NCBI RefSeq assembly: GCF_900112525.1
Contig: NZ_FOMD01000001.1
Location: 124,001-188,000, forward strand
Direction: 5' to 3'
Source: Klenkia taihuensis
GTDB taxonomy: Bacteria > Actinomycetota > Actinomycetes > Mycobacteriales > Geodermatophilaceae
DNA length: 64,000 bases
Below are positions 1 to 64,000 of this stretch, piece after piece. The stretch's first letter is position 1; the number at the start of each line of letters is the position of its first letter. The translations under genes and the position numbers were made by a program. The notes beneath the pieces were generated by a model. The model was not told the origin of the DNA. It saw nothing but the letters and a program-made list of their open reading frames with translations, and searched no databases.

Positions 1-1513
1 CGAGGTCCCGCGCCCCCGCGCTGCCCGCCTCGGCGGTGGCCTCGTCGAGCACCGCGACCGGCGGGTCGGCGAGCACCAGCCGGGCCAGCGCCAGCTGCTG
101 GGCCTGCGGGGCCGTGAGCTCCTGCCCGCCCTCGCCGACCAGCGCGTCCAGGCCGAGGGCCAGCGCCCAGTCCGCGCCCACGGTGGTCAGCGCGGCGGCG
201 ACCTCGGCGTCGGTCGCCCCCGGCCGGGCCAGCCGGACGTCGTCGGCCAGCGTCCCGGCGAACACGTGCACCTCCTGGCTGACCAGACCGACGTGGGCGC
301 GCAGGTCCACCGCGGCGCCGTCGACCAGCACCTCGCCCGCCACCGGCTGCAGCGCCCCCGCCAGCACCCCGGCCAGCGTGGTCTTGCCCGCCCCCGACGC
401 ACCGACCAGCGCGACCCGCTCGCCCGGCGCCAGCACCAGGTCGACGTCCGCGAGCACCGGCGGGCCATCGTAGGCGTGCCCGACGCCGCGCAGCTCGACC
501 ACCGGCCGGCCGGTGGCGGGCACCGGCGCCGGCGGCACGTCGAGGTCGGCGACCCCGACCATCCGCACCAGCGAGGCACCGGCGGACTGCACGTCGTCGA
601 AGGTGAACAGCAGCAGCCCCAGCGGGCCGAACAGCCGGTGGAACAGCAGCGCCGCCGTGGTCACCGCGCCGACCGTGACGTCGCCGGACCGGACGAGGGC
701 GAACCCCACGGCCAGGACGGCGGCCAGCCCCACGTACTCGGCGCGGTTCATCCGCCAGCCGAAGTCGGTGAACAGCCGGAACACGCCCAGGGTGATCCGC
801 AGCGCCTGGCCCGACCGCTCGTCGACCACCGCGCGGTGCCGGTCCTCGTCGGCGTAGGCGTGCACGGTGTCCACGCCCTGCAGCGAGCTGACCAGCGCCT
901 GCGCCCGCTCCCCCATCGCCACCCGCTCGGCGGCGTACCGCGGCGCCGAGCGCGGGAGGTACCAGCGCAGCGCCAGCACGTACAGCGGCAGCGCGACCGC
1001 CCCGGCCAGGGCGAGCCGCCAGTCCAGCGCGCCGAGGCCGACCAGGGTGAGCAGCACGGTCAGCCCGGCCGAGGCCACCTGCGGCAGCGCGCTGGTGACC
1101 GCCTCGGCCACCTTGGCGACGTCGTCCCCGACCCGGGACAGCAGGTCGCCGCCGCGCACCCGGTCCAGCACGGCCGAGGGCAGGTGCAGCGCCCGGTCGA
1201 CGACGGCCTCCCGCAGCCGGGCCAGCACCGTCTCGCCGAGCCGGGCGACCAGGACGGCGGACACCCCGGTGAGGACGGCGGCCAGCACCGCGGCGGCCAG
1301 CAGCGCCCCGACGTAGGGCCACACCGACGGGGCCCCGGTGTCGACGGCGTCCACCAGCCGGCCCAGCACCGCGGGGGCCACCAGCCCGGCGGCGGCCGCG
1401 GCGACGGCGGACAGCGCGGCGGCCGCGGTGGCCAGCGGGCGGGCGCGCAGTTCCGCCCACACCACCCGGCCGGCCCGGCGCGGGGTGGCGACCGGCAGCA
1501 GCGGGGCGGTCAC
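1..1513 (-). CDS. ABC exporter half-transporter with the intact ATPase residues (3' end outside window)
   Basis: This is a membrane exporter subunit with a transmembrane domain (about residues 1-290, six helices) and a nucleotide-binding domain. The Walker A motif GASGAGKTT lies near residue 377 and Walker B with catalytic glutamate (VAVLDEATAE) near 490. The ABC signature is degenerate, LTAPQAQQ in place of LSGGQ(R/K)QR. The frame leaves the window before the H-loop. The GTG start at 1513 overlaps the upstream partner's TGA by four bases (GTGA), so the two are translationally coupled and almost certainly form a heterodimer. The substrate is not visible; multidrug or lipid-like compounds are usual for the family. 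Confidence 0.9.
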   Translation of the reverse strand, partial: MTAPLLPVATPRRAGRVVWAELRARPLATAAAALSAVAAAAAGLVAPAVLGRLVDAVDTGAPSVWPYVGALLAAAVLAAVLTGVSAVLVARLGETVLARLREAVVDRALHLPSAVLDRVRGGDLLSRVGDDVAKVAEAVTSALPQVASAGLTVLLTLVGLGALDWRLALAGAVALPLYVLALRWYLPRSAPRYAAERVAMGERAQALVSSLQGVDTVHAYADEDRHRAVVDERSGQALRITLGVFRLFTDFGWRMNRAEYVGLAAVLAVGFALVRSGDVTVGAVTTAALLFHRLFGPLGLLLFTFDDVQSAGASLVRMVGVADLDVPPAPVPATGRPVVELRGVGHAYDGPPVLADVDLVLAPGERVALVGASGAGKTTLAGVLAGALQPVAGEVLVDGAAVDLRAHVGLVSQEVHVFAGTLADDVRLARPGATDAEVAAALTTVGADWALALGLDALVGEGGQELTAPQAQQLALARLVLADPPVAVLDEATAEAGSAGARDL

Positions 1514-3156
1514 CGGAGCACCGCCGCGGCGTAGTCGGCCCGGCCGGCCAGCTCGCCGTGGGTGCCGGTGGCGGCCACCGCGCCCCCGTGCAGCACCACC
1601 ACCCGGTCGCAGCGGCCCAGCAGCGCCGGGCTGCTGGTGACCAGGACCGTCGTCCGCCCGGCCCGTAGCCGGGCCAGGCCGTCGGCGACGTCGCCCTCGG
1701 TGACCGCGTCGACCGCCGTCGTCGGGTCGTGCAGCACCAGCACCTCGGGGGCGCGCAGCAGCGCGCGGGCCAGGCCCACCCGCTGCCGCTGGCCGCCCGA
1801 CAGCGACCGGCCGCGGTCGGCGACCGGCAGCTCCAGGTCGGCGAGGTCCGCCGCACCGGCGGCCGCGAGCGCCTCGGCCAGCGCGGCGTCCGGGGCCAGC
1901 CCGGCGGGGTCGACCGCGCTGCGCAGCGTGCCCTCGAACAGCACGACGGCGTGCGGCTCGACCAGCACCCGGGCCCGGACGGCGGCCGGGTCGAGCCCGG
2001 CGACGTCGGCCCCGTCGAGCAGCAGCTCCCCCGGCTCGGGACGGCGCCGCCCGCCCAGCAGCGCCACCAGCGCGGCGGCGTCGGCCGGGTCGGGTGCGAC
2101 CACCCCGACGGTCTCCCCCGGTTCCACGTGGAACCCGGCCGCCGGCACCGCGAGCGCCCCCGGCCCGGGCGCGGGGACCGCGCCGCGCGGGTGCACCGGC
2201 TCGGCGGCCAGCACCCCGACCAGGCGGGCCGCCGACGCCCGGGCCTCGGCCACCTTCTGCCCGGCGAACCCGAGCAGGCCGACGGGCTCGGCGAGGAACT
2301 GGGCCAGACCGACCACGGTGACCAGCTGGCCGACCGTCATCCGCCCGTCGAGGGCCAGCGCGCCGGCCACCCCGGCGACGGCGACGGCGAACAGGCCGCT
2401 GCCCAGCACGGTCGCGCCGCGGTAGGCGCCGATCGCCCCCGCGGCGCGCAGGGTGGAGGCCAGCGCCGTCCCGCTGGTGCGCCGGTAGCGGTCTGCGGCG
2501 GCGTCCTCCGCGCGGATGCCGCGCAGCACCCGGGTGCCGCGGACCAGGTCGGTGGCCAGGCCCGCGGTGCGGGCGACGTCGGCCTGCTGGACGGCGGTGC
2601 GCCGGGTCAGCCACGGGCTCAGCAGCTGCAGCAGGCCGACCAGCAGCGGGGTGCCGACCAGGACGCCGATGCCCAGCGGCACGCTGACGGCGAGCAGGCC
2701 GACGGCGGAGACCACCAGCGCCGCCGTGCCCGCGACCACCAGCGACGCGGCCTCGATGACCCGGCCGGCCCGCTCGGCGTCGTGGGTGGCGGTGCTGAGC
2801 AGCTCACCCGAGGGCGGGGCGTCGCGCAGGCCGTGCGGGTCGAGCACCCGGGCGGCGACCTCCACCCGCAGCAGGTGGGTCTCGGTGAACCAGCCGGTGA
2901 CCACGTGCCGCGCGCCGTAGCGGTAGGCCTGGGAGAGCACGACGAACAGGACGGCGGTGGCGCCGAGGCAGGCCAGCAGCGCCGGCAGCGACCCGGTGGC
3001 GACCGCCCGGTCGATGGTCACCCCGATCGCGACGGGGACCAGCGCCTCGCAGGCCTGGTGCAGCGACAGCAGCAGGGTGGCTGCGCCGAGCCGGCGGGGA
3101 TGGCGCCGGAGCGCCCGGCGCAGCAGGCCGGACGCGGTCCTCGGGTGCCCGTCCAT
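1510..3156 (-). CDS. ABC exporter half-transporter with a degenerate ATPase domain
   Basis: At 548 residues this is a full-length half-transporter (six-helix membrane domain, then an NBD), but most catalytic elements are gone. Where Walker A should be (near residue 350) the sequence reads GVVAPDPADAAA, with no GKS/T. The Q-loop glutamine is Glu, Walker B ends HD-P instead of D-E (near 477), and the switch histidine is Ser (near 508). Only the signature LSGGQRQR (near 452-459) is canonical. It supplies the good signature for the partner's good Walker A, giving one working composite ATP site. The ATG at 3156 follows a TAGGGT -10-like hexamer (3165-3170) by eight bases. One parS-like palindrome lies inside this gene (2121-2134). 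Confidence 0.92.
   Translation of the reverse strand: MDGHPRTASGLLRRALRRHPRRLGAATLLLSLHQACEALVPVAIGVTIDRAVATGSLPALLACLGATAVLFVVLSQAYRYGARHVVTGWFTETHLLRVEVAARVLDPHGLRDAPPSGELLSTATHDAERAGRVIEAASLVVAGTAALVVSAVGLLAVSVPLGIGVLVGTPLLVGLLQLLSPWLTRRTAVQQADVARTAGLATDLVRGTRVLRGIRAEDAAADRYRRTSGTALASTLRAAGAIGAYRGATVLGSGLFAVAVAGVAGALALDGRMTVGQLVTVVGLAQFLAEPVGLLGFAGQKVAEARASAARLVGVLAAEPVHPRGAVPAPGPGALAVPAAGFHVEPGETVGVVAPDPADAAALVALLGGRRRPEPGELLLDGADVAGLDPAAVRARVLVEPHAVVLFEGTLRSAVDPAGLAPDAALAEALAAAGAADLADLELPVADRGRSLSGGQRQRVGLARALLRAPEVLVLHDPTTAVDAVTEGDVADGLARLRAGRTTVLVTSSPALLGRCDRVVVLHGGAVAATGTHGELAGRADYAAAVLR
2121..2134. other. parS-like palindrome, copy 1
   Basis: The perfect 14-bp palindrome GTTCCACGTGGAAC lies inside the degenerate ABC subunit, where it encodes F-H-V-E plus flanking bases. 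Two identical copies occur at 10154 and 39597. It differs from the parS core GTTTCACGTGAAAC by one symmetrical change in each arm. ParB (chromosome segregation) binding is inferred, not shown. Confidence 0.55.
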
Positions 3157-3164
3157 GTGAGGGC

Positions 3165-3170
3165 ACCCTA
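3165..3170 (-). promoter_or_regulatory. -10 element for the ABC exporter operon
   Basis: TAGGGT on the minus strand, eight bases before the ATG at 3156, fits a near-leaderless transcript. No clear -35 was identified. Confidence 0.4.
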
Positions 3171-3178
3171 ACCGGCGC

Positions 3179-4756
3179 TCAGGCGCGCAGGCGGCGGTGG
3201 CCCCGGCGCTGCACCCGGCCGACGACCCGCTGCACCTTCGAGGGCGTGTGCTCCGGGTCCAGCAGCTCGGTATCGGCGAGCAGGGCGTCGATCAGCCCCT
3301 GGCGGGGCGGGGTGAAGGGCCGCAGCGACCGGCCGGTGTCCCGGCGCAGGTCCTCCACGGCGGCCAGCAGCGACCCGTCGTGCGCGGCGACCGCGGCGGC
3401 GACGTCGTCCGGGCCGACCCCGAGGTGCTCGGCGAGCAGCCGGTCGCGCACCCCGAGCACGGCGGCGGCGATCTCCTCGCGCCGCCGCTCGTCGTGCGGC
3501 GCCTCGATGGTCAGGTCGCACTCGGTGTCCAGGCCCATCGACCGGTTGTTCAGGTTCGAGGAGCCCACGCGCAGCACCCGGTCGTCGACGACGCAGACCT
3601 TCGCGTGCACGTAGATCGGCGCACCCTGCTCGGTGACCGGCACGTAGATGCGGAAGCGGCCGTGCACGTCGGCCTTGCGGACCATGCCGAGCAGCTTGGC
3701 GCGGGCGGTGCCCATCGCCTTCTCCTCGAGCCACCCGTCGGCGGTCTCGGGGTTGACGACGACGAACTCGGGCCCGTCCTCCTCGCCCAGCCGCTCGGCG
3801 ATGGCCTCGGCGATGCGGCGGTTGGCGAAGTACTGGCTCTCGATGTAGACGCAGGTGCGGGCGCTGGCGATCATCGCCAGCCACAGGTCCTCGATCTCGT
3901 GGACCAGCCCCCAGTCGCGGTGCCGGGGCCGGGTGCGCGAGATGGCGACGTCGACGTCGGACAGCAGCACCGGCACCTGGTCGGGCCAGCAGTGCTCGAC
4001 GCCCTCCACCGGGTCCAGGTCCTCGCCGGTGCCCGCGGCCCAGCGGCGCCGGGCCAGGTCGCCGAGCGCCGCGGCGGCGGGGCCGGAGACCAGGCTGGTG
4101 ACGTCGTGCCAGGGCTGCGTGGTGCGAGCCGAGCGGGGCCGGTGCCGGTGCCGCTGGCGGTCCAGGTGCTCGGAGGTGTCCCACCGGTCGGCGGTGACGT
4201 CGATGCCGCCGGCGAAGGCCAGGCAGTCGTCGACCACGACGATCTTCTGGTGGTGCGCGCCGCCCAGGGGGTGGTGGGCGTCGACCCGCAGCTGCAGCCG
4301 GTCGGGGGTGCGCCGGTTGATGAGCACCAGCGGGGCCAGGCCGCGGCCCAGCGCCTCCAGCATGCCGAGGTCCCACTGCAGCACGCCGACGAACAGGTCG
4401 GGGTTGCGCTCGACGGCGGCGGCCAGCACGCGGCCGACCCGGTCGTCGCGGCCCCGGCCGGGGGAGCGGGGGTCCATCCGGATGCGCGGGTCGAAGTCCC
4501 AGCCGATGAACAGCACCTGCCGCTGCGCCTGCAGCACGACCTGCTTGAGCGTGGCGAAGTAGTCGGCGGCGTCGACGAACACCGCGTGCTGGGTGGCCTT
4601 CTCGATCCGCCACACCGTCTCGCCGGGGACCAGCACGCTGCCCGCGGCCGGCGCGGGGTCGACCGGCTCCCGCGGGCTGGGGACGACCGCGGCGAACCCG
4701 CCGGTCCCCGGGTCGGTGCGGCTGCCCTCCGGCGGGGTGTCCTCGACCGGGGTCAC
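3179..4756 (-). CDS. Phospholipase D-superfamily protein (cardiolipin synthase/PLD-like)
   Basis: This 525-residue protein has two HxKx4D catalytic motifs: HHQKIVVVDD in the first half and HAKVCVVDD in the second, the latter followed by GSSNLNNRS. Two HKD motifs in one chain mark a PLD-superfamily enzyme (phosphodiesterase or transphosphatidylase). No signal peptide or membrane helix is evident, unlike classical cardiolipin synthases, so a cytosolic or peripheral location is likely. The GTG start at 4756 overlaps the TGA of the upstream NYN-domain gene by four bases. Substrate could be phospholipid or nucleic acid; the sequence alone does not decide. Confidence 0.85.
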   Translation of the reverse strand: MTPVEDTPPEGSRTDPGTGGFAAVVPSPREPVDPAPAAGSVLVPGETVWRIEKATQHAVFVDAADYFATLKQVVLQAQRQVLFIGWDFDPRIRMDPRSPGRGRDDRVGRVLAAAVERNPDLFVGVLQWDLGMLEALGRGLAPLVLINRRTPDRLQLRVDAHHPLGGAHHQKIVVVDDCLAFAGGIDVTADRWDTSEHLDRQRHRHRPRSARTTQPWHDVTSLVSGPAAAALGDLARRRWAAGTGEDLDPVEGVEHCWPDQVPVLLSDVDVAISRTRPRHRDWGLVHEIEDLWLAMIASARTCVYIESQYFANRRIAEAIAERLGEEDGPEFVVVNPETADGWLEEKAMGTARAKLLGMVRKADVHGRFRIYVPVTEQGAPIYVHAKVCVVDDRVLRVGSSNLNNRSMGLDTECDLTIEAPHDERRREEIAAAVLGVRDRLLAEHLGVGPDDVAAAVAAHDGSLLAAVEDLRRDTGRSLRPFTPPRQGLIDALLADTELLDPEHTPSKVQRVVGRVQRRGHRRLRA

Positions 4757-5562
4757 GGGTGCCGGGTCGAGTAGGCGGCCGCCGCGTCGCGCAGGCTCTT
4801 GGTCGGCCGCAGCCAGGCACCGTCCGGCGGCAGGGAGTCCAGCCGGACCCGGTCCAGCGGCGCGGCGAAGGCCCCCGGCACGTCCTCGATGTCCACGAAG
4901 TGCAGCAGGTCGGAGCTGATCGCGTAGCCGGCGACCTCGGAGAAGGCGACGACGACGACGTCGGTGCCCGACCGCGCGAGGTCCTCCAGCGGCTCGGCGA
5001 AGTTGCGGCCGTCGCCGGAGAACACCACCAGCCGCCGGAGCGTGTGGCTGTTCGCCCGGACCTCGATGTGGTCGAGCATCGACTGGTCGATGTCGTCGTC
5101 CGGGCGGCTCTTGGGCCGGGCGAAGACGGAGTAGCCGAAGCTGCGCAGCGCCTCCACCCAGCCGCGCAGGGTGGTCACGTGCTGCGGCGGCACGTTGGCG
5201 AACACGCAGGCCTCGACGTCGTCGGCCCCGCCGCGGCCGGCCTCGCCGGCGCCGCCGACGAACCAGGCGGCGATGGCGTCGAACCGGGGCCGGGAGGCCG
5301 CGGTGGGCCGGGCGCCGATGACGGTGGCCAGCGTCATGTCGATGTTGGGGGCGTCCCAGACCAGCAGGTCCAGCGCGGGGCGGTCGGGTGCGCGGTCGGC
5401 GGCCACGACGGAGCCGGCCTCGGTGGTCTCGGTCGCGGTCACCGGGTCAGTGTGCCGGGTCGGCGGTGCGGTGGGGGCCGCGGCGGGGGCGGGGGTCACC
5501 CGCTCCGGGGGTCCGGCGGGTGCCGTGGCACGCCGCGCGCGCCGTCTCCGGGGGGTCTCCAC
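4753..5562 (-). CDS. NYN (PIN-like) domain nuclease
   Basis: A Pro/Arg/Ala-rich N-terminal segment of about 60 residues is followed by a NYN/LabA-type PIN-like fold. It shows LLVWDAPNIDMTLA (first acidic metal site), DDDIDQSMLDH in the middle and LVVFSGDGRNFAEPLE, the pattern of NYN ribonucleases. It is coupled by a GTGA overlap to the PLD-superfamily gene. The GTG at 5562 was chosen because a GACGAT hexamer lies six bases upstream, consistent with leaderless expression. A start at the internal GTG (reading V-T-A-T-E-T-T) is possible because the extra N-terminus is low complexity. Confidence 0.8.
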   Translation of the reverse strand: METPRRRRARRATAPAGPPERVTPAPAAAPTAPPTRHTDPVTATETTEAGSVVAADRAPDRPALDLLVWDAPNIDMTLATVIGARPTAASRPRFDAIAAWFVGGAGEAGRGGADDVEACVFANVPPQHVTTLRGWVEALRSFGYSVFARPKSRPDDDIDQSMLDHIEVRANSHTLRRLVVFSGDGRNFAEPLEDLARSGTDVVVVAFSEVAGYAISSDLLHFVDIEDVPGAFAAPLDRVRLDSLPPDGAWLRPTKSLRDAAAAYSTRHP

Positions 5563-5597
5563 CAGGGCATCGTCGCAGCCGTCACGCCCGCCGGTGC

Positions 5598-5627
5598 TGG
5601 ACGGTCTCGTTCCAGGTCTCCTACAGT
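5598..5627 (+). promoter_or_regulatory. Promoter of the TetR gene
   Basis: A -35-like TGGACG (5598-5603), an 18-bp spacer and TACAGT (5622-5627) precede the GTG at 5637 by nine bases, compatible with a leaderless mRNA. Confidence 0.45.
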
Positions 5628-5636
5628 TCCCCGCTG

Positions 5637-6287
5637 GTGCACAGGATCGACAGGGGAGGCGTCCTGACCGAGCTCAGCAGGCGGGACCGCAAACGCGAGC
5701 GGACACGGGAGCAGATCGTCACCGCCGCCCGCGCGCTGTTCCTCGCGCAGGGGTTCGAGCAGACCACCGTGCTGCAGATCGCCCAGACCGCCGACGTCGC
5801 CGTGCAGACCGTGTTCAACCACGCGCCCAGCAAGGAGGCGCTGTTCTTCCTCGGCCGCGTCGCCTACGCCCTGGAGATGCCGCAGCTGCCCCCGGCGGAG
5901 GACGGCGAGGAGCCGGCCGACGTCCTGGTGCGCCACCTGACCGAGCGGACCATGGGCTACCTGCACTCGCTGGAGGACCCCGACAACCTGGCGATGGCCG
6001 GCCAGATCGACTCCTCGCCGGTGCTGGCGAGCTACGAGCGCACCATCCTCACCGAGACCGAGCAGGGCCTGACCGCCACCATCGCCGAGCAGCTGCCCGA
6101 CGTCGACGCGCCGTGGGCGGCCGCGCTGCTGCTGGCCACCACCCGCACCCACGCGCACGCCCACCGGAGGGCGCTGGTGCCCGGCGTCCCGGCCTGCGAG
6201 GCCCTGTCGCAGGTGAAGCAGGAGCTGCCCGGCCACCTGCGCGCCGTCCTCGCCGTCACCCGCCGGGCCGGGGTCCTCACCGGCTGA
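5637..6287 (+). CDS. TetR/AcrR-family transcriptional regulator
   Basis: A 216-residue regulator. The N-terminal helix-turn-helix is clear (KRERTREQIVTAARALFLAQ, then TTVLQIAQTADVAVQTVFNH, ending in SKEALFFLG), followed by a helical ligand-binding domain. The frame is open further upstream, but that part is basic low-complexity sequence. GTG 5637 is preferred because it sits nine bases after a TACAGT -10; a CTG at about 5662 behind a GGGGAGG motif is an alternative. The stop TGA at 6285 lies directly upstream of, and in frame with, the Nudix coding region. The ligand is unknown. Confidence 0.85.
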   Translation: MHRIDRGGVLTELSRRDRKRERTREQIVTAARALFLAQGFEQTTVLQIAQTADVAVQTVFNHAPSKEALFFLGRVAYALEMPQLPPAEDGEEPADVLVRHLTERTMGYLHSLEDPDNLAMAGQIDSSPVLASYERTILTETEQGLTATIAEQLPDVDAPWAAALLLATTRTHAHAHRRALVPGVPACEALSQVKQELPGHLRAVLAVTRRAGVLTG

Positions 6288-6398
6288 CAGGCTGCGCGGG
6301 CGCGCACCACGAGCAGCCGCGAGGTCTACCGCAACCCCTGGACCCGGGTCCGGGAGGACGTCGTCGTCCGCGAGGACGGCAGCACCGGGGTCTACGGG

Positions 6399-6830
6399 GT
6401 GGTGGAGAAGCCGCACTTCGCACTGGTCATCGCCGCCGAGGACGACGGGTTCTGGCTGGTGCAGCAGCACCGGCACCCGGTCGGCCGGCGCTGCTGGGAG
6501 TTCCCGCAGGGCACCTGGTCGCACGGCCGGTCGGGGACGCCGGAGGACCTCGCCCGGGCCGAGCTGGCCGAGGAGACCGGGCTGCGGGCGGCCGACCTGC
6601 GCCACCTGGGCCACCTCGACGTGACGCCGGGTCTGTCGAACCAGGAGTTCGACGTGTGGCTGGCCACCGGGCTCACCCCGGGCCCCACCGCGCGGGAGGT
6701 CACCGAGGCCGACATGGTGCACGCCTTCGTGCCCGAGGCCGAGCTGGTCGCGCGGATCCGGTCCGGCGGGTTCACCGACGCGCCCTCGCTGGCCGGCTAC
6801 GCGCTGCTGCTGCTGGACCGGGGCCGCTGA
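6399..6830 (+). CDS. Nudix hydrolase (ADP-ribose pyrophosphatase-like); true start unclear
   Basis: A Nudix fold with a divergent Nudix box ending AELAEETGL keeps both metal-binding glutamates. The first usable start codon in frame is GTG 6399, giving 143 residues. However, the 111 bases before it (6288-6398), in the same frame, encode SSREVYRNPWTRVRED..., which looks like the usual N-terminal strands of this family, and contain no ATG, GTG, TTG or CTG. The codon GCG at 6300-6302, just before R-T-T-S-S-R-E, is one base from GTG. Likely substrates are nucleoside-diphosphate sugars or ADP-ribose. The gene could be N-terminally disabled or use a non-standard start. Confidence 0.75.
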   Translation: MVEKPHFALVIAAEDDGFWLVQQHRHPVGRRCWEFPQGTWSHGRSGTPEDLARAELAEETGLRAADLRHLGHLDVTPGLSNQEFDVWLATGLTPGPTAREVTEADMVHAFVPEAELVARIRSGGFTDAPSLAGYALLLLDRGR

Positions 6831-6834
6831 CGGG

Positions 6835-7512
6835 TCAGGCGCGGCGGACCAGCCGGCGGCGCGGCTGCCGCCGGTGGAAGGGCTGCAGGCGCTGCGGCCG
6901 CCACTCGGCGCGGGTCACCGCGTACTCGACCTCGCCGAGCTCGGCGCCGGTGATGGGGGCCGTGCGGTCCTCGGTGTAGGTCTGCCGCCAGGTCAGCCCC
7001 AGCTTCTCCATCACCCGCCGGGACCCGGTGTTGACCGCCAGCGTGGTGGCCACGACCTCGTCGACGTCGGTGCTGGCGAACGCGGCGTCCACGAGCACCG
7101 CAGCACCCTCGGTGGCCAGCCCGCGCCCCCAGTACGAGCGGTGCAGCCGGTAGCCCAGCTCCACCGCCGCGACGGTCTCGGTCACCATCGGGCGCAGCTC
7201 GAACCAGCCGACGAAGGCGTCGGTGGCGCGGTCCTCGGCGGCCCAGTAGCCCAGCGGGAGCGGGCCGTGGTGGGCCAGCAGCCGCGGCAGGTCGCGGTTG
7301 CGCACCCGCGCGGCGGGGACGGGGCGGCCGGTGCCCAGGTGGCGCATGACCTCGGGGTCGCCGTGCAGCGCGACGACGGCGTCGCCGTCGGCCGGGCGGA
7401 CCGGGCGCAGCCGCAGCCGCGGGGTGAACAGCGGCGGCACGACCGGCCGGTCGCCGGGCCCGGGCAGGACCGGGCGCGGGTGCGCCAGCCGCCGCCTCAG
7501 GTCGATCGCCAT
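6835..7512 (-). CDS. GNAT-family N-acetyltransferase (RimJ/RimL-like)
   Basis: A 225-residue GNAT protein: TPRLRLRPVRPADGDAVVALH at the start of the fold, ELGYRLHRSYWGRGLATEGA as the acetyl-CoA pyrophosphate loop, and NTGSRRVMEKLGL near the C-terminus. This arrangement is typical of the RimJ/RimL acetyltransferase_3 group acting on protein N-termini or small amines. ATG 7512 is favoured because TAGCGT lies seven bases upstream. GTG 7521 would add three residues. The stop is four bases from that of the convergent Nudix gene. Confidence 0.85.
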   Translation of the reverse strand: MAIDLRRRLAHPRPVLPGPGDRPVVPPLFTPRLRLRPVRPADGDAVVALHGDPEVMRHLGTGRPVPAARVRNRDLPRLLAHHGPLPLGYWAAEDRATDAFVGWFELRPMVTETVAAVELGYRLHRSYWGRGLATEGAAVLVDAAFASTDVDEVVATTLAVNTGSRRVMEKLGLTWRQTYTEDRTAPITGAELGEVEYAVTRAEWRPQRLQPFHRRQPRRRLVRRA

Positions 7513-7519
7513 CGGCCCC

Positions 7520-7525
7520 ACGCTA
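7520..7525 (-). promoter_or_regulatory. -10 element of the GNAT gene
   Basis: TAGCGT, seven bases before ATG 7512, places the transcription start at or next to the A of the start codon. Confidence 0.5.
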
Positions 7526-7603
7526 ACGCCGTCCTCCCGTCTCCCCCCGCAGCCGGGGGCGCGCGTCGTCCCTCCCGCCGCAGCCGTCACACGGGGGGCC
7601 GGG

Positions 7604-8074
7604 TCAGCGGGACCGGCGCCACCGACGGCGACGGGCGGGCGCGGCGGCGGGCGGCGCGGCGGGCTCCGGGGCCGGTCGGGACGCCAGCCAGGCGGCGACC
7701 AGCGCCTCCTCGTCGTGCTGGCGGACGACGACCGGCGGCCCGTCCAGCGGGGTGCGCCACGAGGCGGCCACCCGGTCGTTGAACTCCCGGACGGCGGCCC
7801 GCACCCGGTCCTCCCGGTGCAGCGCGGCCAGCCGGTCGGGCAGGTCGTCGCGCTCGCGGCCCAGCGCGAGGGAGGGCGGCAGGAAGGCCGCACCCGGTTC
7901 CTGCCGGCGGGCCCAGGCCAGGGCCCAGGCGTAGCTGTCCTGCGGGCCGTCGTCCTTGGGCAGCGGCTTGCCGGCGCCGGGCAGGTCGGCGAAGGCGCCG
8001 CGCTCGTCGGCGGTGCGGATCTGGTGGTCGACCCAGGTCTCGAAGGACATGCCCTCGGGTTTGCGCTGCGTCAC
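7604..8074 (-). CDS. DUF1992 (DnaJ-C28-like) protein
   Basis: At 156 residues it carries the DUF1992 pattern near the start: SFETWVDHQIRTADERGAFADLPGAGKPL, then a PPSLALGRERDDL segment. The family is widespread and of unknown biochemical role; its eukaryotic relative is DNAJC28. The C-terminal 25 residues are Ala/Pro/Arg rich. It is 19 bases downstream of the AidB-like gene on the same strand, so cotranscription is likely. Confidence 0.85.
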   Translation of the reverse strand: MTQRKPEGMSFETWVDHQIRTADERGAFADLPGAGKPLPKDDGPQDSYAWALAWARRQEPGAAFLPPSLALGRERDDLPDRLAALHREDRVRAAVREFNDRVAASWRTPLDGPPVVVRQHDEEALVAAWLASRPAPEPAAPPAAAPARRRRWRRSR

Positions 8075-8093
8075 CCCGCCCAGGTTCCCACCC

Positions 8094-9722
8094 TCAGGCG
8101 GGGGCGACCACCGCCCGCTCGACGATCTCCACGGCCGCCGTCCCGGCCGGCAGGGTGCCGAGCACGCTGCCCCAGTCGCCGGCCAGCCGGGTGGCGCAGA
8201 AGGCGTCGGCGACGGCGCCGGGGGCGTGCTGCAGCAGCAGCGACCCCTGCAGGCACAGCGCGAGCAGCGAGGCGACGCGGCGGGCGCGGAAGGGCAGGTC
8301 CTCGGGGTCGGCGAGCTCGGCGCGCAGCCGGGCGACCGCGGCGTCGAACCGGTCGTCGGCGCCGGCCGCGGCCTCCACCTCGGCGAGCACCGCGGCCACC
8401 GACGCGCTGTCGCGCGCCATCGCCCGCAGCACGTCCAGGGCGATGACGTTGCCGCTGCCCTCCCAGATCGAGTTCAGCGGCGACTGCCGGTAGAGCCGGG
8501 GCAGCACCGACTCCTCGACGTAGCCGTTGCCACCGAGCACCTCGAGGGCCTCGGCGACGACGGCGGGGGTGCGCTTGCAGACGTGGAACTTCGCCGCGGC
8601 GCCGGCCAGCCGCAGGAAGTCGGACTCCCCGGCGTCCTGCGCGGCGGCCAGCCGGATCGCCAGCGCGGTGGCCGCCTCGCTCTCCACCGCGACGTCGGCC
8701 AGCACGTTGCGCATCAGCGGCTGGTCGACCAGCAGCGCGCCGAACGCGGAGCGGTGCCGCGCGTGGTGCAGCGCCTGGGTGAGCGCGGCCCGCACGGTGG
8801 CCGCCGAGCCCAGCACGCAGTCCAGCCGGGTGGTGGTGACCATGTCCAGGATCGCGGGCACCCCGCGGCCGGGCTCGCCGACCAGCCAGCCGACGGTGCG
8901 GTCGAACTCGACCTCGGAGGAGGCGTTGGACCGGTCGCCGAGCTTGTCCTTGAGCCGCTGCAGCCGGAAGACGTTGCGCTCGCCGTCGGGCAGCATCCGC
9001 GGCACCAGGAAGCAGGAGACACCCTCCTCGGTCTGCGCGAGCACCAGGAACAGGTCGCTCATCGGCGCCGAGGTGAACCACTTGTGCCCGGTCAGGTGGT
9101 ACGTGCCGTCGATCCGCGCGGTGGCCCGGGTGGTGCCGGCCCGCACGTCGGAGCCGCCCTGCTTCTCGGTCATGCCCATGCCGGCGACCAGGCCCGCCTT
9201 GGTGCGGGGGTCGGCGAGGCCGAACTGGTAGGTCGTGGAGGTCAGGCCGGGTTCGAACACCACCGCCAGCTCCGGCGCCCGGCGCAGCGCGGGCACGACG
9301 GCGTAGGTCATCGTCACCGGGCAGCCGTGCCCGGCCTCCACCTGCGTCCAGCCGAGGTAGCCGACCGCCCGCCGGACGTGGGCGTGCGCGTCGTCCGCCG
9401 CCGCCAGCGCCCACGGGGTGCCGCCCAGCCCGTGCGCGAAGGCGGCGGTCATCAGCTCGTGCCAGGCCGGGTGGAACTCGACCTCGTCGATGCGGTGGCC
9501 GGTGCGGTCGTGGGTGCGCAGCCGCGGCGGGACCTCGTTCGCCAGCCGGCCCCACTCGGCGGCCTGCTCGCTGCCGGCCAGCGCGCCCAGCTCCTCCAGG
9601 GAGTCCAGGGTCAGCGCGTCGGCGTGCCGCAGGCAGGCCTCCCGCAGCGCGGTGTCACCGGCGACCGGGTCGTGCCCGACCAGCGGGGGCACCTGGTTGG
9701 TCACCGTGTGGGTGGCGTTCAC
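8094..9722 (-). CDS. AidB-like acyl-CoA dehydrogenase family protein
   Basis: A 542-residue flavoprotein. The N-terminal THTVTNQVPPLVGHD, the GMGMTEKQGGSDVR motif and IWEGSGNVIALDVLR with its catalytic-site glutamate are characteristic of the AidB branch rather than classical fatty-acyl dehydrogenases. AidB is tied to alkylation damage and binds DNA in enterobacteria; here no ada or alk gene is adjacent, so physiological role is open. The GTG at 9722 is six bases after TACGGT (9729-9734). Confidence 0.85.
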   Translation of the reverse strand: MNATHTVTNQVPPLVGHDPVAGDTALREACLRHADALTLDSLEELGALAGSEQAAEWGRLANEVPPRLRTHDRTGHRIDEVEFHPAWHELMTAAFAHGLGGTPWALAAADDAHAHVRRAVGYLGWTQVEAGHGCPVTMTYAVVPALRRAPELAVVFEPGLTSTTYQFGLADPRTKAGLVAGMGMTEKQGGSDVRAGTTRATARIDGTYHLTGHKWFTSAPMSDLFLVLAQTEEGVSCFLVPRMLPDGERNVFRLQRLKDKLGDRSNASSEVEFDRTVGWLVGEPGRGVPAILDMVTTTRLDCVLGSAATVRAALTQALHHARHRSAFGALLVDQPLMRNVLADVAVESEAATALAIRLAAAQDAGESDFLRLAGAAAKFHVCKRTPAVVAEALEVLGGNGYVEESVLPRLYRQSPLNSIWEGSGNVIALDVLRAMARDSASVAAVLAEVEAAAGADDRFDAAVARLRAELADPEDLPFRARRVASLLALCLQGSLLLQHAPGAVADAFCATRLAGDWGSVLGTLPAGTAAVEIVERAVVAPA

Positions 9723-9728
9723 CCCGCG

Positions 9729-9734
9729 ACCGTA
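9729..9734 (-). promoter_or_regulatory. -10 element of the AidB-like gene
   Basis: TACGGT six bases before GTG 9722, between the gene and the stop of the SRPBCC gene, suggests its own leaderless promoter. Confidence 0.45.
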
Positions 9735-9741
9735 CGACCCG

Positions 9742-10131
9742 TCAGGGACGGACCAGCCGCTGCAGCGCGAAGGCGGCCAGCGGCACGTAGCCGACGACGG
9801 GCAGGAACGGGCCGGACACCTTGAGCCCGGTCGTCGTCCCGCCCTCCGGCCCGGGGCGCACCCAGTGCACCAGCACGAGGGTGCCCGGGCCGATGTCGAC
9901 CGACCAGGTCCACTCCCGCGCCGCGTCGTCGACGGCGTCGACGACGAACGGGGCACGCAGACCGAGCGGACCCACCACCCGGCCGGTGACGCCCGGGTCG
10001 ATGCGGACGGCGTCGGTCTCCACGCCGCGGATCTGCGGCGACCAGTCCGACCACTTCGCCGGGTGCAGGTAGCGGTCCCAGGCCTCGTCGGGGTGGACGG
10101 CGCCGGTGGCGTGCAGGCGCAGCGAGCTCAT
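9742..10131 (-). CDS. SRPBCC (START/polyketide-cyclase-like) protein
   Basis: A 129-residue single-domain protein with the SRPBCC layout: AWDRYLHPAKWSDWSPQI near the N-terminus, a beta-rich centre (EWTWSVDIGPGTLVLVHWV) and a C-terminal helix. Such proteins bind small hydrophobic ligands; none can be assigned here. ATG 10131 has a strong AGGAGG Shine-Dalgarno seven to eight bases upstream, unlike many leaderless neighbours. Confidence 0.8.
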   Translation of the reverse strand: MSSLRLHATGAVHPDEAWDRYLHPAKWSDWSPQIRGVETDAVRIDPGVTGRVVGPLGLRAPFVVDAVDDAAREWTWSVDIGPGTLVLVHWVRPGPEGGTTTGLKVSGPFLPVVGYVPLAAFALQRLVRP

Positions 10132-10153
10132 GCCGGGCCTCCTGCCCATCGCG

Positions 10154-10167
10154 GTTCCACGTGGAAC
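10154..10167. other. parS-like palindrome, copy 2
   Basis: GTTCCACGTGGAAC lies in the 40-bp gap between the cinA stop and the SRPBCC gene's ribosome binding site. It is identical to the copies at 2121 and 39597. Confidence 0.55.
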
Positions 10168-10171
10168 CTGA

Positions 10172-11449
10172 TCATGCCGGAGGGCCGCCGAGCAGCAGCG
10201 CCCGGAGCAGGTGCATGCCGACGGTGACGGTGCGCTTGCGGAAGGCCGCCCGGTCCCCGGGGACGACGAGGGAGCGGGTGACCGCGCCGTCGGGCCCGAC
10301 CGCGCACAGGTGCACGGTGCCCACCGGCTTGTCCGGGCTGCCCCCGCCGGGCCCGGCGATGCCGGTGACGCCGATGCCGACGTCGGCGCCGAAGCGGTCG
10401 CGGGCGCCGTCGGCCAGCTGCCGGGCCACCTCGGGGCTGACCGCGCCGACCGTGGCCAGCGTGTCGGCGCGGACCCCGAGCAGCTGCTCCTTGGCGCTGT
10501 TGGCGTAGGACACCACCCCGCCCGGCACCCACGCCGAGGCACCCGGCCGGTCGATGAGCCGGGCGACGAGCTGGCCGCCGGTGCAGGACTCCGCGGTGGC
10601 CACCGTGAGCCCGCGGTCGGCCAGCGCGCCGGCGACCAGGGCGTCGACCTCGGGGCCCTCGCTGAACAGGGTCGCGGCGTAGTCGCCGCGCACCGCGTCG
10701 ACCAGCCGGGCGTACGCCCCGGCCGCACCGGGGGCGTACCGGGTGACGATCTCCAGCTCGCCGTCCCGCAGGCACGTGGTGATCTCCAGCCCCCCGAGCT
10801 GGTCGTCCACCCGGCGCAGCGTGGCGGCCAGCTCGGACTCCGGGGTGCCCCACAGCCGGAGGGTGTCCTGCCGCAGCTCCTGCGCCCGCTCCAGCACCAC
10901 GCGCACCGGTGCGGCCTCGAGCGCGGCGGGCCACATGCCCTGCAGCTCGCTGGGCGGCCCGGGGAGGACGACGACCGGCGGGCCGTCGCCGGACGCCGGG
11001 GGGACGACGAGGCCGGGCGCGGTGCCGACCGGCTCCAGCACCACCGCGCCCGCGGGCACCCGGGCCTGCTTGCGGGTGCCCGCCTCGGTGGCGGCCGGGT
11101 CGACCCGCCAGCCCCGGCGGGACATCAGCCGCGCCACGACCGCGCCGATCCGGGCGGCCAGCTCCTCGTCCACCGACGACGGGCGGCCGCAGAAGTCGCC
11201 GACCACCTCGGCGGTCAGGTCGTCGGCGGTGGGGCCGAGCCCGCCGGAGGTGATGACCAGGTCGGTGCTCGCGGCGAGGAAGGCCAGCGCCGCGCGCAGG
11301 TCCTCGGGCCGGTCGCCGACCACCACCACCGAGCCGACGTCGACCCCAAGGCGGCGCAGCTCCTCGGCCAGCCACGGCCCGTTCCGGTCGGTGACCCGGC
11401 CGGTCAGGACCTCGGTGCCGGTGACGACGATGCCCGCGCGTGCTCCCAC
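10172..11449 (-). CDS. cinA: CinA-family protein (competence/damage-inducible protein A)
   Basis: A 425-residue two-domain protein. The N-terminal MoCF-like domain shows GIVVTGTEVLTGRVTDRN and TSGGLGPTADDLTAEVV; in related CinA proteins it is an ADP-ribose pyrophosphatase. The C-terminal domain (TVATAESCTGGQLVARLID, VVSYANSAKEQLLGV, GVTGIAGPGGGSPDKPVGTV) is the NMN deamidase of pyridine nucleotide salvage. The start GTG 11449 was chosen because TAGTGT (11457-11462) is seven bases upstream; the frame is open farther but enters the divergent promoter. Confidence 0.93.
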   Translation of the reverse strand: MGARAGIVVTGTEVLTGRVTDRNGPWLAEELRRLGVDVGSVVVVGDRPEDLRAALAFLAASTDLVITSGGLGPTADDLTAEVVGDFCGRPSSVDEELAARIGAVVARLMSRRGWRVDPAATEAGTRKQARVPAGAVVLEPVGTAPGLVVPPASGDGPPVVVLPGPPSELQGMWPAALEAAPVRVVLERAQELRQDTLRLWGTPESELAATLRRVDDQLGGLEITTCLRDGELEIVTRYAPGAAGAYARLVDAVRGDYAATLFSEGPEVDALVAGALADRGLTVATAESCTGGQLVARLIDRPGASAWVPGGVVSYANSAKEQLLGVRADTLATVGAVSPEVARQLADGARDRFGADVGIGVTGIAGPGGGSPDKPVGTVHLCAVGPDGAVTRSLVVPGDRAAFRKRTVTVGMHLLRALLLGGPPA

Positions 11450-11456
11450 GCGGCCG

Positions 11457-11476
11457 ACACTAGGCGCCGTTACGGT
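11457..11476. promoter_or_regulatory. Overlapping divergent leaderless promoters (cinA and membrane protein)
   Basis: Minus strand: TAGTGT at 11457-11462, seven bases before GTG 11449. Plus strand: TACGGT at 11471-11476, seven bases before GTG 11484. The two start codons are only 34 bases apart, so each promoter's -35 zone falls on the other's start site. Confidence 0.55.
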
Positions 11477-11483
11477 GGCCCGC

Positions 11484-12074
11484 GTGAGCCAGCCGCCGTA
11501 CCCGCCGTCCCGTCCGGAGCCCCGTCCCGAGCAGTCCGGGGCCCGCGCCGAGCCGCCGTACGACCCGGCCTCCCCCGGCCACGCCACCGAGCCGGCCTAC
11601 GACCCGGCGTACCCGCCGCAGCCCACCGGCCCGATGGCCGGTCCGGCGCCGGTGCCCCCGCCGCTGCCCGGCCCGGAGGTCTCCACCGGCCCCCGCGTGG
11701 CGGCCCGCCCGCGCAGCTCCGCCGACCGCGCCGCGCTGACCGCCGCCGTCCTCGGCGTGGTCGGTCTGGTGCTGCTGGTGGTGGGCCTGTCGCTGTCCCC
11801 CGCGGGCACCACCGTGTGGTCGGCGGTGCCGGCCTGGTCGGTGTTCGCGGTGCTCGCCGCGCTGGTGGCCCTGGTGCCGCACGCGCCCAGGCGCGGCGGG
11901 CTCAGCCGCGGCCAGGCCTGGCAGGTGGGTGCGGCCGGCGCCGGTGCGCTGGCGCTGTTCTGGCTGCTGGTCGTGGTGTTCCCCGGTGGCGGGGCCAGCG
12001 ACCGCGGGTTCGTGCTGACCCTGGCCACCGCGCTCCTCGCCGGCGGGGTGTGGCTGCGCCGACGGGGCTCCTGA
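11484..12074 (+). CDS. Proline-rich four-helix membrane protein, function unknown
   Basis: A 196-residue protein. The first 75 residues are Pro/Tyr/Ala rich (SQPPYPPSRPEPRPEQ and similar), followed by four hydrophobic helices (ALTAAVLGVVGLVLLVVGL, TTVWSAVPAWSVFAVLAAL, QAWQVGAAGAGALALFWLL and GFVLTLATALLAGGVWL) and a basic end. This resembles actinobacterial Pro-rich tail membrane proteins of unknown role. GTG 11484 is fixed by the TACGGT seven bases upstream. The stop is four bases from that of the convergent kinase gene. Confidence 0.7.
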   Translation: MSQPPYPPSRPEPRPEQSGARAEPPYDPASPGHATEPAYDPAYPPQPTGPMAGPAPVPPPLPGPEVSTGPRVAARPRSSADRAALTAAVLGVVGLVLLVVGLSLSPAGTTVWSAVPAWSVFAVLAALVALVPHAPRRGGLSRGQAWQVGAAGAGALALFWLLVVVFPGGGASDRGFVLTLATALLAGGVWLRRRGS

Positions 12075-12078
12075 GCCC

Positions 12079-13428
12079 TCAGTCGCCGCGGCCGGGGAAC
12101 GGCCAGCCGGGGACCAGGTCCCCCAACCCGCCGCCCCGCCCGTCGCCGCGCCCGTCGCCGCGGCCGCCACCGCGGTCGTCGTCCTCGCCGTCCTCGTCGC
12201 CGCCGCCGGTGCCGGTGCTGCTGGGCGCCGCCGTGGTGGTGGGCGCCGGGGTGGTGGGCACCGCCTGGCCGAGCCCGGTGCCGGTGGCCGCGCCCAGCTG
12301 CGGCACCGGGGGCGGCGCGGACCAGCCCGCCCCGCTGCCGGCGGGGGCCGCCGGGTCGGCCGGCGCGGACGGCACGGGGGTCGGGACGGCGGCGGAGCCG
12401 GTGGCCGGGGCGGCCTCGGCGGCGGGGGTGCCCTCCGTGCCGCCCAGCAGCAGCGCGCCGGCGGCGAGCACGCCGGCCAGGCCCGCCGCGGCGCCGGTGC
12501 CCAGCAGCACCCGCCGTCGGCGACCGGCCCGGGGCGCGGCCGCCCGCCGGTGCCGCGCCGGGGGCAGCTTCTCGGTGGCCGGGCCCAGGCCGCGCTCGAC
12601 CAGCCGCTCGACGGCGGCCAGCACCGCGGCGCCGTCGGCCAGCCGCTGCGCCGGGTCCTTGGTCAGCATCGCGGCCAGCAGCTGCCGCACGCCCGCCGGG
12701 ACGGTGTCGGGCAGCGGCTCGGGCTCCTCGTGGATCTGCTGCACCACGACGGCGACCGGGCTGTCCCCGGGGAAGGCCCGGCGGCCGGTCAGCAGCTCGT
12801 AGCCGACCATGCCCAGGCCGTAGACGTCGCTGGCCGCGGTGGCCTGCCGGCCCTGCGCCTGCTCGGGCGAGAGGTAGTGCGCGGTGCCGATGACCTCGCC
12901 GGTGCCGGTCAGCGAGACGCTGGCCGCCGACCAGGCGATGCCGAAGTCGGTGATGGTCAGGCTGCCGTCGGGCCGGACCAGCAGGTTGCCGGGCTTGACG
13001 TCGCGGTGCACGACCCCGGCGGCGTGCGCGGCGGCCAGACCGGACGCGGCCTGGCGCAGCAGGTCGACGACGCGGTCGGCGTCCAGCGCGCCCTCCCGCC
13101 TGCGCAGCGCCGACAGCGGCTCGCCCTCGACCAGCTCCATGACCAGCCAGGCCAGCTGCTCGCCGTCCGCCCCGGTCTCGCCGTAGTCGTAGACCGCCGC
13201 GACGTGCTCGTCGCGCAGCAGCGCGGCGTGCCGGGCCTCGGCCCGGAAGCGCGCGATGAACTCGGCGTCGCCGGCGAACTCGCCCCGCAGCAGCTTGACC
13301 GCGACGGGTCGGCGCAGCCGCAGGTCCAGCGCCCGCCAGACCCGGCCCATGCCGCCGGTGGCGATGACGGAGCGGAGCTCGTAGCGGTCGCCCAGGACGC
13401 GGGTCTCCAGCTCGTGCACGCACCCCAT
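12079..13428 (-). CDS. Receptor-type Ser/Thr protein kinase with acidic Gly-rich extracellular tail
   Basis: 449 residues. The kinase domain (about 12-280) is complete: glycine loop ATGGMGRVW, VAVKLL lysine, HRDVKPGN catalytic loop, DFGIAW and SPEQ. A single membrane helix follows (about 310-332, GAAAGLAGVLAAGALLL), then an Ala/Pro/Thr-rich extracellular tail ending in a Gly/Asp/Arg-rich stretch (GGGDEDGEDDDRGGG). No PASTA domain is present. It lies 57 bases downstream of a paralogous kinase and is clearly related by duplication: both read LGDRYELRS/LADRYELRS, IATGGMG and VYDYGET. Confidence 0.9.
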   Translation of the reverse strand: MGCVHELETRVLGDRYELRSVIATGGMGRVWRALDLRLRRPVAVKLLRGEFAGDAEFIARFRAEARHAALLRDEHVAAVYDYGETGADGEQLAWLVMELVEGEPLSALRRREGALDADRVVDLLRQAASGLAAAHAAGVVHRDVKPGNLLVRPDGSLTITDFGIAWSAASVSLTGTGEVIGTAHYLSPEQAQGRQATAASDVYGLGMVGYELLTGRRAFPGDSPVAVVVQQIHEEPEPLPDTVPAGVRQLLAAMLTKDPAQRLADGAAVLAAVERLVERGLGPATEKLPPARHRRAAAPRAGRRRRVLLGTGAAAGLAGVLAAGALLLGGTEGTPAAEAAPATGSAAVPTPVPSAPADPAAPAGSGAGWSAPPPVPQLGAATGTGLGQAVPTTPAPTTTAAPSSTGTGGGDEDGEDDDRGGGRGDGRGDGRGGGLGDLVPGWPFPGRGD

Positions 13429-13485
13429 CCTGGCAGCCGGGGCGCGGATGCCCCAGAAACCCAGGTCAGGCGCGTGTGCGACGGC

Positions 13486-15087
13486 TCAGGGCTTCGCGTT
13501 GCCCCGCCCGGGGCCGTCGCCGCCCGGCCCGCCGCCGTTCCCGTTCCCCGGGCCGCCGTTGCCCGGACCCCCGCCGCTGCCCGGGCCGCCGTTGCCGGGT
13601 CCACCACCGTTCCCCGGGCCACCACCGTTCCCCGGGCCGCCACCGTTGCCCGGGGCGGGGGCCGCCTCGGTCGTGGGTGCCGCCGTCGGCTCCGGTGCGG
13701 GCGCGGGCGCCTGCGTGGTGACGACCGTCGCCGGCGGCTGCAAGGTCACCGGCGCCTCGGTGGTCGGCTCGGTGGTGGCCGGTGCCGGTGAGCCGTAGGA
13801 GACCGTCACCGACGTGCCGGGCTGCAGCGGGGTGCCGGCCGGGTCGACACCGGTGACCAGGCCGGCGGTGGAGCCGTCCCCGGCGACCTCCTCGGTGGTC
13901 ACCGACAGGCCCAGCGCGGTGAGCTCGGCGACCACCTCCTCGACCGGCCGGCCGGTGTAGTCGGCGGCGTCGAGGGTGATCGGGTCGGGGGTGGCCGAGG
14001 TGGAGGTCGGGGTGGCACCGGCCTCGGCGGGGCTGCTGCCGCCGCCCAGCCCGACCAGCAGCGCGGTGGCCCCGCCGACGAGCAGCAGCGCCGTCGCCAC
14101 CGCGGCGACCAGCATCCGCCGCCGGACGTGCCGCCGGGGGCCCGGCGGGGCGGTGGTGGCCGTGCCGGGGTCGAGCTCGGGCGACAGCAGCGCGGTCACC
14201 GCGGGCGGCGGGACCAGGGTGAGCAGCTCGGTGGGCTCGTCCTCGGCGCCCAGCTCGCGGCGGGCGCGGTCGGCCGCGGCGACCACCGCGTCGCCGTCGG
14301 CCAGCCGGTGGGCGGCGTCCTTGACCAGCATCGCGGCGACCAGGTCGCGCACGGGGGCGGGCACCTCGTCGGGCAGCGGGTCGGGCTCGTCGTGCAGCTG
14401 CTGCAGGGCGACCGCGACCGAGCTCTCGCCGTCGAAGGCCCGCCGTCCGGCCAGCAGCTCGTAGGCGACCATGCCGAGGGCGTAGACGTCGCTGGCCGGT
14501 GTCGCGGGGCGTCCGCGGGCCTGCTCGGGCGAGAGGTAGTGCGCGGTGCCGATGACCTGGCCGGTGCGGGTCAGCGCGACGCTCTCCGCGGACCAGGCGA
14601 TGCCGAAGTCGGTGACGGCGACCGAGCCGTCGGGGCGCAGCAGCAGGTTCCCGGGCTTGACGTCGCGGTGCACGATGCCGGCCTCGTGCGCGGCACCCAG
14701 CCCGGCGCCGGCCTGGGCCACCACCTCGAGCACCTGCTCCGGGGGCAGCGCGCCCATCCGGCGGCGGACCGCGGCGAGGGAGTCCCCGGGCACCAGCTCC
14801 ATGACCAGCCAGGCCAGGTGCTCGCCGCCGTCGGCGTCGGTCTCGCCGTAGTCGTAGACGGCGGTGACGTTGCGGTGGCCCAGCAGCGCGGCGTGCCGGG
14901 CCTCGGCGCGGAACCGGGCCAGGAACTCCGGGTCACCGGCGTACTCGCTGCGCAGCACCTTGACCGCGACGGGCCGGGACAGCCGCTGGTCGTGCGCCCG
15001 CCAGACCTGGCCCATGCCCCCGGTGGCGATCAGCGAGCGCAGCTCGTAGCGGTCGGCGAGGACCCGGGGCTGCGACACCCGGACCAT
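13486..15087 (-). CDS. Receptor-type Ser/Thr protein kinase with one PASTA-like domain and PGNGGG repeat tail
   Basis: 533 residues. An intact kinase domain (about 10-275; ATGGMGQVW, VAVKVL, HRDVKPGN, DFGIAW, SPEQ) is followed by a membrane helix (about 325-347), one PASTA-like domain (about 368-430, DYTGRPVEEVVAELTALGL) and a Thr/Pro/Ala-rich linker. The last 60 residues are repeats of PGNGGG and variants, visible in the DNA as a GC-rich tandem repeat at about 13500-13660. The ATG at 15087 has a GGGAGGGGG ribosome site and is only 25 bases after the efeB stop, so it is probably cotranscribed with the iron-uptake genes. Confidence 0.9.
   Translation of the reverse strand: MVRVSQPRVLADRYELRSLIATGGMGQVWRAHDQRLSRPVAVKVLRSEYAGDPEFLARFRAEARHAALLGHRNVTAVYDYGETDADGGEHLAWLVMELVPGDSLAAVRRRMGALPPEQVLEVVAQAGAGLGAAHEAGIVHRDVKPGNLLLRPDGSVAVTDFGIAWSAESVALTRTGQVIGTAHYLSPEQARGRPATPASDVYALGMVAYELLAGRRAFDGESSVAVALQQLHDEPDPLPDEVPAPVRDLVAAMLVKDAAHRLADGDAVVAAADRARRELGAEDEPTELLTLVPPPAVTALLSPELDPGTATTAPPGPRRHVRRRMLVAAVATALLLVGGATALLVGLGGGSSPAEAGATPTSTSATPDPITLDAADYTGRPVEEVVAELTALGLSVTTEEVAGDGSTAGLVTGVDPAGTPLQPGTSVTVSYGSPAPATTEPTTEAPVTLQPPATVVTTQAPAPAPEPTAAPTTEAAPAPGNGGGPGNGGGPGNGGGPGNGGPGSGGGPGNGGPGNGNGGGPGGDGPGRGNAKP
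13500..13660. repeat. Tandem repeat encoding PGNGGG units
   Basis: An in-frame repeat of about 18-bp units (PGNGGG, PGNGGP, PGSGGG variants) forms the extracellular tail of the PASTA kinase. Repeat length is likely to vary between strains by slippage. Confidence 0.7.
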
Positions 15088-15112
15088 GCTGCCCCCTCCC
15101 GGGCGGGGTCGC

Positions 15113-16354
15113 TCACCCGAACAGGCCCGAGCCCCACCAGTCGTCCTCGCCGGCCAGGCCCGGCGGGCAGGCGAACAGCGCCGACGAGGTGTGCTGCACG
15201 TACTCGTTCAGCTTGTCCGTGCGCAGGTTGCGCTGCACCTGCACGAACCCGGTGGCCGGGTCGGACTGGTAGCAGAGGAAGAACAGCCCGGCGTCCAGCC
15301 GGCCGAGGCCGTCGGAGCCGTCCACGAAGCTGTAGCCGCGCCGCAGGATCGCCGTCCCCGCGTTCGTCGGGTGGGCCAGCGAGACGTGGGAGGTGGCCGG
15401 CAGCGCGGACAGGTCGACCGGGTCGAACTCGGCCCGCTGGCCCAGCGGGGCGCCGCTGCCCTTGGTGCGGCCGATGGTCTGCTCCTGGTCGCGCAGGCCC
15501 TGCCGGTCCCACACCTCGACCAGCATCCGGATCCGGCGGCTGACCAGGTAGGACCCGCCGTCCATCCAGGAACCCGGGTCGTCGACCCAGACGAAGCGGT
15601 CCAGGGTGGCGGTCTGCTCGGCCTTGAGGTTGTCGGTGCCGTCCTTGAACCCGAACAGGTTGCGCGGGGTGGCCTGGTCCGAGGTGGTCGAGGACGTGCG
15701 GCCGAAGCCCAGCTGCGACCAGCGGACGCCGACCAGGCCCTGGCCGATCCGGGCCAGGTTGCGCACCGCGTGCACCGCGACCTGGGGGTCGTTCGCGCAG
15801 GCCTGGATGCACAGGTCGCCGTCGCTGGTGGCCGGGTCGAGCTCGTCGCCGGGGAAGGCCGGCAGCCCCACCAGCGCGGCCGGGCGGCGGTCGGCGATGC
15901 CGAACCGGTCGGTCCCGTCGGCGGCGGTGAACAGCGTGGGCCCGAAGCCGATGGTCAGCGTGAGCCCCGCCGGGGGCAGCCCCATCGCCTCGCCGGTGTC
16001 GTCCGGCGGGGCGTAGTCGCCACCGGCGACCGCGCCGACCGGGCCGGCGTCCTGCCCGCGGGTCATCCGGCGGGCGGCCTGCGTCCACTGCTGCAGCATC
16101 CGCACCAGCGCGGCCCGGTCGTCGGTGATGACGTCGAAGGCGACGAAGTGGAGCCGGTCCTGCGCCGGGGTGGTGATGCCGGCCTGGTGGGCGCCGTGGA
16201 ACTCCACGGCGTCGGAGACCGTCGTCGTCCCCTGGTCGGCGGGCGCGGCGGCCCGGCTGCTGGCGACGCCCCCGGCGCCCAGGGCGACGACACCCGCCGC
16301 CCCGACGCCGGCGGCCCCGAAGAAGTCGCGGCGGGAGAGCTTCACGGCACCCAC
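15113..16354 (-). CDS. efeB: Dyp-type peroxidase EfeB (Tat-exported)
   Basis: 413 residues. The Tat signal SRRDFFGAAGVGAAGVVALG (residues 7-26) targets the folded heme protein across the membrane. The Dyp peroxidase hallmark GFKDGTDN (about 235-242), with its catalytic aspartate, is present. As the third member of an efeU-efeO-efeB order it acts in the EfeUOB iron uptake system, oxidising ferrous iron or handling heme. The GTG at 16354 gives M-G-A-V-K; an internal GTG four residues later would also keep the Tat motif. Confidence 0.93.
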   Translation of the reverse strand: MGAVKLSRRDFFGAAGVGAAGVVALGAGGVASSRAAAPADQGTTTVSDAVEFHGAHQAGITTPAQDRLHFVAFDVITDDRAALVRMLQQWTQAARRMTRGQDAGPVGAVAGGDYAPPDDTGEAMGLPPAGLTLTIGFGPTLFTAADGTDRFGIADRRPAALVGLPAFPGDELDPATSDGDLCIQACANDPQVAVHAVRNLARIGQGLVGVRWSQLGFGRTSSTTSDQATPRNLFGFKDGTDNLKAEQTATLDRFVWVDDPGSWMDGGSYLVSRRIRMLVEVWDRQGLRDQEQTIGRTKGSGAPLGQRAEFDPVDLSALPATSHVSLAHPTNAGTAILRRGYSFVDGSDGLGRLDAGLFFLCYQSDPATGFVQVQRNLRTDKLNEYVQHTSSALFACPPGLAGEDDWWGSGLFG

Positions 16355-16394
16355 TGTCCCCTGCGTGCCCCGCCCTGCGCCCGGATCCCCCCCA

Positions 16395-17534
16395 TCAGCC
16401 GGCGACGACGGCCGGCACCTGGCTGACCTGCGCGGCGAGGGCGTTCAGCGAGTCCGACAGGCCCCGGACCTGCTCGGGGGTCAGCGCGGTGTAGAGCACG
16501 AACCCGTCCCCGCTGGCGTACTGGGCGAGCTCGGCCTGGGTGGCGGCGAAGGCGCTGTCCAGCGCGGCGGCCAGGTCGGGGTCGGCCTCGGCGATGGCCG
16601 GGCGCAGCGACTGCACGGCGGCCTGCGAGCCGTCCAGGTTGGCCTGGAAGTCCCACAGGTCGGTGTGGGAGTAGCGCTCCTCCTCGCCGGTGACCTTGCC
16701 GCTGGCGATCTCGTCGAGCAGGGCCAGCGCGCCGTTGGCCAGGTCGAGGGGCTGCAGCTGCAGGTCCTGGACCCGGGTGGCCAGCTCGTCGATGTCGGCC
16801 ACCAGCTGGTCGGCGACGGGGCCGGACTGCGAGAGGTCCCCGGTGACCCACAGGTCGCGCTCGAGCACGTGGAAGCCGGTCCACGTCTCGCCCTCGGCGA
16901 CGTCGTTCTCCCGGGCGTCGACCCGCGGGTCGAGGTCGCCGAAGCTCTCCGCCACCGGCTCGATCCGCTCCCAGTAGGTGCGCGCGACCGGGTAGAGCGC
17001 CTGCGCGCCGGCGACGTCCCCCGCCTCGACCGCGGCGACGAAGGCCTGGGTCTGCTCCTGCAGGGCGGTGACCTGGCTGCCCACGTAGCGGGTGTAGTCG
17101 GCGACGGCGGCCTGCAGCTGCTCGTCGTCGGAGAGCTGCTCGGACTCGCCGGTCACGGTGAGCGCGTTGCGGATGCCGTCGCCGGTCATGCCGGGCTTGC
17201 AGGCGGTCTGGTACTCCCCCGCCGGCAGCTCGACCAGCAGCGAGCGGGCCACGCCGGGGGCGATGTTCTCGACCTCGCCCATGATCCGGTCGCCCTCGGC
17301 GTAGACGTAGAACTCGGTGACGGAGGAGCCGGTGTTGGTCACCGTGAACTGGTGGGTGCCGGCCGCCAGCTCGCTGGTGCCGACCTCGCAGGTGGAGTCC
17401 GACGCGGTGACGGCGATCTCGTCGGAGGCGTCGCCGGCGGCGTCCGCACCGGAGCCCGAGCCGCCGCCGCAGGCGGCCAGCAGGGTGAGGGCGGCGGCCC
17501 CGGCCGCGACGAGGGGGGTCCTACGCGTGCGCAT
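16395..17534 (-). CDS. efeO: EfeO iron-binding lipoprotein
   Basis: 379 residues with a lipoprotein signal (LTLLAAC, acylated Cys22). An N-terminal cupredoxin-like domain (about 38-130) contains Cys50 and Cys112 in a context typical of EfeO, and a C-terminal M75 imelysin-like domain carries GFHVLE (His222, Glu225), a metal-binding motif. It presents iron to EfeU from the cell surface. Its start overlaps the end of efeU by 14 bases, which indicates coupling. Confidence 0.93.
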   Translation of the reverse strand: MRTRRTPLVAAGAAALTLLAACGGGSGSGADAAGDASDEIAVTASDSTCEVGTSELAAGTHQFTVTNTGSSVTEFYVYAEGDRIMGEVENIAPGVARSLLVELPAGEYQTACKPGMTGDGIRNALTVTGESEQLSDDEQLQAAVADYTRYVGSQVTALQEQTQAFVAAVEAGDVAGAQALYPVARTYWERIEPVAESFGDLDPRVDARENDVAEGETWTGFHVLERDLWVTGDLSQSGPVADQLVADIDELATRVQDLQLQPLDLANGALALLDEIASGKVTGEEERYSHTDLWDFQANLDGSQAAVQSLRPAIAEADPDLAAALDSAFAATQAELAQYASGDGFVLYTALTPEQVRGLSDSLNALAAQVSQVPAVVAG

Positions 17535-18384
17535 CGACGTGCTCCGTGGTCTTCGGGGTGGGGGTGGTCCGGGCCGGGCGGCCGGGGAGGAGGAAGAGCA
17601 CCAGCACCGGTACGAGGTAGGCCAGGTAGGCCACCACCTCGAGCACCGACGGCTGGGCCGAGACGTGGAGGACGCCGTCCAGGACCGCGCCCCACCAGCT
17701 GCCGGGCTGCAGCCAGGACGAGGCGTCGTAGGCGTAGGTGGTCAGGCCGGGGAGGACGCCGGCCTCCTGGAAGTCGTGGATGCCGTACTTGAAGATCCCG
17801 GCGGCGACGAAGACCAGCAGCACGCCGCTGACGGTGAAGAAGCGCGACAGGTCGATGCGGACGGCGCCCAGGTAGAGCAGCACGCCGAGGACGACGGCGC
17901 TGGCCAGCCCGGCGAGCAGGCCCACCAGCGGGGTGGCGCTCACCGCGCCCTGGGCGGAGGCGAAGAACAGCAGCGTGGTCTCCAGGCCCTCGCGGACCAC
18001 GGAGGCGAACGCGATGCCGACCACGGCACCCAGACCCAGGCCCACGGCGTCGTCGAGCCGACCGCGCAGCTCGCCGGACAGCCGGCGGGCGGTGCGCCGC
18101 AGCCAGAAGATCATCCAGGTGACCAGGGCGACCGCGACCACCGAGGTGATGGCGTCGAAGAGCTCCTGGCCCGGCCCGCCGAGCACGGTGGAGGAGACGT
18201 AGGACAGCACCGCGCCGAACCCGACGGACAGCACGACGGCGGCGCCGACCCCGGCCCACACGGGCGCCAGGTGCCGACGACGTCCGGTCTTGACCAGGTA
18301 GGCGACCAGCACGCTGACGACGAGGACCATCTCCAGGCCCTCGCGCAGGCCGATCAGGTAGCTGGGGAAGAACAGCGCACCCAC
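17521..18384 (-). CDS. efeU: EfeU/FTR1-family iron permease
   Basis: 287 residues with seven hydrophobic helices and both FTR1 iron-transport motifs: REGLE at residues 14-18 (LIGLREGLEMVLV) and again near residue 131 (VVREGLETTLLFF). It imports iron in the EfeUOB system. The GTG start at 18384 has GGAGG five bases upstream. The first gene of the operon, it is preceded by an IdeR/DtxR-like box at 18422-18440, consistent with repression when iron is plentiful. Confidence 0.92.
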   Translation of the reverse strand: MGALFFPSYLIGLREGLEMVLVVSVLVAYLVKTGRRRHLAPVWAGVGAAVVLSVGFGAVLSYVSSTVLGGPGQELFDAITSVVAVALVTWMIFWLRRTARRLSGELRGRLDDAVGLGLGAVVGIAFASVVREGLETTLLFFASAQGAVSATPLVGLLAGLASAVVLGVLLYLGAVRIDLSRFFTVSGVLLVFVAAGIFKYGIHDFQEAGVLPGLTTYAYDASSWLQPGSWWGAVLDGVLHVSAQPSVLEVVAYLAYLVPVLVLFLLPGRPARTTPTPKTTEHVDAHA

Positions 18385-18421
18385 GGCAGCCTCCGGACAG
18401 ACGGAAGCCCCCAGCAGGAGC

Positions 18422-18440
18422 TGAGGGCAGGCATACCTTA
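18422..18440 (-). promoter_or_regulatory. Candidate IdeR/DtxR iron box upstream of efeU
   Basis: On the minus strand, TAAGGTATGCCTGCCCTCA matches 12 of 19 positions of the DtxR/IdeR consensus TTAGGTTAGGCTAACCTAA. It includes a TAAGGT -10-like hexamer (18435-18440), so a bound repressor would block the promoter of the only obvious iron operon here. The match was made by eye. Confidence 0.5.
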
Positions 18441-18463
18441 GAACCGCTGCCGCCGGTACGACC

Positions 18464-18510
18464 AGGGGCCCCAGGAAGTTCCCAGCGAGCTGAGAACCCC
18501 TGAGGCCCCT
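18464..18510 (-). terminator. Imperfect hairpin after katG
   Basis: A long imperfect inverted repeat with outer arms AGGGGCC and GGCCCCT (minus strand) and paired inner blocks (CAGG, GTTC) lies between the katG stop and the efeU promoter. It probably ends katG transcription and insulates the iron operon. Confidence 0.5.
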
Positions 18511-18521
18511 GTGCGCTCAGA

Positions 18522-20771
18522 TCAGGCCTTGACCTCGAACCGGTCGTTGTCCATGACCTTCGTCCAGGCCTTCGCGAAGTCCTGGACGAACTGCTCGGCC
18601 GCGTCGTCGGAGGAGTAGACCTCGACGATCCCGCGCAGGATGGCGTTGGAGTTGAACACCAGGTCGGCGGCGGTGGCGGTGCGCGCCACGGAGCCGTCGG
18701 CGGCCACGCCCTCGTAGACGTCCTCGGTGTCGCGCGAGGTCCGCCACTGGATGCCGAGGTCCAGGATCGTCCGGAAGAAGTCCTGGCTCAGCACGCCCAC
18801 CCGGTCGGTGAACACGCCGTGCTGCACGCCGCCGGTGTTGGCGCCCAGCACCCGCAGGCCGCCGACCAGCACGGTCATCTCCTTGGCGGTCAGGCCCAGG
18901 GTGAAGGCCTTGTCCACCAGCAGCTGCTCGGGCTGCAGCTTGCTGCCCGGCAGCAGGTAGCTGCGGAAGCCGTCGGCCTTGGGCTCGAGCCACGCGAAGT
19001 TGTCCGGGTCGGTCTGCTCCTGGGTGGCGTCGGTGCGGCCGGGGGTGAAGCCCACGGTCACCGGGACGCCGGCGTCGGCGGCGGCCTTCTCCACCGCGGC
19101 GGTGCCGGCGAGCACCACCAGGTCGGCGAAGGAGACGCGCTTGCCGGTCTCGGCCTCGAAGTCGGCCTTGACCTGCTCGATCGCCGGGATGACCTCGTCG
19201 ACACCGGCGTTGGCCGCCCAGCCGCGCTGCGGCTCGAGCCGGATGCGCCCGCCGTTGGCGCCACCGCGCTTGTCGGTGTCGCGGTAGGACGCCGCCGCCG
19301 ACCAGGCCAGGTGCACCAGCTGGGACACCGACGGGCCACTGGCCAGCAGCCGCTGCTTCAGGTCGGCGACCTCGGCGTCGCCCACGAGCTCGTGGTCGAC
19401 GGCCGGGACCGGGTCCTGCCAGACGAGCTCCTCGGAGGGGACGTCGGGGCCCAGGTAGCGGGAGACCGGGCCCATGTCGCGGTGCAGCAGCTTGAACCAG
19501 GCGCGGGCGTAGGCGTCGGCGAAGTACTCCGGGTCCTTGTAGAACCGCTCCGAGATCTCGCGGAAGCCGGGGTCGCGGACGAGGGCCATGTCGGTGGTGG
19601 CCATCATCGGCGGGTTCTTCTTGCCCTCGATGTGCGCGTCGGGGACGAGCTCCTGCGCCTCGGGGTTGCTCGGGCCCCACTGCTTGGCACCGGCCGGGCT
19701 CTCGCCCAGCTCCCAGTCGTAGGAGAACAGCATCTCGAAGTAGGTGTTGTCCCACTTCGTGGGCGTGGGGGTCCAGGCACCCTCGAGACCGCTGGTGATG
19801 GTGTCGGCGCCCTTGCCGGTGCCGAACTCGTTCTTCCAGCCCAGGCCGTTGCCGTGCACCGGGCAGCCGTTCGGCTCGGGGCCGACCAGCTCGGGGTTGC
19901 CGGCGCCGTGGGTCTTGCCGAAGGTGTGCCCACCGGCGATGAGGGCGACGGTCTCCTCGTCGTTCATGCCCATGCGGCTGAAGGTGACCCGGATGTCGTG
20001 CGCGGAGGCGACCGGGTCGGGCCTGCCCTGGGGGCCCTCGGGGTTGACGTAGATCAGGCCCATGGTGACCGCGGCCAGGTGGCCCTCGTCGAGGTCGAGC
20101 GGGCTGTCGGCGTCGGCGTAGCGCTCGTCGCCGAGCCAGGTGTCCTCGGGGCCCCAGAAGACCTCGCTGGGCTTCCACTGGTCCTTGCGGCCGAAGGCGA
20201 ACCCGAAGGTCTTCAGGCCCATGTCGTCGTGCGCGACGTTGCCGGCGAGCACGAGCAGGTCGGCCCAGGAGATCTTGCGGCCGTACTTCTGCTTGATCGG
20301 GAGCAGCAGGCGGCGGGCCTTGTCCAGGTTGGCGTTGTCGGGCCAGCTGTTGAGCGGGGCGAAGCGCTGCCCGCCCTCGCCGCCGCCGCCGCGGCCGTCG
20401 GCGCTGCGGTAGGTGCCGGCGGCGTGCCAGGACATGCGGATGAACAGCGGGCCGTAGTGGCCCCAGTCGGCCGGCCACCAGTCCTGCGAGGTGTGCATGA
20501 CCTCGACGACGTCGCGCTTGAGCTGCTCGACGTCGAGCTTCGCGAACTCGGCGGCGTAGTCGAAGTCGGGGCCGTAGGGGTCGGCCTCGGGGGTGGAGCG
20601 GTCGAGCACGCGCAGGTCGACCTGGTTGGGCCACCAGTCCTGCTCGGTGCGGGGACGCCCGCCGTGCACCGGCTCCGGCGACTTGATCGCCGGGTTCTCG
20701 CTCTCGCTGGTGCTGGCGGTCTGCGCCTTGTCCTGGGTCTTGTCGACCCCGGTGGTGTCGTGCTCGCTCAT
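18522..20771 (-). CDS. katG: Catalase-peroxidase KatG
   Basis: 749 residues, the normal two-domain length. Active-site Arg112, Trp115 and His116 ([12 protein letters not shown]) and proximal His282 ([10 protein letters not shown]) are present. The residues forming the Met-Tyr-Trp adduct can be placed: Trp115, Tyr241 (GLIYVNPEG) and Met267 (SRMGMND), with the same 26-residue Tyr-Met spacing as the mycobacterial enzyme. It destroys hydrogen peroxide in the cytosol. The ATG at 20771 overlaps the TGA of furA (ATGA), so KatG synthesis is coupled to its repressor. Confidence 0.97.
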
Positions 20772-21235
20772 CGCGTGCCTCTCTCTGCTGGGTTCTCGAG
20801 GGTGGGCAGGACGGTGGGTGCCGCGCACGCGCGGCAGAGACCCCAGTAGATGACCTCGGCCTCGTCGACGACGAAGCCGTGGTCCTCGTACGGGGCCAGA
20901 CAGGGAGCCGCGCCGACCGAGCAGTCGACGTCGGCGATGACGCCGCAGGAGCGGCAGACGAGGTGGTGGTGGTTGTCCCCGACGCGCAGCTCGTACCGCG
21001 AGACCGAGCCCTGCGGCTCGATGCGACGGACCAGGCCGGTGGCGGTCAGGGCGCGCAGCACGTCGTAGACGGCCTGGTGGGAGACCTCCGGGTGCTGCTC
21101 GCGCACCAGCCCGAGCACCTCGTCGGTGGTGGCGTGCGCGTGCCCGCGCAGTGCCGCCAGGACGGCGAGCCGCGGCCGGGTCACCCGGAGCGCGGCGCCC
21201 CGCAGGGCCTGCTCCAGCTCCGGCGTCGTCGGCAC
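20768..21235 (-). CDS. furA: FurA-type Fur-family regulator of katG
   Basis: 155 residues. A winged helix ([36 protein letters not shown]) is followed by the Fur dimerisation/metal domain with [16 protein letters not shown] and a C-terminal LCRACAAP. Position directly before katG and a four-base overlap match the actinobacterial FurA-KatG pair, in which FurA senses peroxide or metal state and represses the operon. The GTG at 21235 is set by the promoter: CAGGGT ends six bases upstream. Confidence 0.93.
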
Positions 21236-21241
21236 GTCCCC

Positions 21242-21270
21242 ACCCTGCCCCCTAATCTTGAACGAGTCAA
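21242..21270 (-). promoter_or_regulatory. furA-katG promoter with FurA-box-like dyad
   Basis: On the minus strand, -35 TTGACT (21265-21270), a 17-bp spacer and -10 CAGGGT (21242-21247), then six bases to GTG 21235. The -35 region is part of TTGACTCGTTCAAGATTAG, an AT-richer patch with TTGA/TCAA dyad symmetry that resembles autoregulatory FurA sites described before mycobacterial and streptomycete furA. Confidence 0.55.
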
Positions 21271-21333
21271 ATGAACGCTGGGCGACCACTGGACGGGAAC
21301 GGGGACTTGCCCGGGCGCCCGCCGTCCGCTTTC

Positions 21334-21351
21334 CTGACCGGATGGTCGGTA
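21334..21351. promoter_or_regulatory. TetR-type operator overlapping the thiolase start
   Basis: TGACCGGATGGTCGGTAA spans the ATG at 21342. It has ACCG/CGGT arms and is close to an idealised TGACCGACCGGTCGGTCA, a type of site used by TetR-family regulators of fatty-acid and phenylacetate catabolism. Which regulator binds is unknown; no TetR gene adjoins. Confidence 0.4.
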
Positions 21352-22580
21352 ATGAGGTGTTCCTGGTCGACGGCGTCCGCACACCGCAGGGCAGGTACGG
21401 CGGCGCGCTGGCCGGGGTGCGGCCCGACGACCTGGCCGCGCTGGTGGTCGGGGAGGCGCTGCGCCGCTCCGGCGCCCCGGCCGACGCCGTGGAGGAGGTC
21501 GTGCTCGGCGCGGCCAACCAGGCCGGGGAGGACAACCGGGACGTCGCCCGGATGGCGGTGCTGCTGGCCGGGCTGCCCGACACCGTCCCCGGGTTCACCA
21601 CCAACCGGCTGTGCGCCTCCGGGCTGACCGCCACCGCCTCGGCCGCCGCCGCGATCCGCGCCGGGGAGCTCGACCTGGCGATCGCCGGCGGCGTGGAGTC
21701 GATGACCCGCGCGCCGTGGGTGATGGCCAAGCCCGGCACCCCGTGGGCCCGCCCCGGCGAGGTCGTGGACACCTCGCTGGGCTGGCGGTTCACCAACCCC
21801 ACCTTCGCCGCCCACGACCGCGGCGTCGAGCACCCCGAGGACCCGCGCACCCGCAAGATCACCCTGTCGATGGGCGAGACCGCCGAGGAGATCGCCGCAC
21901 TCGACGGGCTGACCCGGGACGAGTGCGACGCCTTCGCCGTGCGCAGCCACACCCGCGCCGTCGCCGCCCAGGAGGCCGGCCGGTTCGACGCCGAGCTCGT
22001 GCCGGTCGAGGTCGCCGGCAAGAAGGAGACCGTCACGGTCACCCGCGACGAGGGCCCGCGCCCGGGGTCCTCGATCGAGTCGCTGGCCACGCTCAAGCCG
22101 GTGTTCCGGAAGAACGGCATCGTCACCGCCGGCAACAGCTCGCCGCTGTCCGACGGCGCCGCGGCGCTGGTGCTGGCCTCCGCCGAGGCCGTCGAGCGCC
22201 ACGGGCTGACGCCCCGCGCCCGCGTCGTGGTCTCCGCCTCGGCCGGGGTCGCGCCGAACGTGATGGGCCTGGGGCCGGTGCCGGCCACGGAGAAGGCGCT
22301 GGCCAAGGCCGGCTGGTCGGTCGGCGACCTGGACGCCGTGGAGCTCAACGAGGCCTTCGCCGCCCAGTCCCTCGGCGTGCTGCGCCGGCTGGGCATCGAC
22401 GAGGAGATCACCAACGCCGACGGCGGCGCCATCGCCCTGGGCCACCCGCTGGGCTGCTCCGGCGCCCGCATCCTGGTCACCCTGGTCGGCCGGCTGGAGC
22501 GCGAGGGCGGCCGCCGCGGCCTGGCCACGCTGTGCGTCGGCGTCGGCCAGGGCGTCTCGATGCTGGTGGAGCGGGTCTGA
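21342..22580 (+). CDS. Acetyl-CoA acyltransferase (thiolase)
   Basis: 412 residues with the complete thiolase active site: nucleophile Cys91 (NRLCASG), His368 (GHPLG) and Cys398 (TLCVGVG). The start (VFLVDGVRTPQGRYGG) and overall sequence resemble degradative thiolases such as 3-oxoadipyl-CoA or 3-ketoacyl-CoA thiolase. It heads a three-gene operon with 3-hydroxyacyl-CoA dehydrogenase and enoyl-CoA hydratase, giving three of the four steps of a beta-oxidation spiral or the lower part of phenylacetate breakdown. Ring-epoxidation paa genes are not in the window, so the exact substrate is open. Confidence 0.9.
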   Translation: MVGNEVFLVDGVRTPQGRYGGALAGVRPDDLAALVVGEALRRSGAPADAVEEVVLGAANQAGEDNRDVARMAVLLAGLPDTVPGFTTNRLCASGLTATASAAAAIRAGELDLAIAGGVESMTRAPWVMAKPGTPWARPGEVVDTSLGWRFTNPTFAAHDRGVEHPEDPRTRKITLSMGETAEEIAALDGLTRDECDAFAVRSHTRAVAAQEAGRFDAELVPVEVAGKKETVTVTRDEGPRPGSSIESLATLKPVFRKNGIVTAGNSSPLSDGAAALVLASAEAVERHGLTPRARVVVSASAGVAPNVMGLGPVPATEKALAKAGWSVGDLDAVELNEAFAAQSLGVLRRLGIDEEITNADGGAIALGHPLGCSGARILVTLVGRLEREGGRRGLATLCVGVGQGVSMLVERV

Positions 22581-23425
22581 TGGCACGCACCGTCGGGGTC
22601 GTCGGCGGCGGCCGGATGGGTGGCGGGATCGCCCAGGTGCTGCTGGGCACCGGGGCCACCGTGCACGTGGTGGAGGCCGGCGACGAGGCAGCTGCTGCCG
22701 CGCAGGAGCGCATCGTGGCCGGGCTCGGGGAGGCCGCCCGCCGCGGCAAGCTGTCCGGGTCCGTCGAGGACGCCGCCGCCCGGCTGACCATGGTCGACAC
22801 CCCCGCCGAGCTGCCCGGTGACTGCGAGCTCGTGGTCGAGGCGGTGCCGGAGGTGCCCGCGCTCAAGGTCGAGGTGCTGACGGCGGCCGAGCGCGCGATC
22901 GGCCCCGACGCGGTGCTGGCGACCAACACCAGCTCGCTGTCGGTGACGGAACTGGCCGCGGCCCTCCAGCGCCCGCAGCGGTTCGTCGGGATGCACTTCT
23001 TCAACCCGGTGCCGGCGTCCAGGCTGGTCGAGGTCGTGCGGGCCGCCGACACCGCCGACGACGTCGTCGCGACCGCGCTGGGCTGGGCCGATGCGCTGGG
23101 CAAGACCGGCATCGTCGTCCGCGACTCCCCCGGGTTCGCCTCGTCGCGGCTGGGCGTGCTGCTCGGCCTGGAGGCGATCCGGATGCTCGAGGAGGGCGTG
23201 GCCGACGCCGAGGCCATCGACACCGCCATGGAGCTGGGCTACCGGCACCCGATGGGCCCGCTGCGCTCCACCGACCTGGTGGGCCTGGACGTGCGGCTGG
23301 CGATCGCCGAGTACCTGGCCGGGGAGCTGGGCGACCGCTTCGCCCCGCCGCAGCTGCTGCGTGACAAGGTGGCCGCCGGTGACCTGGGCCGGAAGACCGG
23401 CCGCGGGTTCCACGACTACAGCTGA
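22580..23425 (+). CDS. 3-hydroxyacyl-CoA dehydrogenase
   Basis: 281 residues. The NAD-binding loop is GVVGGGRMGGGIAQ at the N-terminus; the active site has NTSSLSVTELA and HFFNPVPASRLVEVV with the catalytic His; the C-terminal domain ends GRKTGRGFHDYS. This matches PaaH/FadB2-type single-function dehydrogenases, which oxidise (S)-3-hydroxyacyl-CoA to the ketoacyl-CoA that the upstream thiolase cleaves. The ATG overlaps the thiolase stop by one base (TGATG). Confidence 0.93.
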   Translation: MARTVGVVGGGRMGGGIAQVLLGTGATVHVVEAGDEAAAAAQERIVAGLGEAARRGKLSGSVEDAAARLTMVDTPAELPGDCELVVEAVPEVPALKVEVLTAAERAIGPDAVLATNTSSLSVTELAAALQRPQRFVGMHFFNPVPASRLVEVVRAADTADDVVATALGWADALGKTGIVVRDSPGFASSRLGVLLGLEAIRMLEEGVADAEAIDTAMELGYRHPMGPLRSTDLVGLDVRLAIAEYLAGELGDRFAPPQLLRDKVAAGDLGRKTGRGFHDYS

Positions 23426-23435
23426 GGAGACGACG

Positions 23436-24203
23436 ATGTCCGTCCAGCGTGCCGACGACGGGGCCGTGGCGACCCTGACCCTGCCCGCCCCGGGGCTGAC
23501 CCACGACATCCGCCGGTCGCTGACCGAGCACCTGCGGGCGCTGGCCGACGACGCCTCCGTGCGGGCCGTCGTGCTCACCGGCACCGGCAAGGCGTTCTGC
23601 GTCGGCCAGGACCTGGCCCAGCACGTGGAGGAGCTGCGCGAGGGCCGGCCGGCGCTGGACGTCGTCCCGGCCGAGTACAACCCGATGGTGCTGGCGCTGG
23701 CCGCGCTGCGGGTGCCGGTCGTGGTCGCGGTGAACGGTGCGTGCGCGGGGGCCGGGCTGGGCCTGGCGCTGGCCGGCGACCTGCGGGTGGCCGCGGCGGG
23801 GGCGAAGTTCACCACCGCGTTCGTCGGCGTCGGGCTGGGCAGCGACTCCGCGCTGGCCTCCCGGCTGGTGCACTGCGTGGGCGGTTCGCGCGCCGCCGAG
23901 CTGCTGCTGCTGCCGGCCCCGTTCACCGCCGAGCAGGCCGCGGAGTGGGGCATGGTGCACCGGGTCGTGCCGGCCGAGGAGGTGCTGGCCACCGCGCAGG
24001 CGCTGGCCGCGCAGCTGGCCGCCGGCCCCACCGCCGCCTTCCGCGCGGTCAAGGAGGTCCTGGCCACCGCGGCGACCGACTCCCTGGAGACCACCCTGGC
24101 GAAGGAGGCCGAGCTGCAGAGCGCCCTCGGCCACACCCACGACCACCAGGAAGCCGTCGAGGCCTTCCTGAGCAAGCGCAAGCCCGACTTCCAGGGCAAC
24201 TGA
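23436..24203 (+). CDS. Enoyl-CoA hydratase/isomerase (PaaG-like)
   Basis: 255 residues of the crotonase fold. The first oxyanion-hole segment is GKAFCVGQDLAQH and the second NGACAGAGLGLALAGD; TTAFVGVGLGSDSALASRL resembles the PaaG group, where an aspartate replaces the usual hydratase glutamate. That group includes the epoxyphenylacetyl-CoA isomerase. GAGGAGA lies before ATG 23436, ten bases after the dehydrogenase stop. Role: hydration or isomerisation step of the same acyl-CoA pathway. Confidence 0.88.
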   Translation: MSVQRADDGAVATLTLPAPGLTHDIRRSLTEHLRALADDASVRAVVLTGTGKAFCVGQDLAQHVEELREGRPALDVVPAEYNPMVLALAALRVPVVVAVNGACAGAGLGLALAGDLRVAAAGAKFTTAFVGVGLGSDSALASRLVHCVGGSRAAELLLLPAPFTAEQAAEWGMVHRVVPAEEVLATAQALAAQLAAGPTAAFRAVKEVLATAATDSLETTLAKEAELQSALGHTHDHQEAVEAFLSKRKPDFQGN

Positions 24204-24236
24204 CCCCCCGCCTCCTCCACCCCACCCCCCACCCCC
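24204..24236. repeat. C-tract (minus-strand G-tract) at the left edge of the DUF559 unit
   Basis: Runs of CCCCCC, CCACCCC, ACCCCCC and ACCCCC give at least four G-runs on the minus strand, enough for a G-quadruplex. The mirror-image G-tract lies at 25437-25499 on the plus strand. Confidence 0.6.
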
Positions 24237-24241
24237 GTGGC

Positions 24242-24305
24242 GGGCGTCGATCGACGCTGATCGATCATTCGCCGGCCCGAGTGGTCGACAGGCGTCGATC
24301 GACGG
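24242..24305. repeat. Left palindromic end of the DUF559 unit
   Basis: The outer part contains a perfect 14-bp palindrome GCGTCGATCGACGC (24244-24257), and GGCGTCGATCGACGG recurs at 24291. Outer and inner halves are imperfect inverted copies of each other, so the DNA can fold into a hairpin of about 27 bp. The outermost 30 bases are a near-copy, inverted, of 25403-25432. Confidence 0.7.
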
Positions 24306-24428
24306 TTCACCGCAGGGGCAGCCGCGGGCGCGTAGCAGGTGGGGTCGGCGGGCGTCCACATCGTGGGTCCTCGTCCACAGATCTCCTCGCCGGCCACCGC
24401 TGATCGCCGGCCGCCGCACGCTGCGGGC
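24306..24428 (+). promoter_or_regulatory. Upstream region of the DUF559 gene
   Basis: It contains GCGTCCACA (24352-24360) and TCGTCCACA (24371-24379), near-matches to the high-GC DnaA box TTGTCCACA, and a weak CACGCT -10 candidate six bases before GTG 24429. No other gene was seen. Confidence 0.3.
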
Positions 24429-25409
24429 GTGGCGATCGATCTGGTGGAGCTGCTCGGTGCGGACGGTGCCCGGCGCAGCGCGGACGTGGTCGAGGTGGTC
24501 GGGCCGGCCAGCGTGACCCGGTGGGTCCGCCACGGGCGTCTGCTCCGGCCGCTCCCCGGCGTCCTGGTCCTGCCGTCGCGGGCGGGGACGTGGCGCACCC
24601 GTGCCGCGGCCGCCACCCTCTGGACCGGCGGTCGGCTCTGCGGGCGCAGTGCGCTGTACCTGTCCGACCTGGTGGCCGACCCCGGCCCGCTGGTGCACGT
24701 CGCGGTGGGACCGGCGCGGCACGTGGCCGTCGCGCGGCCGGACTGGCTGCGGGTGCACGTGGGTCCGGCCCCGTCCGGCCCGGTGGCGCAGGGTCTGCCG
24801 ATCACGGCGGACGTCGACTCGCTGCTGACCGCGTGGGGACACGCACACGCCCGTCGCGGCACTCCGCGGGAGGTCGAGGTGGCCCGGGGCGCGGTCATCG
24901 GCGCCTGCCGCAGGAAGCGGGTGGCGGTCGACCACCTGCAGGAGGAGCTGGCGGCGCGGAGCAGGCTGCCGGCGCGGCGGGCGCTCGGCCACCTGCTCGA
25001 GCAGATCGCGCGGGGGTGCCAGAGCGAGTTCGAGATCTGGGGGCTCACCGAGCTCCTGGACGTGCCCGGGTTGCCGCCGGTGCAGCTCCAGTACGCGCTG
25101 CAGACCGCGATCGGGACCGTCCACCTGGACGCCGTGATCGAGGAGGTGCAGCTGGGCATCGAGCTCGACGGGGCCGCCTACCACCGCAGCCCCGACAACT
25201 GGGCCCGGGATCGCCGCCGCGACAGCGCCGTGCTGGCGCGGGGGTGGGTGACGCTCCGCATCGACCACGCCCGCGCCCACCGCGACCCGCCGGCGACGCA
25301 GGAGGAGATCACCCGGGCCCACTGGGCCCGCAAGGCGACGTTGATCGCGCGTCCGCCCCAGCAGCGCGCCGTTGATGGACGGTCATCGATCATCCTGCCG
25401 CCGAAGTGA
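24429..25409 (+). CDS. DUF559 endonuclease-like protein with AbiEi-like N-terminus
   Basis: 326 residues. The N-terminal 80 residues (GPASVTRWVRHGRLLRPLPG, then CGRSALYLSDL) resemble the winged-helix start of AbiEi-type antitoxin proteins. The C-terminal part is a DUF559, Vsr-like PD-(D/E)XK fold: SEFEIWGL, VHLDAVIEEVQLGIELDG with acidic active-site residues, then AYHRSPDNWARDRRRDSAVLARGW. Nuclease activity is predicted from the fold only. The stop codon lies inside the right palindromic end, so the last dozen residues (DGRSSIILPPK) are written by the repeat. No partner toxin or antitoxin is adjacent. Confidence 0.8.
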   Translation: MAIDLVELLGADGARRSADVVEVVGPASVTRWVRHGRLLRPLPGVLVLPSRAGTWRTRAAAATLWTGGRLCGRSALYLSDLVADPGPLVHVAVGPARHVAVARPDWLRVHVGPAPSGPVAQGLPITADVDSLLTAWGHAHARRGTPREVEVARGAVIGACRRKRVAVDHLQEELAARSRLPARRALGHLLEQIARGCQSEFEIWGLTELLDVPGLPPVQLQYALQTAIGTVHLDAVIEEVQLGIELDGAAYHRSPDNWARDRRRDSAVLARGWVTLRIDHARAHRDPPATQEEITRAHWARKATLIARPPQQRAVDGRSSIILPPK

Positions 25410-25432
25410 TCGACCAGCGTCCATCGACGCCC
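25371..25432. repeat. Right palindromic end of the DUF559 unit
   Basis: Its two halves are imperfect inverted copies (GATGGACG..TCGATCA against CGATGGACGC..TCGATCA in reverse). Read in reverse, the outer 30 bases begin GGGCGTCGATGGACGCTG, matching the left end GGGCGTCGATCGACGCTG with one mismatch. The gene's TGA (25407-25409) is inside it. Confidence 0.7.
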
Positions 25433-25436
25433 GACT

Positions 25437-25499
25437 GGTGGGGTGGGTGGGTGGTTGGGGTGGGTGGGTGGTTGGGGTGGGTGGTTGGGGTGGGGTGGG
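25437..25499 (+). repeat. G-rich tandem repeat, strong G-quadruplex candidate
   Basis: About 63 bases built from GGGTGGGTGGTTGG units contain more than eight runs of three or four G. Together with 24204-24236 it forms outward-facing, inverted G/C tracts around the DUF559 unit. Confidence 0.75.
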
Positions 25500-25506
25500 C
25501 GCTCGA

Positions 25507-25713
25507 TCAGTAGAGGAGGTCGGCGCAGGCTTCGCAGGCGTCCTCGTCGGCGCCGTCCCAGGTCTGGTCGACGTCCACGCGGGCGAGGGCACCGCACACC
25601 GCGACCTCACAGGCACCGTCCAGCTCGGACGGGCTGCGGTGCAGCTCCACGGCGTGCCAGATGCCGGTGGTGCGGCCCTGGGCGGCGGCGAGGGTCAGGA
25701 CGAGTTCGCTCAT
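25507..25713 (-). CDS. Small acidic cysteine-containing protein, unknown
   Basis: 68 residues starting MSELVLTLAAAQG, with cysteines in ACEVAVCG and ACEACADLL, the latter a CxxC. Two closely spaced Cys pairs could bind metal or form disulfides. An upstream in-frame start would add 14 low-quality residues. The family is not recognised. Its stop is just seven bases from the end of the G-rich repeat, so it marks the right border of the DUF559 unit. Confidence 0.6.
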   Translation of the reverse strand: MSELVLTLAAAQGRTTGIWHAVELHRSPSELDGACEVAVCGALARVDVDQTWDGADEDACEACADLLY

Positions 25714-25915
25714 GACCCCACCGTCGGCGTCCGCGCAGGGCGCCCGCAGGGACACCGGTCACGAAACCACCCGTCCGGGTTGGTCAGCTCCTGCCCGTCA
25801 AGCGGGATGCCCCGCAGGTCGCCACGGCGTGTCCGCCACCTGGCCGGACCTGGCTGTGACCTGCGGGTTCGCTGGACCGCATGCGCCGGACCGCATGCCG
25901 TGGCACGGTGCGGCC
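25714..25915. other. Intergenic region between divergent genes
   Basis: No gene is seen. A short direct repeat, GGACCGCATGC, occurs at about 25874 and 25888, just before the MBL gene, together with CACGGT six bases before ATG 25916. Confidence 0.3.
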
Positions 25916-26551
25916 ATGCAGCTCACCAAGCACGGGCACGCCTGCGTCGTCCTGTCCGACGGCGACCGCCGCCTGCTCCTGGACCCCGGTGCCTTCACCG
26001 AGGAGTCCGCCTGGGACGGCGCGGGCGCGCTGCTCATCACCCACGAGCACTTCGACCACCTCGACGTCGAGCGCACGAGGCGCGCCCTCGACGCCGACCC
26101 CGCGCTGGAGGTGTGGACCAACCGCTCGGTCGCCGAGCAGCTGGACGCCGGCCAGCGGGTGCACGTCGTGGGCCACGGCGACGCGTTCACCGCCGCCGGG
26201 TTCGACGTCGCGGTGCAGGGCGAGTGGCACGCGGTCATCCACCCCGACATCCCGCGCATCGCCAACGTCGGCTTCCTGGTCGACGGCCGGGTGTTCCACC
26301 CCGGCGACGCGCTCACCGTCCCCGAGGGCGGCGTCGAGACCCTGCTGCTCCCGCTGCACGCCCCGTGGTCGAAGACCGGTGAGCTGATCGACTACGTGCG
26401 CGAGGTGCAGCCGTCGCGGTCCTACGCCGTGCACGACGGGCTGCTGAACGAGACCGGGCTGATGGTCGGGGCGAACTTCCTCGGCGAGAACGGTCCCGGC
26501 GTCCCCGGCGAGTACGCGCGCATCGCGCCTGGGGAGTCGGTCACGGTCTGA
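25916..26551 (+). CDS. MBL-fold metal-dependent hydrolase (UlaG-like)
   Basis: 211 residues of metallo-beta-lactamase fold. The metal motif HEHFDHLD (THEHFDHLDVERTRRAL) is intact and a second histidine set follows (EWHAVIHPD, FHPGDALTVPEGG, HAPWSKTGE). This compact form resembles UlaG-type or small MBL hydrolases of unknown substrate. ATG 25916 follows CACGGT by six bases; an ATG nine residues upstream is also in frame. Confidence 0.85.
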   Translation: MQLTKHGHACVVLSDGDRRLLLDPGAFTEESAWDGAGALLITHEHFDHLDVERTRRALDADPALEVWTNRSVAEQLDAGQRVHVVGHGDAFTAAGFDVAVQGEWHAVIHPDIPRIANVGFLVDGRVFHPGDALTVPEGGVETLLLPLHAPWSKTGELIDYVREVQPSRSYAVHDGLLNETGLMVGANFLGENGPGVPGEYARIAPGESVTV

Positions 26552-26572
26552 GTCATCGCCGCCGGGCACGGG

Positions 26573-26578
26573 TAGGGG
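26573..26578 (+). promoter_or_regulatory. -10 element of the 96-residue protein gene
   Basis: TAGGGG, seven bases before ATG 26586, fits a leaderless transcript. Confidence 0.4.
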
Positions 26579-26585
26579 CCCACGC

Positions 26586-26876
26586 ATGAGCAGCCCCACC
26601 GCGAACGAGGACTACGACATCGAGCCCCAGGGGGACGGGCAGTACGTCGTCCGCCTCACCGACGGCGAGGAGACGATGGAGACCTGGTTCCGGCTCACGC
26701 CCGAGGCGCTGGCCGAGCTGGGGGTCGACGCCGGCGACGAGGCCGACCTGGTCGAGCGCACCGTGGTGTTCCTGCGCAAGCACCAGGAGGTCCCCGACTT
26801 CCCCGACATCGTGGAGATCGAGGACGTGCTGGCGACCTACCCCGACTACCGGGAGGCCGTCACCAGCGACCGGTGA
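26586..26876 (+). CDS. Acidic 96-residue protein, unknown
   Basis: An acidic single-domain protein (SSPTANEDYDIEPQGDGQYVV..., ending DVLATYPDYREAVTSDR). It has the look of a conserved actinobacterial hypothetical with beta strands followed by helices. No motif points to activity. Its 3' end overlaps the convergent alpha/beta hydrolase by 17 bases. Confidence 0.65.
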   Translation: MSSPTANEDYDIEPQGDGQYVVRLTDGEETMETWFRLTPEALAELGVDAGDEADLVERTVVFLRKHQEVPDFPDIVEIEDVLATYPDYREAVTSDR

Positions 26877-27948
26877 GCCGGGGCGCCAGCCAGCGCGCCA
26901 CGGCCAGGTACTTCTCGTCGGCGTGGTTGTCGACGCAGTGGTCGCCGTCGGGCCACTCCTGCCAGGTGCGGTCGGCCGAGGCGGCCAGGTCGTGCAGGTG
27001 CCGGGCGTTGGCCACCTTGAACACCGCGTCGCGGGTGCCGTGCTGCACCAGCAGCGGGCAGGTCAGCCCGGCGAGGGTGGCGGCGTCGAGCTCGAGGTCG
27101 TCCATCAGCGTGCGGGACGCCTCGGGGTCCAGGCCCAGCATGGCCTGCACCTTGGCCAGGAACCGCGGGAACCGGGTGTGCGTCTCGGCCGGGCGCACCG
27201 TGCCGCCGGTGACCACGCAGGCGGCGATCCGCGGGTCCTGGGCGGCCAGCAGGGCGGCCAGGTGGCCGCCCATGCTGTTGCCCCACACCGCGACCCGGTC
27301 GCCCAGGCGGGGGTCGGCCAGCACGTGGTCGACCGCCGCGGACAGCGCCAGCCGGACGTCGCGGTCCAGGTGCAGGCCGCCGAGCACCCGGGTCTCGCCC
27401 TGCCCGGGCGCATCGAGCAGGAACAGCGCCACGCCCCGGTCGCGGACCAGCTCGGCGCCGGCGGCGTACTCCTCGCGCCAGGCGTCGATGCCGCCGAGCA
27501 CCACCACCACCGGCGGGCGGACGACGCCGGCCGGGCGCAATAGCCAGCCGCGCAGGCTGCGGCCCCGCCACGGCACGAGCACGTGCTCGGCCGGCGGGTC
27601 CAGCAGGGCGCCGGCCCGGCCGAAGGCGTCGACCAGGTCGCGGTAGAGCACCCGCTTGGCCGCGCCGTCCTCCAGCGGCACCTGGCCGAAGCTGTAGCAC
27701 GTCGCGGCGCGCAGGAAGCGGTCGCGCGCGGTCGCCCGGTCACCGGCCTCGATGGCCGCCATCGCCGCGGCGGTGTGCCGGCGGGCCAGCCGGGAGGCGA
27801 CCTCGGACCACGCCGATCCGGCGCTGACGCGGGCGTGCAGCTCGTCGGCGTCGGCGGCCTGCATGCCGTTGCCGACCAGCCGGTGCCGGGGCATGGCCCG
27901 GATGAGGGCGGCCGCCGCCCGCTGCCACTCCAGTGCGTGCGCGGTCAC
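26860..27948 (-). CDS. Alpha/beta hydrolase (FrsA/DUF1100-like esterase)
   Basis: 362 residues. A helical N-terminal region of about 100 residues (ATARDRFLRAATCYSFGQVPL) precedes an alpha/beta hydrolase domain with nucleophile elbow GNSMGG, DAPGQGE oxyanion region, HGTRDAVF acid region and a terminal DGDHCVDNH histidine. This matches dienelactone hydrolase/FrsA-type esterases, in which the N-terminal helices form a lid. The GTG at 27948 was chosen from the fit of the N-terminus; the frame is open upstream. Confidence 0.85.
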   Translation of the reverse strand: MTAHALEWQRAAAALIRAMPRHRLVGNGMQAADADELHARVSAGSAWSEVASRLARRHTAAAMAAIEAGDRATARDRFLRAATCYSFGQVPLEDGAAKRVLYRDLVDAFGRAGALLDPPAEHVLVPWRGRSLRGWLLRPAGVVRPPVVVVLGGIDAWREEYAAGAELVRDRGVALFLLDAPGQGETRVLGGLHLDRDVRLALSAAVDHVLADPRLGDRVAVWGNSMGGHLAALLAAQDPRIAACVVTGGTVRPAETHTRFPRFLAKVQAMLGLDPEASRTLMDDLELDAATLAGLTCPLLVQHGTRDAVFKVANARHLHDLAASADRTWQEWPDGDHCVDNHADEKYLAVARWLAPRLTGRW

Positions 27949-27989
27949 ACGAGACCAACGCCCGGGCGCGGGGAGGGTTCCCCGGCTGG

Positions 27990-28463
27990 TCAGCCCTCCG
28001 CGAGCGCCTGCTCCAGGTGGGCGGGCAGCTTGGCCAGCTCGCCGTCGACCGTGCGCTCGACCAGCCGCTGCAGGGAGCTGCGCTGCAGGAGGCGGACCAG
28101 CCGCGACCCCCGGGCCGGCTCGTGGGTGACGGTGATCGTGACGTCGGTGCCCTCGGCGCCGCCCTTGCCGGCGTCGGCCAGCTCGATCCGCGTCGTCCAG
28201 GTCTCCGGGGTCAGCTCCAGCTTCGTGACCACCACGCGGGCCGGCCGCCACTCCACGATCGTGCCGCGCGGGGCGCCGTCCCTGGGGCTCGCGCCCTCGG
28301 CGAGCTCACCGGGCGCGCAGACGAACGTCGTCCCGGTGCCGACGGGGCCGGACACCACGTAGGAGACGTCGCAGACCGCGCAGTAGGGGTGCAGGACCGC
28401 CAGCGCGCGCCAGACGTCCTCCCGGCGTTGGGGCACCCGGCGGGTGCCGCTGGCAGTGGTCAC
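27990..28463 (-). CDS. SRPBCC-family protein
   Basis: 157 residues with an SRPBCC/polyketide-cyclase layout: PQRREDVWRALAVLHPYCAVCDV, a long beta section (VVVTKLELTPETWTTRIELAD) and a final amphipathic helix (LQRLVERTVDGELAKLPAHLEQAL). Likely a small-molecule binding protein. GTG 28463 is fixed by TACCGT seven bases upstream. Confidence 0.75.
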   Translation of the reverse strand: MTTASGTRRVPQRREDVWRALAVLHPYCAVCDVSYVVSGPVGTGTTFVCAPGELAEGASPRDGAPRGTIVEWRPARVVVTKLELTPETWTTRIELADAGKGGAEGTDVTITVTHEPARGSRLVRLLQRSSLQRLVERTVDGELAKLPAHLEQALAEG

Positions 28464-28470
28464 GACGACG

Positions 28471-28476
28471 ACGGTA
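28471..28476 (-). promoter_or_regulatory. -10 element of the SRPBCC gene
   Basis: TACCGT, exactly seven bases before GTG 28463, gives a leaderless configuration. Confidence 0.5.
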
Positions 28477-28498
28477 GGACGCCGACCTGCGGCACGGG

Positions 28499-29236
28499 TC
28501 AGCGGCCGCCGACCGACACCTCGAACTCCACCTGGCTGACGTCGGGGCGCAGCCGGGAGAACGAGTGCACCAGCGGGTTGCCGAACCCGTCGAACACGGT
28601 CGTGCGGACCACCAGCAGCGGTGACCCGGCCACGACCTGCAGCACCTCGGCCTCCTCGGCGGCCGCGGTGCCCACGTCGACGACGATCCGGGCCCGGGCG
28701 AGGTCGGCCTCGTACTCGCGGCGCAGGAACTCGTAGAGCGAGCCGTGCCCGAAGTCCTCGGTGGCCGCCTTGGGGTAGTCCTCGGCCGGGAGGAACGAGC
28801 GCACGACGTGGTTGGGCAGCCCGTCGACCGACCGCAGCCGGACCAGCTCGACGACCTGGTCGGCGGGCTCGAGCCGCAGCTCGGCGGCGACCGCGGCCGG
28901 GGCGGTGAGCACCTGCTGGCCCAGCACCGTGGTGCCGACCTGGGCGCCCTGCTCGGTCATCACCGAGTGGAAGCCGGCGATGCGGTGCACGAAGCTCTCG
29001 CGGTACTCGTGCCGGATGCCGGGGCGGGTGACGTAGGTGCCCCGGCCCTGCTCGCGCACCAGGTGGCCGTCGGCGACCAGTCCGTCCACGGCCCGGCGCA
29101 GGGTGATCCGGCTGACGCCGTACTCGGCGCACAGCACCGGCTCGGGCGGGAGGAGCGCGTGCTCGGGCATCTCCAGCACCCGGCGCCGCAGGTGCTCGCG
29201 GACGGCCAGGTACTTGGGTCCGGTGTCCGCGCTCAC
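28499..29236 (-). CDS. GntR-family regulator, HutC subfamily
   Basis: 245 residues. The GntR winged helix (YLAVREHLRRRVLEM, LLPPEPVLCAEYGVSRITLR, DGLVADGHLVREQGRGTYV) is followed by a UTRA effector domain with RSFLPAEDYP and a C-terminal FSRLRPDVSQVEFEV. HutC/UTRA members sense sugars, amino acids or phosphorylated metabolites. GTG 29236 lies seven bases after TACCTT. A perfect palindrome, GACGTCCGGACGTC (29261-29274), upstream of the -10 is a likely self-binding site. Confidence 0.9.
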   Translation of the reverse strand: MSADTGPKYLAVREHLRRRVLEMPEHALLPPEPVLCAEYGVSRITLRRAVDGLVADGHLVREQGRGTYVTRPGIRHEYRESFVHRIAGFHSVMTEQGAQVGTTVLGQQVLTAPAAVAAELRLEPADQVVELVRLRSVDGLPNHVVRSFLPAEDYPKAATEDFGHGSLYEFLRREYEADLARARIVVDVGTAAAEEAEVLQVVAGSPLLVVRTTVFDGFGNPLVHSFSRLRPDVSQVEFEVSVGGR

Positions 29237-29243
29237 GACCGGA

Positions 29244-29274
29244 AAGGTACTCGATCGCAAGACGTCCGGACGTC
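29244..29274 (-). promoter_or_regulatory. Promoter and candidate operator of the GntR gene
   Basis: TACCTT (29244-29249) is the -10. The perfect 14-bp palindrome GACGTCCGGACGTC covers 29261-29274, where the -35 would lie, and suits a dimeric GntR repressor. Confidence 0.5.
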
Positions 29275-29325
29275 ATGACGAGTGCACCCCGGCGCGACCC
29301 CCTCCCCGGCGGGATCTCGGGGAGC

Positions 29326-29349
29326 TAGCATTCCGGAACACCCTGTTCC
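29326..29349 (+). promoter_or_regulatory. Promoter and operator of the first TetR gene
   Basis: TAGCAT (29326-29331) as -10 is followed at once by GGAACACCCTGTTCC (29335-29349), a perfect 6-bp-arm inverted repeat at the expected transcription start. AGGAGG sits seven bases before ATG 29371. The layout indicates autorepression. Confidence 0.55.
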
Positions 29350-29370
29350 AGAGTCGCAGGAGGCCCTGGC

Positions 29371-29976
29371 ATGACCAGCCGGACCGCGCCACCGGCCCCC
29401 CGTCCGGTCGGCCGACCGAGGGACCCGGCCCTGGACGTGGCGATCCTGGACGCCGCGCTCGAGCTGCTGTGCGAGGGCGGCCTCGACGCCTGCGCCCTCG
29501 ACGAGGTGGCCCGCCGGGCCGGCGTCGGCAAGGCGACCATCTACCGGCGCTGGCGCAGCAAGGACGACCTCGTCCGTGACGCCTTCGGCAGCACCGAGCC
29601 CGACCTGGTCCCCGAGGACGGCGGCGCGCTCACCGCCGACTCGGGGGCGTTGCTGCACGCCCTGGCCGGTGCGCTGGCCTCGCCGCGCGCCCGGGCGTGG
29701 CGGCGCACGGTGCCGGCGCTGGGGCCGGCCGCCCCGCTGCAGGCCGACCTGCCCGCCGGACCGGTCGGCGACTGGCCGGCCGCGGTCTGGGCCGTGGTCG
29801 ACCGGGCGGAGACGCGCGGCGACGTCCCCGCCGGCGCGTTCCCGGTGCTCGCCCTGGAGGCCGCCGGCGCCGTGCTGGTCGCCCGGTGGCTGACCGGTGC
29901 CGACCCGGCCGAGGTCGCCGACGCCCTCGTCGCCGAGCTGCTGGCCGCCGTCGTCGCCCCGAACCTGGCCCGCTGA
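29371..29976 (+). CDS. TetR-family regulator
   Basis: 201 residues; N-terminal HTH VAILDAALELLCEGGLDACA, LDEVARRAGVGKATIYRRW, SKDDLVRDAF, and a TetR_C-type helical effector domain. The sequence GVGKATIYRRW is typical of the AcrR-like branch that often controls efflux or lipid genes. Its own operator lies upstream. A second TetR gene follows 47 bases downstream in the same direction. Confidence 0.9.
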   Translation: MTSRTAPPAPRPVGRPRDPALDVAILDAALELLCEGGLDACALDEVARRAGVGKATIYRRWRSKDDLVRDAFGSTEPDLVPEDGGALTADSGALLHALAGALASPRARAWRRTVPALGPAAPLQADLPAGPVGDWPAAVWAVVDRAETRGDVPAGAFPVLALEAAGAVLVARWLTGADPAEVADALVAELLAAVVAPNLAR

Positions 29977-30023
29977 CGGCCCTGTCGGCCGCGCGCTGGC
30001 CCGCGACCTGCGACGATGCGCAG

Positions 30024-30599
30024 GTGGCACAACAGGACTGGCGAGCTCTGAAACGCGACGCCACGCGCCGCCGGCTCACCGAGTCCGCCTACGAGCTGAT
30101 CGCCGAGCACGGCTACGAGGCGGTCTCGGTGGCCGACATCGCCGAGGCGGCCGACGTCTCGGTGCCCACCTTCTACGCCTACTTCCGCACCAAGGAGCAC
30201 GTGGTGCTCCCCGACCAGGACCTCGCCTGGATCAGCGGCCACCTCTCCCGCACGCCGGCCGACCTGCCGCTGCCGGAGCGGATCCGCGTCGGGTTGCACG
30301 CGATCGTGGCCGAGATCGAGCAGCACGCCCGCGCGGAGTCGATCCGTCGCTGGGAGCTGGTGCGCGCCGAGCCGGCCCTGCGCCGCCGCGCCTACGAGCG
30401 CGAGCGGGCGTCGGCGGGTGCGCTCGCCGAGGTCCTCGGCGTCGACCTGGCCACCTCCGAGGGCGCGGCCGACGTCGTGGTGCTGTCGGCCTGCCTGAGC
30501 GCGTCGACGACGGCGTTCCTGCGCTGGGCCGGGACCAGCGGGACCCGGCCGCTCGTCGAGCTGATCGACGAGGCGTTCACCGCCCTCCGGTCCATCTGA
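30024..30599 (+). CDS. TetR-family regulator
   Basis: 191 residues; HTH DATRRRLTESAYELIAEHG, VSVADIAEAADVSVPTFYAYF, TKEHVVLP. The effector domain is rich in Ala/Arg helices. GTG 30024 (VAQQDWRAL) is chosen since the HTH begins soon after, with a weak GACGAT six bases upstream. It shares little sequence with the preceding TetR beyond the HTH, so the pair is not a recent duplication. The target is unknown; the convergent neighbour is a metallophosphoesterase. Confidence 0.87.
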   Translation: MAQQDWRALKRDATRRRLTESAYELIAEHGYEAVSVADIAEAADVSVPTFYAYFRTKEHVVLPDQDLAWISGHLSRTPADLPLPERIRVGLHAIVAEIEQHARAESIRRWELVRAEPALRRRAYERERASAGALAEVLGVDLATSEGAADVVVLSACLSASTTAFLRWAGTSGTRPLVELIDEAFTALRSI

Positions 30600-30600
30600 G

Positions 30601-31815
30601 CTAGAGCGGCTGCAGCTCGATCACGGTCACCTCGGGGCGGGCGCCCACCCGCATCGGCGGGCCCCAGTAGCCCGCACCGGCGGTGACGTAGAGCTGCGTG
30701 TCGCCTTGCTGCGACAGGCCCTCGACCGCGGGCTGGTCCAGCAGCACGGCGTAGTCGAAGGGCCACAGCTGCCCGCCGTGGGTGTGCCCGGACAGCTGCA
30801 GGTCCACCCCCGCCGCCCGGGCCTGCTCCACCTGCACCGGCTGGTGGGCCAGCAGCACCACCGGCCGGCTGTCGTCGCGGCCGTCGAGGGCGGCGTCGAG
30901 GTCGGCGCCGTGGCCGGGCAGCCCGGAGGCCGCCGCCGTCCGGTCGTCGATGCCGGCCAGGTCGAACACCGCCCCGCCGCGGCCGAGCTCCACCCGCTCG
31001 TTGCGCAGCACGTCCACGCCCAGGGTGGGCAGGTGGCGCAACCACTCCTCGGTGTCGGGCACGAAGTACTCGTGGTTGCCGGTCACGAAGAACGCGCCCT
31101 GCCGGCTGACCAGGTCGCCCAGCGGCGCGACCTCCTCGCGCAGCTCGGCCAGCGACCCGTCGACCAGGTCGCCGACGACGGCGACGACGTCGGGCTGCTG
31201 GGCGTTGACCGTCTCCACCAGCCGCTCGAACCGGCGTCCGCCGTAGGTCGCGGACAGGTGGCCGTCGGAGAAGGTGACGATCCGGTAGCCGGCCAGCTCC
31301 GGGGCCAGGCCCGCCAGCCGGATCGGCACCCGCCGCACCAGCGGCGCGGAGTTCGCCGCCCACAGCCCGTACCCGGCGGTGCCCACCGCCGCGACGCCGG
31401 CGGTGACCGCCAGCGACCGTGCCAGGAACAGCCGCCGCGAGACGTCCGCGGGCCCGGGCGCGGGGTCCTCGGCCGCCGCCGGCTCGGGCGCGGGCTCCGG
31501 TGCCGGGGCCGGGGCGCGTCGCTGCCGGGCCCGGAGCACCCAGCGCACCGGCTCGAGCACCAGCAGCGCCAGGAACAGGTAGAACGCCAGCCCGAGCCAG
31601 GTGTAGCCGACCCAGTCCAGCGGCGTCTGCACCGCGTAGGGCAGCGACCGCCGGCCGACCACGGCCGCCACGACCAGGACGGCCAGGACGACGACCGCGA
31701 CGGTCAGCCACCGGCGGAGCACCCCCGGGCGGGTGGTGCTGCGCACGAGCCGGAACCAGAGGAACCCGTGCAGCAGCACCATCGCTAGGGAGACGACGGC
31801 ACCGAAGGCGATCAC
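30601..31815 (-). CDS. Membrane metallophosphoesterase (YkuE-like)
   Basis: 404 residues. Three N-terminal membrane helices (about 1-95) and a fourth near 130-150 anchor a calcineurin-like phosphoesterase domain. Metal motifs are FSDGHLS, GDLVDG, GNHEYF, LLAHQP and SGHTHGGQLWPF. The usual D-x-H (SDTHLG) is present as SDGHLS. YkuE relatives act at the membrane on lipid-A-like or other phosphoesters; the substrate here is unknown. The linker between helices is Pro/Ala/Glu rich. Confidence 0.88.
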   Translation of the reverse strand: MIAFGAVVSLAMVLLHGFLWFRLVRSTTRPGVLRRWLTVAVVVLAVLVVAAVVGRRSLPYAVQTPLDWVGYTWLGLAFYLFLALLVLEPVRWVLRARQRRAPAPAPEPAPEPAAAEDPAPGPADVSRRLFLARSLAVTAGVAAVGTAGYGLWAANSAPLVRRVPIRLAGLAPELAGYRIVTFSDGHLSATYGGRRFERLVETVNAQQPDVVAVVGDLVDGSLAELREEVAPLGDLVSRQGAFFVTGNHEYFVPDTEEWLRHLPTLGVDVLRNERVELGRGGAVFDLAGIDDRTAAASGLPGHGADLDAALDGRDDSRPVVLLAHQPVQVEQARAAGVDLQLSGHTHGGQLWPFDYAVLLDQPAVEGLSQQGDTQLYVTAGAGYWGPPMRVGARPEVTVIELQPL

Positions 31816-31825
31816 GGTGCCAGTG

Positions 31826-33601
31826 TCACTTCCCGCGCGTCACCCCGTTCAGCACGGGGCCCAGCGTCGGCCACAGCGCCCAGAAGTCGCGCTCGGCCTG
31901 CACCGCGCGCATCTCCTCCAGGGCGTGCAGCCGGCCGTAGGTCCAGGCGTTCTCGCCGGCGGCGAAGGCGGCCAGGCCCTGGGTGCGGCACAGCTCGCGG
32001 GTGACCACGGTGTCCTGCCGGTCGCCCAGCACGTCCTGCAACTGCTTCATCGCGTCCACCACGCCCATCACGGCGCCGTTCTTCTTCCCCCCGGCGTCCA
32101 GCACCGGGGCGGCGACCTCGGCGGTGTAGCGGACCCGCTTGCCGGCCTTGCGCACCTCGTGCAGCGCCAGCTCGTAGGGGCTCTCGGCCGCGCCGTGCGG
32201 GGCGTCCCCGTCCTCGGCGAACTCGGCGTCCTCGGCGGTGTCGACCAGCTTCCGCAGCCGCTTGACGGTGTGCCGCAGGACGTCGGCGAGCACGGCGGCG
32301 GCGGGCTCGGTGGCCCGTTCCCCCAGCGGCGGCGCCGCGACCAGCGCGTGCAGGGTGTCCAGCAGGTTCAGGTAGCGGGAGAGGCTGAGGGTGGCGACGG
32401 CGTGGTCGGTGCCCTGGGTCCCGCCCTGGGTCTCGGCCTGCTGCAGCCGGGCGGCCACCGGGCCCAGCACGAACTCCGGCGGCTGGGCGGCGACCAGCTC
32501 GCGCAGGTGCTCCAGGGACACCTCGGCGTCGCGGGTGCCCGACAGCTCCTGGCCCAGCCACTGCAGCTCGTCGCGGACGGCGTCGGTGCGGGTGCGGTCG
32601 AGCACCGGGCGGTAGGCGGCCAGGACGCTGCGGATCCGGCGGGCGGCCACGCGCACCTGGTGCACGCCGTCCGGGACGCCGGTGCGGACCATGAGGTCGG
32701 CCCGCTGCAGCGCCTCCAGCTGCCCGCCGAGCGCGGCGACGACGACCTCGCCGGCCTTGGGGACCGCCGCCAGCCGGGCGGCCTCCGCGGCCTCCTTCGC
32801 GGCGGCCTTCTTCGCCTTCTTGGCCTCCTTGGCGGCCTTCTTCGCGGCCTCCGCGCGGCGGGCGACCTCCTTGGCGCGGGCCTTCTTGCCGGTGGGCAGC
32901 GGCTCCTCGATCGCGGGCGGCTCGTCGTCGCCGGCGTCGTCCTCGTCGTCGGCCTCGTCGGCGACCGGGGCCGGCGGCGGGCCGGCGAGCCGGTCGGCCA
33001 GCACCCGGGTCAGCTTCGCCGCCGACGCCGAGGGGCGGGCGCCGGAGACGACCAGCTCGGCGCCGACCGCGCCCAGCAGCTCCTCGTCGCCGTCCACCAG
33101 CTCGACCTCGACCTCGCGCCAGGTGGTGACGACGGCGGCCTCGCCGGCGGCGGCCGGCAGCGCGGTGCCGGTGACCTGGTCGTCGGCCACCTCGGCGAGC
33201 ACCCGGCCGTCCTCGGCCAGCAGCGGGACGACGGTGCGCCGGGTCGCGAGGGTGGCGACCTGGCCGGCCGGGGCGCGGCGGACGACGCCGAGGACGGGCT
33301 GCAGCACCGCGCGCGGCGGTGCCTTGAGCGCCCGGCCCAGCGGCGAGTGCAGCTCGCGGCGGGCCCCCGCGGCGGCCGGCAGCTTGAGGTGCCAGCCGTC
33401 GTCCGGCCCGCCGGTGCGGCGGCGCAGCGTGATCCGCGCGCGGGCCAGCCGCAGGTCGGCGGTGTCGTAGTAGGTCGCCGCCAGCTCGTGCACCACCGGG
33501 GCGCCGACGGAGGCCACCCCGGGCACCCCCGCGAGGTCGGGCAGCGCGAACGTCTCCTCGACGTCGAACTTCCGCTCGATCTCCGTGTGCTCGGTCGCCA
33601 C
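31826..33601 (-). CDS. CYTH-CHAD domain protein (polyphosphate-associated)
   Basis: 591 residues. The CYTH (triphosphate tunnel) domain occupies about 1-205 with EIERKFDVE at the start and paired R/K and E strands (ITLRRRTGG, WHLKLP, EVEVELVDGD). A Lys/Ala-rich helical segment (about 235-280, units like KKAAKEAKKAKKAA) links it to a C-terminal CHAD domain with repeated histidine/arginine helices (VHQVRVAARRIRSVL, HTVKRLRKLVDTA, LHEVRKAGKRVRYTAE), which binds polyphosphate. Likely a polyphosphate- or triphosphate-processing enzyme. GTG 33601 is chosen at the family's usual VATEHTEIERKF start. Confidence 0.9.
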   Translation of the reverse strand: MATEHTEIERKFDVEETFALPDLAGVPGVASVGAPVVHELAATYYDTADLRLARARITLRRRTGGPDDGWHLKLPAAAGARRELHSPLGRALKAPPRAVLQPVLGVVRRAPAGQVATLATRRTVVPLLAEDGRVLAEVADDQVTGTALPAAAGEAAVVTTWREVEVELVDGDEELLGAVGAELVVSGARPSASAAKLTRVLADRLAGPPPAPVADEADDEDDAGDDEPPAIEEPLPTGKKARAKEVARRAEAAKKAAKEAKKAKKAAAKEAAEAARLAAVPKAGEVVVAALGGQLEALQRADLMVRTGVPDGVHQVRVAARRIRSVLAAYRPVLDRTRTDAVRDELQWLGQELSGTRDAEVSLEHLRELVAAQPPEFVLGPVAARLQQAETQGGTQGTDHAVATLSLSRYLNLLDTLHALVAAPPLGERATEPAAAVLADVLRHTVKRLRKLVDTAEDAEFAEDGDAPHGAAESPYELALHEVRKAGKRVRYTAEVAAPVLDAGGKKNGAVMGVVDAMKQLQDVLGDRQDTVVTRELCRTQGLAAFAAGENAWTYGRLHALEEMRAVQAERDFWALWPTLGPVLNGVTRGK

Positions 33602-33635
33602 GCTGCACCCACTCCTGGTTCGTCGTCCTGCGGTC

Positions 33636-33656
33636 TGAGGTGCGCTTTCTACCTCA
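33636..33656. promoter_or_regulatory. Inverted repeat between divergent CYTH-CHAD and EEP genes
   Basis: TGAGGT, nine bases, ACCTCA: perfect six-base arms in the divergent promoter region. It could be an operator; no family can be named. Confidence 0.3.
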
Positions 33657-33696
33657 GCCAGATGAACGGCAACCCCGTGGTCGATCATGGCCGGTG

Positions 33697-34650
33697 ATGA
33701 GCACCCTCCGGCGCGAGCTGCTGCCCCTGGCCCTGACCACCCCGTGGGCGGTGTGCGCGGGGCTGCGCGCCACCGGCACCGAGCGGGGCTGGCCCCTGGT
33801 GCCGGCGCTGTCCTTCGTGCCGTACGCGGCGGCGTCGTCGGTGCTGCCGCTGGCCCTGGCGGCAGCCCGGCGGGCCCCGGTCGCCACCGCCGTGGCCGCC
33901 GCGGCCGCCGGGGTGCTGGCCGGTGCCACCGCGGGCCGCACCGTCGCCGCTCCCCCGCCTGGCCCGGGCCCGCGGGTGCGGGTGGTGTCGGCGAACCTGC
34001 TGCACGGCCGCGCCGACCCCGCCGTCCTGGTCGACCTGGTCGCGTCCTTCGACGCCGACGTGCTGTGCCTGGTGGAGCTGACCCCCGCCGCCGACCGGGG
34101 GTTCCGCGCCGCCGGGCTGCCCGACCTGCTGCCCAGCGAGCACGTGCGCGGCCACCGGCCCGGGGCGCCCCCGGCGGCCGGCGGCGCGGTGTGGACCCGG
34201 CTGGAGGTGCTGGAGCGCTCCGCCGCGCCCGGACGGTTCGAGCAGCCCGTCGTCCGGCTGGCCGTGCCCGGCGCGCCGGACCTGGAGGTCATGGCGGTGC
34301 ACACCGACCCGCCGGTGACCGCGCGGCGCACCCGCCGCTGGGAGCAGGAGATGGCGCAGCTGCCCGCGGCCGGCGGCGGCGTGCTGCGGGTACTGGCCGG
34401 CGACTTCAACGCCACCCCCGACCACGCCACCTACCGCCGGCTGCTGGCCCGGGGCTACGCCGACGCCGGGGCGCGGACCGGCCGCGCGCTGGTGCACACC
34501 TGGACGCCGGAGAGGCGTCCGCAGCCCCGGCTCACCCTGGACCACGTGCTGGCCGACCGCCGGATCGGCGTGGCCTCCTTCCAGGTGCACGACCTGCCCG
34601 GCAGCGACCACCGGGCGCTGGCCGCGGAACTGGTGCTGCCGCCGGTCTGA
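33697..34650 (+). CDS. Membrane-anchored endonuclease/exonuclease/phosphatase family protein
   Basis: 317 residues. Three N-terminal hydrophobic helices (about 8-85) precede an EEP domain that should face outwards: SANLLHGRADP, VELTP (metal Glu), VHTDPP, AGDFNATPDH, LDHVLADRR and GSDHRALAAEL with the catalytic Asp-His. This arrangement is common in actinobacterial membrane EEP proteins that may cleave phosphodiesters or phospholipids outside the membrane. ATG 33697 is used; GTG 33694 is adjacent. Confidence 0.85.
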   Translation: MSTLRRELLPLALTTPWAVCAGLRATGTERGWPLVPALSFVPYAAASSVLPLALAAARRAPVATAVAAAAAGVLAGATAGRTVAAPPPGPGPRVRVVSANLLHGRADPAVLVDLVASFDADVLCLVELTPAADRGFRAAGLPDLLPSEHVRGHRPGAPPAAGGAVWTRLEVLERSAAPGRFEQPVVRLAVPGAPDLEVMAVHTDPPVTARRTRRWEQEMAQLPAAGGGVLRVLAGDFNATPDHATYRRLLARGYADAGARTGRALVHTWTPERRPQPRLTLDHVLADRRIGVASFQVHDLPGSDHRALAAELVLPPV

Positions 34651-34667
34651 GGAGAAGGATCGAGGGC

Positions 34668-36271
34668 GTGCACGCGCTCGAGGTCGTGGTGGTCGTCGGT
34701 GTCCTGGTCCTGGTCGGCTCGCTGCTCGCCCGGTGGGTGCGGCTCCCGCCGCCCCTGGTGCTGCTCGCGCTGGGCACGGTGGTCGGCTTCCTGCCCGGCG
34801 TCGGCGGGGTGGAGATGCCCCCGGACGTCGTCCTGTTCCTCTTCCTCCCGGCGCTGCTGTACTGGGAGTCGCTGACCATCTCGCTGCGCCAGATCCGGGC
34901 CGACCTGCGGGTGATCAGCCTGATGTCGGTGGGCCTGGTGCTGGTCACCGCGGGCACCGTGGCGGTGGTCGGGCACGCGCTGGGCCTGTCCTGGCCGATG
35001 GCGTTCGTGCTGGGCGCGGTGCTGGCGCCCACCGACGCCACCGCCATCGCCACCGTCGCCGGGCTGCTGCCGCGCCGGGCGCGGACGCTGCTGCGGGCGG
35101 AGAGCCTGGTCAACGACGGCACCGCGCTGGTGGTCTTCGGCGTCGCGGTCGGGGTGGCGGTGGGCACGCTGGACGTCGGCCCGGGCGGGGTGGCCTGGCG
35201 GCTGGTCGGCTCCTACGCCGGGGGCATCGCGGTGGGTCTGGCGCTGGCCTTCGCGGTCACCGAGCTGCGCCGGCGGCTGACCGACGTCCGGCTGGAGAAC
35301 GTGGTCGGCGTCCTCACCCCGTTCGTGGCCTACCTGCCCGCCGAGCTGCTGCACGCCTCGGGCGTGGTCGCGGTGGTGACCTGCGGGCTGACGCTGACCC
35401 AGATCGCCACCCGGGTGGTCTCCCCCGCCGCGCGGGTGCAGGCCGCCGGGTTCTGGTCGCTGACCACGTTCCTGCTCAACGGGTCGCTGTTCGTGCTGGT
35501 CGGCCTCGAGCTGCACGCCGTGGTCGAGGGGCGCACCGCCGGGGAGATCTGGACCGGCGTGGTGGCCACGCTCTGGGTCGCGCTCACCGTCGCCGGCACC
35601 CGGCTGGTCTGGGGCAACACGCTGCCCTTCGTCATCCGGGCGCTGGACCGCCGGCCCGCCCAGCGGCTGCGCCGGGTCGGGTTCCGTGGTCGGCTGCCCG
35701 GGCAGTGGGCCGGCTTCCGGGGGGCGGTGTCGCTGGCGGCGGCCCTCGCCGTCCCCACGACGACGGCGGCCGGCGGGCCGCTGGAGGGCCGGGACCTGGT
35801 GCTCCTGGTGACCTTCGGCGTCATCGTGGTGCTGCTGGTCGTGCAGGGGCTGACCCTGCCCGCGGTCATCCGGTTCTCCCGGCTGCAGCCCGACCCGGCC
35901 GAGGCGCAGGAGGAGCTGCTGGCCCAGCGGGAGGCCCTGGGTGCCGCGCAGGCGGCGCTGGACGTCCGGGCGGCCGAGCTCGGCGTCCCCGAGGCCGTCG
36001 TCGCCCGGGTGCGGGAGGCGCACGAGGCGCGGGAGCGGCAGCTGCACCTGACCCAGGTGCTCAGCGACGGCCGGGTCACCGACCCCGACCACCGGGCGGC
36101 GAAGAAGGCGGTGCTGGCCGAGGCGGAGTCCGAGCGGCGGCTGCGGCTGGCGCTGCTGGGCGACAAGCGGGACGCCGTGGTGCGGCTGCGCGACCTGCAC
36201 GCCATCGACGACCTGGTGCTGCGCCGGGTGATGGCCCAGCTCGACGCCGAGGAGGTCCGCCTGGTCGGCGT

Positions 36272-36287
<16 letters not shown>
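34668..36287 (+). CDS. CPA1-family Na+/H+ antiporter
   Basis: 539 residues with about twelve membrane helices and the CPA1 ion-site pattern (LAPTDATAIATV and ESLVNDGTALVVFGVAVG). A C-terminal cytoplasmic region of about 130 residues is charged and helical (AQEELLAQREALGAAQAAL...), as in NhaP/YjcE-type antiporters. It exchanges Na+ or K+ for protons. GTG 34668 is 18 bases after the EEP stop, so the two may be cotranscribed. The last 16 bases overlap the convergent omega-amidase gene. Confidence 0.92.
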
Positions 36288-37038
<751 letters not shown>

Positions 37039-37042
<4 letters not shown>

Positions 37043-38202
37043 GCTGCGGTCAACCTCCGGACGGCCTCGGCGAGCACCTCGGGCCGCTTGCAGAACGCGA
37101 ACCGGACCAGGTCGCGGCCGAGCTCGGCGTGCTGGGGCAGGTAGAACGCCGACATCGGGACGGCGACGACCCCGACCCGGTGCGGCAGCTCGCGGCAGAA
37201 GGCGAGCCCGTCGCCGTCGACCCGCACGGTGGCGAAGTAGGTGGCCTCGGGGATGGTCACCAGCAGCCCGGCCTCGGCCAGCCCGGCGACGAGCAGGTCG
37301 CGCTGGTGCTCCAGGTCCGCGGCGACCCGGGCGAAGAACGCGTCGGGCAGGCCCAGGCCGGCGGCGATCGCGGGCTGGAACGGGCCGGCGTTGACGTAGG
37401 TGAGGAACTGCTTCGCCGTCCGCACGCAGGTGACCAGCTCGGCCGGGCCGCACACCCAGCCCACCTTCCAGCCGGTGGTCGAGAAGGTCTTGCCGCCGCT
37501 GCTGACCACCAGCGTGCGCTCGCGCATGCCGGGCAGCTCCGCCAGCGACACGTGCTCCGCGCCGGTGAACACCAGGTGCTCGTAGACCTCGTCGGTCAGC
37601 GCCACCAGGTCGTGCTCGCGGACGACCTCGGCCACCAGCTCCAGCTCGGCCCGGTCGAACACCTTCCCGGTCGGGTTGTGCGGCGTGTTGAGCAGCACCA
37701 GCTTCGTGCGGGGCCCCACCGCGGCGCGCAGCTCGGCGGGGTCGAAGGTCCACCGGCCGGGCTCCCCGGGCGGTGGTGGCCGCAGCGGCACCGGGACGAC
37801 GACACCGCCGGCCATCGAGATGCAGGCGGCGTAGCTGTCGTAGAGCGGCTCGAACACCACGACCTCGTCGCCGGGGTCCAGCAGGCCCAGCAGCGCGCCG
37901 GCCAGGGCCTCGGTGGCGCCGGCGGTGACCAGCACCTCGGTCGCCGGGTCGTGGGCCAGGCCGCGGAAGCGCTGCACGTGCGCGGCGACCGCCTCGCGCA
38001 GCACCGGCAGGCCGGGGCCGGGCGGGTACTGGTCGAGCTCGGTGCCGATGGCGGCCCGGGCGACGTCGAGCACCTCGGCCGGGCCGGGGGTGTCGGGGAA
38101 GCCCTGACCGAGGTTGACCGAGCCGGTGGCCACCGCCAGGGCGCTCATCTCGGCGAAGACCGTCGTCCCGAAGCCCTGCAGGCGCTGGGCGAGCAGGCTC
38201 AC
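37039..38202 (-). CDS. Class I/II aminotransferase (methionine/glutamine transaminase-like)
   Basis: 387 residues of PLP fold type I: NLGQGFPDTPGPAEVL near the start, NTPHNPTGKVF, the PLP lysine in SSGGKTFSTTGWKVGW and RFAFCKRPEVL at the end. It resembles the YbdL/kynurenine-aminotransferase group that uses methionine, glutamine or aromatic amino acids. GTG 38202 overlaps the RNB gene stop (GTGA), and its own stop overlaps the omega-amidase start. The pair probably salvages keto acids such as 4-methylthio-2-oxobutanoate using glutamine. Confidence 0.92.
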
Positions 38203-39587
38203 CGGGCGTCCTGGAAGCGCACCGTGCGGGTGGCCGGGTCGGCGACGTCCACCCGCACCCGGGCGACCTCGCCGGCCTCGAACCGGCCGTCGGCGCGGCC
38301 CTGCACGGCCAGGTCCCGCAGCACCACGGTGGCGCGGTCGTCGTCGGCGTCGAGCACGACCGCATCGAACACCTCGCCCACCCGGTCGGCCAGCAGCGTG
38401 GCCTCGACCAGGTCGACGACGGCCCGCTCGACGGCGTGCGTGCGCCGGTCGGAGGCGGCCATCAGCGCGGGCAGCTCCGGCAGCGCGGCGCGGATCTCCG
38501 CGGACGGCTGCTCCCCCGCGGCCACCGCCAGGCAGACCTCGGTGCCGAACCGGTCGACCAGCCGGCGCAGCGGGGCGGTGACGTGCGCGTAGGGCCCGCC
38601 GACGCCGCCGTGCCCGGGCTCGGCCGGCGCCTCGCCGTCGAAGGCGGTGTAGCCGGCGCCGCGCAGCAGCGACGTGGCGGCGTCGAGGAAGGCGGCGTGC
38701 TGCGGGCGGGCCGGGTCGAGGGTGGCGATGACCTCGCCCGGGGTCGCACCGTCCGGCCAGGCCACCCCGAGGCCGGGGGCCAGCCGCCGGAGCGCGGCCA
38801 CCGCGCCGGGGTCCGGGGGCGGCAGGGTGCGCAGGATGCCCACGCCGCCGTCGAGCATCAGCCGGGCGGCGCAGCGGCCGGTGAGCAGGGAGATCTGCGC
38901 GTTCCAGCCCTCGACGGCGCTCTGGCCGCGGAACACGACGGTCCAGCCGCCGTCCGGGCCGGGCTCGACCTCCTGGGACGGCGTGCCGAGCTCGATGGCG
39001 CCCCGGTCGCGGGCGCGGGCCTGCAGCAGCCGGCCGACCTCGGGCAGCAGCTCCAGCTCGGCGGGCAGCTGCTCGCCGACCGACTCGTAGTCCAGCTGGG
39101 CGCGGCTGCGCACCCGGGCCCGGCGCAGGTCGACCGCGGTCACCTCGCCGTCGGCGTCCAGGTCGATGGTCCACAGCGCGGCCGGGCGCAGCTGGCCGGG
39201 CAGCAGGCTGGCCGCGCCCTCGCTCAGCTGCGGCGGGTGCAGCGGGGTGCGGCCGTCGGGGCAGTAGACGGTCTGGCCGCGCCGGCGGGCCTCGGCGTCC
39301 AGCGCGCTGCCCGGTGCCACGAAGGCGCCGACGTCGGCGATGGCGTAGGAGACCCGGTAGCCGCCGTCCGTGCGGGCCAGGTGCACGGCCTGGTCGAGGT
39401 CGCGGGCGCCGGGCGGGTCGATGGTGACCAGCGGCAGGTCGGTGGCGTCGTGGTCGGGCAGCGGGGGGTCCGCGGCGAGCCGGTCGGCCTCGGCCAGCAC
39501 GTCGGCCGGGAACTCCGCGGGGACCTCGAACTCCGCGCGGATCGCGGCGAAGTCGAGCGGACCGGACACCCTCAGCACGCGAGCCAC
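38199..39587 (-). CDS. RNB-domain ribonuclease (RNase II-like)
   Basis: 462 residues, essentially an RNB domain with a short C-terminal RNA-binding tail, shorter than E. coli RNase II. The acidic cluster is VTIDPPGARDLDQAVHLAR; the fourth position, Asp in classical RNase II, is Gln. QTVYCPDGRTPLHPP, GYTAFDG, and YAHVTAPLRRLVDRF (conserved tyrosine and arginines) are also present. Such compact RNB proteins are typical of actinobacteria. GTG 39587 starts ten bases inside from the palindrome at 39597. The gene leads the coupled operon with aminotransferase and omega-amidase. Confidence 0.9.
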   Translation of the reverse strand: MARVLRVSGPLDFAAIRAEFEVPAEFPADVLAEADRLAADPPLPDHDATDLPLVTIDPPGARDLDQAVHLARTDGGYRVSYAIADVGAFVAPGSALDAEARRRGQTVYCPDGRTPLHPPQLSEGAASLLPGQLRPAALWTIDLDADGEVTAVDLRRARVRSRAQLDYESVGEQLPAELELLPEVGRLLQARARDRGAIELGTPSQEVEPGPDGGWTVVFRGQSAVEGWNAQISLLTGRCAARLMLDGGVGILRTLPPPDPGAVAALRRLAPGLGVAWPDGATPGEVIATLDPARPQHAAFLDAATSLLRGAGYTAFDGEAPAEPGHGGVGGPYAHVTAPLRRLVDRFGTEVCLAVAAGEQPSAEIRAALPELPALMAASDRRTHAVERAVVDLVEATLLADRVGEVFDAVVLDADDDRATVVLRDLAVQGRADGRFEAGEVARVRVDVADPATRTVRFQDAR

Positions 39588-39596
39588 CCCGTCACC

Positions 39597-39610
39597 GTTC
39601 CACGTGGAAC
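39597..39610. other. parS-like palindrome, copy 3
   Basis: GTTCCACGTGGAAC lies in the 42-bp gap between the divergent RNB and Nei-type genes, so it could also affect both promoters. It is identical to the copies at 2121 and 10154. Confidence 0.55.
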
Positions 39611-39629
39611 GTGCAGGTACACAGTGCCC

Positions 39630-40475
39630 ATGCCCGAGGGACACATGATCCACGTCGACGCCCGCCGGTTCGACGAGGCGATGGGCGGCCACGTGGTGCA
39701 CGCGGAGAGCCCGCAGGGCCGGTTCACCACCGGTGCGGCCGCGCTGGACGGGCGCACGCTGCGCAGCACCGAGGCCTTCGGCAAGAACCTGTTCCTGCGG
39801 TTCTCCGGCGACGCCCCGCAGTACCTGCACGTGCACCTCGGGCTGATCGGCGGCTGGACCTGGTGGGACCACGACCACCAGCAGCTCTCCGGCCGGCCGG
39901 TGGTCAAGGCCGACGACTCCAACGTCCGGCTGCGGCTGCGCTCCGGCCGCGGGGACGCCGCACGCAGCGCCGAGCTGCGGGGCGCGATCACCTGCACGCT
40001 GGTCGACGAGGAGGGCCTGGACAAGGCCGTCGCCAAGCTCGGACCCGACCCGCTGCGCGACGACGCCGACCCCGACGTCGCCTGGGCCAAGGTGCGGAAG
40101 TCCAGGAAGCCCATCGGCGGTCTGCTGCTGGACCAGGCGGTGACCGCGGGCGCGGGGCTGATCTGGCGGGCCGAGGTGCCCTTCCTGGCCGGCGTCGACC
40201 CGCACCGGCCCGGGGTCGACGTCACCGAGGACGAGTTCTCCACCATGTGGTCGGAGATGCGCCGGGTGATGAAGGACGCCGTCGAGCGCGGAGGCAAGGA
40301 GATCACCACCGACCCCGCGGACCGTCCGGGGACCGACGGGCACGTCAGCCGGGACGACGCCTTCTACGTCTTCCGCCGGGAGGGCGAGCCCTGTCTCCGG
40401 TGCGGGACGGCGGTCGAGGTCGCCGAGATGGGCAACCGCAAGGTCTGGTGGTGCCCCTCCTGCCAGCCCCGCTAG
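39630..40475 (+). CDS. Fpg/Nei-family DNA glycosylase (endonuclease VIII-like)
   Basis: 281 residues. Catalytic N-terminus MPEGH (Pro2, Glu3 after Met removal), beta-hairpin lysine in AFGKNLFLRF, and a C-terminal zinc finger with CLRCG and CPSC preceded by GNRKVWW. The overall sequence resembles mycobacterial Rv2464c. The segment that is normally GxGNxYxxE reads GAGLIWRAE here, so the conserved asparagine is missing. It removes oxidised bases and nicks the abasic site. ATG 39630 lies six bases after TACACA. Confidence 0.9.
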   Translation: MPEGHMIHVDARRFDEAMGGHVVHAESPQGRFTTGAAALDGRTLRSTEAFGKNLFLRFSGDAPQYLHVHLGLIGGWTWWDHDHQQLSGRPVVKADDSNVRLRLRSGRGDAARSAELRGAITCTLVDEEGLDKAVAKLGPDPLRDDADPDVAWAKVRKSRKPIGGLLLDQAVTAGAGLIWRAEVPFLAGVDPHRPGVDVTEDEFSTMWSEMRRVMKDAVERGGKEITTDPADRPGTDGHVSRDDAFYVFRREGEPCLRCGTAVEVAEMGNRKVWWCPSCQPR

Positions 40476-40558
40476 GGACGTCGCCGCCGGCCGCGGCCGC
40501 CGCGGGCGGGGCCGGTACCGTCCGCCGGGTCCGTCCGCCGTCCCGAGGAGTCCCCGTC

Positions 40559-41497
40559 GTGGTCGCCCGCACGCCCGTGTTCCTCGACTGCGACCCCGGC
40601 ATCGACGACGTGCTGGCGATCGCGTTCCTGCTGACCCGGCTCGAGCTGGAGCTGGTGGGCATCGGCACCGTGTCGGGCAACCTCGACGCCGCCGGCGCCG
40701 CCCGGAACACGCTGCAGGTGCTGGACCTCCTCGGCGCCCCCGCGATCCCGGTGGCCGCCGGCACCCGCGACTTCCGCACCCGCGCCTACGCCGGCGGCGC
40801 CCCCGACGTGCACGGCACCAACGGCATCGGCGACGTGGAGCTCCCGCCGACCGACCGCGTGCTGGACCCCCGCGGGGCGGTGCAGCTGCTGCTGGACCTC
40901 GCGCACGAGCACCGCGGCGCCCTCCGGGTGCTGGCGATCGGCCCGTTGACCAACCTGGCCGCCGCCCTCGACGCGGACCCCGAGCTGCCCGGTCTGGTGC
41001 GCGACGTGGTGGTCATGGGCGGGGCGTTCACCGAGCCGGGCAACATCACCCCGCACGCCGAGGCCAACATCTGGAACGACCCGGAGGCCGCCGACCTGGT
41101 CTTCGCCGCGCCGTGGCCGGTCACCGCGCTCCCGGTGGACGCCGCCCGGCGGCAGCGTCTGGAGGCCGCCGACCTGGACGAGCTGCGCGCCGACGCCTCC
41201 CCCGTCGTCGGCGCGATCGGCCGGATGCTCGACGTCTACGGCGAGTTCTACCGCGGCGTGTTCGGCCAGCGCCTCGCCGTCCTCTACGACCCGCTGGCCG
41301 CCGCGCTGCTCACCGACGCGGTGCAGGTCGTCCGCGAGCTGACCGGGCCCGTGGTCGTCACGACCGGGGACGGCGAGGAGCGGGGCCGCACCGTGGTGGG
41401 CGGGGTGCACCCGGGCCGGCCGGAGCACCGGGTCGTGCTGGCCACCGAGCCGGCGTTCGCGCCGCTGCTGGTGGCTGCGCTGTCGTCGCTGGGCTAG
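40559..41497 (+). CDS. Inosine-uridine-preferring nucleoside hydrolase family protein
   Basis: 312 residues. The calcium-binding motif DCDPGIDDVLAIAF at residues 9-22, VHGTNGIGD, AIGPLTNLA, MGGAF and the C-terminal ALYDPLAAA-like segment (LAVLYDPLAAALL) match the IU-NH family. It cleaves the N-glycosidic bond of ribonucleosides for salvage. GAGGAG lies eight bases before GTG 40559. Its TAG is shared, through CTAG, with the convergent S4 gene. Confidence 0.92.
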   Translation: MVARTPVFLDCDPGIDDVLAIAFLLTRLELELVGIGTVSGNLDAAGAARNTLQVLDLLGAPAIPVAAGTRDFRTRAYAGGAPDVHGTNGIGDVELPPTDRVLDPRGAVQLLLDLAHEHRGALRVLAIGPLTNLAAALDADPELPGLVRDVVVMGGAFTEPGNITPHAEANIWNDPEAADLVFAAPWPVTALPVDAARRQRLEAADLDELRADASPVVGAIGRMLDVYGEFYRGVFGQRLAVLYDPLAAALLTDAVQVVRELTGPVVVTTGDGEERGRTVVGGVHPGRPEHRVVLATEPAFAPLLVAALSSLG

Positions 41498-41730
41498 GGC
41501 GCCCGGTCCACCCGGACGTCGCCCAGGCCCTCGATGCTCACCACGTCGCCGGCGTGCAGCTGGCGCCCGCGGCGGTCCTCGGGCTCGCCGTTGACCTGCA
41601 CGGTGCCCTCGGCGAGCACGTCCTTGACCTGCGCGCCGGTGGGGACGGCGTCGACCAGCTTCAGCAGCTGACCCAGCCGGATGACGTCCTCGCCCGGGCG
41701 GAGCTCCACGGTCTGCACGGGGTTCACCAT
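41494..41730 (-). CDS. S4-domain RNA-binding protein
   Basis: 78 residues: IRLGQLLKLVDAVPTGAQVKDVLAEGTVQVNG is the S4 fold, followed by EDRRGRQLHAGDVVSIEG. It belongs to the YbcJ/RqcP-like small S4 proteins, thought to bind ribosomal or structured RNA. The ATG at 41730 overlaps the end of the MOSC gene by seven bases, so it is translated in the same unit. Confidence 0.88.
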   Translation of the reverse strand: MVNPVQTVELRPGEDVIRLGQLLKLVDAVPTGAQVKDVLAEGTVQVNGEPEDRRGRQLHAGDVVSIEGLGDVRVDRAP

Positions 41731-42428
41731 GCCCGCAGCTCGTCGCCGACCGCGATCCGGCCCCCGCTGCTGGGCACCGCGCCCACCGACAGCGTGCCCC
41801 CGTGCGTGCGGTGGATGGTCTTGAGCACCGCGGTGTCCCGGCCGATCCCGCCGGGCTGGGGCCGGGTGGTCATCACGCAGCGGGCCACCGGGGCGACGAC
41901 GTCGAGCACCGCGGTGCCCAGCCGCACCCGCTGGCCGACCAGCCCGTCCTCGCCGGCTCCGTCGAGCAGCACGTTGGCCCGGAACCGCCGCGGCGACCAG
42001 TCGCCGGTGGACCCGGTCGACAGCAGCGTGACCCGCGAGCCGGCGTTGTCGTGGAAGGCGCCGTCGGCCCCGGAGAAGGGGTTCCACCGCGACTCGGTCT
42101 CCAGGTCCGCGGGGTTCTCGTAGGTCCGCGGCCCGGGGTGGCTGGCCGGGCGCAGCTCCACCGACCGGCCCACCCAGTCCGAGAGGACGGCGTCGTCGCC
42201 GGTCACCGTGCCGTCGGGCAGCACCAGGTCGGGCCGGCCACCGGTGGTGCGGGCGGCGGCGAAGAGCAGCTCGGGCACCCGGCGGGCGGTGAGGCCGTAG
42301 CCGGTGGCGGTGTCGAACAGCGCCCACGCCCGGTCGCCGACGAACCCCTCCGGGCCGACGTCGACGGCGTCGCACCGCTCGCCCTGCACCGACTTGACCG
42401 GGTAGCGCCACAGCTCGAGGACCTGCAT
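41724..42428 (-). CDS. MOSC-domain protein (YcbX-like)
   Basis: 234 residues. The N-terminal beta-barrel (LELWRYPVKSVQGERCDAV) and MOSC domain with the conserved cysteine in PVARCVMTTRPQPGG are present. MOSC proteins transfer sulfur or reduce N-hydroxylated compounds with molybdenum cofactor. No ferredoxin domain is attached. ATG 42428 is six bases after GACACT (42435-42440). Confidence 0.9.
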   Translation of the reverse strand: MQVLELWRYPVKSVQGERCDAVDVGPEGFVGDRAWALFDTATGYGLTARRVPELLFAAARTTGGRPDLVLPDGTVTGDDAVLSDWVGRSVELRPASHPGPRTYENPADLETESRWNPFSGADGAFHDNAGSRVTLLSTGSTGDWSPRRFRANVLLDGAGEDGLVGQRVRLGTAVLDVVAPVARCVMTTRPQPGGIGRDTAVLKTIHRTHGGTLSVGAVPSSGGRIAVGDELRAW

Positions 42429-42434
42429 GCGGTC

Positions 42435-42440
42435 AGTGTC
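42435..42440 (-). promoter_or_regulatory. -10 element of the MOSC gene
   Basis: GACACT, six bases before ATG 42428, supports a leaderless start. Confidence 0.4.
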
Positions 42441-42512
42441 GCGCGCCGGGTGCTGCACGGAGGCCGTGCGGCGTGCCAGCCTGTCGCCGCCACCGAGACA
42501 GGAGCGACCCAG

Positions 42513-43157
42513 ATGACCGACGGCGAGGAGCTGCCCGGCCCCCGCAGCGTGCTCGACGTGCACGTGCCCGACCGGGACGACCTGCTGGTGTCCTTCGTGC
42601 CCGAGGACCAGCCCGGGGACGGCGTCCTCGTGGTCACCGTCGCGCAGGACCGGACCGGACGGCGGATCCGCGTCCCCGTCGGCGAGGACGTCGAGCTGAT
42701 CTGGTCCTCCCGCCGCGGCCCCCGCGCCCGCACCGCCCGGGTGCTGGAGGTGGTCACCGACGGCGAGCCCACCTGGCGGCTCGAGCCGCTGGGCAGTGTC
42801 CGCGACGGCCAGCGCCGGGGTGCGGTGCGCGCCGAGGTGCTGCTGCCGGCCGTGCTCACCGACGGCGCCCGCAGCGTCGAGGGCACCACGCTGGACCTGT
42901 CCGAGACCGGCGTGCGCGGCCGCTGGACCGTCACCGAGGGCTGGCCCGCGGTGCTGGACGCGCTGACGGTGACCCTGCACCTGGGCGACGACCGGGTGGT
43001 CTCCGGCCCGGCGGAGGTGCGGCGGGGCTTCCCGGTCACCGACGGCCGGCTCGAGGCCTCGCTGGTGTTCACCGACTGGCCCGAGCGCGCCCAGGACCAG
43101 GTGCGGGCCCGGGTGTTCGAGCGGTTGCGCCAGCTGGCCAGGCGCGGCGACCTCTAG
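42513..43157 (+). CDS. PilZ-domain protein (putative c-di-GMP receptor)
   Basis: 214 residues. An N-terminal YcgR-like beta domain (about 10-100) is followed by PilZ (about 103-205) with the c-di-GMP contacts RRGAVR (RxxxR) and DLSETG (DxSxxG). Both motifs are intact, so cyclic di-GMP binding is expected. No flagellar or diguanylate cyclase gene is adjacent. AGGAG lies ten bases before ATG 42513. The TAG stop shares CTAG with the convergent fusion gene. Confidence 0.88.
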   Translation: MTDGEELPGPRSVLDVHVPDRDDLLVSFVPEDQPGDGVLVVTVAQDRTGRRIRVPVGEDVELIWSSRRGPRARTARVLEVVTDGEPTWRLEPLGSVRDGQRRGAVRAEVLLPAVLTDGARSVEGTTLDLSETGVRGRWTVTEGWPAVLDALTVTLHLGDDRVVSGPAEVRRGFPVTDGRLEASLVFTDWPERAQDQVRARVFERLRQLARRGDL

Positions 43158-45004
43158 GCGGGCCGCCAGCTCAGCGTCCAGCTGCCCGACCAGGTCTCCT
43201 CGGGCGCCAGCACGACCAGGTCGGCACCGTCGGCCAGCGCGTTCGGCGGGCAGGTCATCGGCTCCACGGCCAGGCTCCGCCGCCGCTGGCCCTCGGGCAG
43301 GGTGTCGCCGGTGTAGACCTGCAGCCACGGCCACTGCCCGTCCACGGCCAGCTCCAGCTCCCCCGCCGGGCCGGCGAGCCGTACCCGCGCCCAGCCGTCG
43401 TCGTCGCGCACCAGGTCGGTGAGGGCGTCGTCCAGCGCGCGGTCGCCGATGGTGCCGACCGCCCCGTCGAAGGCGTGCCGCCCGCCGGTGGGCAGGCCGC
43501 CGTCCAGGTCCAGGCGGGTGCGGGCGGGCACCTGCAGCGTCGCGGCGCCGACCGCGCCGTCGTCCTCGGACCCGACGTGCAGGTAGGGGTGCATGCCGAC
43601 GCCGAAGGGGGCGTCGTGGGTGCCGGCGTTGCGCACCCGCACGGTGACGGTCAGCCGGTCCGGGTCCAGCCGGTAGTCCACCGCGACGGCCAGCCGGAAC
43701 GGGTAGCCCGGCCGGGGCTCGAGCACGGTGCCGACGGTGACGGTGTCCTGCGTGCGGGCCAGCACGCCGAAGGGCTGCCAGGACAGCAGGCCGTGCATGG
43801 CCGCGCCCCCGGCGGCGGTGTCCAGCTGCAGGTCCGCGCCGCGCCAGGACCACCGGCCCCCGCGCAGCCGGTTCGGCCAGGGCAGCAGCAGCCCACCCCG
43901 CCGTCCCTTCGGCACCTCGCCGGTGGGGTAGCCGTCGAGCACGTCCCAGTCCCCGACCGCGAGGCGGCGCAGCCCGCCGCCGCGCAGGTCGACCGCGACC
44001 CGGGCGGTGCCGCGCTCCAGCCAGGCGCCCAGCGGCTCGGTGGTCGGCCAGGCGGCGTCCTCGGGGACGACGCCGGGCATGCCGAGCAGGTCGGCCAGCA
44101 CGTCGAGCACCTCGGCCCGGCGGACGGCGGCGGCCGGCGCGATCTCGGTCAGCCCGAAGTAGCCGTGCACCAGGCCCGGCCCGGGCAGGTGGACGACGTG
44201 CACCCCGGCGGCGGCGAGCTCGACGGCGTAGGTGTCGCCCTCGTCGCGCAGCGGGTCGAACTCGGCGGTCGCGACCACCGCCGGCGGCAGCCCGGTCAGG
44301 TCGGTGCCCAGCGGGGCGGTCCAGCGGTCGCCGCCGTCGGGCAGGTACCAGTCCCAGAACTGCCGCATGTCGGACTTCTCGAGGAACAGGCCGGTGGCGT
44401 TCTCCTCCACCGACGGCATGGCCATCGTGGGGTCCAGGCCGGGGTAGGCCAGCAGCTGCGCGGCCAGCACCGGGCCGCCCTCGTCCCGGCAGCGCAGCGC
44501 GACGCCGACGGCGAGCCCCGCGCCGGCGCTGTCCCCGGCGACGACCAGCGGGGCGGCCGGCCAGCGCTCCGCGGCCCAGCGCACGGCGGCCACGCTGTCG
44601 TCCAGCGGGGCGGGGTGCGGGTGCTCGGGCGCCAGCCGGTAGTCGACGGCGACGACGATCGCGCCCAGCCGGTTGGCCACCGCGCGGCACACCGGGTCGT
44701 GGGTGTCCAGGTCGCCGACCGCCCAGCCGCCGCCGTGCAGCCACACCACCACCGGCCGCGCCTGCCCGCCCACCCGGCCGAGACCGGACCGGTAGACCCG
44801 CACCGCCAGGTCGCCGGCCGGGCCCGCGACGGTGCGGTCCTCGACGTCGGCGACCGGCTCGGGCCGGTAGCCCTCGCCGCGGCGGGCCAGCGACAGCGCG
44901 CGGTAGCGCTCCCGGTCGACGGCGGCGTCGCCGCGGACCAGCGGGGTGGCCCCGAGGTCGACGAGGCGCTGCAGGAACGGCGGGAAGTGCGGGTCGATCG
45001 GCAC
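43154..45004 (-). CDS. Fusion of HSL-type esterase and aldose 1-epimerase
   Basis: 616 residues in one frame. Residues 1 to about 315 are an alpha/beta hydrolase_3: HGGGWAVGDLDTHD oxyanion motif, GDSAGAGLAV nucleophile elbow, EFDPLRDEG acid and LVHGYFGL histidine. Residues about 325-616 are a galactose-mutarotase-like beta-sandwich: LLPWPNRLRGGRWSW, AAMHGLLSWQPF (His), GMHPYLH (His), and EPMTCPPNALADG. No stop separates them. An internal ATG near the junction (M-P-G-V-V) could give a free epimerase. A deacylase joined to a sugar epimerase suggests acting on acylated sugars. Confidence 0.88.
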   Translation of the reverse strand: MPIDPHFPPFLQRLVDLGATPLVRGDAAVDRERYRALSLARRGEGYRPEPVADVEDRTVAGPAGDLAVRVYRSGLGRVGGQARPVVVWLHGGGWAVGDLDTHDPVCRAVANRLGAIVVAVDYRLAPEHPHPAPLDDSVAAVRWAAERWPAAPLVVAGDSAGAGLAVGVALRCRDEGGPVLAAQLLAYPGLDPTMAMPSVEENATGLFLEKSDMRQFWDWYLPDGGDRWTAPLGTDLTGLPPAVVATAEFDPLRDEGDTYAVELAAAGVHVVHLPGPGLVHGYFGLTEIAPAAAVRRAEVLDVLADLLGMPGVVPEDAAWPTTEPLGAWLERGTARVAVDLRGGGLRRLAVGDWDVLDGYPTGEVPKGRRGGLLLPWPNRLRGGRWSWRGADLQLDTAAGGAAMHGLLSWQPFGVLARTQDTVTVGTVLEPRPGYPFRLAVAVDYRLDPDRLTVTVRVRNAGTHDAPFGVGMHPYLHVGSEDDGAVGAATLQVPARTRLDLDGGLPTGGRHAFDGAVGTIGDRALDDALTDLVRDDDGWARVRLAGPAGELELAVDGQWPWLQVYTGDTLPEGQRRRSLAVEPMTCPPNALADGADLVVLAPEETWSGSWTLSWRPA

Positions 45005-45043
45005 GGGGTCACCTCACCACGGCTCGGTGCACCCGGCGAGGGG

Positions 45044-45679
45044 TCAGCCGGCGAGCGGTTCCTCCCCCTTGCCCAGCAGGGACACCCGGACCAGGCCGGC
45101 GGCGAGGCGGGCCAGGTCCTCGCCGTCGACCAGGCGGGCCAGCGCGGCCGGGTCGGTGGGCAGGCCGACCCGCTCGGCGCCGCGCAGCGCGCGGTCGTCG
45201 AGGTGCGGCCGCAGCCAGGGCCACACCGCCTGCGCCTCGCGGAGGAACACGTGGGCGCCGGTGGGGCCGAACCCGGGGAACTCCTGCAGCAGCGCGGCGG
45301 CGCGGTCGGCGTCGCCGTCGGCCTCGGCGGCCAGCCGGCGCAGGTCGCCGTGCCAGCGGTCGCGCACCTGGGCGGCGAGGTCGCCGAGCTGGCGGGAGGT
45401 GCGCTCGTCGTAGCGGCGGTAGTGCCCGCGGCCCAGGGCGTCGACCCGGTCCTGCCAGCTGGCCTCGAGCATGTGGTCGGGGGTGGTCAGGCCGGCGTCG
45501 AGCAGCTCGGTCGTGGCCGCGACCGCGATGCCGGCGTCGATGCGGGCGGAGAGCAGCTCGGCCAGCACCAGCAGCTGCCACAGCGGGGCGGGGGTGTCGG
45601 CCAGCCGGATGCCGGCCTCGGCCGCGTAGGTAGTGCCGTGCTGGTCCAGGACGGCGGCGGCGGTGTCGCGGGAGGTCAT
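45044..45679 (-). CDS. HhH-GPD-superfamily endonuclease-like protein
   Basis: 211 residues, all helical. The helix-hairpin-helix LLQEFPGFGPTGAHVFLRE and surrounding helices (WQLLVLAELLSARIDAG) resemble EndoIII-type base-excision glycosylases, but the catalytic lysine and iron-sulfur cysteines are not evident, so it may bind rather than cut DNA. ATG 45679 follows TAGGGC by six bases. Confidence 0.75.
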   Translation of the reverse strand: MTSRDTAAAVLDQHGTTYAAEAGIRLADTPAPLWQLLVLAELLSARIDAGIAVAATTELLDAGLTTPDHMLEASWQDRVDALGRGHYRRYDERTSRQLGDLAAQVRDRWHGDLRRLAAEADGDADRAAALLQEFPGFGPTGAHVFLREAQAVWPWLRPHLDDRALRGAERVGLPTDPAALARLVDGEDLARLAAGLVRVSLLGKGEEPLAG

Positions 45680-45718
45680 GGGAGCGCCCTACCCGTGACG
45701 GGCCGACCAGCACATCGG

Positions 45719-45730
45719 TGACAGGTGTCA
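45719..45730. promoter_or_regulatory. Inverted repeat TGACA-GG-TGTCA
   Basis: Perfect five-base arms with a two-base spacer lie between divergent HhH and DUF1707 genes. A possible operator of unknown factor. Confidence 0.35.
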
Positions 45731-45766
45731 GTGGTGGCGCGGGGCTGAGCTGGGAAGACTCGGTGC

Positions 45767-46183
45767 ATGCCCGCCACCGAGATCCGCGCCGCCGACACCG
45801 ACCGCACCGCCGTCGCCGAGGTCCTCGGCCGGGCCCTCCACGAGGGTCGCCTCACCGTCGTCGAGTACGACGAGCGCCTGGCCGCCGCCTACGCCGCGCG
45901 CACCCACGCCGACCTCGCCCCGCTCACCGCCGACCTGCCCGGGCAGCCGCCCGCGCCGCGCCCGGTCGAGCGGCGCGCGACCTACGGCAGCTGCGGCGGG
46001 GGCGACCTCCGCCAGGCGTGGCGCGGGTACCTGACCGTCGCCCTCGTCGTGTGGGCGGTCTACCTGACGTCGTCCCTGGCCGGCGGCTTCTCCTACCCCT
46101 GGCCGGTCTGGGTGGTCGGCCCCTGGGGCGCGGTGCTGCTGGCCCGCACACTGACCACCCGCGTGGCACCGGCCCGACGCTGA
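45767..46183 (+). CDS. DUF1707 domain membrane protein
   Basis: 138 residues. The N-terminal DUF1707 (SHOCT-like) helix pair, EIRAADTDRTAVAEVLGRALHEGRLTVVEYDERL, is followed by a linker and two membrane helices (GYLTVALVVWAVYLTSSLAGG, WPVWVVGPWGAVLLARTL). The family is actinobacterial and often linked with envelope stress regulators. AAGACT lies six bases before ATG 45767. Confidence 0.85.
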   Translation: MPATEIRAADTDRTAVAEVLGRALHEGRLTVVEYDERLAAAYAARTHADLAPLTADLPGQPPAPRPVERRATYGSCGGGDLRQAWRGYLTVALVVWAVYLTSSLAGGFSYPWPVWVVGPWGAVLLARTLTTRVAPARR

Positions 46184-46199
46184 CCGGCGCGCCGCAGAC

Positions 46200-46238
46200 G
46201 ACGAGAGGCCCCACCCGGATCGGGTGGGGCCTCTCGTC
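46200..46238. terminator. Strong bidirectional hairpin terminator
   Basis: A perfect 18-bp stem (GACGAGAGGCCCCACCCG and complement) with loop GAT separates the DUF1707 stop from the tRNA-Leu 3' end. It can serve both convergent transcripts. There is no U-tract, as is common in actinobacteria. Confidence 0.8.
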
Positions 46239-46245
46239 TGCGCTG

Positions 46246-46328
46246 TGGGCAAGGGGGGAGTTGAACCCCCACGTCCTCTCGGACACACGGACCTGAACCG
46301 TGCGCGTCTGCCATTCCGCCACTTGCCC
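46246..46328 (-). tRNA. tRNA-Leu (CAG)
   Basis: Type II tRNA of 83 bases with discriminator A. The acceptor GGGCAAG pairs with CTTGCCC, the anticodon arm is CACGG-TTCAGGT-CCGTG with CAG, and the variable arm is GTCCGAGAGGAC-like. CCA is not encoded. TAGTGT (46345-46350, minus strand) is a plausible -10. Confidence 0.95.
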
Positions 46329-46417
46329 TGGCGAGGGAGAACACTAGCAGGGGCCCGCGAGCAGCTTTCGTCGGGGCGTCGCGCGCTCGCCGACCGGTCC
46401 CCGACCCGGTGCCCGGT

Positions 46418-46423
46418 TACGAT
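46418..46423 (+). promoter_or_regulatory. -10 element of the fhaA-pknA operon
   Basis: TACGAT, 44 bases before GTG 46468, gives a short leader containing GGGAG ahead of the start codon. Confidence 0.4.
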
Positions 46424-46467
46424 CGGCTGCCAGTCAGTGGGAGGTCAACCGAGCGTAGGGAGCGACT

Positions 46468-47325
46468 GTGGGTGTGCTGCAGCGCTTCGAGCGTCGCCTC
46501 GAGGGCATGGTCGGCCTGGCCTTCGCGCGCATCTTCAAGGGCAAGGTGCACCCGGCCGAGATCGCCAAGGCCCTGCAGCGCGAGGCCACCGAGCAGCGCA
46601 AGGTGATGGGCGAGGGCCGCGTGCTGGTCCCCAACGTCTACGAGGTGCGGCTGGGCCCCACCGACTACGACAACCTCAGCGAGTGGTCCGAGCAGCTGGC
46701 CGCGGAGCTCGCCGACATGGTCGCCGAGCACGTCGACGACGAGGGCTTCCAGACCTTCGGCGACGTGCAGGTGCGGCTCGAGCGCGACGACGAGCTGCAC
46801 ACCGGCGTGTTCGAGGTCGCCTCGCACGTCGCCGACCCGCGCGCCGGCCAGCGTCCCCAGCGCTTCGCGACCGACCTGGCCGACGACTGGGGCGGTCCGG
46901 TGCCCGGGCACGACGGCCCGCCGCCGCCCCCGCCGCCCGCCCGCCCCGGGCTGCCCCCGCTCCCGCCGCTGCCCTCGCTGCGCGGCCAGGAGCCGGCCGG
47001 CCCGTCGGTCGTCGGCCGCTCCGGCCAGCGCCCCGGCGTCACCCACGTGCTCGTCGTCGACGGCCCGGGCACCCGGCACGTCCTCGGCGCGGGCAGCAAC
47101 GTCATCGGCCGCGGCACCGAGGCCGACATCCGCCTCCCCGACACCGGGGTCAGCCGCAAGCACGTCGACGTCGTCCTCGAGGGGCCGGTGGCCAGCGTGC
47201 AGGACCTCGGCTCGACCAACGGCACGCTGGTCAACGGCCGCCGCGTGGGCCGCCAGCCGCTGTCCGACGGCGACGTCATCCGGATCGGGCACTCCGTGCT
47301 GGTCTACCGGCAGGACGGCGCATGA
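46468..47325 (+). CDS. fhaA: FhaA: DUF3662 and FHA domain protein
   Basis: 285 residues. DUF3662 (about 1-125; RFERRLEGMVGLAFARIFKG...VHPAEIAKAL) is joined to a C-terminal FHA domain (about 190-283; IGRGTEADIRLPDTGVSRKH, DLGSTNGTLVNG) by a linker with a run of seven prolines. In mycobacteria FhaA binds phosphorylated MviN/MurJ and helps gate peptidoglycan precursor flow. It starts the seven-gene cell-wall/kinase cluster. The stop overlaps fhaB by four bases. Confidence 0.95.
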   Translation: MGVLQRFERRLEGMVGLAFARIFKGKVHPAEIAKALQREATEQRKVMGEGRVLVPNVYEVRLGPTDYDNLSEWSEQLAAELADMVAEHVDDEGFQTFGDVQVRLERDDELHTGVFEVASHVADPRAGQRPQRFATDLADDWGGPVPGHDGPPPPPPPARPGLPPLPPLPSLRGQEPAGPSVVGRSGQRPGVTHVLVVDGPGTRHVLGAGSNVIGRGTEADIRLPDTGVSRKHVDVVLEGPVASVQDLGSTNGTLVNGRRVGRQPLSDGDVIRIGHSVLVYRQDGA

Positions 47326-47779
47326 CCGCCGAGATCGTGCTGCAGGTCTTCCGCTTCGGGTTCCTGCTGCTGCTCTGGCTGTTCGTGTTCGCCGCGTTCC
47401 GGGTGGTCCGCGCCGACCTGCTGGGCGGGCGCACCGGCCGGGTCTCCTCGGTCCCCCCGCGCGCCCAGGCCGGCAAGAAGCGCGGTGGCCGCGGCCCCAA
47501 GAACCTGCTGGTCACCGCCGGCCCGCTGTCCGGCACCAAGATCACCCTGGGTGAGCAGGCCATCCTCATCGGCCGGGCCGACGACTCCACGCTCGTGCTC
47601 ACCGACGACTTCGCCAGCTCCCGCCACGCCCGGCTGACCAACCGCGGCGGGCAGTGGTACGTCGAGGACCTCGGCTCCACCAACGGCACCTACCTGGACC
47701 AGCAGCGCGTGCAGGGCCCGCTCCTGGTCGCCCCCGGCCAGCCGATCCGGATCGGACAGACAGTGCTGGAGCTGCGCTC

Positions 47780-47783
<4 letters not shown>
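47322..47783 (+). CDS. fhaB: FhaB (FipA): membrane FHA protein
   Basis: 153 residues. One N-terminal membrane helix (FRFGFLLLLWLFVFAAFRVV), a basic linker (KKRGGRG) and an FHA domain (ILIGRADDSTLVLTDDFASSRHARL, DLGSTNGTYLDQQRV). It reads phospho-threonine marks made by the kinases of the cluster and is linked to FtsZ/FtsQ in mycobacteria. Four-base ATGA overlaps join it to fhaA and pstP. Confidence 0.95.
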
Positions 47784-49080
<1,297 letters not shown>

Positions 49081-49081
<1 letters not shown>

Positions 49082-50517
49082 TGCCCGCCCCCGCGGCCGG
49101 TCCGGGCACCGACCCCCGGAACGAGGCGCCCGGGGTGACGACGCCGCCCAAGCGGCGGGGCACCGAGCTGCTCATGCTGGCCTTCGCGGTGGTCATCACC
49201 CTGGCCGCGCAGACCATCGTCGACATCACCGTCACCGGGTCGCCGAGCCCGGAGATCGCCACCTTCGGCGCCTGGTTCACCGGGCTGTGGCTGGTCGCGC
49301 ACCTCGTCGTCCGCAAGGTCGCGCCCTACGCCGACCCGTTGCTGCTGCCCTGCGTCGCCGTCCTCACCGGCATCGGATTGTCGATGATCCACCGCCTCGA
49401 CATCGCCGCGAACGCCCTCGGCGAGTCGGTGTCGGCCCGCGAGGACGCCCCCACCCAGCTGCTGTGGGCCACCGTCGGCCTGGTGCTGTTCGTCGCCGTC
49501 CTGCTGGTCGTCCGCGACCACCGGGCGCTGTCCCGGCTGGCCTACACGATCGGCCTCGTCGGCCTGGTGCTGCTGGCCATCCCCGCGGTGCTGCCCTCGG
49601 CGCTGTCGGAGGTCAACGGCGCCAAGATCTGGATCCGGGTCGCCGGCTTCTCCATCCAGCCCGGCGAGTTCGCCAAGATCTGCCTGGTCATCTTCTTCGC
49701 CGCCTACCTGGTCGACAAGCGCGACGTGCTGGCCCTGGCCAGCCGCCGGGTGCTGGGCCTGGAGGTGCCGCGCGCCCGTGACCTCGGGCCGGTGCTGGTC
49801 GCCTGGGGCGTGTCCATCCTGGTGCTGGTCTTCGAGCGCGACCTGGGCAGCTCGCTGCTGCTGTTCGGCATCTTCGTGGTCATGCTCTACGTCGCCACCG
49901 AGCGGGCCTCGTGGCTGCTCATCGGCGTGCTGCTGTTCGCCGCCGGCGGCACGGTGGCCTACCAGCTGTTCGGCCACGTGCGGGTGCGCGTGGACACCTG
50001 GCTGGACCCCTTCGCCTACTACCCCGACGGCGGTGGCTACCAGGTCGTGCAGTCGCTGTTCGGCCTGGGCACCGGTGGGCTGTTCGGCGCCGGCCTCGGC
50101 GGGGGCCGCCCCGACCAGGTGCCGGTGGCCAAGAGCGACTTCATCGCCGCCGCGCTGGGCGAGGAGCTCGGGCTGTTCGGCCTGGTCGCGGTCGTCGTGC
50201 TGTACCTGGTGCTGGTCGAGCGCGGCCTGCGCACCTCGCTGGTGGTCCGCGACGGGTTCGGCAAGCTGCTGGCCGCGGGCCTGGCCTTCGGGGTGGCGTG
50301 GCAGGTGTTCGTCGTCCTCGGCGGGGTCACCGGCCTGCTGCCGCTGACCGGCCTCACCACCCCGTTCGTCGCCTACGGCGGGTCGTCGCTGGTGGCCAAC
50401 TTCGGCCTGGTGGCGCTGCTGGTCCGGATCAGCGACGCCGCCCGCCGTCCCTCCGCCCCGCCCACGCCGCCGGCGCCCAAGCTCGGCGAGGCGCTCACCG
50501 AGGTGGTCAAGCCGTGA
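49081..50517 (+). CDS. rodA: RodA: SEDS-family peptidoglycan polymerase
   Basis: 478 residues with twelve or so membrane helices. SEDS signatures are present: GAKIWIRVAGFSIQPGEFAKI, FERDLGSS, QSLFGLGTGGLFGAGLGGGRP, KSDFIAAALGEELG and TTPFVAYGGSS. It polymerises lipid II glycan strands in elongation with PbpA. GTG 49081 overlaps pstP by one base; the stop overlaps pbpA by four. The N-terminal 25 residues are Pro-rich and cytoplasmic. Confidence 0.95.
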
Positions 50518-51965
50518 ACTCGCCGCTGCGCAAGGTGGCGATCAGCGTGCTGGTGCTGTTCACGCTGCTGATCCTCAACGCCAACTACATCCAGGTGGTG
50601 CGCTCCTCGGAGCTGCGGGCCAACCCGTCCAACACCCGGATCCTGGCCGAGGAGTACGACCGGGAGCGCGGCGCGATCGTCGTCGCCGGCAACCCGGTCG
50701 CCCAGTCGGTGGCCACCGACGACACCCTCACCTACCTGCGGCAGTACCCGAACGCCGAGGTCTACGCGACGGTCACCGGCTACTACTCGCTGGTCTACGG
50801 CAACAGCGGCATCGAGCGCGCCGAGAACGACATCCTCTCCGGCTCCGACGACCGGCTGGCCTTCCGGCGCATCGCCGACCTGTTCACCGGCCGCGACCCC
50901 TCCGGCGGCAACGTCGAGCTCACCATCGACCCCGCCGCGCAGCAGGCGGCCTTCGACGCCCTCGGCGGCGTGGACGGCGCCGTGGTGGCCCTCGACCCGG
51001 CGACCGGTGCGGTGCTGGCCATGGTCAGCAGCCCCAGCTACGACCCCAACCAGCTCTCCAGCCACGACCCGGCGGCGATCCGGGCCTACTCCGACCAGCT
51101 GTCCGCGCAGGACCCCGACCCGCGGACCAACGCGACGATCTCCGAGCGGCACTCCCCGGGGTCGGTGTTCAAGCTGATCACCTCGGCCGCCGCGCTGCAG
51201 GACGGCTACACCCCCGACACCGTGGTGCCCGCGCCGCAGCAGTACGTGCTGCCGGGCACCAGCCGGCCGCTGAACAACTACAACGGCGAGTCCTGCTCGG
51301 GCAGCGGCGAGCAGCCGCTCATCGACGCGCTGACGATCTCCTGCAACACCGCCTTCGCCGAGCTGGGCGTCGAGCTCGGCGAGGACCGCATCCGGTCGGC
51401 CGCCGAGGCCTTCGGCATCGACCAGGGCCAGTTCGACGTGCCGATGACCGTGGCGGAGAGCACCGTGGGCGACATCGACGGCGACGCGCAGCTGGCGGTG
51501 GCCTCCATCGGTCAGCAGAACGTGCAGATCACGCCCCTGCAGGGGGCGATGATCGCCGCTGCGATCGCCAACGACGGCACGCTGATGACCCCGTACCTGG
51601 TCGACCAGCTGCAGGCGCCCGACCTCAGCGTGGTCGACCAGACCGAGCCCACCGAGATGGGCGAGCCGGTCTCCTCCGAGGTGGCGCAGCAGCTGCAGCA
51701 GATGATGGTCAGCGTCGTGGAGAACGGCTCGGGCCGGCGCGCGCAGATCGACGGGTACACCGTGGGCGGCAAGACCGGCACCGCGCAGACCACCGCCGAC
51801 TCCGACGACAACCAGTGGTTCGTCGGCTACGCCGGGCCCGACGGCGACCCGCAGATCGCCGTCGCGGTGTTCATCCAGGGCGGGCAGGGCACCGGCGGCG
51901 ACCTGTCGGCACCGGTGGCGCAGCAGGTCATGTCGGCCTACCTGGCCGCCCGCGGGGGGAACTGA
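50514..51965 (+). CDS. pbpA: PbpA: class B penicillin-binding protein (transpeptidase)
   Basis: 483 residues. A single N-terminal membrane anchor (ISVLVLFTLLILNANYIQVV), a dimerisation region (about 35-140) and a transpeptidase domain with S217-V-F-K, S276-C-N and K420-T-G. It cross-links the strands made by RodA at sites of growth. GTGA and TGATG overlaps couple it to rodA and pknA. Confidence 0.95.
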   Translation: MNSPLRKVAISVLVLFTLLILNANYIQVVRSSELRANPSNTRILAEEYDRERGAIVVAGNPVAQSVATDDTLTYLRQYPNAEVYATVTGYYSLVYGNSGIERAENDILSGSDDRLAFRRIADLFTGRDPSGGNVELTIDPAAQQAAFDALGGVDGAVVALDPATGAVLAMVSSPSYDPNQLSSHDPAAIRAYSDQLSAQDPDPRTNATISERHSPGSVFKLITSAAALQDGYTPDTVVPAPQQYVLPGTSRPLNNYNGESCSGSGEQPLIDALTISCNTAFAELGVELGEDRIRSAAEAFGIDQGQFDVPMTVAESTVGDIDGDAQLAVASIGQQNVQITPLQGAMIAAAIANDGTLMTPYLVDQLQAPDLSVVDQTEPTEMGEPVSSEVAQQLQQMMVSVVENGSGRRAQIDGYTVGGKTGTAQTTADSDDNQWFVGYAGPDGDPQIAVAVFIQGGQGTGGDLSAPVAQQVMSAYLAARGGN

Positions 51966-53428
51966 TGACGCTCCGCGTGGGCAGCGTGCTCGCCGACCGG
52001 TACGAGATCACCGCACCGATCGCCACCGGCGGGATGGGCGAGGTCTGGCGGGCCACCGACCGCACCCTGGGCCGCACGGTCGCGGCGAAGGTGCTCAAGA
52101 GCGAGTACACCGGCGACCGCAACTTCCTCGAGCGCTTCCGCAACGAGGCCCGGCACACCGCGGGCCTGGCGCACCAGAACATCGCCTCGGTCTACGACTA
52201 CGGCGAGATCACCGACACCGACGGCCGCGAGGTCGCCTTCCTGGTGATGGAGTACGTCGAGGGCGAGCCGCTGGTGTCGATCCTCGACCGCGAGCTCACC
52301 CTCTCCCCCGAGCGCACCCTGGACGTCCTCGCCCAGGCCGGCGAGGGGCTGTCGGCCGCGCACCGCGCCGGGGTGGTGCACCGCGACATCAAGCCGGGCA
52401 ACCTCATGGTCCGCCCCGACGGCGTGGTCAAGCTGACCGACTTCGGCATCGCCTGGGCCCGCGACGCCGCCCCGCTGACCCGCACCGGCATGGTCGTGGG
52501 CACGGCGCAGTACCTCTCCCCCGAGCAGGCGCAGGGCTTCCAGGTCACCGCCGCCTCCGACGTCTACTCCCTCGGCGTCCTGGGCTACGAGTGCCTGGCC
52601 GGCAACCGGCCCTTCGACGGCGACTCCCAGGTGGCCATCGCGCTGGCCCAGATCAACCGGCCCCCGCCGCCGCTGCCGCCCACCGTGCCCGGCCCGGTGC
52701 AGGCGCTGATCGAGAAGGCCCTGGCCAAGGACCCCGCGCACCGCTTCCCCGACGGTGGTGCCTTCGCCGCGGCCGCCCGCGCGGTGGCCGCCGGCGGCCC
52801 CGGCCCGGCGACGTCGGCCGCCACCACGGCCTACATCCCCGTCGCCGGCGGCGACGGCACCCAGGTCATCGGTCCCGTCGCCGCCGGTGCGGCCGGTGCG
52901 CTGGCCGCCGCGGGCGCCCTCGGCGCCGCCGGTGGCCCCGCGACCGCCCCGCGCACCATGCCGCCGATCCAGGGCCCGCCGGTCGACGGCGGGGACGACG
53001 ACTGGGACGACGAGGACGACGGCCGCCGGCGCCGCTCGCCGTGGCCCTGGGTGGCCGCGGCCGCGGTGCTGCTGCTGGTGCTCGGTGCCGTGCTGGCCTT
53101 CACCCTGCTCGGCGGGGGCGACGACGAGGCCCGCGACCCGGGGACGACGACCACCCCGGCCACCACCACCTCGGCCCCGCCGGCCACCACCTCGGAGTCG
53201 GCGCCGGAGACCTCGGAGAGCTCCGCGGAGCAGACCACCGAGGAGCCCGAGGAGCCGACCACCGAGGCCCCCGAGGAGACCACCGAGGCTCCCCCGGCGA
53301 CCACGACCCAGCCCCCGCGGACGACGACCGCCGCGCCCACCACGACGGCGCAGCAGACGACCACGACGACCACGCAGGCCCCGACCACGACCACGGAGTC
53401 GACGGCAGAGGGGCAGACGGTGCCGTGA
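51965..53428 (+). CDS. pknA: PknA: receptor Ser/Thr protein kinase
   Basis: 487 residues. Kinase domain about 12-275 (ATGGMGEVW, VAAKVL, HRDIKPGN, DFGIAW, SPEQ), an Ala/Gly-rich juxtamembrane part with an acidic patch (GGDDDWDDEDDGRRRR), a membrane helix (about 363-385) and a Thr/Pro/Glu-rich extracellular tail of about 100 residues without PASTA. It controls division and elongation proteins. Translation is coupled to pbpA (TGATG). Confidence 0.94.
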   Translation: MTLRVGSVLADRYEITAPIATGGMGEVWRATDRTLGRTVAAKVLKSEYTGDRNFLERFRNEARHTAGLAHQNIASVYDYGEITDTDGREVAFLVMEYVEGEPLVSILDRELTLSPERTLDVLAQAGEGLSAAHRAGVVHRDIKPGNLMVRPDGVVKLTDFGIAWARDAAPLTRTGMVVGTAQYLSPEQAQGFQVTAASDVYSLGVLGYECLAGNRPFDGDSQVAIALAQINRPPPPLPPTVPGPVQALIEKALAKDPAHRFPDGGAFAAAARAVAAGGPGPATSAATTAYIPVAGGDGTQVIGPVAAGAAGALAAAGALGAAGGPATAPRTMPPIQGPPVDGGDDDWDDEDDGRRRRSPWPWVAAAAVLLLVLGAVLAFTLLGGGDDEARDPGTTTTPATTTSAPPATTSESAPETSESSAEQTTEEPEEPTTEAPEETTEAPPATTTQPPRTTTAAPTTTAQQTTTTTTQAPTTTTESTAEGQTVP

Positions 53429-53462
53429 CCGGCGCCTCCCCGGTGTGCACGACCGGATCGCC

Positions 53463-53468
53463 TACGCT
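53463..53468 (+). promoter_or_regulatory. -10 element before pknB
   Basis: TACGCT lies in the 85-base gap between pknA and pknB, the only real gap in the cluster, with GAGAGG eight bases before ATG 53514. pknB may have its own promoter. Confidence 0.4.
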
Positions 53469-53513
53469 GCCCGATGGTCCGGACACCCCGGACACCCCCC
53501 GAGAGGACCCCCG

Positions 53514-55295
53514 ATGACCACCCCGCAGGTGCTCGGCGAGCGCTACGAGATCGGTGGTGTCCTCGGCCGCGGCGGGATGGCCGAGGTGCACCGGGGTCGG
53601 GACCTGCGGCTGGGCCGCGAGGTGGCGGTCAAGGTGCTGCGCTCCGACCTCGCCCGCGACCCCTCCTTCCAGGTGCGCTTCCGCCGCGAGGCCCAGGCCG
53701 CCGCGTCGCTGAACCACCCGGCGATCGTCGCGGTCTACGACACCGGCGAGGACCGCACCACCACCGGCGCCACGCCGTACATCGTCATGGAGTACGTCGA
53801 GGGCGAGACGCTGCGCGACGTGCTGCGCCGCGAGGGCAGGCTCGAGGCCTCCCGCGCCATGTCGCTGACCGCCGACATCTGCGCCGCGCTGGACTTCAGC
53901 CACCGCAACGGCATCGTGCACCGGGACGTGAAGCCCGGGAACGTGATGATCACCCCGCAGGGCACCGTCAAGGTGATGGACTTCGGCATCGCCCGGGCCG
54001 TCTCCGACTCCGCCGCCACCATGACCTCCACCGCCGCGGTCATCGGCACCGCCCAGTACCTCTCCCCGGAGCAGGCCCGCGGCGAGGGCGTGGACGCCCG
54101 CTCCGACGTCTACTCCGCCGGCTGCCTGCTCTACGAGCTCGTCACCGGCGCCCCGCCGTTCACCGGCGACTCACCGGTGGCGGTCGCCTACCAGCACGTG
54201 CGCGAGGACCCCCGGACGCCGTCCTCCATCAACCCCGAGGTCCCGCCGGAGCTCGACGCCATCCTGCTGAAGGCCATGAGCAAGAACCCGGCCAACCGCT
54301 ACCAGTCCGCCGCCGAGATGCGCAGCGACCTGCTGCGCGCCGTCGCCGGCCAGCGGGTCGAGGCCACCCCGGTCATGGGCGACGCCGAGCGGACCTCCTA
54401 CATCGGCGCGGCCGCCGGCGGCTACCCCGGCCAGGACGACCACTGGGACGACGAGGACGAGGCCGCCGCCAAGCGCCGTCGCCGCGGCATCATCGCCCTG
54501 GTCGTCGCGGGCATCCTGGTGCTCGCCGGCATCGTCGCGCTGCTCGTCGGCCTCAACAGCGGCGGGGACGACGAGACCCCGGCCGAGCCCACCACCGCCA
54601 GCGTCCAGGTGCCGAACCTGGTCGGCCAGACCCAGGCCGCCGCCGCGACCGCGCTGCAGCAGGCCGGCCTGGCCGCCGGCCCGGTGACCACGCAGGCCAG
54701 CTCCGACGTCGCCGAGGGCTCGGTCATCAGCAGCGACCCCGCCGCCGGCACCACCGTCGACGAGGGCACCGAGGTCGCGCTGGTCGTCAGCGCCGGCCCG
54801 GACACCGTGGCCATCCCCAACGTCGTCGGCCTCACCGAGGACGAGGCGCGGTCCAACCTGGAGAACGCCGGCTTCACCCGGGTGAACAGCCGGCAGGAGG
54901 CCAGCACGGAGCCCGCCGGCCAGGTCATCGGCGTCGACCCGGGTCAGGGCAGCCAGGCGAACCCGGAGAACCAGGTCATCACGCTGAGCGTCTCCACCGG
55001 CAGCGCGCCGATCCCCGACGTCCGGGGGCAGACCTACGAGCAGGCGCGGGCGACGCTGCAGGCAGCCGGGTTCACCGACATCACCCAGCAGAACGCCGAG
55101 AGCAACGACGTCCCCGCCGGCCAGGCGATCGGGACCGAGCCCGAGGCCGGTCAGCAGGCCACCGCCGACGACCAGATCACCGTGCTCATCGCCGTCCCGG
55201 TGCCCACCGAGACCACGACGACGTCGGCCCCGACGACCACCACCGCGCCCAGCACGGGCACCGGCATCCCCATCCCCGGCCAGCCCGACAACTGA
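53514..55295 (+). CDS. pknB: PknB: receptor Ser/Thr kinase with three PASTA domains
   Basis: 593 residues. Kinase domain about 10-275 (GRGGMAEVHRG, VAVKVL, HRDVKPGN, DFGIARAVSDSAATMTST activation loop, SPEQ). A membrane helix (about 325-348) and three PASTA domains follow: VQVPNLVGQTQAAA, VAIPNVVGLTEDEA and APIPDVRGQTYEQA. The end is Thr/Pro rich. PASTA repeats bind lipid II or muropeptides and localise the kinase. Mycobacterial PknB has four PASTA domains; this one has three. Confidence 0.96.
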   Translation: MTTPQVLGERYEIGGVLGRGGMAEVHRGRDLRLGREVAVKVLRSDLARDPSFQVRFRREAQAAASLNHPAIVAVYDTGEDRTTTGATPYIVMEYVEGETLRDVLRREGRLEASRAMSLTADICAALDFSHRNGIVHRDVKPGNVMITPQGTVKVMDFGIARAVSDSAATMTSTAAVIGTAQYLSPEQARGEGVDARSDVYSAGCLLYELVTGAPPFTGDSPVAVAYQHVREDPRTPSSINPEVPPELDAILLKAMSKNPANRYQSAAEMRSDLLRAVAGQRVEATPVMGDAERTSYIGAAAGGYPGQDDHWDDEDEAAAKRRRRGIIALVVAGILVLAGIVALLVGLNSGGDDETPAEPTTASVQVPNLVGQTQAAAATALQQAGLAAGPVTTQASSDVAEGSVISSDPAAGTTVDEGTEVALVVSAGPDTVAIPNVVGLTEDEARSNLENAGFTRVNSRQEASTEPAGQVIGVDPGQGSQANPENQVITLSVSTGSAPIPDVRGQTYEQARATLQAAGFTDITQQNAESNDVPAGQAIGTEPEAGQQATADDQITVLIAVPVPTETTTTSAPTTTTAPSTGTGIPIPGQPDN

Positions 55296-55308
55296 CCGGG
55301 GCGGGGCC

Positions 55309-55980
55309 CTACCCGACCGCCGTCAGCAGCCGCTTCGCGGCGGCGGCGGCCCTGTCCACCAGCTCCTGGTCGACCTCGACGCCGCACTGGCGCAGCCAGG
55401 TCGCCAGCAGCTGGTGCCCGCCCTCGGTGAGCACCGACTCCGGGTGGAACTGCACGCCCTCGATGGGCAGCTCGCGGTGCCGCAGGGCCATCACGATGCC
55501 CGAGGGGGTCCGCCCGGTGACCTCCAGCTCGTCGGGGAAGGTCGAGGACTCCACGGCCAGGGAGTGGTAGCGGGTCGCGGTGAACGGCGACGGCAGGCCG
55601 GCCAGCACGCCCTCGCCGTCGTGGACGACCTCGCTGGTCTTCCCGTGCAGCAGCTCCGGCGCCCGGACGACGTCCCCGCCGAAGGCCTCGGCGATGGCCT
55701 GGTGGCCCAGGCAGACCCCCAGCACCGGCACGCCGGCCTCCGCGGCGGCGCGCACCATCGGCACGGTCACCCCGGCGTCGGTGGGCGTCCCCGGCCCGGG
55801 GGACAGCAGCACACCGGCCACGTCCAGATCGCCGAGGTCGTCCGTCGAGACGGCGTCGTTGCGGCGCACCACGCTGGGGACGCCGAGCTGGCCCAGGTAC
55901 TGGACCAGGTTGTAGACGAAGCTGTCGAAGTTGTCGACGACGAGCACCCGCGCGGCCGTGCCCATGGTTCGCTCGCTCAC
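55309..55980 (-). CDS. trpG: Glutamine amidotransferase (PabA/TrpG-like)
   Basis: 223 residues. Class I amidotransferase triad: Cys90 in GVCLGHQ, His179 and Glu181 in QFHPES. The LVVDNFDSFVYNL start is typical of anthranilate/aminodeoxychorismate synthase subunit II. In this genomic place relatives are annotated trpG or pabA; folate (PABA) synthesis is at least as likely as tryptophan. GTG 55980 overlaps the stop of the 52-residue gene (GTGA); ATG five codons on is an alternative. Confidence 0.92.
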   Translation of the reverse strand: MSERTMGTAARVLVVDNFDSFVYNLVQYLGQLGVPSVVRRNDAVSTDDLGDLDVAGVLLSPGPGTPTDAGVTVPMVRAAAEAGVPVLGVCLGHQAIAEAFGGDVVRAPELLHGKTSEVVHDGEGVLAGLPSPFTATRYHSLAVESSTFPDELEVTGRTPSGIVMALRHRELPIEGVQFHPESVLTEGGHQLLATWLRQCGVEVDQELVDRAAAAAKRLLTAVG

Positions 55981-56135
55981 TGGTCCACCGTCACGTCGTT
56001 GAAGGGCAGCTTGGGCTCGACCCAGGGGAAGACCACGAACAGCAGCAGCGCGCAGACGGCCAGCACGAGCACCAGCGCCTGCACGGCCTTGACCGCCGTC
56101 CCGCCGGGCAGGTGCCGCCAGATCCAGGTGTACAT
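55977..56135 (-). CDS. 52-residue single-pass membrane protein
   Basis: MYTWIWRHLPGG, then a membrane helix ([23 protein letters not shown]) and a short outside tail (PWVEPKLPFNDVTVDQ). The gene is locked between sortase (TGATG) and trpG (GTGA), so it is surely translated. Similar short proteins occupy this place in related actinobacteria. The function is unknown; a sortase accessory role is a guess. Confidence 0.85.
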   Translation of the reverse strand: MYTWIWRHLPGGTAVKAVQALVLVLAVCALLLFVVFPWVEPKLPFNDVTVDQ

Positions 56136-57109
56136 CAGCCCTCGCTCAGCGCTGGCGGCCCGTCGGGGGCGTCGGCCTTCGGGATCGGGTCGCCGTCGAG
56201 CACCGCGTGCACGATGAGCCGCTCGCGCGCGGAGAACTTCGGGTGGCAGGTGGTCAGGGTCAGGTAGGCCCCGCTCGCCGGGCCGGTCAGCGGCCCGTTG
56301 GGGGTCGGCGCGATGACCGAGACGTCGGTGGGCAGCACGATCTGCTGGCCCGGGATGCCGTTGGGGTCGTCGTCGCCGAGCACCCGGTAGACGAACCAGG
56401 TGGTCTCGGTCTCGATGACGATCGGGTCGCCGGCCTGCAGCTGGTCCAGGTCCAGGAACGGCGAGCCCTTGCCCACCCGGTGGCCGGCGAGGGCGAAGTT
56501 GCCCTGCTCGCCGGGCATCGCGGAGTCCACGTAGTGGCCCGGGCCCTCGACGAGCTCGTCCTCGTCGGTGCCCTCGAGGATGACCTTGACGTAGTCGGCG
56601 CCGAACCGGGGGATGCGGATGAACGCGAAGCCCTGGCCCAGCGGCACCTCGGAGATGCCACCGTCGGGCAGCGTCGGGACCGTCGGGTCGTCCCCGCCGT
56701 CCCAGTCCTCGCGCAGCTCCTGGGACAGCGCGTCCTGCTTGCGGTCGCTGGTGAGGTCGGTGATCCACACCTCGTAGACGACGAACAGCAGCACCACCAG
56801 CCCGGCGGTGACCAGCAGCTGGCCGACACCGCGGACGCCGGTGCGCACCAGGTCCCCGCGGGTGCGCGCCGGCCGGGCGGCGGGCTCGTCGTCGTCCGCG
56901 GGCCCGTCCGGGGCGGCGTGCTCGTCCTGGACGACGTGCTCGTCCTGGACGACGGCGTGCCGGCCGGTGGGCGCCTCGGGGCGGGACAGGTCGGGCTGCC
57001 AGGTGTGCCGGACGGTGGCGTCCTCCGGCACCGGCTGCGGCTCCGGCGCGGCGGGCTCCTCGGGCGCGTGCCGGCCGCGGCGGAGGCCGCCGGTGTCCGC
57101 GTCGTCCAT
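56135..57109 (-). CDS. Class E sortase
   Basis: 324 residues. A Pro/Asp/Glu-rich cytoplasmic N-terminus of about 85 residues, a membrane helix (QLLVTAGLVVLLFVVYEVWI) and a sortase barrel with His (FALAGHR), Cys (LTLTTCHPKF) and Arg (SARERLIV). Class E sortases of high-GC actinobacteria recognise LAXTG-type signals and attach proteins to peptidoglycan. No substrate gene is adjacent. GGGGAGGAA lies just before ATG 57109. Confidence 0.92.
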   Translation of the reverse strand: MDDADTGGLRRGRHAPEEPAAPEPQPVPEDATVRHTWQPDLSRPEAPTGRHAVVQDEHVVQDEHAAPDGPADDDEPAARPARTRGDLVRTGVRGVGQLLVTAGLVVLLFVVYEVWITDLTSDRKQDALSQELREDWDGGDDPTVPTLPDGGISEVPLGQGFAFIRIPRFGADYVKVILEGTDEDELVEGPGHYVDSAMPGEQGNFALAGHRVGKGSPFLDLDQLQAGDPIVIETETTWFVYRVLGDDDPNGIPGQQIVLPTDVSVIAPTPNGPLTGPASGAYLTLTTCHPKFSARERLIVHAVLDGDPIPKADAPDGPPALSEG

Positions 57110-57138
57110 GGTTCCTCCCCGAGCCCCGCCCCCGGTCC

Positions 57139-57888
57139 TCAGCCGGCGGCCGAGGCGTACTGCAGGTCCAGCGCGCCATCGTAGGCGGGCAGGTCGACCT
57201 GGGACCTGTCCGTCACCCGGTAGGTGAGGCCGAAGCGGTCCACGGCCTGCTGCAGCAGCGACACCTCGTAGGACTGGCCGAGCCGCTCGCGCATGGCGTC
57301 GGCGTCGCCGACGGCGGTGATGACGAACGGCGGGGACCACGTGCGGCCCTGCAGCAGCAGGACGTTGCCGACGCAGCGGACGGCGCTGGTGGCGATGAGG
57401 CGCTGGCCCATCACGGTGACCCCGTCGGCCCCGGCCGCCCACAGCGCGTTGACCACGCCCTGGACGTCGGACTGGTGGATGACCAGGTCGTCGAGGGTGG
57501 CGCCGCGGGGCGGGGTGCCCGATGCCGTCTCGGGGGCGTCGTCCAGGGTGATCTCGACGCCGGGCCCGCTGACCGGGGTGAAGCCGGCGGAGCTCTCCTC
57601 GGCGGTGCCGGCGGCGGTGGCCGCGGCGACCTCGTCGTTGCGGCCCGCCTCGGCCTGGGTGAGGGCGGTGGCCCGCGCCTGCAGCTGGGCGAGCTGGCCC
57701 TCCAGGGAGTCACCGGTGCGCTCGATCTGCTGGATCAGCTGCCCGAGCTCGGTGACGTCGCCGGCCCGCAGGTCGGTGCCGCGGGCGGTCTGCCCGGAGG
57801 TGGCGAACAGCAGACCGGCGGCCAGCGCCACCACCGGGACCAGGGCGTTCCAGGCCCGCCGCCGCGGGTCACCACCCCTTCTCCGCAT
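57139..57888 (-). CDS. DUF881 family protein
   Basis: 249 residues. A short N-terminal membrane helix (ALVPVVALAAGLLFATSG), a coiled coil (LRAGDVTELGQLIQQIERTGDSLEGQLAQLQARATAL) and the DUF881 domain with VSGPGVEITLDDAP, VIHQSDVQGVVNALWAAGADGVTV and LLLQGRTWSPPFVITAVGD. The family sits beside crgA in many actinobacteria (Rv0012-like) and is suspected in division. ATG 57888 is six bases after TAAGCT. Confidence 0.9.
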   Translation of the reverse strand: MRRRGGDPRRRAWNALVPVVALAAGLLFATSGQTARGTDLRAGDVTELGQLIQQIERTGDSLEGQLAQLQARATALTQAEAGRNDEVAAATAAGTAEESSAGFTPVSGPGVEITLDDAPETASGTPPRGATLDDLVIHQSDVQGVVNALWAAGADGVTVMGQRLIATSAVRCVGNVLLLQGRTWSPPFVITAVGDADAMRERLGQSYEVSLLQQAVDRFGLTYRVTDRSQVDLPAYDGALDLQYASAAG

Positions 57889-57894
57889 GCCTGC

Positions 57895-57900
57895 AGCTTA
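57895..57900 (-). promoter_or_regulatory. -10 element of the DUF881 gene
   Basis: TAAGCT, six bases before ATG 57888, supports a leaderless start; divergent from crgA. Confidence 0.45.
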
Positions 57901-57956
57901 GGCTGGTGCCCGATCAGATCAGCAGTGCCGATGTGCAAGGTCGAGGAGTCGTCGCG

Positions 57957-58229
57957 GTGCCCAAGTCCAAGGTGCGCAAGAAGTCGGTGTACACCCCGCC
58001 CGAGGGTGTGCTGCCCTCGAGCGCCTCGAAGGCCCGCGCCGCGCAGCCCAGCCCGCGCTGGTACGCCCCGGTGATGATCGCGCTGATGCTGCTCGGCCTG
58101 GTCTGGATCGTCGTCTACTACGTGGCCGGCGACAAGATCGGCTTCATGGTGTCGCTGTCGGCGTGGAACTTCGCGATCGGGTTCGGCGCCATGGTCGCCG
58201 GCCTGGTCATGAGCATGCGCTGGCGGTAG
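57957..58229 (+). CDS. crgA: CrgA cell-division protein
   Basis: 90 residues: basic start PKSKVRKKSVYTPPEG, then two membrane helices (WYAPVMIALMLLGLVWIVVYYV and AWNFAIGFGAMVAGLVMSM) joined by AGDKIGFMVSL. CrgA helps assemble the divisome with FtsZ, FtsQ and FtsI and affects sporulation septation in streptomycetes. GTG 57957 has GAGGAG eight bases upstream; a longer in-frame reading from 57906 is less likely. Confidence 0.95.
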   Translation: MPKSKVRKKSVYTPPEGVLPSSASKARAAQPSPRWYAPVMIALMLLGLVWIVVYYVAGDKIGFMVSLSAWNFAIGFGAMVAGLVMSMRWR

Positions 58230-58235
58230 CCGCCC

Positions 58236-59024
58236 TCAGTTCTCCTGCTGCGAGGTCTCGGCCTCGATCGAGGGCTGGTCGGCGAACAGCGGCGGCAGGA
58301 AGCGCAGCATCAGCGCCGACCAGGTGAGGTGCGTCAGCACCGGCGCCTGGATGCCCCCGGTGATCTTCCGCTGCCAGCCGAACAGCGCGCCCATCACCAC
58401 CGACGCCAGCACCAGCGCCGGGTTGCGCGTGGAGGTGGTGGCCAGCCCGTAGACCGCGGTGGACTTCAGCACCGGGTGGGTCGTCCCGGCGGCCGCGTAG
58501 AGCGCGCCCCGGAAGAACACCTCCTCGGCCACCCCGTTGGTCAGCGTCGTCATCGTCACCAGGGCCGGGTTGCCCTGGTGGGCGTAGCGCAGGATGCGGG
58601 TGACCGCGCGGTTCAGCACCGGGATCCGCTTGGCGACCAGCGCCGCCCCGTAGAACAGGCCGAACACGCCCGCACCGGTGAGCACCGGGGTGACCACCGG
58701 GCGGTGCACCGTCTCCCGGGCCGACCGCATCCAGCCCAGGTGCAGCGGGCCCGACGCGATGCCGCCGGCCACCCAGGTGCCGGCCACCGCCATCGTCAGG
58801 CCGTAGAACTCCTTGGAGTCAGGCTTCTGCGACAGCGACAGGCCCAGCATCCCGGCGCCCAGCACGGAGAACGCCCCGGTCATCCGACGGCGCCGCCGGA
58901 AGGCCGCGTCGGTCTCCCGGTGGTCGCGCGGGACGGGGTCGATCAGCCAGTCGGGGGTGCGCTCGGCCAGCCGCAGGACGGCGCGGTCCAGCCGGCCGCG
59001 GGGCGCCCGGCCCAGCAGGTTCAC
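58236..59024 (-). CDS. CPBP-family intramembrane metalloprotease
   Basis: 262 residues, six or more membrane helices. The CPBP (Abi/Rce1) motif is NGVAEEVFFRGALYA with the glutamate pair and Arg, and the second motif HLTWSALMLRFLP contains the metal histidine. These proteases process or protect membrane proteins and peptides. GTG 59024 overlaps the upstream dehydrogenase-like gene by four bases. Confidence 0.9.
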   Translation of the reverse strand: MNLLGRAPRGRLDRAVLRLAERTPDWLIDPVPRDHRETDAAFRRRRRMTGAFSVLGAGMLGLSLSQKPDSKEFYGLTMAVAGTWVAGGIASGPLHLGWMRSARETVHRPVVTPVLTGAGVFGLFYGAALVAKRIPVLNRAVTRILRYAHQGNPALVTMTTLTNGVAEEVFFRGALYAAAGTTHPVLKSTAVYGLATTSTRNPALVLASVVMGALFGWQRKITGGIQAPVLTHLTWSALMLRFLPPLFADQPSIEAETSQQEN

Positions 59025-59968
59025 GCCCGGGCTCCCCGGGCCAGCAGCCCGCCGTGCCGGGGCCGCCCCCGGGAGGCCCTCCGCCGGGCGGCCGCCCGTT
59101 CCCCGAGCGCGGTCAGCACGGCCTGGTCGTAGTCCATCGGCTCGAAGGGCACGACGTCGCGGATGCTGTGGTCGCGCACGACCACCTCGTTGCTCATGGA
59201 GTCGATGAGCGAGCGACCGGTCTGCAGGTCGACGTCGGTGACCAGGGACAGCCAGCGGGAGGACAGCTGCGGGCTGAGCAGCGGCACGGGCAGCACGAAC
59301 AGGTGCCGGCCCTGGATCTCGGCGACCCGGGTGAGCATCTCGAGGTACTCCAGCACCTCGGGCCCGCCGACCTCGTAGACCCGGCCCTCGGCCTCGGGGG
59401 CCTCCAGCACGCCCACCAGGTAGCGCACCACGTCGGCGACGGCGATCGGCTGGGTGCGGGTGTGCACCCAGCGGGGGGTGACCATGGCGGGCAGGTGGGC
59501 GACCAGCTGGCGGGTCATCTCCCAGGAGACGCCGCCGTGGCCGACGACGATGCCCGCCCGCAGCACGGTGACCGGGACCCCGCCCTCGCCGAGGAGGCGC
59601 TCCACCTCGCGCCGGCTGCGCAGGTGCGCCGACAGGTCGTCGGCGTCGTCGCCGAGGCCGCCGAGGTAGACGATCCGGCGCACCCCGGCGTCGGCGGCGG
59701 CTCGGCCGAAGGTGCGGGCTGCCTCGGCGTCCTTGTCCTGGAAGTCGGAGGAGTCGAGGCTGTGCACCAGGTAGTAGGCGGCGTCGCAGCCCTCCAGCGC
59801 GGCCCGCAGCGAGGCGGCGTCGGAGACGTCCCCGCGCACCGCCTCCCCGGCCCCGGAGTACCGCTCGGGGCGACGGGTCATGGCCCGCACCTGGTGCCCC
59901 TCCTCGACCAGGGCCGGCGCGAGCCGACCACCCACGAACCCGGACGCACCCGTCACCAGTACCTGCAC
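59021..59968 (-). CDS. NAD(P)-binding protein, NmrA/atypical SDR type
   Basis: 315 residues. N-terminal Rossmann glycine motif VTGASGFVGGRLAPAL, then VRGDVSDAASLRAALEGCDAAYYLVHSL and IVYLGGLGDD. The catalytic YxxxK of classical SDRs is not obvious, which is usual for NmrA-like sensors and for the family with C-terminal membrane-associated extensions. The substrate is unknown. GTG 59968 lies six bases after CAGGCT. Confidence 0.87.
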   Translation of the reverse strand: MQVLVTGASGFVGGRLAPALVEEGHQVRAMTRRPERYSGAGEAVRGDVSDAASLRAALEGCDAAYYLVHSLDSSDFQDKDAEAARTFGRAAADAGVRRIVYLGGLGDDADDLSAHLRSRREVERLLGEGGVPVTVLRAGIVVGHGGVSWEMTRQLVAHLPAMVTPRWVHTRTQPIAVADVVRYLVGVLEAPEAEGRVYEVGGPEVLEYLEMLTRVAEIQGRHLFVLPVPLLSPQLSSRWLSLVTDVDLQTGRSLIDSMSNEVVVRDHSIRDVVPFEPMDYDQAVLTALGERAAARRRASRGRPRHGGLLARGARA

Positions 59969-60436
59969 CCGTCCAGCCTGTGGGTTGCCGGCTCTGCCCG
60001 CAGGGCGGGTGGGACGAACCCGTCCGGTCGGGGTCGAGATGTCGACCCCCACGGCGGCGGTCGGTGTGTGCACAGGCCGGCGACCGGGTCCACAGCGCCG
60101 GTCGACGACCGCCCCCAGGTTTGTCCACCGAGTGTGGAACCCGGCGGCCGGTGCGCACCGCTCTGACCTGCACCGATGTCCGGGCTGTGACGGATGGTGC
60201 GGAGGGTCCACCCGCGTAACTACACCTCTGTTCTTCTGTCCCCACCTGTGCACACAGGTGTGGAGAAGTCGACTCGTGGACCGTGACGACCCCGTCCCGG
60301 GCCCGGTCACCGGGCGTGTTCGGATGGTGGCGCGCAGCACGAACGCCGAGGTCGGACGGCGCGTCGCACCGTCGCCCCGCAGCCTGTGGACAACGGGCCC
60401 GCACCGGTGGACGGACGGGCTGGGAAGCTGGCTGCC
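59969..60436. other. 468-bp gene-free region with DnaA-box-like nonamers and dyads
   Basis: No convincing gene was seen. It holds TTGTCCACC (60121-60129), TGTGGAGAA (60259-60267) and TGTGGACAA (60385-60393, a perfect reverse match to TTGTCCACA), a GGGGTCGA/TCGACCCC hairpin (60030-60049), and CACCTGTG-CA-CACAGGTG (60243-60260). A locally AT-richer stretch (about 60216-60240) lies between them. Confidence 0.5.
60243..60260. promoter_or_regulatory. Inverted repeat CACCTGTG-CA-CACAGGTG
   Basis: Perfect eight-base arms around CA, overlapping a DnaA-box-like nonamer, within the gene-free region. Confidence 0.4.
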
Positions 60437-60844
60437 GTGCCCGGTCCGCAGCAGTGGTCGACCCGCCCGCTCGAGACCGCCGTTGCCGCCGCGGCGGCGC
60501 TCGCGCTGGGGGTCGCCGCGCTCGGCGTGGACACCGCCGGCCGGGTGCTGGTGGGTGCAGCGGCGCTGCTGCTGGCCGCCGTCGTCGTCCGCGACCTGCT
60601 GCTGCGGCCGCGGCTGACCGCCGACGACGAGCAGGTCGTCGTGCGCACGCCGGGACGGCGGACGGTGATCCCGCGCGGTCGACTGCGGGCGCGGGTGCGC
60701 ACCGGCCGGCGGCTGGGGGTGCGCAGCACCTCGCTGGAGCTGGAGGACACCGCCGACGACACCGTCCTGCTGGTGCTCGGGCGGCGGGACCTGGGCGCCG
60801 ACCCGGAGCGGGTCGGCGCCCAGCTGCTGGGGCACCGCCCCTAG
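60437..60844 (+). CDS. PH-like domain membrane protein (Rv0010c-like)
   Basis: 135 residues. Two N-terminal membrane helices (LETAVAAAAALALGVAALGV, GRVLVGAAALLLAAVVVRDLLL) and a PH-like beta domain (RLTADDEQVVVRTPGRRTVIPRGRLRARV, LELEDTADDTVLLVLGRRDLG). It corresponds to the PH-domain gene between ppiA and crgA in mycobacteria. GAAGCT lies seven bases before GTG 60437. The TAG stop shares CTAG with rhomboid. Confidence 0.85.
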   Translation: MPGPQQWSTRPLETAVAAAAALALGVAALGVDTAGRVLVGAAALLLAAVVVRDLLLRPRLTADDEQVVVRTPGRRTVIPRGRLRARVRTGRRLGVRSTSLELEDTADDTVLLVLGRRDLGADPERVGAQLLGHRP

Positions 60845-61665
60845 CGGATGCCGCCGAAGGTGAGCAGCAGCAGGACCGCCACGAGGGCGGCGACACCGGC
60901 GGCGGCGAGCGCGGTGCGACGACGGGCCCACAGCAGCACGGCCGCGGTGGCGGCGCCGGCGACGAGCCCGCCCAGGTGGCCGAGCAGGGAGACCCCGGGG
61001 AGCAGGCTGATGACCAGGTTGATGGCCAGCAGGGTGAGCAGCCCGCGCAGGTCCTGCTTCTGCCGGACCAGGACGACGCCGAAGGCTCCGAGCAGGCCGT
61101 AGATGGCGCCCGAGGCGCCGACCACGCCGCCCACGTAGGAGCCGAACAGCTGCAGCGACGCCGCACCGCCCAGCGCCGAGACGAGGTAGACGGTGAGGTA
61201 GCGGCCCTTGCCGAGCATGCGCTCGAGCTCCGAGCCGAACAGCAGCAGCGCCAGCATGTTCAGCGCGAGGTGCACCAGGCTGGCGTGGGTGAAGGCGCTG
61301 GTGACCACCCGCCACCACTCGCCCTGGTCGACCAGCACGGGCGCGGTGAGCAGCTCGCCGGTCAGCGGGGAGGCGAAGGACCGGACGGGGTTGCCGCCGG
61401 CCAGCAGCGCGGAGACCGCGGTGGCGACGGCGACCGCGACGTTGATCGCGATGAGGACGAGGGTGACCGTGCCCCAGCGGCGGCCGGCGACCCGCATGCC
61501 GGTGGTGCGCCTGGGGGTGCGGACGGTGCGCCGGGCGTCGGCGATCTCCTCGGGGCACTGGAAGCCCACCGAGGCCGAGTTCATGCACTCGGGGCAGATC
61601 GGGCGGCCGCACCGCACGCAGGAGATCCGGGTGGGCCGGTCGGGGTGCCGGTAGCAGGTGGGCAC
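60841..61665 (-). CDS. Rhomboid intramembrane serine protease with N-terminal zinc finger
   Basis: 274 residues. An N-terminal Cys/His cluster (CYRHPDRPTRISCVRCGRPICPEC, B-box-like) precedes six membrane helices with catalytic Ser in GASGAIYGLLG and His in LGHLGGLVAGA. HASLVHLALNML is the usual conserved loop. A further 16 in-frame codons upstream lead to a CTG at 61716 that overlaps the ppiA stop as CTGA, so a longer form (S-T-P-T-G-P-G...) may be the true start. Confidence 0.9.
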   Translation of the reverse strand: MPTCYRHPDRPTRISCVRCGRPICPECMNSASVGFQCPEEIADARRTVRTPRRTTGMRVAGRRWGTVTLVLIAINVAVAVATAVSALLAGGNPVRSFASPLTGELLTAPVLVDQGEWWRVVTSAFTHASLVHLALNMLALLLFGSELERMLGKGRYLTVYLVSALGGAASLQLFGSYVGGVVGASGAIYGLLGAFGVVLVRQKQDLRGLLTLLAINLVISLLPGVSLLGHLGGLVAGAATAAVLLWARRRTALAAAGVAALVAVLLLLTFGGIR

Positions 61666-61712
61666 CGGGGGCGCGGGCTGCTCGCCCGCACCCCCGGGAC
61701 CGGTGGGCGTGC

Positions 61713-62246
61713 TCAGCTGCGCTGCACCTCGACCGAGGTGATGACGACGTCCTCGAGCGGACGGTCACCGCGGGCGGTGGGGACCTTGGCGATGGCGTCG
61801 ACGACCTGGCGGGAGGCGTCGTCGGCCACCTCGCCGAAGATCGTGTGCTTGTTGTTCAGGTGCGGGGTGTTGGTGACGGTGATGAAGAACTGCGAGCCGT
61901 TGGTGCCCGGGCCGGCGTTGGCCATGGCCAGCAGGTAGGGCTTGGAGAACTGCAGGTCGGGGTGGAACTCGTCGCCGAAGCGGTAGCCGGGGCCGCCGGT
62001 GCCCTGCCCCAGCGGGTCGCCGCCCTGGATCATGAAGCCGTCGATGACCCGGTGGAAGACGGTGCCGTCGTAGAGCTTGTCGGTGGTCTTCGCCCGGGTG
62101 CGGGGGTCGACCCACTCCCGGCTGCCCTCGGCGAGCTCGGCGAAGTTGGCGACGGTCTTGGGGGCGTGGTCCGGGAACAGGTCCACGGTGATGTCGCCGT
62201 GGTTGGTGTGCAGGACTGCGCGCCGCGCAGGAGTCGATTCGGTCAC
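61713..62246 (-). CDS. ppiA: Cyclophilin-type peptidyl-prolyl isomerase
   Basis: 177 residues. Cyclophilin core: HTNHGDITVDLFPDHAPKTV, VFHRVIDGFMIQGGDP (active-site Arg and Phe), TNGSQFFIT and HLNNKHTIFGEV. It catalyses proline isomerisation in the cytosol; no signal peptide. This matches the conserved ppiA next to the origin-proximal tRNAs. GTG 62246 is seven bases after GACGAT. Confidence 0.95.
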   Translation of the reverse strand: MTESTPARRAVLHTNHGDITVDLFPDHAPKTVANFAELAEGSREWVDPRTRAKTTDKLYDGTVFHRVIDGFMIQGGDPLGQGTGGPGYRFGDEFHPDLQFSKPYLLAMANAGPGTNGSQFFITVTNTPHLNNKHTIFGEVADDASRQVVDAIAKVPTARGDRPLEDVVITSVEVQRS

Positions 62247-62280
62247 GCCCCCCATCGTCCCACCTGCGGGGATGGGCCGC

Positions 62281-62862
62281 TCAGACCGCCCCGACGACCG
62301 TCTGCGCGACTTCCCGGGCCTGCAGGCTGGACTCCTGGTTGACCGTGACCACCACGACCAGCGTGCCGTCGGCGACGGCGAGCACGGTCTGCGGCCCCAC
62401 GGCGATCCCGCCGCCGTCGCCGACGTCGCGCACCGCGGTGCCGCCGAGGGGGGCGACGCGCTCGACCGCGGCGGTCTGCGCGGCGGTGGCGTCGGCGGCC
62501 TGGCTGATCTCCACGACCAACGCGGGCTCGCCGTTCGGCTTCGTGAAGGTGCAGGTCGGCGGTGGCCCACCGGGGACGCCGGTGGTGGTCACCGTGGGGG
62601 TGCGCTGGCCGACGGTGTCCTCGACGAACGACGTGTCGAGGTAGGGGCAGTCGGCCTCGGTGGTGACCGGTTCGGCCGACGTCGGCGCGGCCGTCGTGGT
62701 CGGCGCCGGGGAGGGGCCCACGGTGCTCGGCGGGGTGGCGGTCGGACCGCCCCGGCCGGTGTCGTCGGCCGGCCCGCCGCAGCCGGCGAGCAGGAGGACC
62801 AGCGTGGAGACGAGGGGAATCGAACCCCTGACCCCCGCCTTGCAAAGGCGGTGCTCTACCAA
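62281..62862 (-). CDS. Lipoprotein of unknown function whose 5' end runs into tRNA-Ala
   Basis: The body is a secreted lipoprotein: hydrophobic STLVLLLAGC lipobox, a Thr/Pro linker (PSPAPTTTAAPTSAEP) and a 125-residue domain with two cysteines (DCPYLD, PPTCTF), reminiscent of DUF3558-type lipoproteins. No ATG or GTG precedes the signal peptide in frame before the tRNA. The first plausible start is TTG 62862 inside tRNA-Ala, giving M-V-E-H-R-L-C-K..., a basic n-region, 193 residues. The start could also be a rare CTG or the gene may have lost its beginning. Confidence 0.65.
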   Translation of the reverse strand: MVEHRLCKAGVRGSIPLVSTLVLLLAGCGGPADDTGRGGPTATPPSTVGPSPAPTTTAAPTSAEPVTTEADCPYLDTSFVEDTVGQRTPTVTTTGVPGGPPPTCTFTKPNGEPALVVEISQAADATAAQTAAVERVAPLGGTAVRDVGDGGGIAVGPQTVLAVADGTLVVVVTVNQESSLQAREVAQTVVGAV

Positions 62863-62877
62863 TTGAGCTACGTCCCC
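62805..62877 (-). tRNA. tRNA-Ala (TGC)
   Basis: 73 bases. Acceptor GGGGACG with CGTCTCC (one G-U pair), D-arm AGCTCAATTGGTAGAGC, anticodon arm CCGCC-TTTGCAA-GGCGG with TGC, T-arm CAGGGGTTCGAATCCCCT, discriminator A; CCA not encoded. Confidence 0.96.
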
Positions 62878-62885
62878 GGGGGGTG

Positions 62886-63026
62886 CTAGCGGTGCGTGGT
62901 CCGGACGGCGTCGGGGCTGCTGGTGGCCTCGGCCCACAGCCCCTGGTCGCCCTGGGCCGCCGTCCGCTTGCGCAGGGCCAACAGGGTGCCCGCCGCGAGG
63001 GCGGCCACGGCGACCTTCTTCAGCAC
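62886..63026 (-). CDS. DLW-39 family small protein
   Basis: 46 residues: VLKKVAVAALAAGTLLALRKR (N-terminal hydrophobic helix) and GDQGLWAEATSS, the DLWxEA-type motif with Gly for Asp. It lies between tRNA-Ile and tRNA-Ala, where this tiny actinobacterial family is usually found. GAGGAGG is eight bases before GTG 63026. Function unknown. Confidence 0.88.
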   Translation of the reverse strand: MLKKVAVAALAAGTLLALRKRTAAQGDQGLWAEATSSPDAVRTTHR

Positions 63027-63062
63027 GGGGCCGACCTCCTCGAGGGTGGGGCAGTGCACGGG

Positions 63063-63136
63063 TGGGCCTGGGAGGACTTGAACCTCCGGCCTCATCCTTA
63101 TCAGGGATGCGCTCTAACCGCCTGAGCTACAGGCCC
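63063..63136 (-). tRNA. tRNA-Ile (GAT)
   Basis: 74 bases. Acceptor GGGCCTG with CAGGCCC, D-arm AGCTCAGGCGGTTAGAGC, anticodon loop CTGATAA with GAT, T-arm GGAGGTTCAAGTCCTCC, discriminator A. TATGCT (63150-63155, minus strand) is a likely -10. CCA not encoded. Confidence 0.96.
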
Positions 63137-63160
63137 GTGAACCTCGGAAAGCATACGTGG

Positions 63161-63187
63161 CCCCCGGCCGGCGCCGCCGACCGGGGG
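63161..63187 (-). terminator. Hairpin between DUF3566 gene and tRNA-Ile
   Basis: Arms CCCCCGG and CCGGGGG enclose CGGCG-C-CGCCG, a near-perfect stem of about 12 bp just after the DUF3566 stop. Confidence 0.6.
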
Positions 63188-63194
63188 TGCCGCG

Positions 63195-64000
63195 TCAGGA
63201 GTCGCGCTCGGACAGGGTGACCTCGAGGCCGCCCACGAGGTCCGCGCACAGGTTGTAGACGAAGGTGCCGACGGTGCACAGCGCGGTGAACAGCACGATG
63301 TTGACCGCACCGATGACCGCCGCCCCGCCGAACACGATGCCCGGGGTGATGACCTCGCCGGTGGAGTCGCCGGAGGCGGAGCCCAGCTGGCCGATGAGGT
63401 CGTTGAGCGTGCTGAACACGCCCAGGCCGCTGAGCACGCCGTAGAGGACGCCGACGGCGACCATCCAGACGAAGAACAGCGCGATGGCCAGCACCAGGGA
63501 GATCTTCAGCGCCGACCAGGTGTCGATGTGCCGCAGCTGCAGCCGCGCGCGACGGGGGCCCTTGCCGCCCTTCACCGCGCCGCGGACCCCGGTGCGCTCG
63601 CCCTGCTCGGACGCGGCCGGGCGGGCCGGCGCCTCGGCGACGCGGGCCCCGGCCGGCGGACGGTTCGCGGTCTGGCGGGGTGCGCCGGCGTCGCGGTTGG
63701 CCGGGCGCACACCGGTCTGGGCGGCGCCGACCCGGGGGGCGGCCGCACCCGCGGCGGCCGCCGCAGCAGCGGCGGGGCGCTGGTCGGCCGGGCGGGCGGC
63801 GGGCTGCTGGCCGGTGGGCCGGGCGGCCTGGGCCGGTCGGTCGGCCGCGGGGGCCGACTTCTTCGCGGGCTGCTGGGTGGGGGCGGCCGGCTGGGTGGGC
63901 CCCGCCGGGGGCTGCCCGGCCGGACGGGCCGACGCGGCCTGCGCGGTGCCGGTGGGGGCCGCACCTCCCCAGCCGGGGGCGACCGCGGGCTTGCCCGACG
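63195..64000 (-). CDS. DUF3566 membrane protein (5' end outside window)
   Basis: At least 268 residues are in the window and the frame is still open at the right edge. A long Ala/Pro/Gln/Arg-rich cytoplasmic N-terminus is followed by DUF3566: ARLQLRHIDTWSALKISLVLAIALFF, a second helix and a C-terminal helix with GIVFGGAAVIGAVNIVLFTALCTVGTFVYNLCADLVGG. In relatives (Rv0007) it follows gyrA. Role unknown, possibly envelope related. A GTG at 63710 would give 171 residues, but the open, composition-matched extension favours a longer protein. Confidence 0.9.
   Translation of the reverse strand, partial: SGKPAVAPGWGGAAPTGTAQAASARPAGQPPAGPTQPAAPTQQPAKKSAPAADRPAQAARPTGQQPAARPADQRPAAAAAAAAGAAAPRVGAAQTGVRPANRDAGAPRQTANRPPAGARVAEAPARPAASEQGERTGVRGAVKGGKGPRRARLQLRHIDTWSALKISLVLAIALFFVWMVAVGVLYGVLSGLGVFSTLNDLIGQLGSASGDSTGEVITPGIVFGGAAVIGAVNIVLFTALCTVGTFVYNLCADLVGGLEVTLSERDS

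Follow-up and report, generated by a model that had tools for sequence, protein, structure and literature searches.

In the genome of Klenkia taihuensis a nuclease gene lies between two palindromes, and the question raised by this locus is whether gene and palindromes together form a REP-like mobile or domesticated unit, as an earlier note had proposed. The window, which is the whole stretch of DNA that was analysed, comprises 64,000 nucleotides (C10:124001-188000 of the 4.32-Mb genome, hereafter G000; the labels G001-G007 denote relatives in the same genus). The proposal is supported by the occurrence of paired ends at other loci, of solitary copies of the ends, and of presence/absence differences between relatives.

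The unit in the window and its protein

Table 1. Features of the hairpin-framed unit (positions within the window).
Feature	Position	Strand	Remark or basis
Left-end palindrome, family F1, 64 nt	24242..24305		Arms 81% complementary over 27 nt, loop 6 nt
First GTCCACA of the double upstream motif, 19 nt ahead of the second	24354..24360	+	
GTCCACAGAT upstream motif; start codon 56 nt downstream	24373..24382	+	Common to several genes of G000
AbiEi-like N-terminus and Vsr-like PD-(D/E)XK nuclease (MTES_1575/DUF559), 326 aa	24429..25409	+	GTG start
Right-end palindrome, matches left end, holds the stop codon	25368..25432		Sequence comparison

The two imperfect palindromes said to frame the gene are borne out (Table 1), and the stop codon (TGA, 25407-25409) indeed lies inside the right one. 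The description of the ends as inverted near-copies has been corrected. The ends do match in inverted orientation, but since they are full palindromes they match in both orientations; the two window ends are also 77% identical as 60-nt direct copies, and in some other units the direct match is the better one. The 18-mers quoted for the outermost bases are located at 24242-24259 (+) and 25415-25432 (-). Searching the whole genome for the 18-mer pattern with up to two mismatches gives eight matches, compared with none for the backward control. Among these eight, two match places away from the window lie in solo F1-family hairpins (C10:244127 and C10:1479390), and the other three lie outside such hairpins. 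Solo copies of the F1 family have been located at C10:244124 and C10:324043.

The upstream neighbour is an enoyl-CoA hydratase, preceded by a 3-hydroxyacyl-CoA dehydrogenase; downstream follow a 68-aa protein without a Pfam match and a beta-lactamase-fold protein. Scanning these four neighbours with Pfam reveals neither a toxin-like or AbiEii toxin gene nor a cytosine methyltransferase. Rfam gives no match for the five sources examined. Just beyond the two ends, a C-rich (24217-24228) and a G-rich (25487-25498) simple tract are complementary over 12 nt. The window also holds three tRNA genes (Leu, Ala, Ile) at 46245-46328, 62804-62877, and 63061-63136, which are unrelated to the unit.

The assignment of the product to the Vsr-like PD-(D/E)XK nucleases with an AbiEi-like N-terminus agrees with Pfam, PADLOC, and the fold matches of an AlphaFold2 model. 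The protein matches the Pfam families MTES_1575 (E 3.7e-10) and DUF559 (1.7e-5), with AbiEi_4 reaching merely 0.11, and the PADLOC AbiEi model matches residues 26-179 (E 1.7e-5). The AlphaFold2 model has a mean pLDDT of 89.3. Its N-terminal half matches AbiEi (6y8q, E 2.3e-5) and M. tuberculosis Rv2827c (1zel, 9.4e-4), and the model also matches the catalytic domain of I-Bth0305I, Neisseria NGO0050, and E. coli Vsr, with weak E values of 0.04-0.25 and probabilities of 0.96-1.00. For the catalytic domain compared with the homing endonuclease I-Bth0305I (PDB 3r3p), the TM score by target is 0.66-0.75 (E 0.04-0.06). Glu202, Asp234, Glu245, and Asp247 are invariant in an alignment of 33 sequences. 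A tblastn search of plasmids with the window protein returns distant matches only.

Paired ends and the shared upstream motif

At least eight units composed of a hairpin, the upstream motif, a nuclease gene, and a second hairpin are present in G000, each with its own hairpin family; further MTES_1575 matches are found at C10:779670, 1138583, and 1405112. The pairing of ends has been measured in 49 homologous loci taken from the listed matches, with fragments and the weakest matches omitted and two pairs of pieces merged, by comparing the 350 nt ahead of the gene with a 360-nt stretch around its end. The median score of a locus against itself is 51; 40/49 loci reach a score of 34 and 34/49 reach 41, compared with 110 (4.7%) and 73 of 2,352 mismatched pairs, the highest of which come from loci with common neighbours. 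In 20,000 shuffles the median never rises above 26. Control ORFs (748 kb) reach 41 in 8/386 cases and 60 in 3/386; they were chosen by GC3 and not by annotation, some are spurious, and the window gene, displaced by a long antisense ORF, is absent from the 386. One of the three ORFs reaching 60 is the orthologue of the window gene in G001, and the other two represent one orthologous chemoreceptor-like gene (identified by eye) with repeated coding sequence alongside.

The same layout is observed across Actinomycetota. A phylum-wide search supplied a second, independent sample of 20 among its listed loci, and 11 of these score above the 95th percentile of mismatched pairs. For the 80 named loci, the best 80 of 154, a flank-to-flank comparison gave scores of at least 41 for 42/80 own pairs but also for 800/6,320 mismatched pairs. 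This comparison is confounded because many units have the same neighbour genes, and it has been replaced by a comparison of the hairpins only, in which 39/80 loci show an own-pair similarity of at least 30 against 5.0% of mismatched pairs. Strong hairpins, defined as those above the 99th percentile of control stretches, are found upstream of 44 of the 80 loci, downstream of 47, on either side of 65, and on both sides of 26.

Loci beyond the phylum have been collected with E. coli YcjD (117 aa, without the AbiEi part) as the query, which matches 33 plasmid records; the test set consists of 14 of these loci and E. coli ycjD itself (n=15). In 10/15 loci the two ends match each other beyond the 95th percentile of mismatched pairs, and seven of these loci exceed every mismatched pair. 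The ten loci belong to Sphingomonas (2), Novosphingobium, S. meliloti, Azospirillum lipoferum, Neisseria, Picosynechococcus, and Deinococcus (3), so that paired YcjD-type DUF559 loci span Proteobacteria, Cyanobacteria, and Deinococcota. The S. meliloti unit end recurs at 38 places in its own record. E. coli ycjD has no matching left end (pairing score 19.5). On its 3' side (MG1655, L269 1690-1920) it adjoins a repeat that is found in 5,375 of 5,426 genomes, the median being 16 places in each. This repeat presumably resembles Box C. The ycjD stop codon lies within a second palindrome-like stretch, like that of the window gene. Some DUF559 units interrupt metabolic or assembly gene clusters (L276, L280, L279, and L283), at the junctions sufB|sufC and paaD|paaZ and at two different hpa junctions.

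Across the four sets, 9/49, 9/20, 41/80, and 5/15 (YcjD-type) loci fall below the respective cut-offs. A gene between matching palindromes is confirmed as a real and general layout. The suggested check for the same ends at other DUF559 loci is positive for the layout, paired palindromic ends being present at many of them, but not for the sequence of the ends, which is specific to each family and differs between units.

A motif shared by the units lies ahead of the gene. TCCACAG is found there in 40/49 loci (on the reverse strand in 6) compared with 0-1/49 in control stretches, and in 73/80 named loci upstream compared with 0/80 downstream. The motif GTCCACAGAT has 20 copies in G000 and none in the backward control; the nine genomes of the genus hold 6-24 copies each (control 0-2). 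An ORF begins 55-58 nt past GTCCACAGAT in 14/20 cases, and a second GTCCACA often lies 19 nt ahead of it. The genes behind GTCCACAGAT, established for G000, include seven of DUF559/AbiEi type, all of them framed by hairpins with scores of 47-160. Among the 13 others, nine are testable and score 25.5-43.5, and four run off their locus. For L105, L115, and L119, in which Pfam finds AbiEi_4 without the nuclease, and for L108, which has no Pfam match, the type has been assigned by eye. The eighth unit, at C7:264672, bears a variant motif. The other genes encode an SSB, a ComEA-like SLBB-HHH protein, TadE, a CpaB-like protein, a UPF0102/Mg-chelatase (ComM-like) pair, and a DEAD helicase, as well as DUF4192, DUF2786, FHA, SWIM, and M23 proteins. 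The double motif also occurs at C3:84682, C3:142824, C7:426524, C7:430284, C10:1530014, and other places in G000, some 57 nt ahead of the start codon.

A reading of the motif as a DnaA box has been dropped, since its other target genes and its customary spacing from the start codon suggest a promoter element; DnaA may nevertheless bind it. On the basis of these gene functions, GTCCACA and GTCCACAGAT, 19 nt apart, are a putative cis-element of a DNA-uptake-like regulon, and the expression of the Geodermatophilaceae units may be tied to DNA uptake. For competence in Micrococcus luteus, the available part of one report states that upstream signals or the regulatory cascade "remain to be identified" (PMC12849477). 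The common upstream motif would offer an entry point to competence control in Actinomycetota.

Solo hairpins and change at fixed sites

Solo ends, dispersed copies of the hairpins without a gene, are found in G000 and in its relatives. A joined query, to which every one of the eight units contributed a single hairpin, gives 80 matches in G000 and 0-78 in eight other genomes; these are not copy numbers, since palindromes match both strands and 40 candidates were scored per genome. Solos have been counted in 400 kb of G000 (9) and in 348.6 kb of G001 (10). A comparison of these two genomes at 15 distinct solo sites shows three in common, one probably in common, nine with clean presence/absence, and two ambiguous. 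The midpoint lies outside ORFs for 14/19 solos, although ORFs cover 81-82% of the DNA.

Empty sites in relatives, also suggested as a check, exist for the nine clean solos and for one whole unit, but not in clean form for the window unit. Seven of eight relatives, all but G004, have an uninterrupted sequence with no hairpin at solo site A, which in one of the seven is supported by a shorter match. The F3 unit occupies one site in G000 and G006, and the site is uninterrupted in the other seven of the nine genomes. At the window site, the three genus genomes without a unit have a different left neighbour, and for this reason there is no clean empty allele. No target-site duplication is readable by eye at the nine clean solo sites or the F3 site, where the intergenic DNA has diverged. 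The outcome that would have refuted the proposal, ends absent from other DUF559 loci and no presence/absence variation, is therefore not what is observed, since paired loci and solos exist, as do empty sites for solos and for one other unit.

Hairpin families and their units do not always coincide. F1-like solos are present in G001 and G006, where other ends flank the unit at the window site, and F3-like solos in G001 and G002, where the closest F3-like protein reaches only 50-51% identity. No F3 or F8 solos are seen in G000 among the matches listed. Solo site B holds an F1-type hairpin in G000, G001, G006, and G007. At the same site in G003 (C25, near 3712-3818) lies a hairpin matching the window-site unit ends of the G003/G006/G002 type. 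In G004 a partial F3-like gene (C12:355999-356890 and 358495-359243) is located 1.6 kb from the F3-unit site.

Orthologous units occupy the window site in six genomes, with a left-right similarity of 47-65 within each unit. Between the groups {G000, G007}, {G006, G003, G002}, and {G001}, the left ends score only 14-23. For the right ends, G000 and G007 reach 15-20 in comparison with all the others, and G001 shows partial similarity (27-41) to G006, G003, and G002. Within a species group, orthologous ends score 42-79 (left) and 49-91 (right), compared with 50-65 for the two ends of one unit; being about as alike as the two ends of a unit or more so, they indicate that the ends are not simply kept identical. 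At a second site a unit is present in all nine genus genomes, its ends again differing between species. Since two sites are common to six and nine genomes, movement of whole units must be rare.

The gene changes along with its ends. Between G000 and G001, the flanks of the window site are 93.9 and 93.2% identical and the genes 70.4%. The synonymous difference is 0.50 for the gene and 0.14 and 0.10 for the neighbours; the corresponding values are 0.42 against 0.12 and 0.08 for G007, and 0.44-0.48 against 0.24-0.31 and 0.15-0.16 for G002, G003, and G006. The gene thus exceeds its neighbours 3.5-5 times (G001, G007) or 1.5-3 times (G002, G003, G006), an excess of which codon constraint may account for a part, given a GC3 of 0.936 in the gene and 0.980 in the hydratase. 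The dN/dS of the nuclease gene is 0.11-0.40 in nine pairs. These data show that the gene is under purifying selection and diverges faster than its neighbours, and that at a fixed site both ends change together between species groups while the neighbours are conserved. The earlier view that gene and ends evolved together holds in this sense for the window site, where the ends differ jointly between species, but over all units the similarities of protein and hairpin correlate weakly (rho 0.29, 418 non-syntenic pairs).

Known systems and the proposed partnership

According to the available part of the source, the hallmarks of RAYTs are two flanking inverted REPs, co-evolution, faster evolution than the neighbours, and abundant cognate REPs where the gene is present (Nunvar 2010, PMC2817692). 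As far as the accessible portions of the REP/REPIN-RAYT reports go (PMC2817692, PMC8049555), the units resemble these systems in several respects: two palindromes flank the gene, ends and gene co-evolve (here at the window site), the gene outpaces its neighbours in evolution, extragenic copies are dispersed, and the hairpins are mobile while the gene persists for long at one site. The abundance of cognate repeats with the gene is mixed here, because F1-like and F3-like solos also occur without a cognate unit. The enzyme differs, being a Vsr-like PD-(D/E)XK nuclease in place of a Y1 HUH tyrosine transposase. The hairpins, of about 50-95 nt, form several families per genome, each with its own unit; the ends match best in direct orientation in some units and in inverted orientation in others; and the upstream motif is common to DNA-uptake genes. 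The Y1/RAYT transposase (PF01797) is found in 0/9 genomes of the genus, in a search limited to the Y1 class. With the first three hallmarks present in part or in whole and the defining enzyme not found, the system would work like REP-RAYT but is not one.

CGTC-tagged REPs are dispersed palindromes, mainly of alphaproteobacteria, that "apparently lack a dedicated transposase" (Di Nocera 2013, PMC3733652, available in part); they are alike in being dispersed and apparently transposase-less, and different in their short stems of 8-9 bp. I-Bth0305I shares the predicted catalytic-domain fold, whereas here there are hairpin ends and dispersed solos and no intron or fractured gene has been seen. The AbiEi antitoxins and Rv2827c share the predicted N-terminal fold, which here is fused to a nuclease with no toxin-like gene in the four neighbours. 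In Caulobacter, a cytosine-methylase mutant needs the DUF559 protein VsrA for its SOS response; VsrA is itself SOS-induced and has been proposed as a mismatch-repair enzyme, and the text of that account does not mention palindromes (PMC12907096). The need for VsrA supports an action of a DUF559 protein on DNA in vivo in Caulobacter (PMC12907096). Hairpin-framed nuclease units are not described in the DUF559/Vsr literature covered, which takes in few subscription journals and no bioRxiv preprints, and no publication mentioning DUF559 was found to be concerned with repeats. A paper on the tandem repeats of Borg elements reportedly names MTES_1575 once. The link between this nuclease family and REP-like hairpins appears to be new, no earlier one having been found.

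Nuclease genes framed by hairpins that are also dispersed alone suggest a selfish or domesticated partnership of gene and hairpin. We consider it probable that this partnership is REP-RAYT-like, with a Vsr-like nuclease replacing the tyrosine transposase. In such a mechanism, the Vsr-like domain would recognise its cognate palindrome, folded as a hairpin or cruciform, and nick it. The nick would seed copying into new intergenic sites, often of the hairpin and rarely of the whole unit. The AbiEi-like domain may supply DNA binding or autoregulation. In Geodermatophilaceae, the palindromes could fold during DNA uptake, the incoming DNA being single-stranded, with the lagging strand or a cruciform as alternatives.

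The persistence of solos of a family where no protein closely related to the cognate one is present would also be expected if the palindromes were mobile repeats moved by another enzyme, with the DUF559 units as preferred passengers, or if, given the presumably DNA-binding AbiEi-like N-terminus, they were operators of the AbiEi domain. We regard this as unlikely, as short YcjD-type proteins without the AbiEi part also have paired ends, the nine other genes behind GTCCACAGAT that are testable are unframed, and a search for Y1 transposases in nine genomes of the genus finds none. The predicted resemblance of the catalytic domain to I-Bth0305I, the synonymous difference of the gene above that of its neighbours at the same site, which is expected under allelic replacement, and the motif shared with DNA-uptake genes would fit a freestanding homing element, whose nuclease cuts the unit-less allele so that uptake and recombination copy the unit in, with the hairpins as recognition site or protective ends and the solos as remnants. 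This is quite unlikely, because homing alone is insufficient to explain solos that occupy many unrelated sites and have clean empty alleles; a transposition-like spread is required. Transcription terminators or insulators kept alike at both ends by gene conversion would suit the left hairpin beginning 38 nt past the hydratase stop, the right hairpin lying between convergent genes, and the many solos close behind ORFs, but are very improbable, given that a simple scan finds no terminator-like site at the locus, that pairing is rare for other genes, and that solos are whole blocks missing in relatives.

If the REP-RAYT-like partnership of nuclease and hairpin is correct, it could extend well beyond this genus. 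We put forward tentatively, as a possibility somewhat short of an even chance, that DUF559/Vsr-like nucleases are the missing partners of many transposase-less dispersed palindromes, from Actinomycetota to E. coli (ycjD and its repeat), Sinorhizobium, Neisseria, Deinococcus, and cyanobacteria, with the actinobacterial ones wired to a DNA-uptake programme and their hairpins acting on single-stranded DNA. For many of the palindromes dispersed in bacterial genomes, no source is known to us, and a widespread, seldom-named nuclease family that frames itself with palindromes is a concrete candidate enzyme for them. The DUF559 units would then represent a second, independent origin of REP-like biology, and laboratory E. 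coli (ycjD) and Sinorhizobium would make the question of the palindrome source experimentally accessible.
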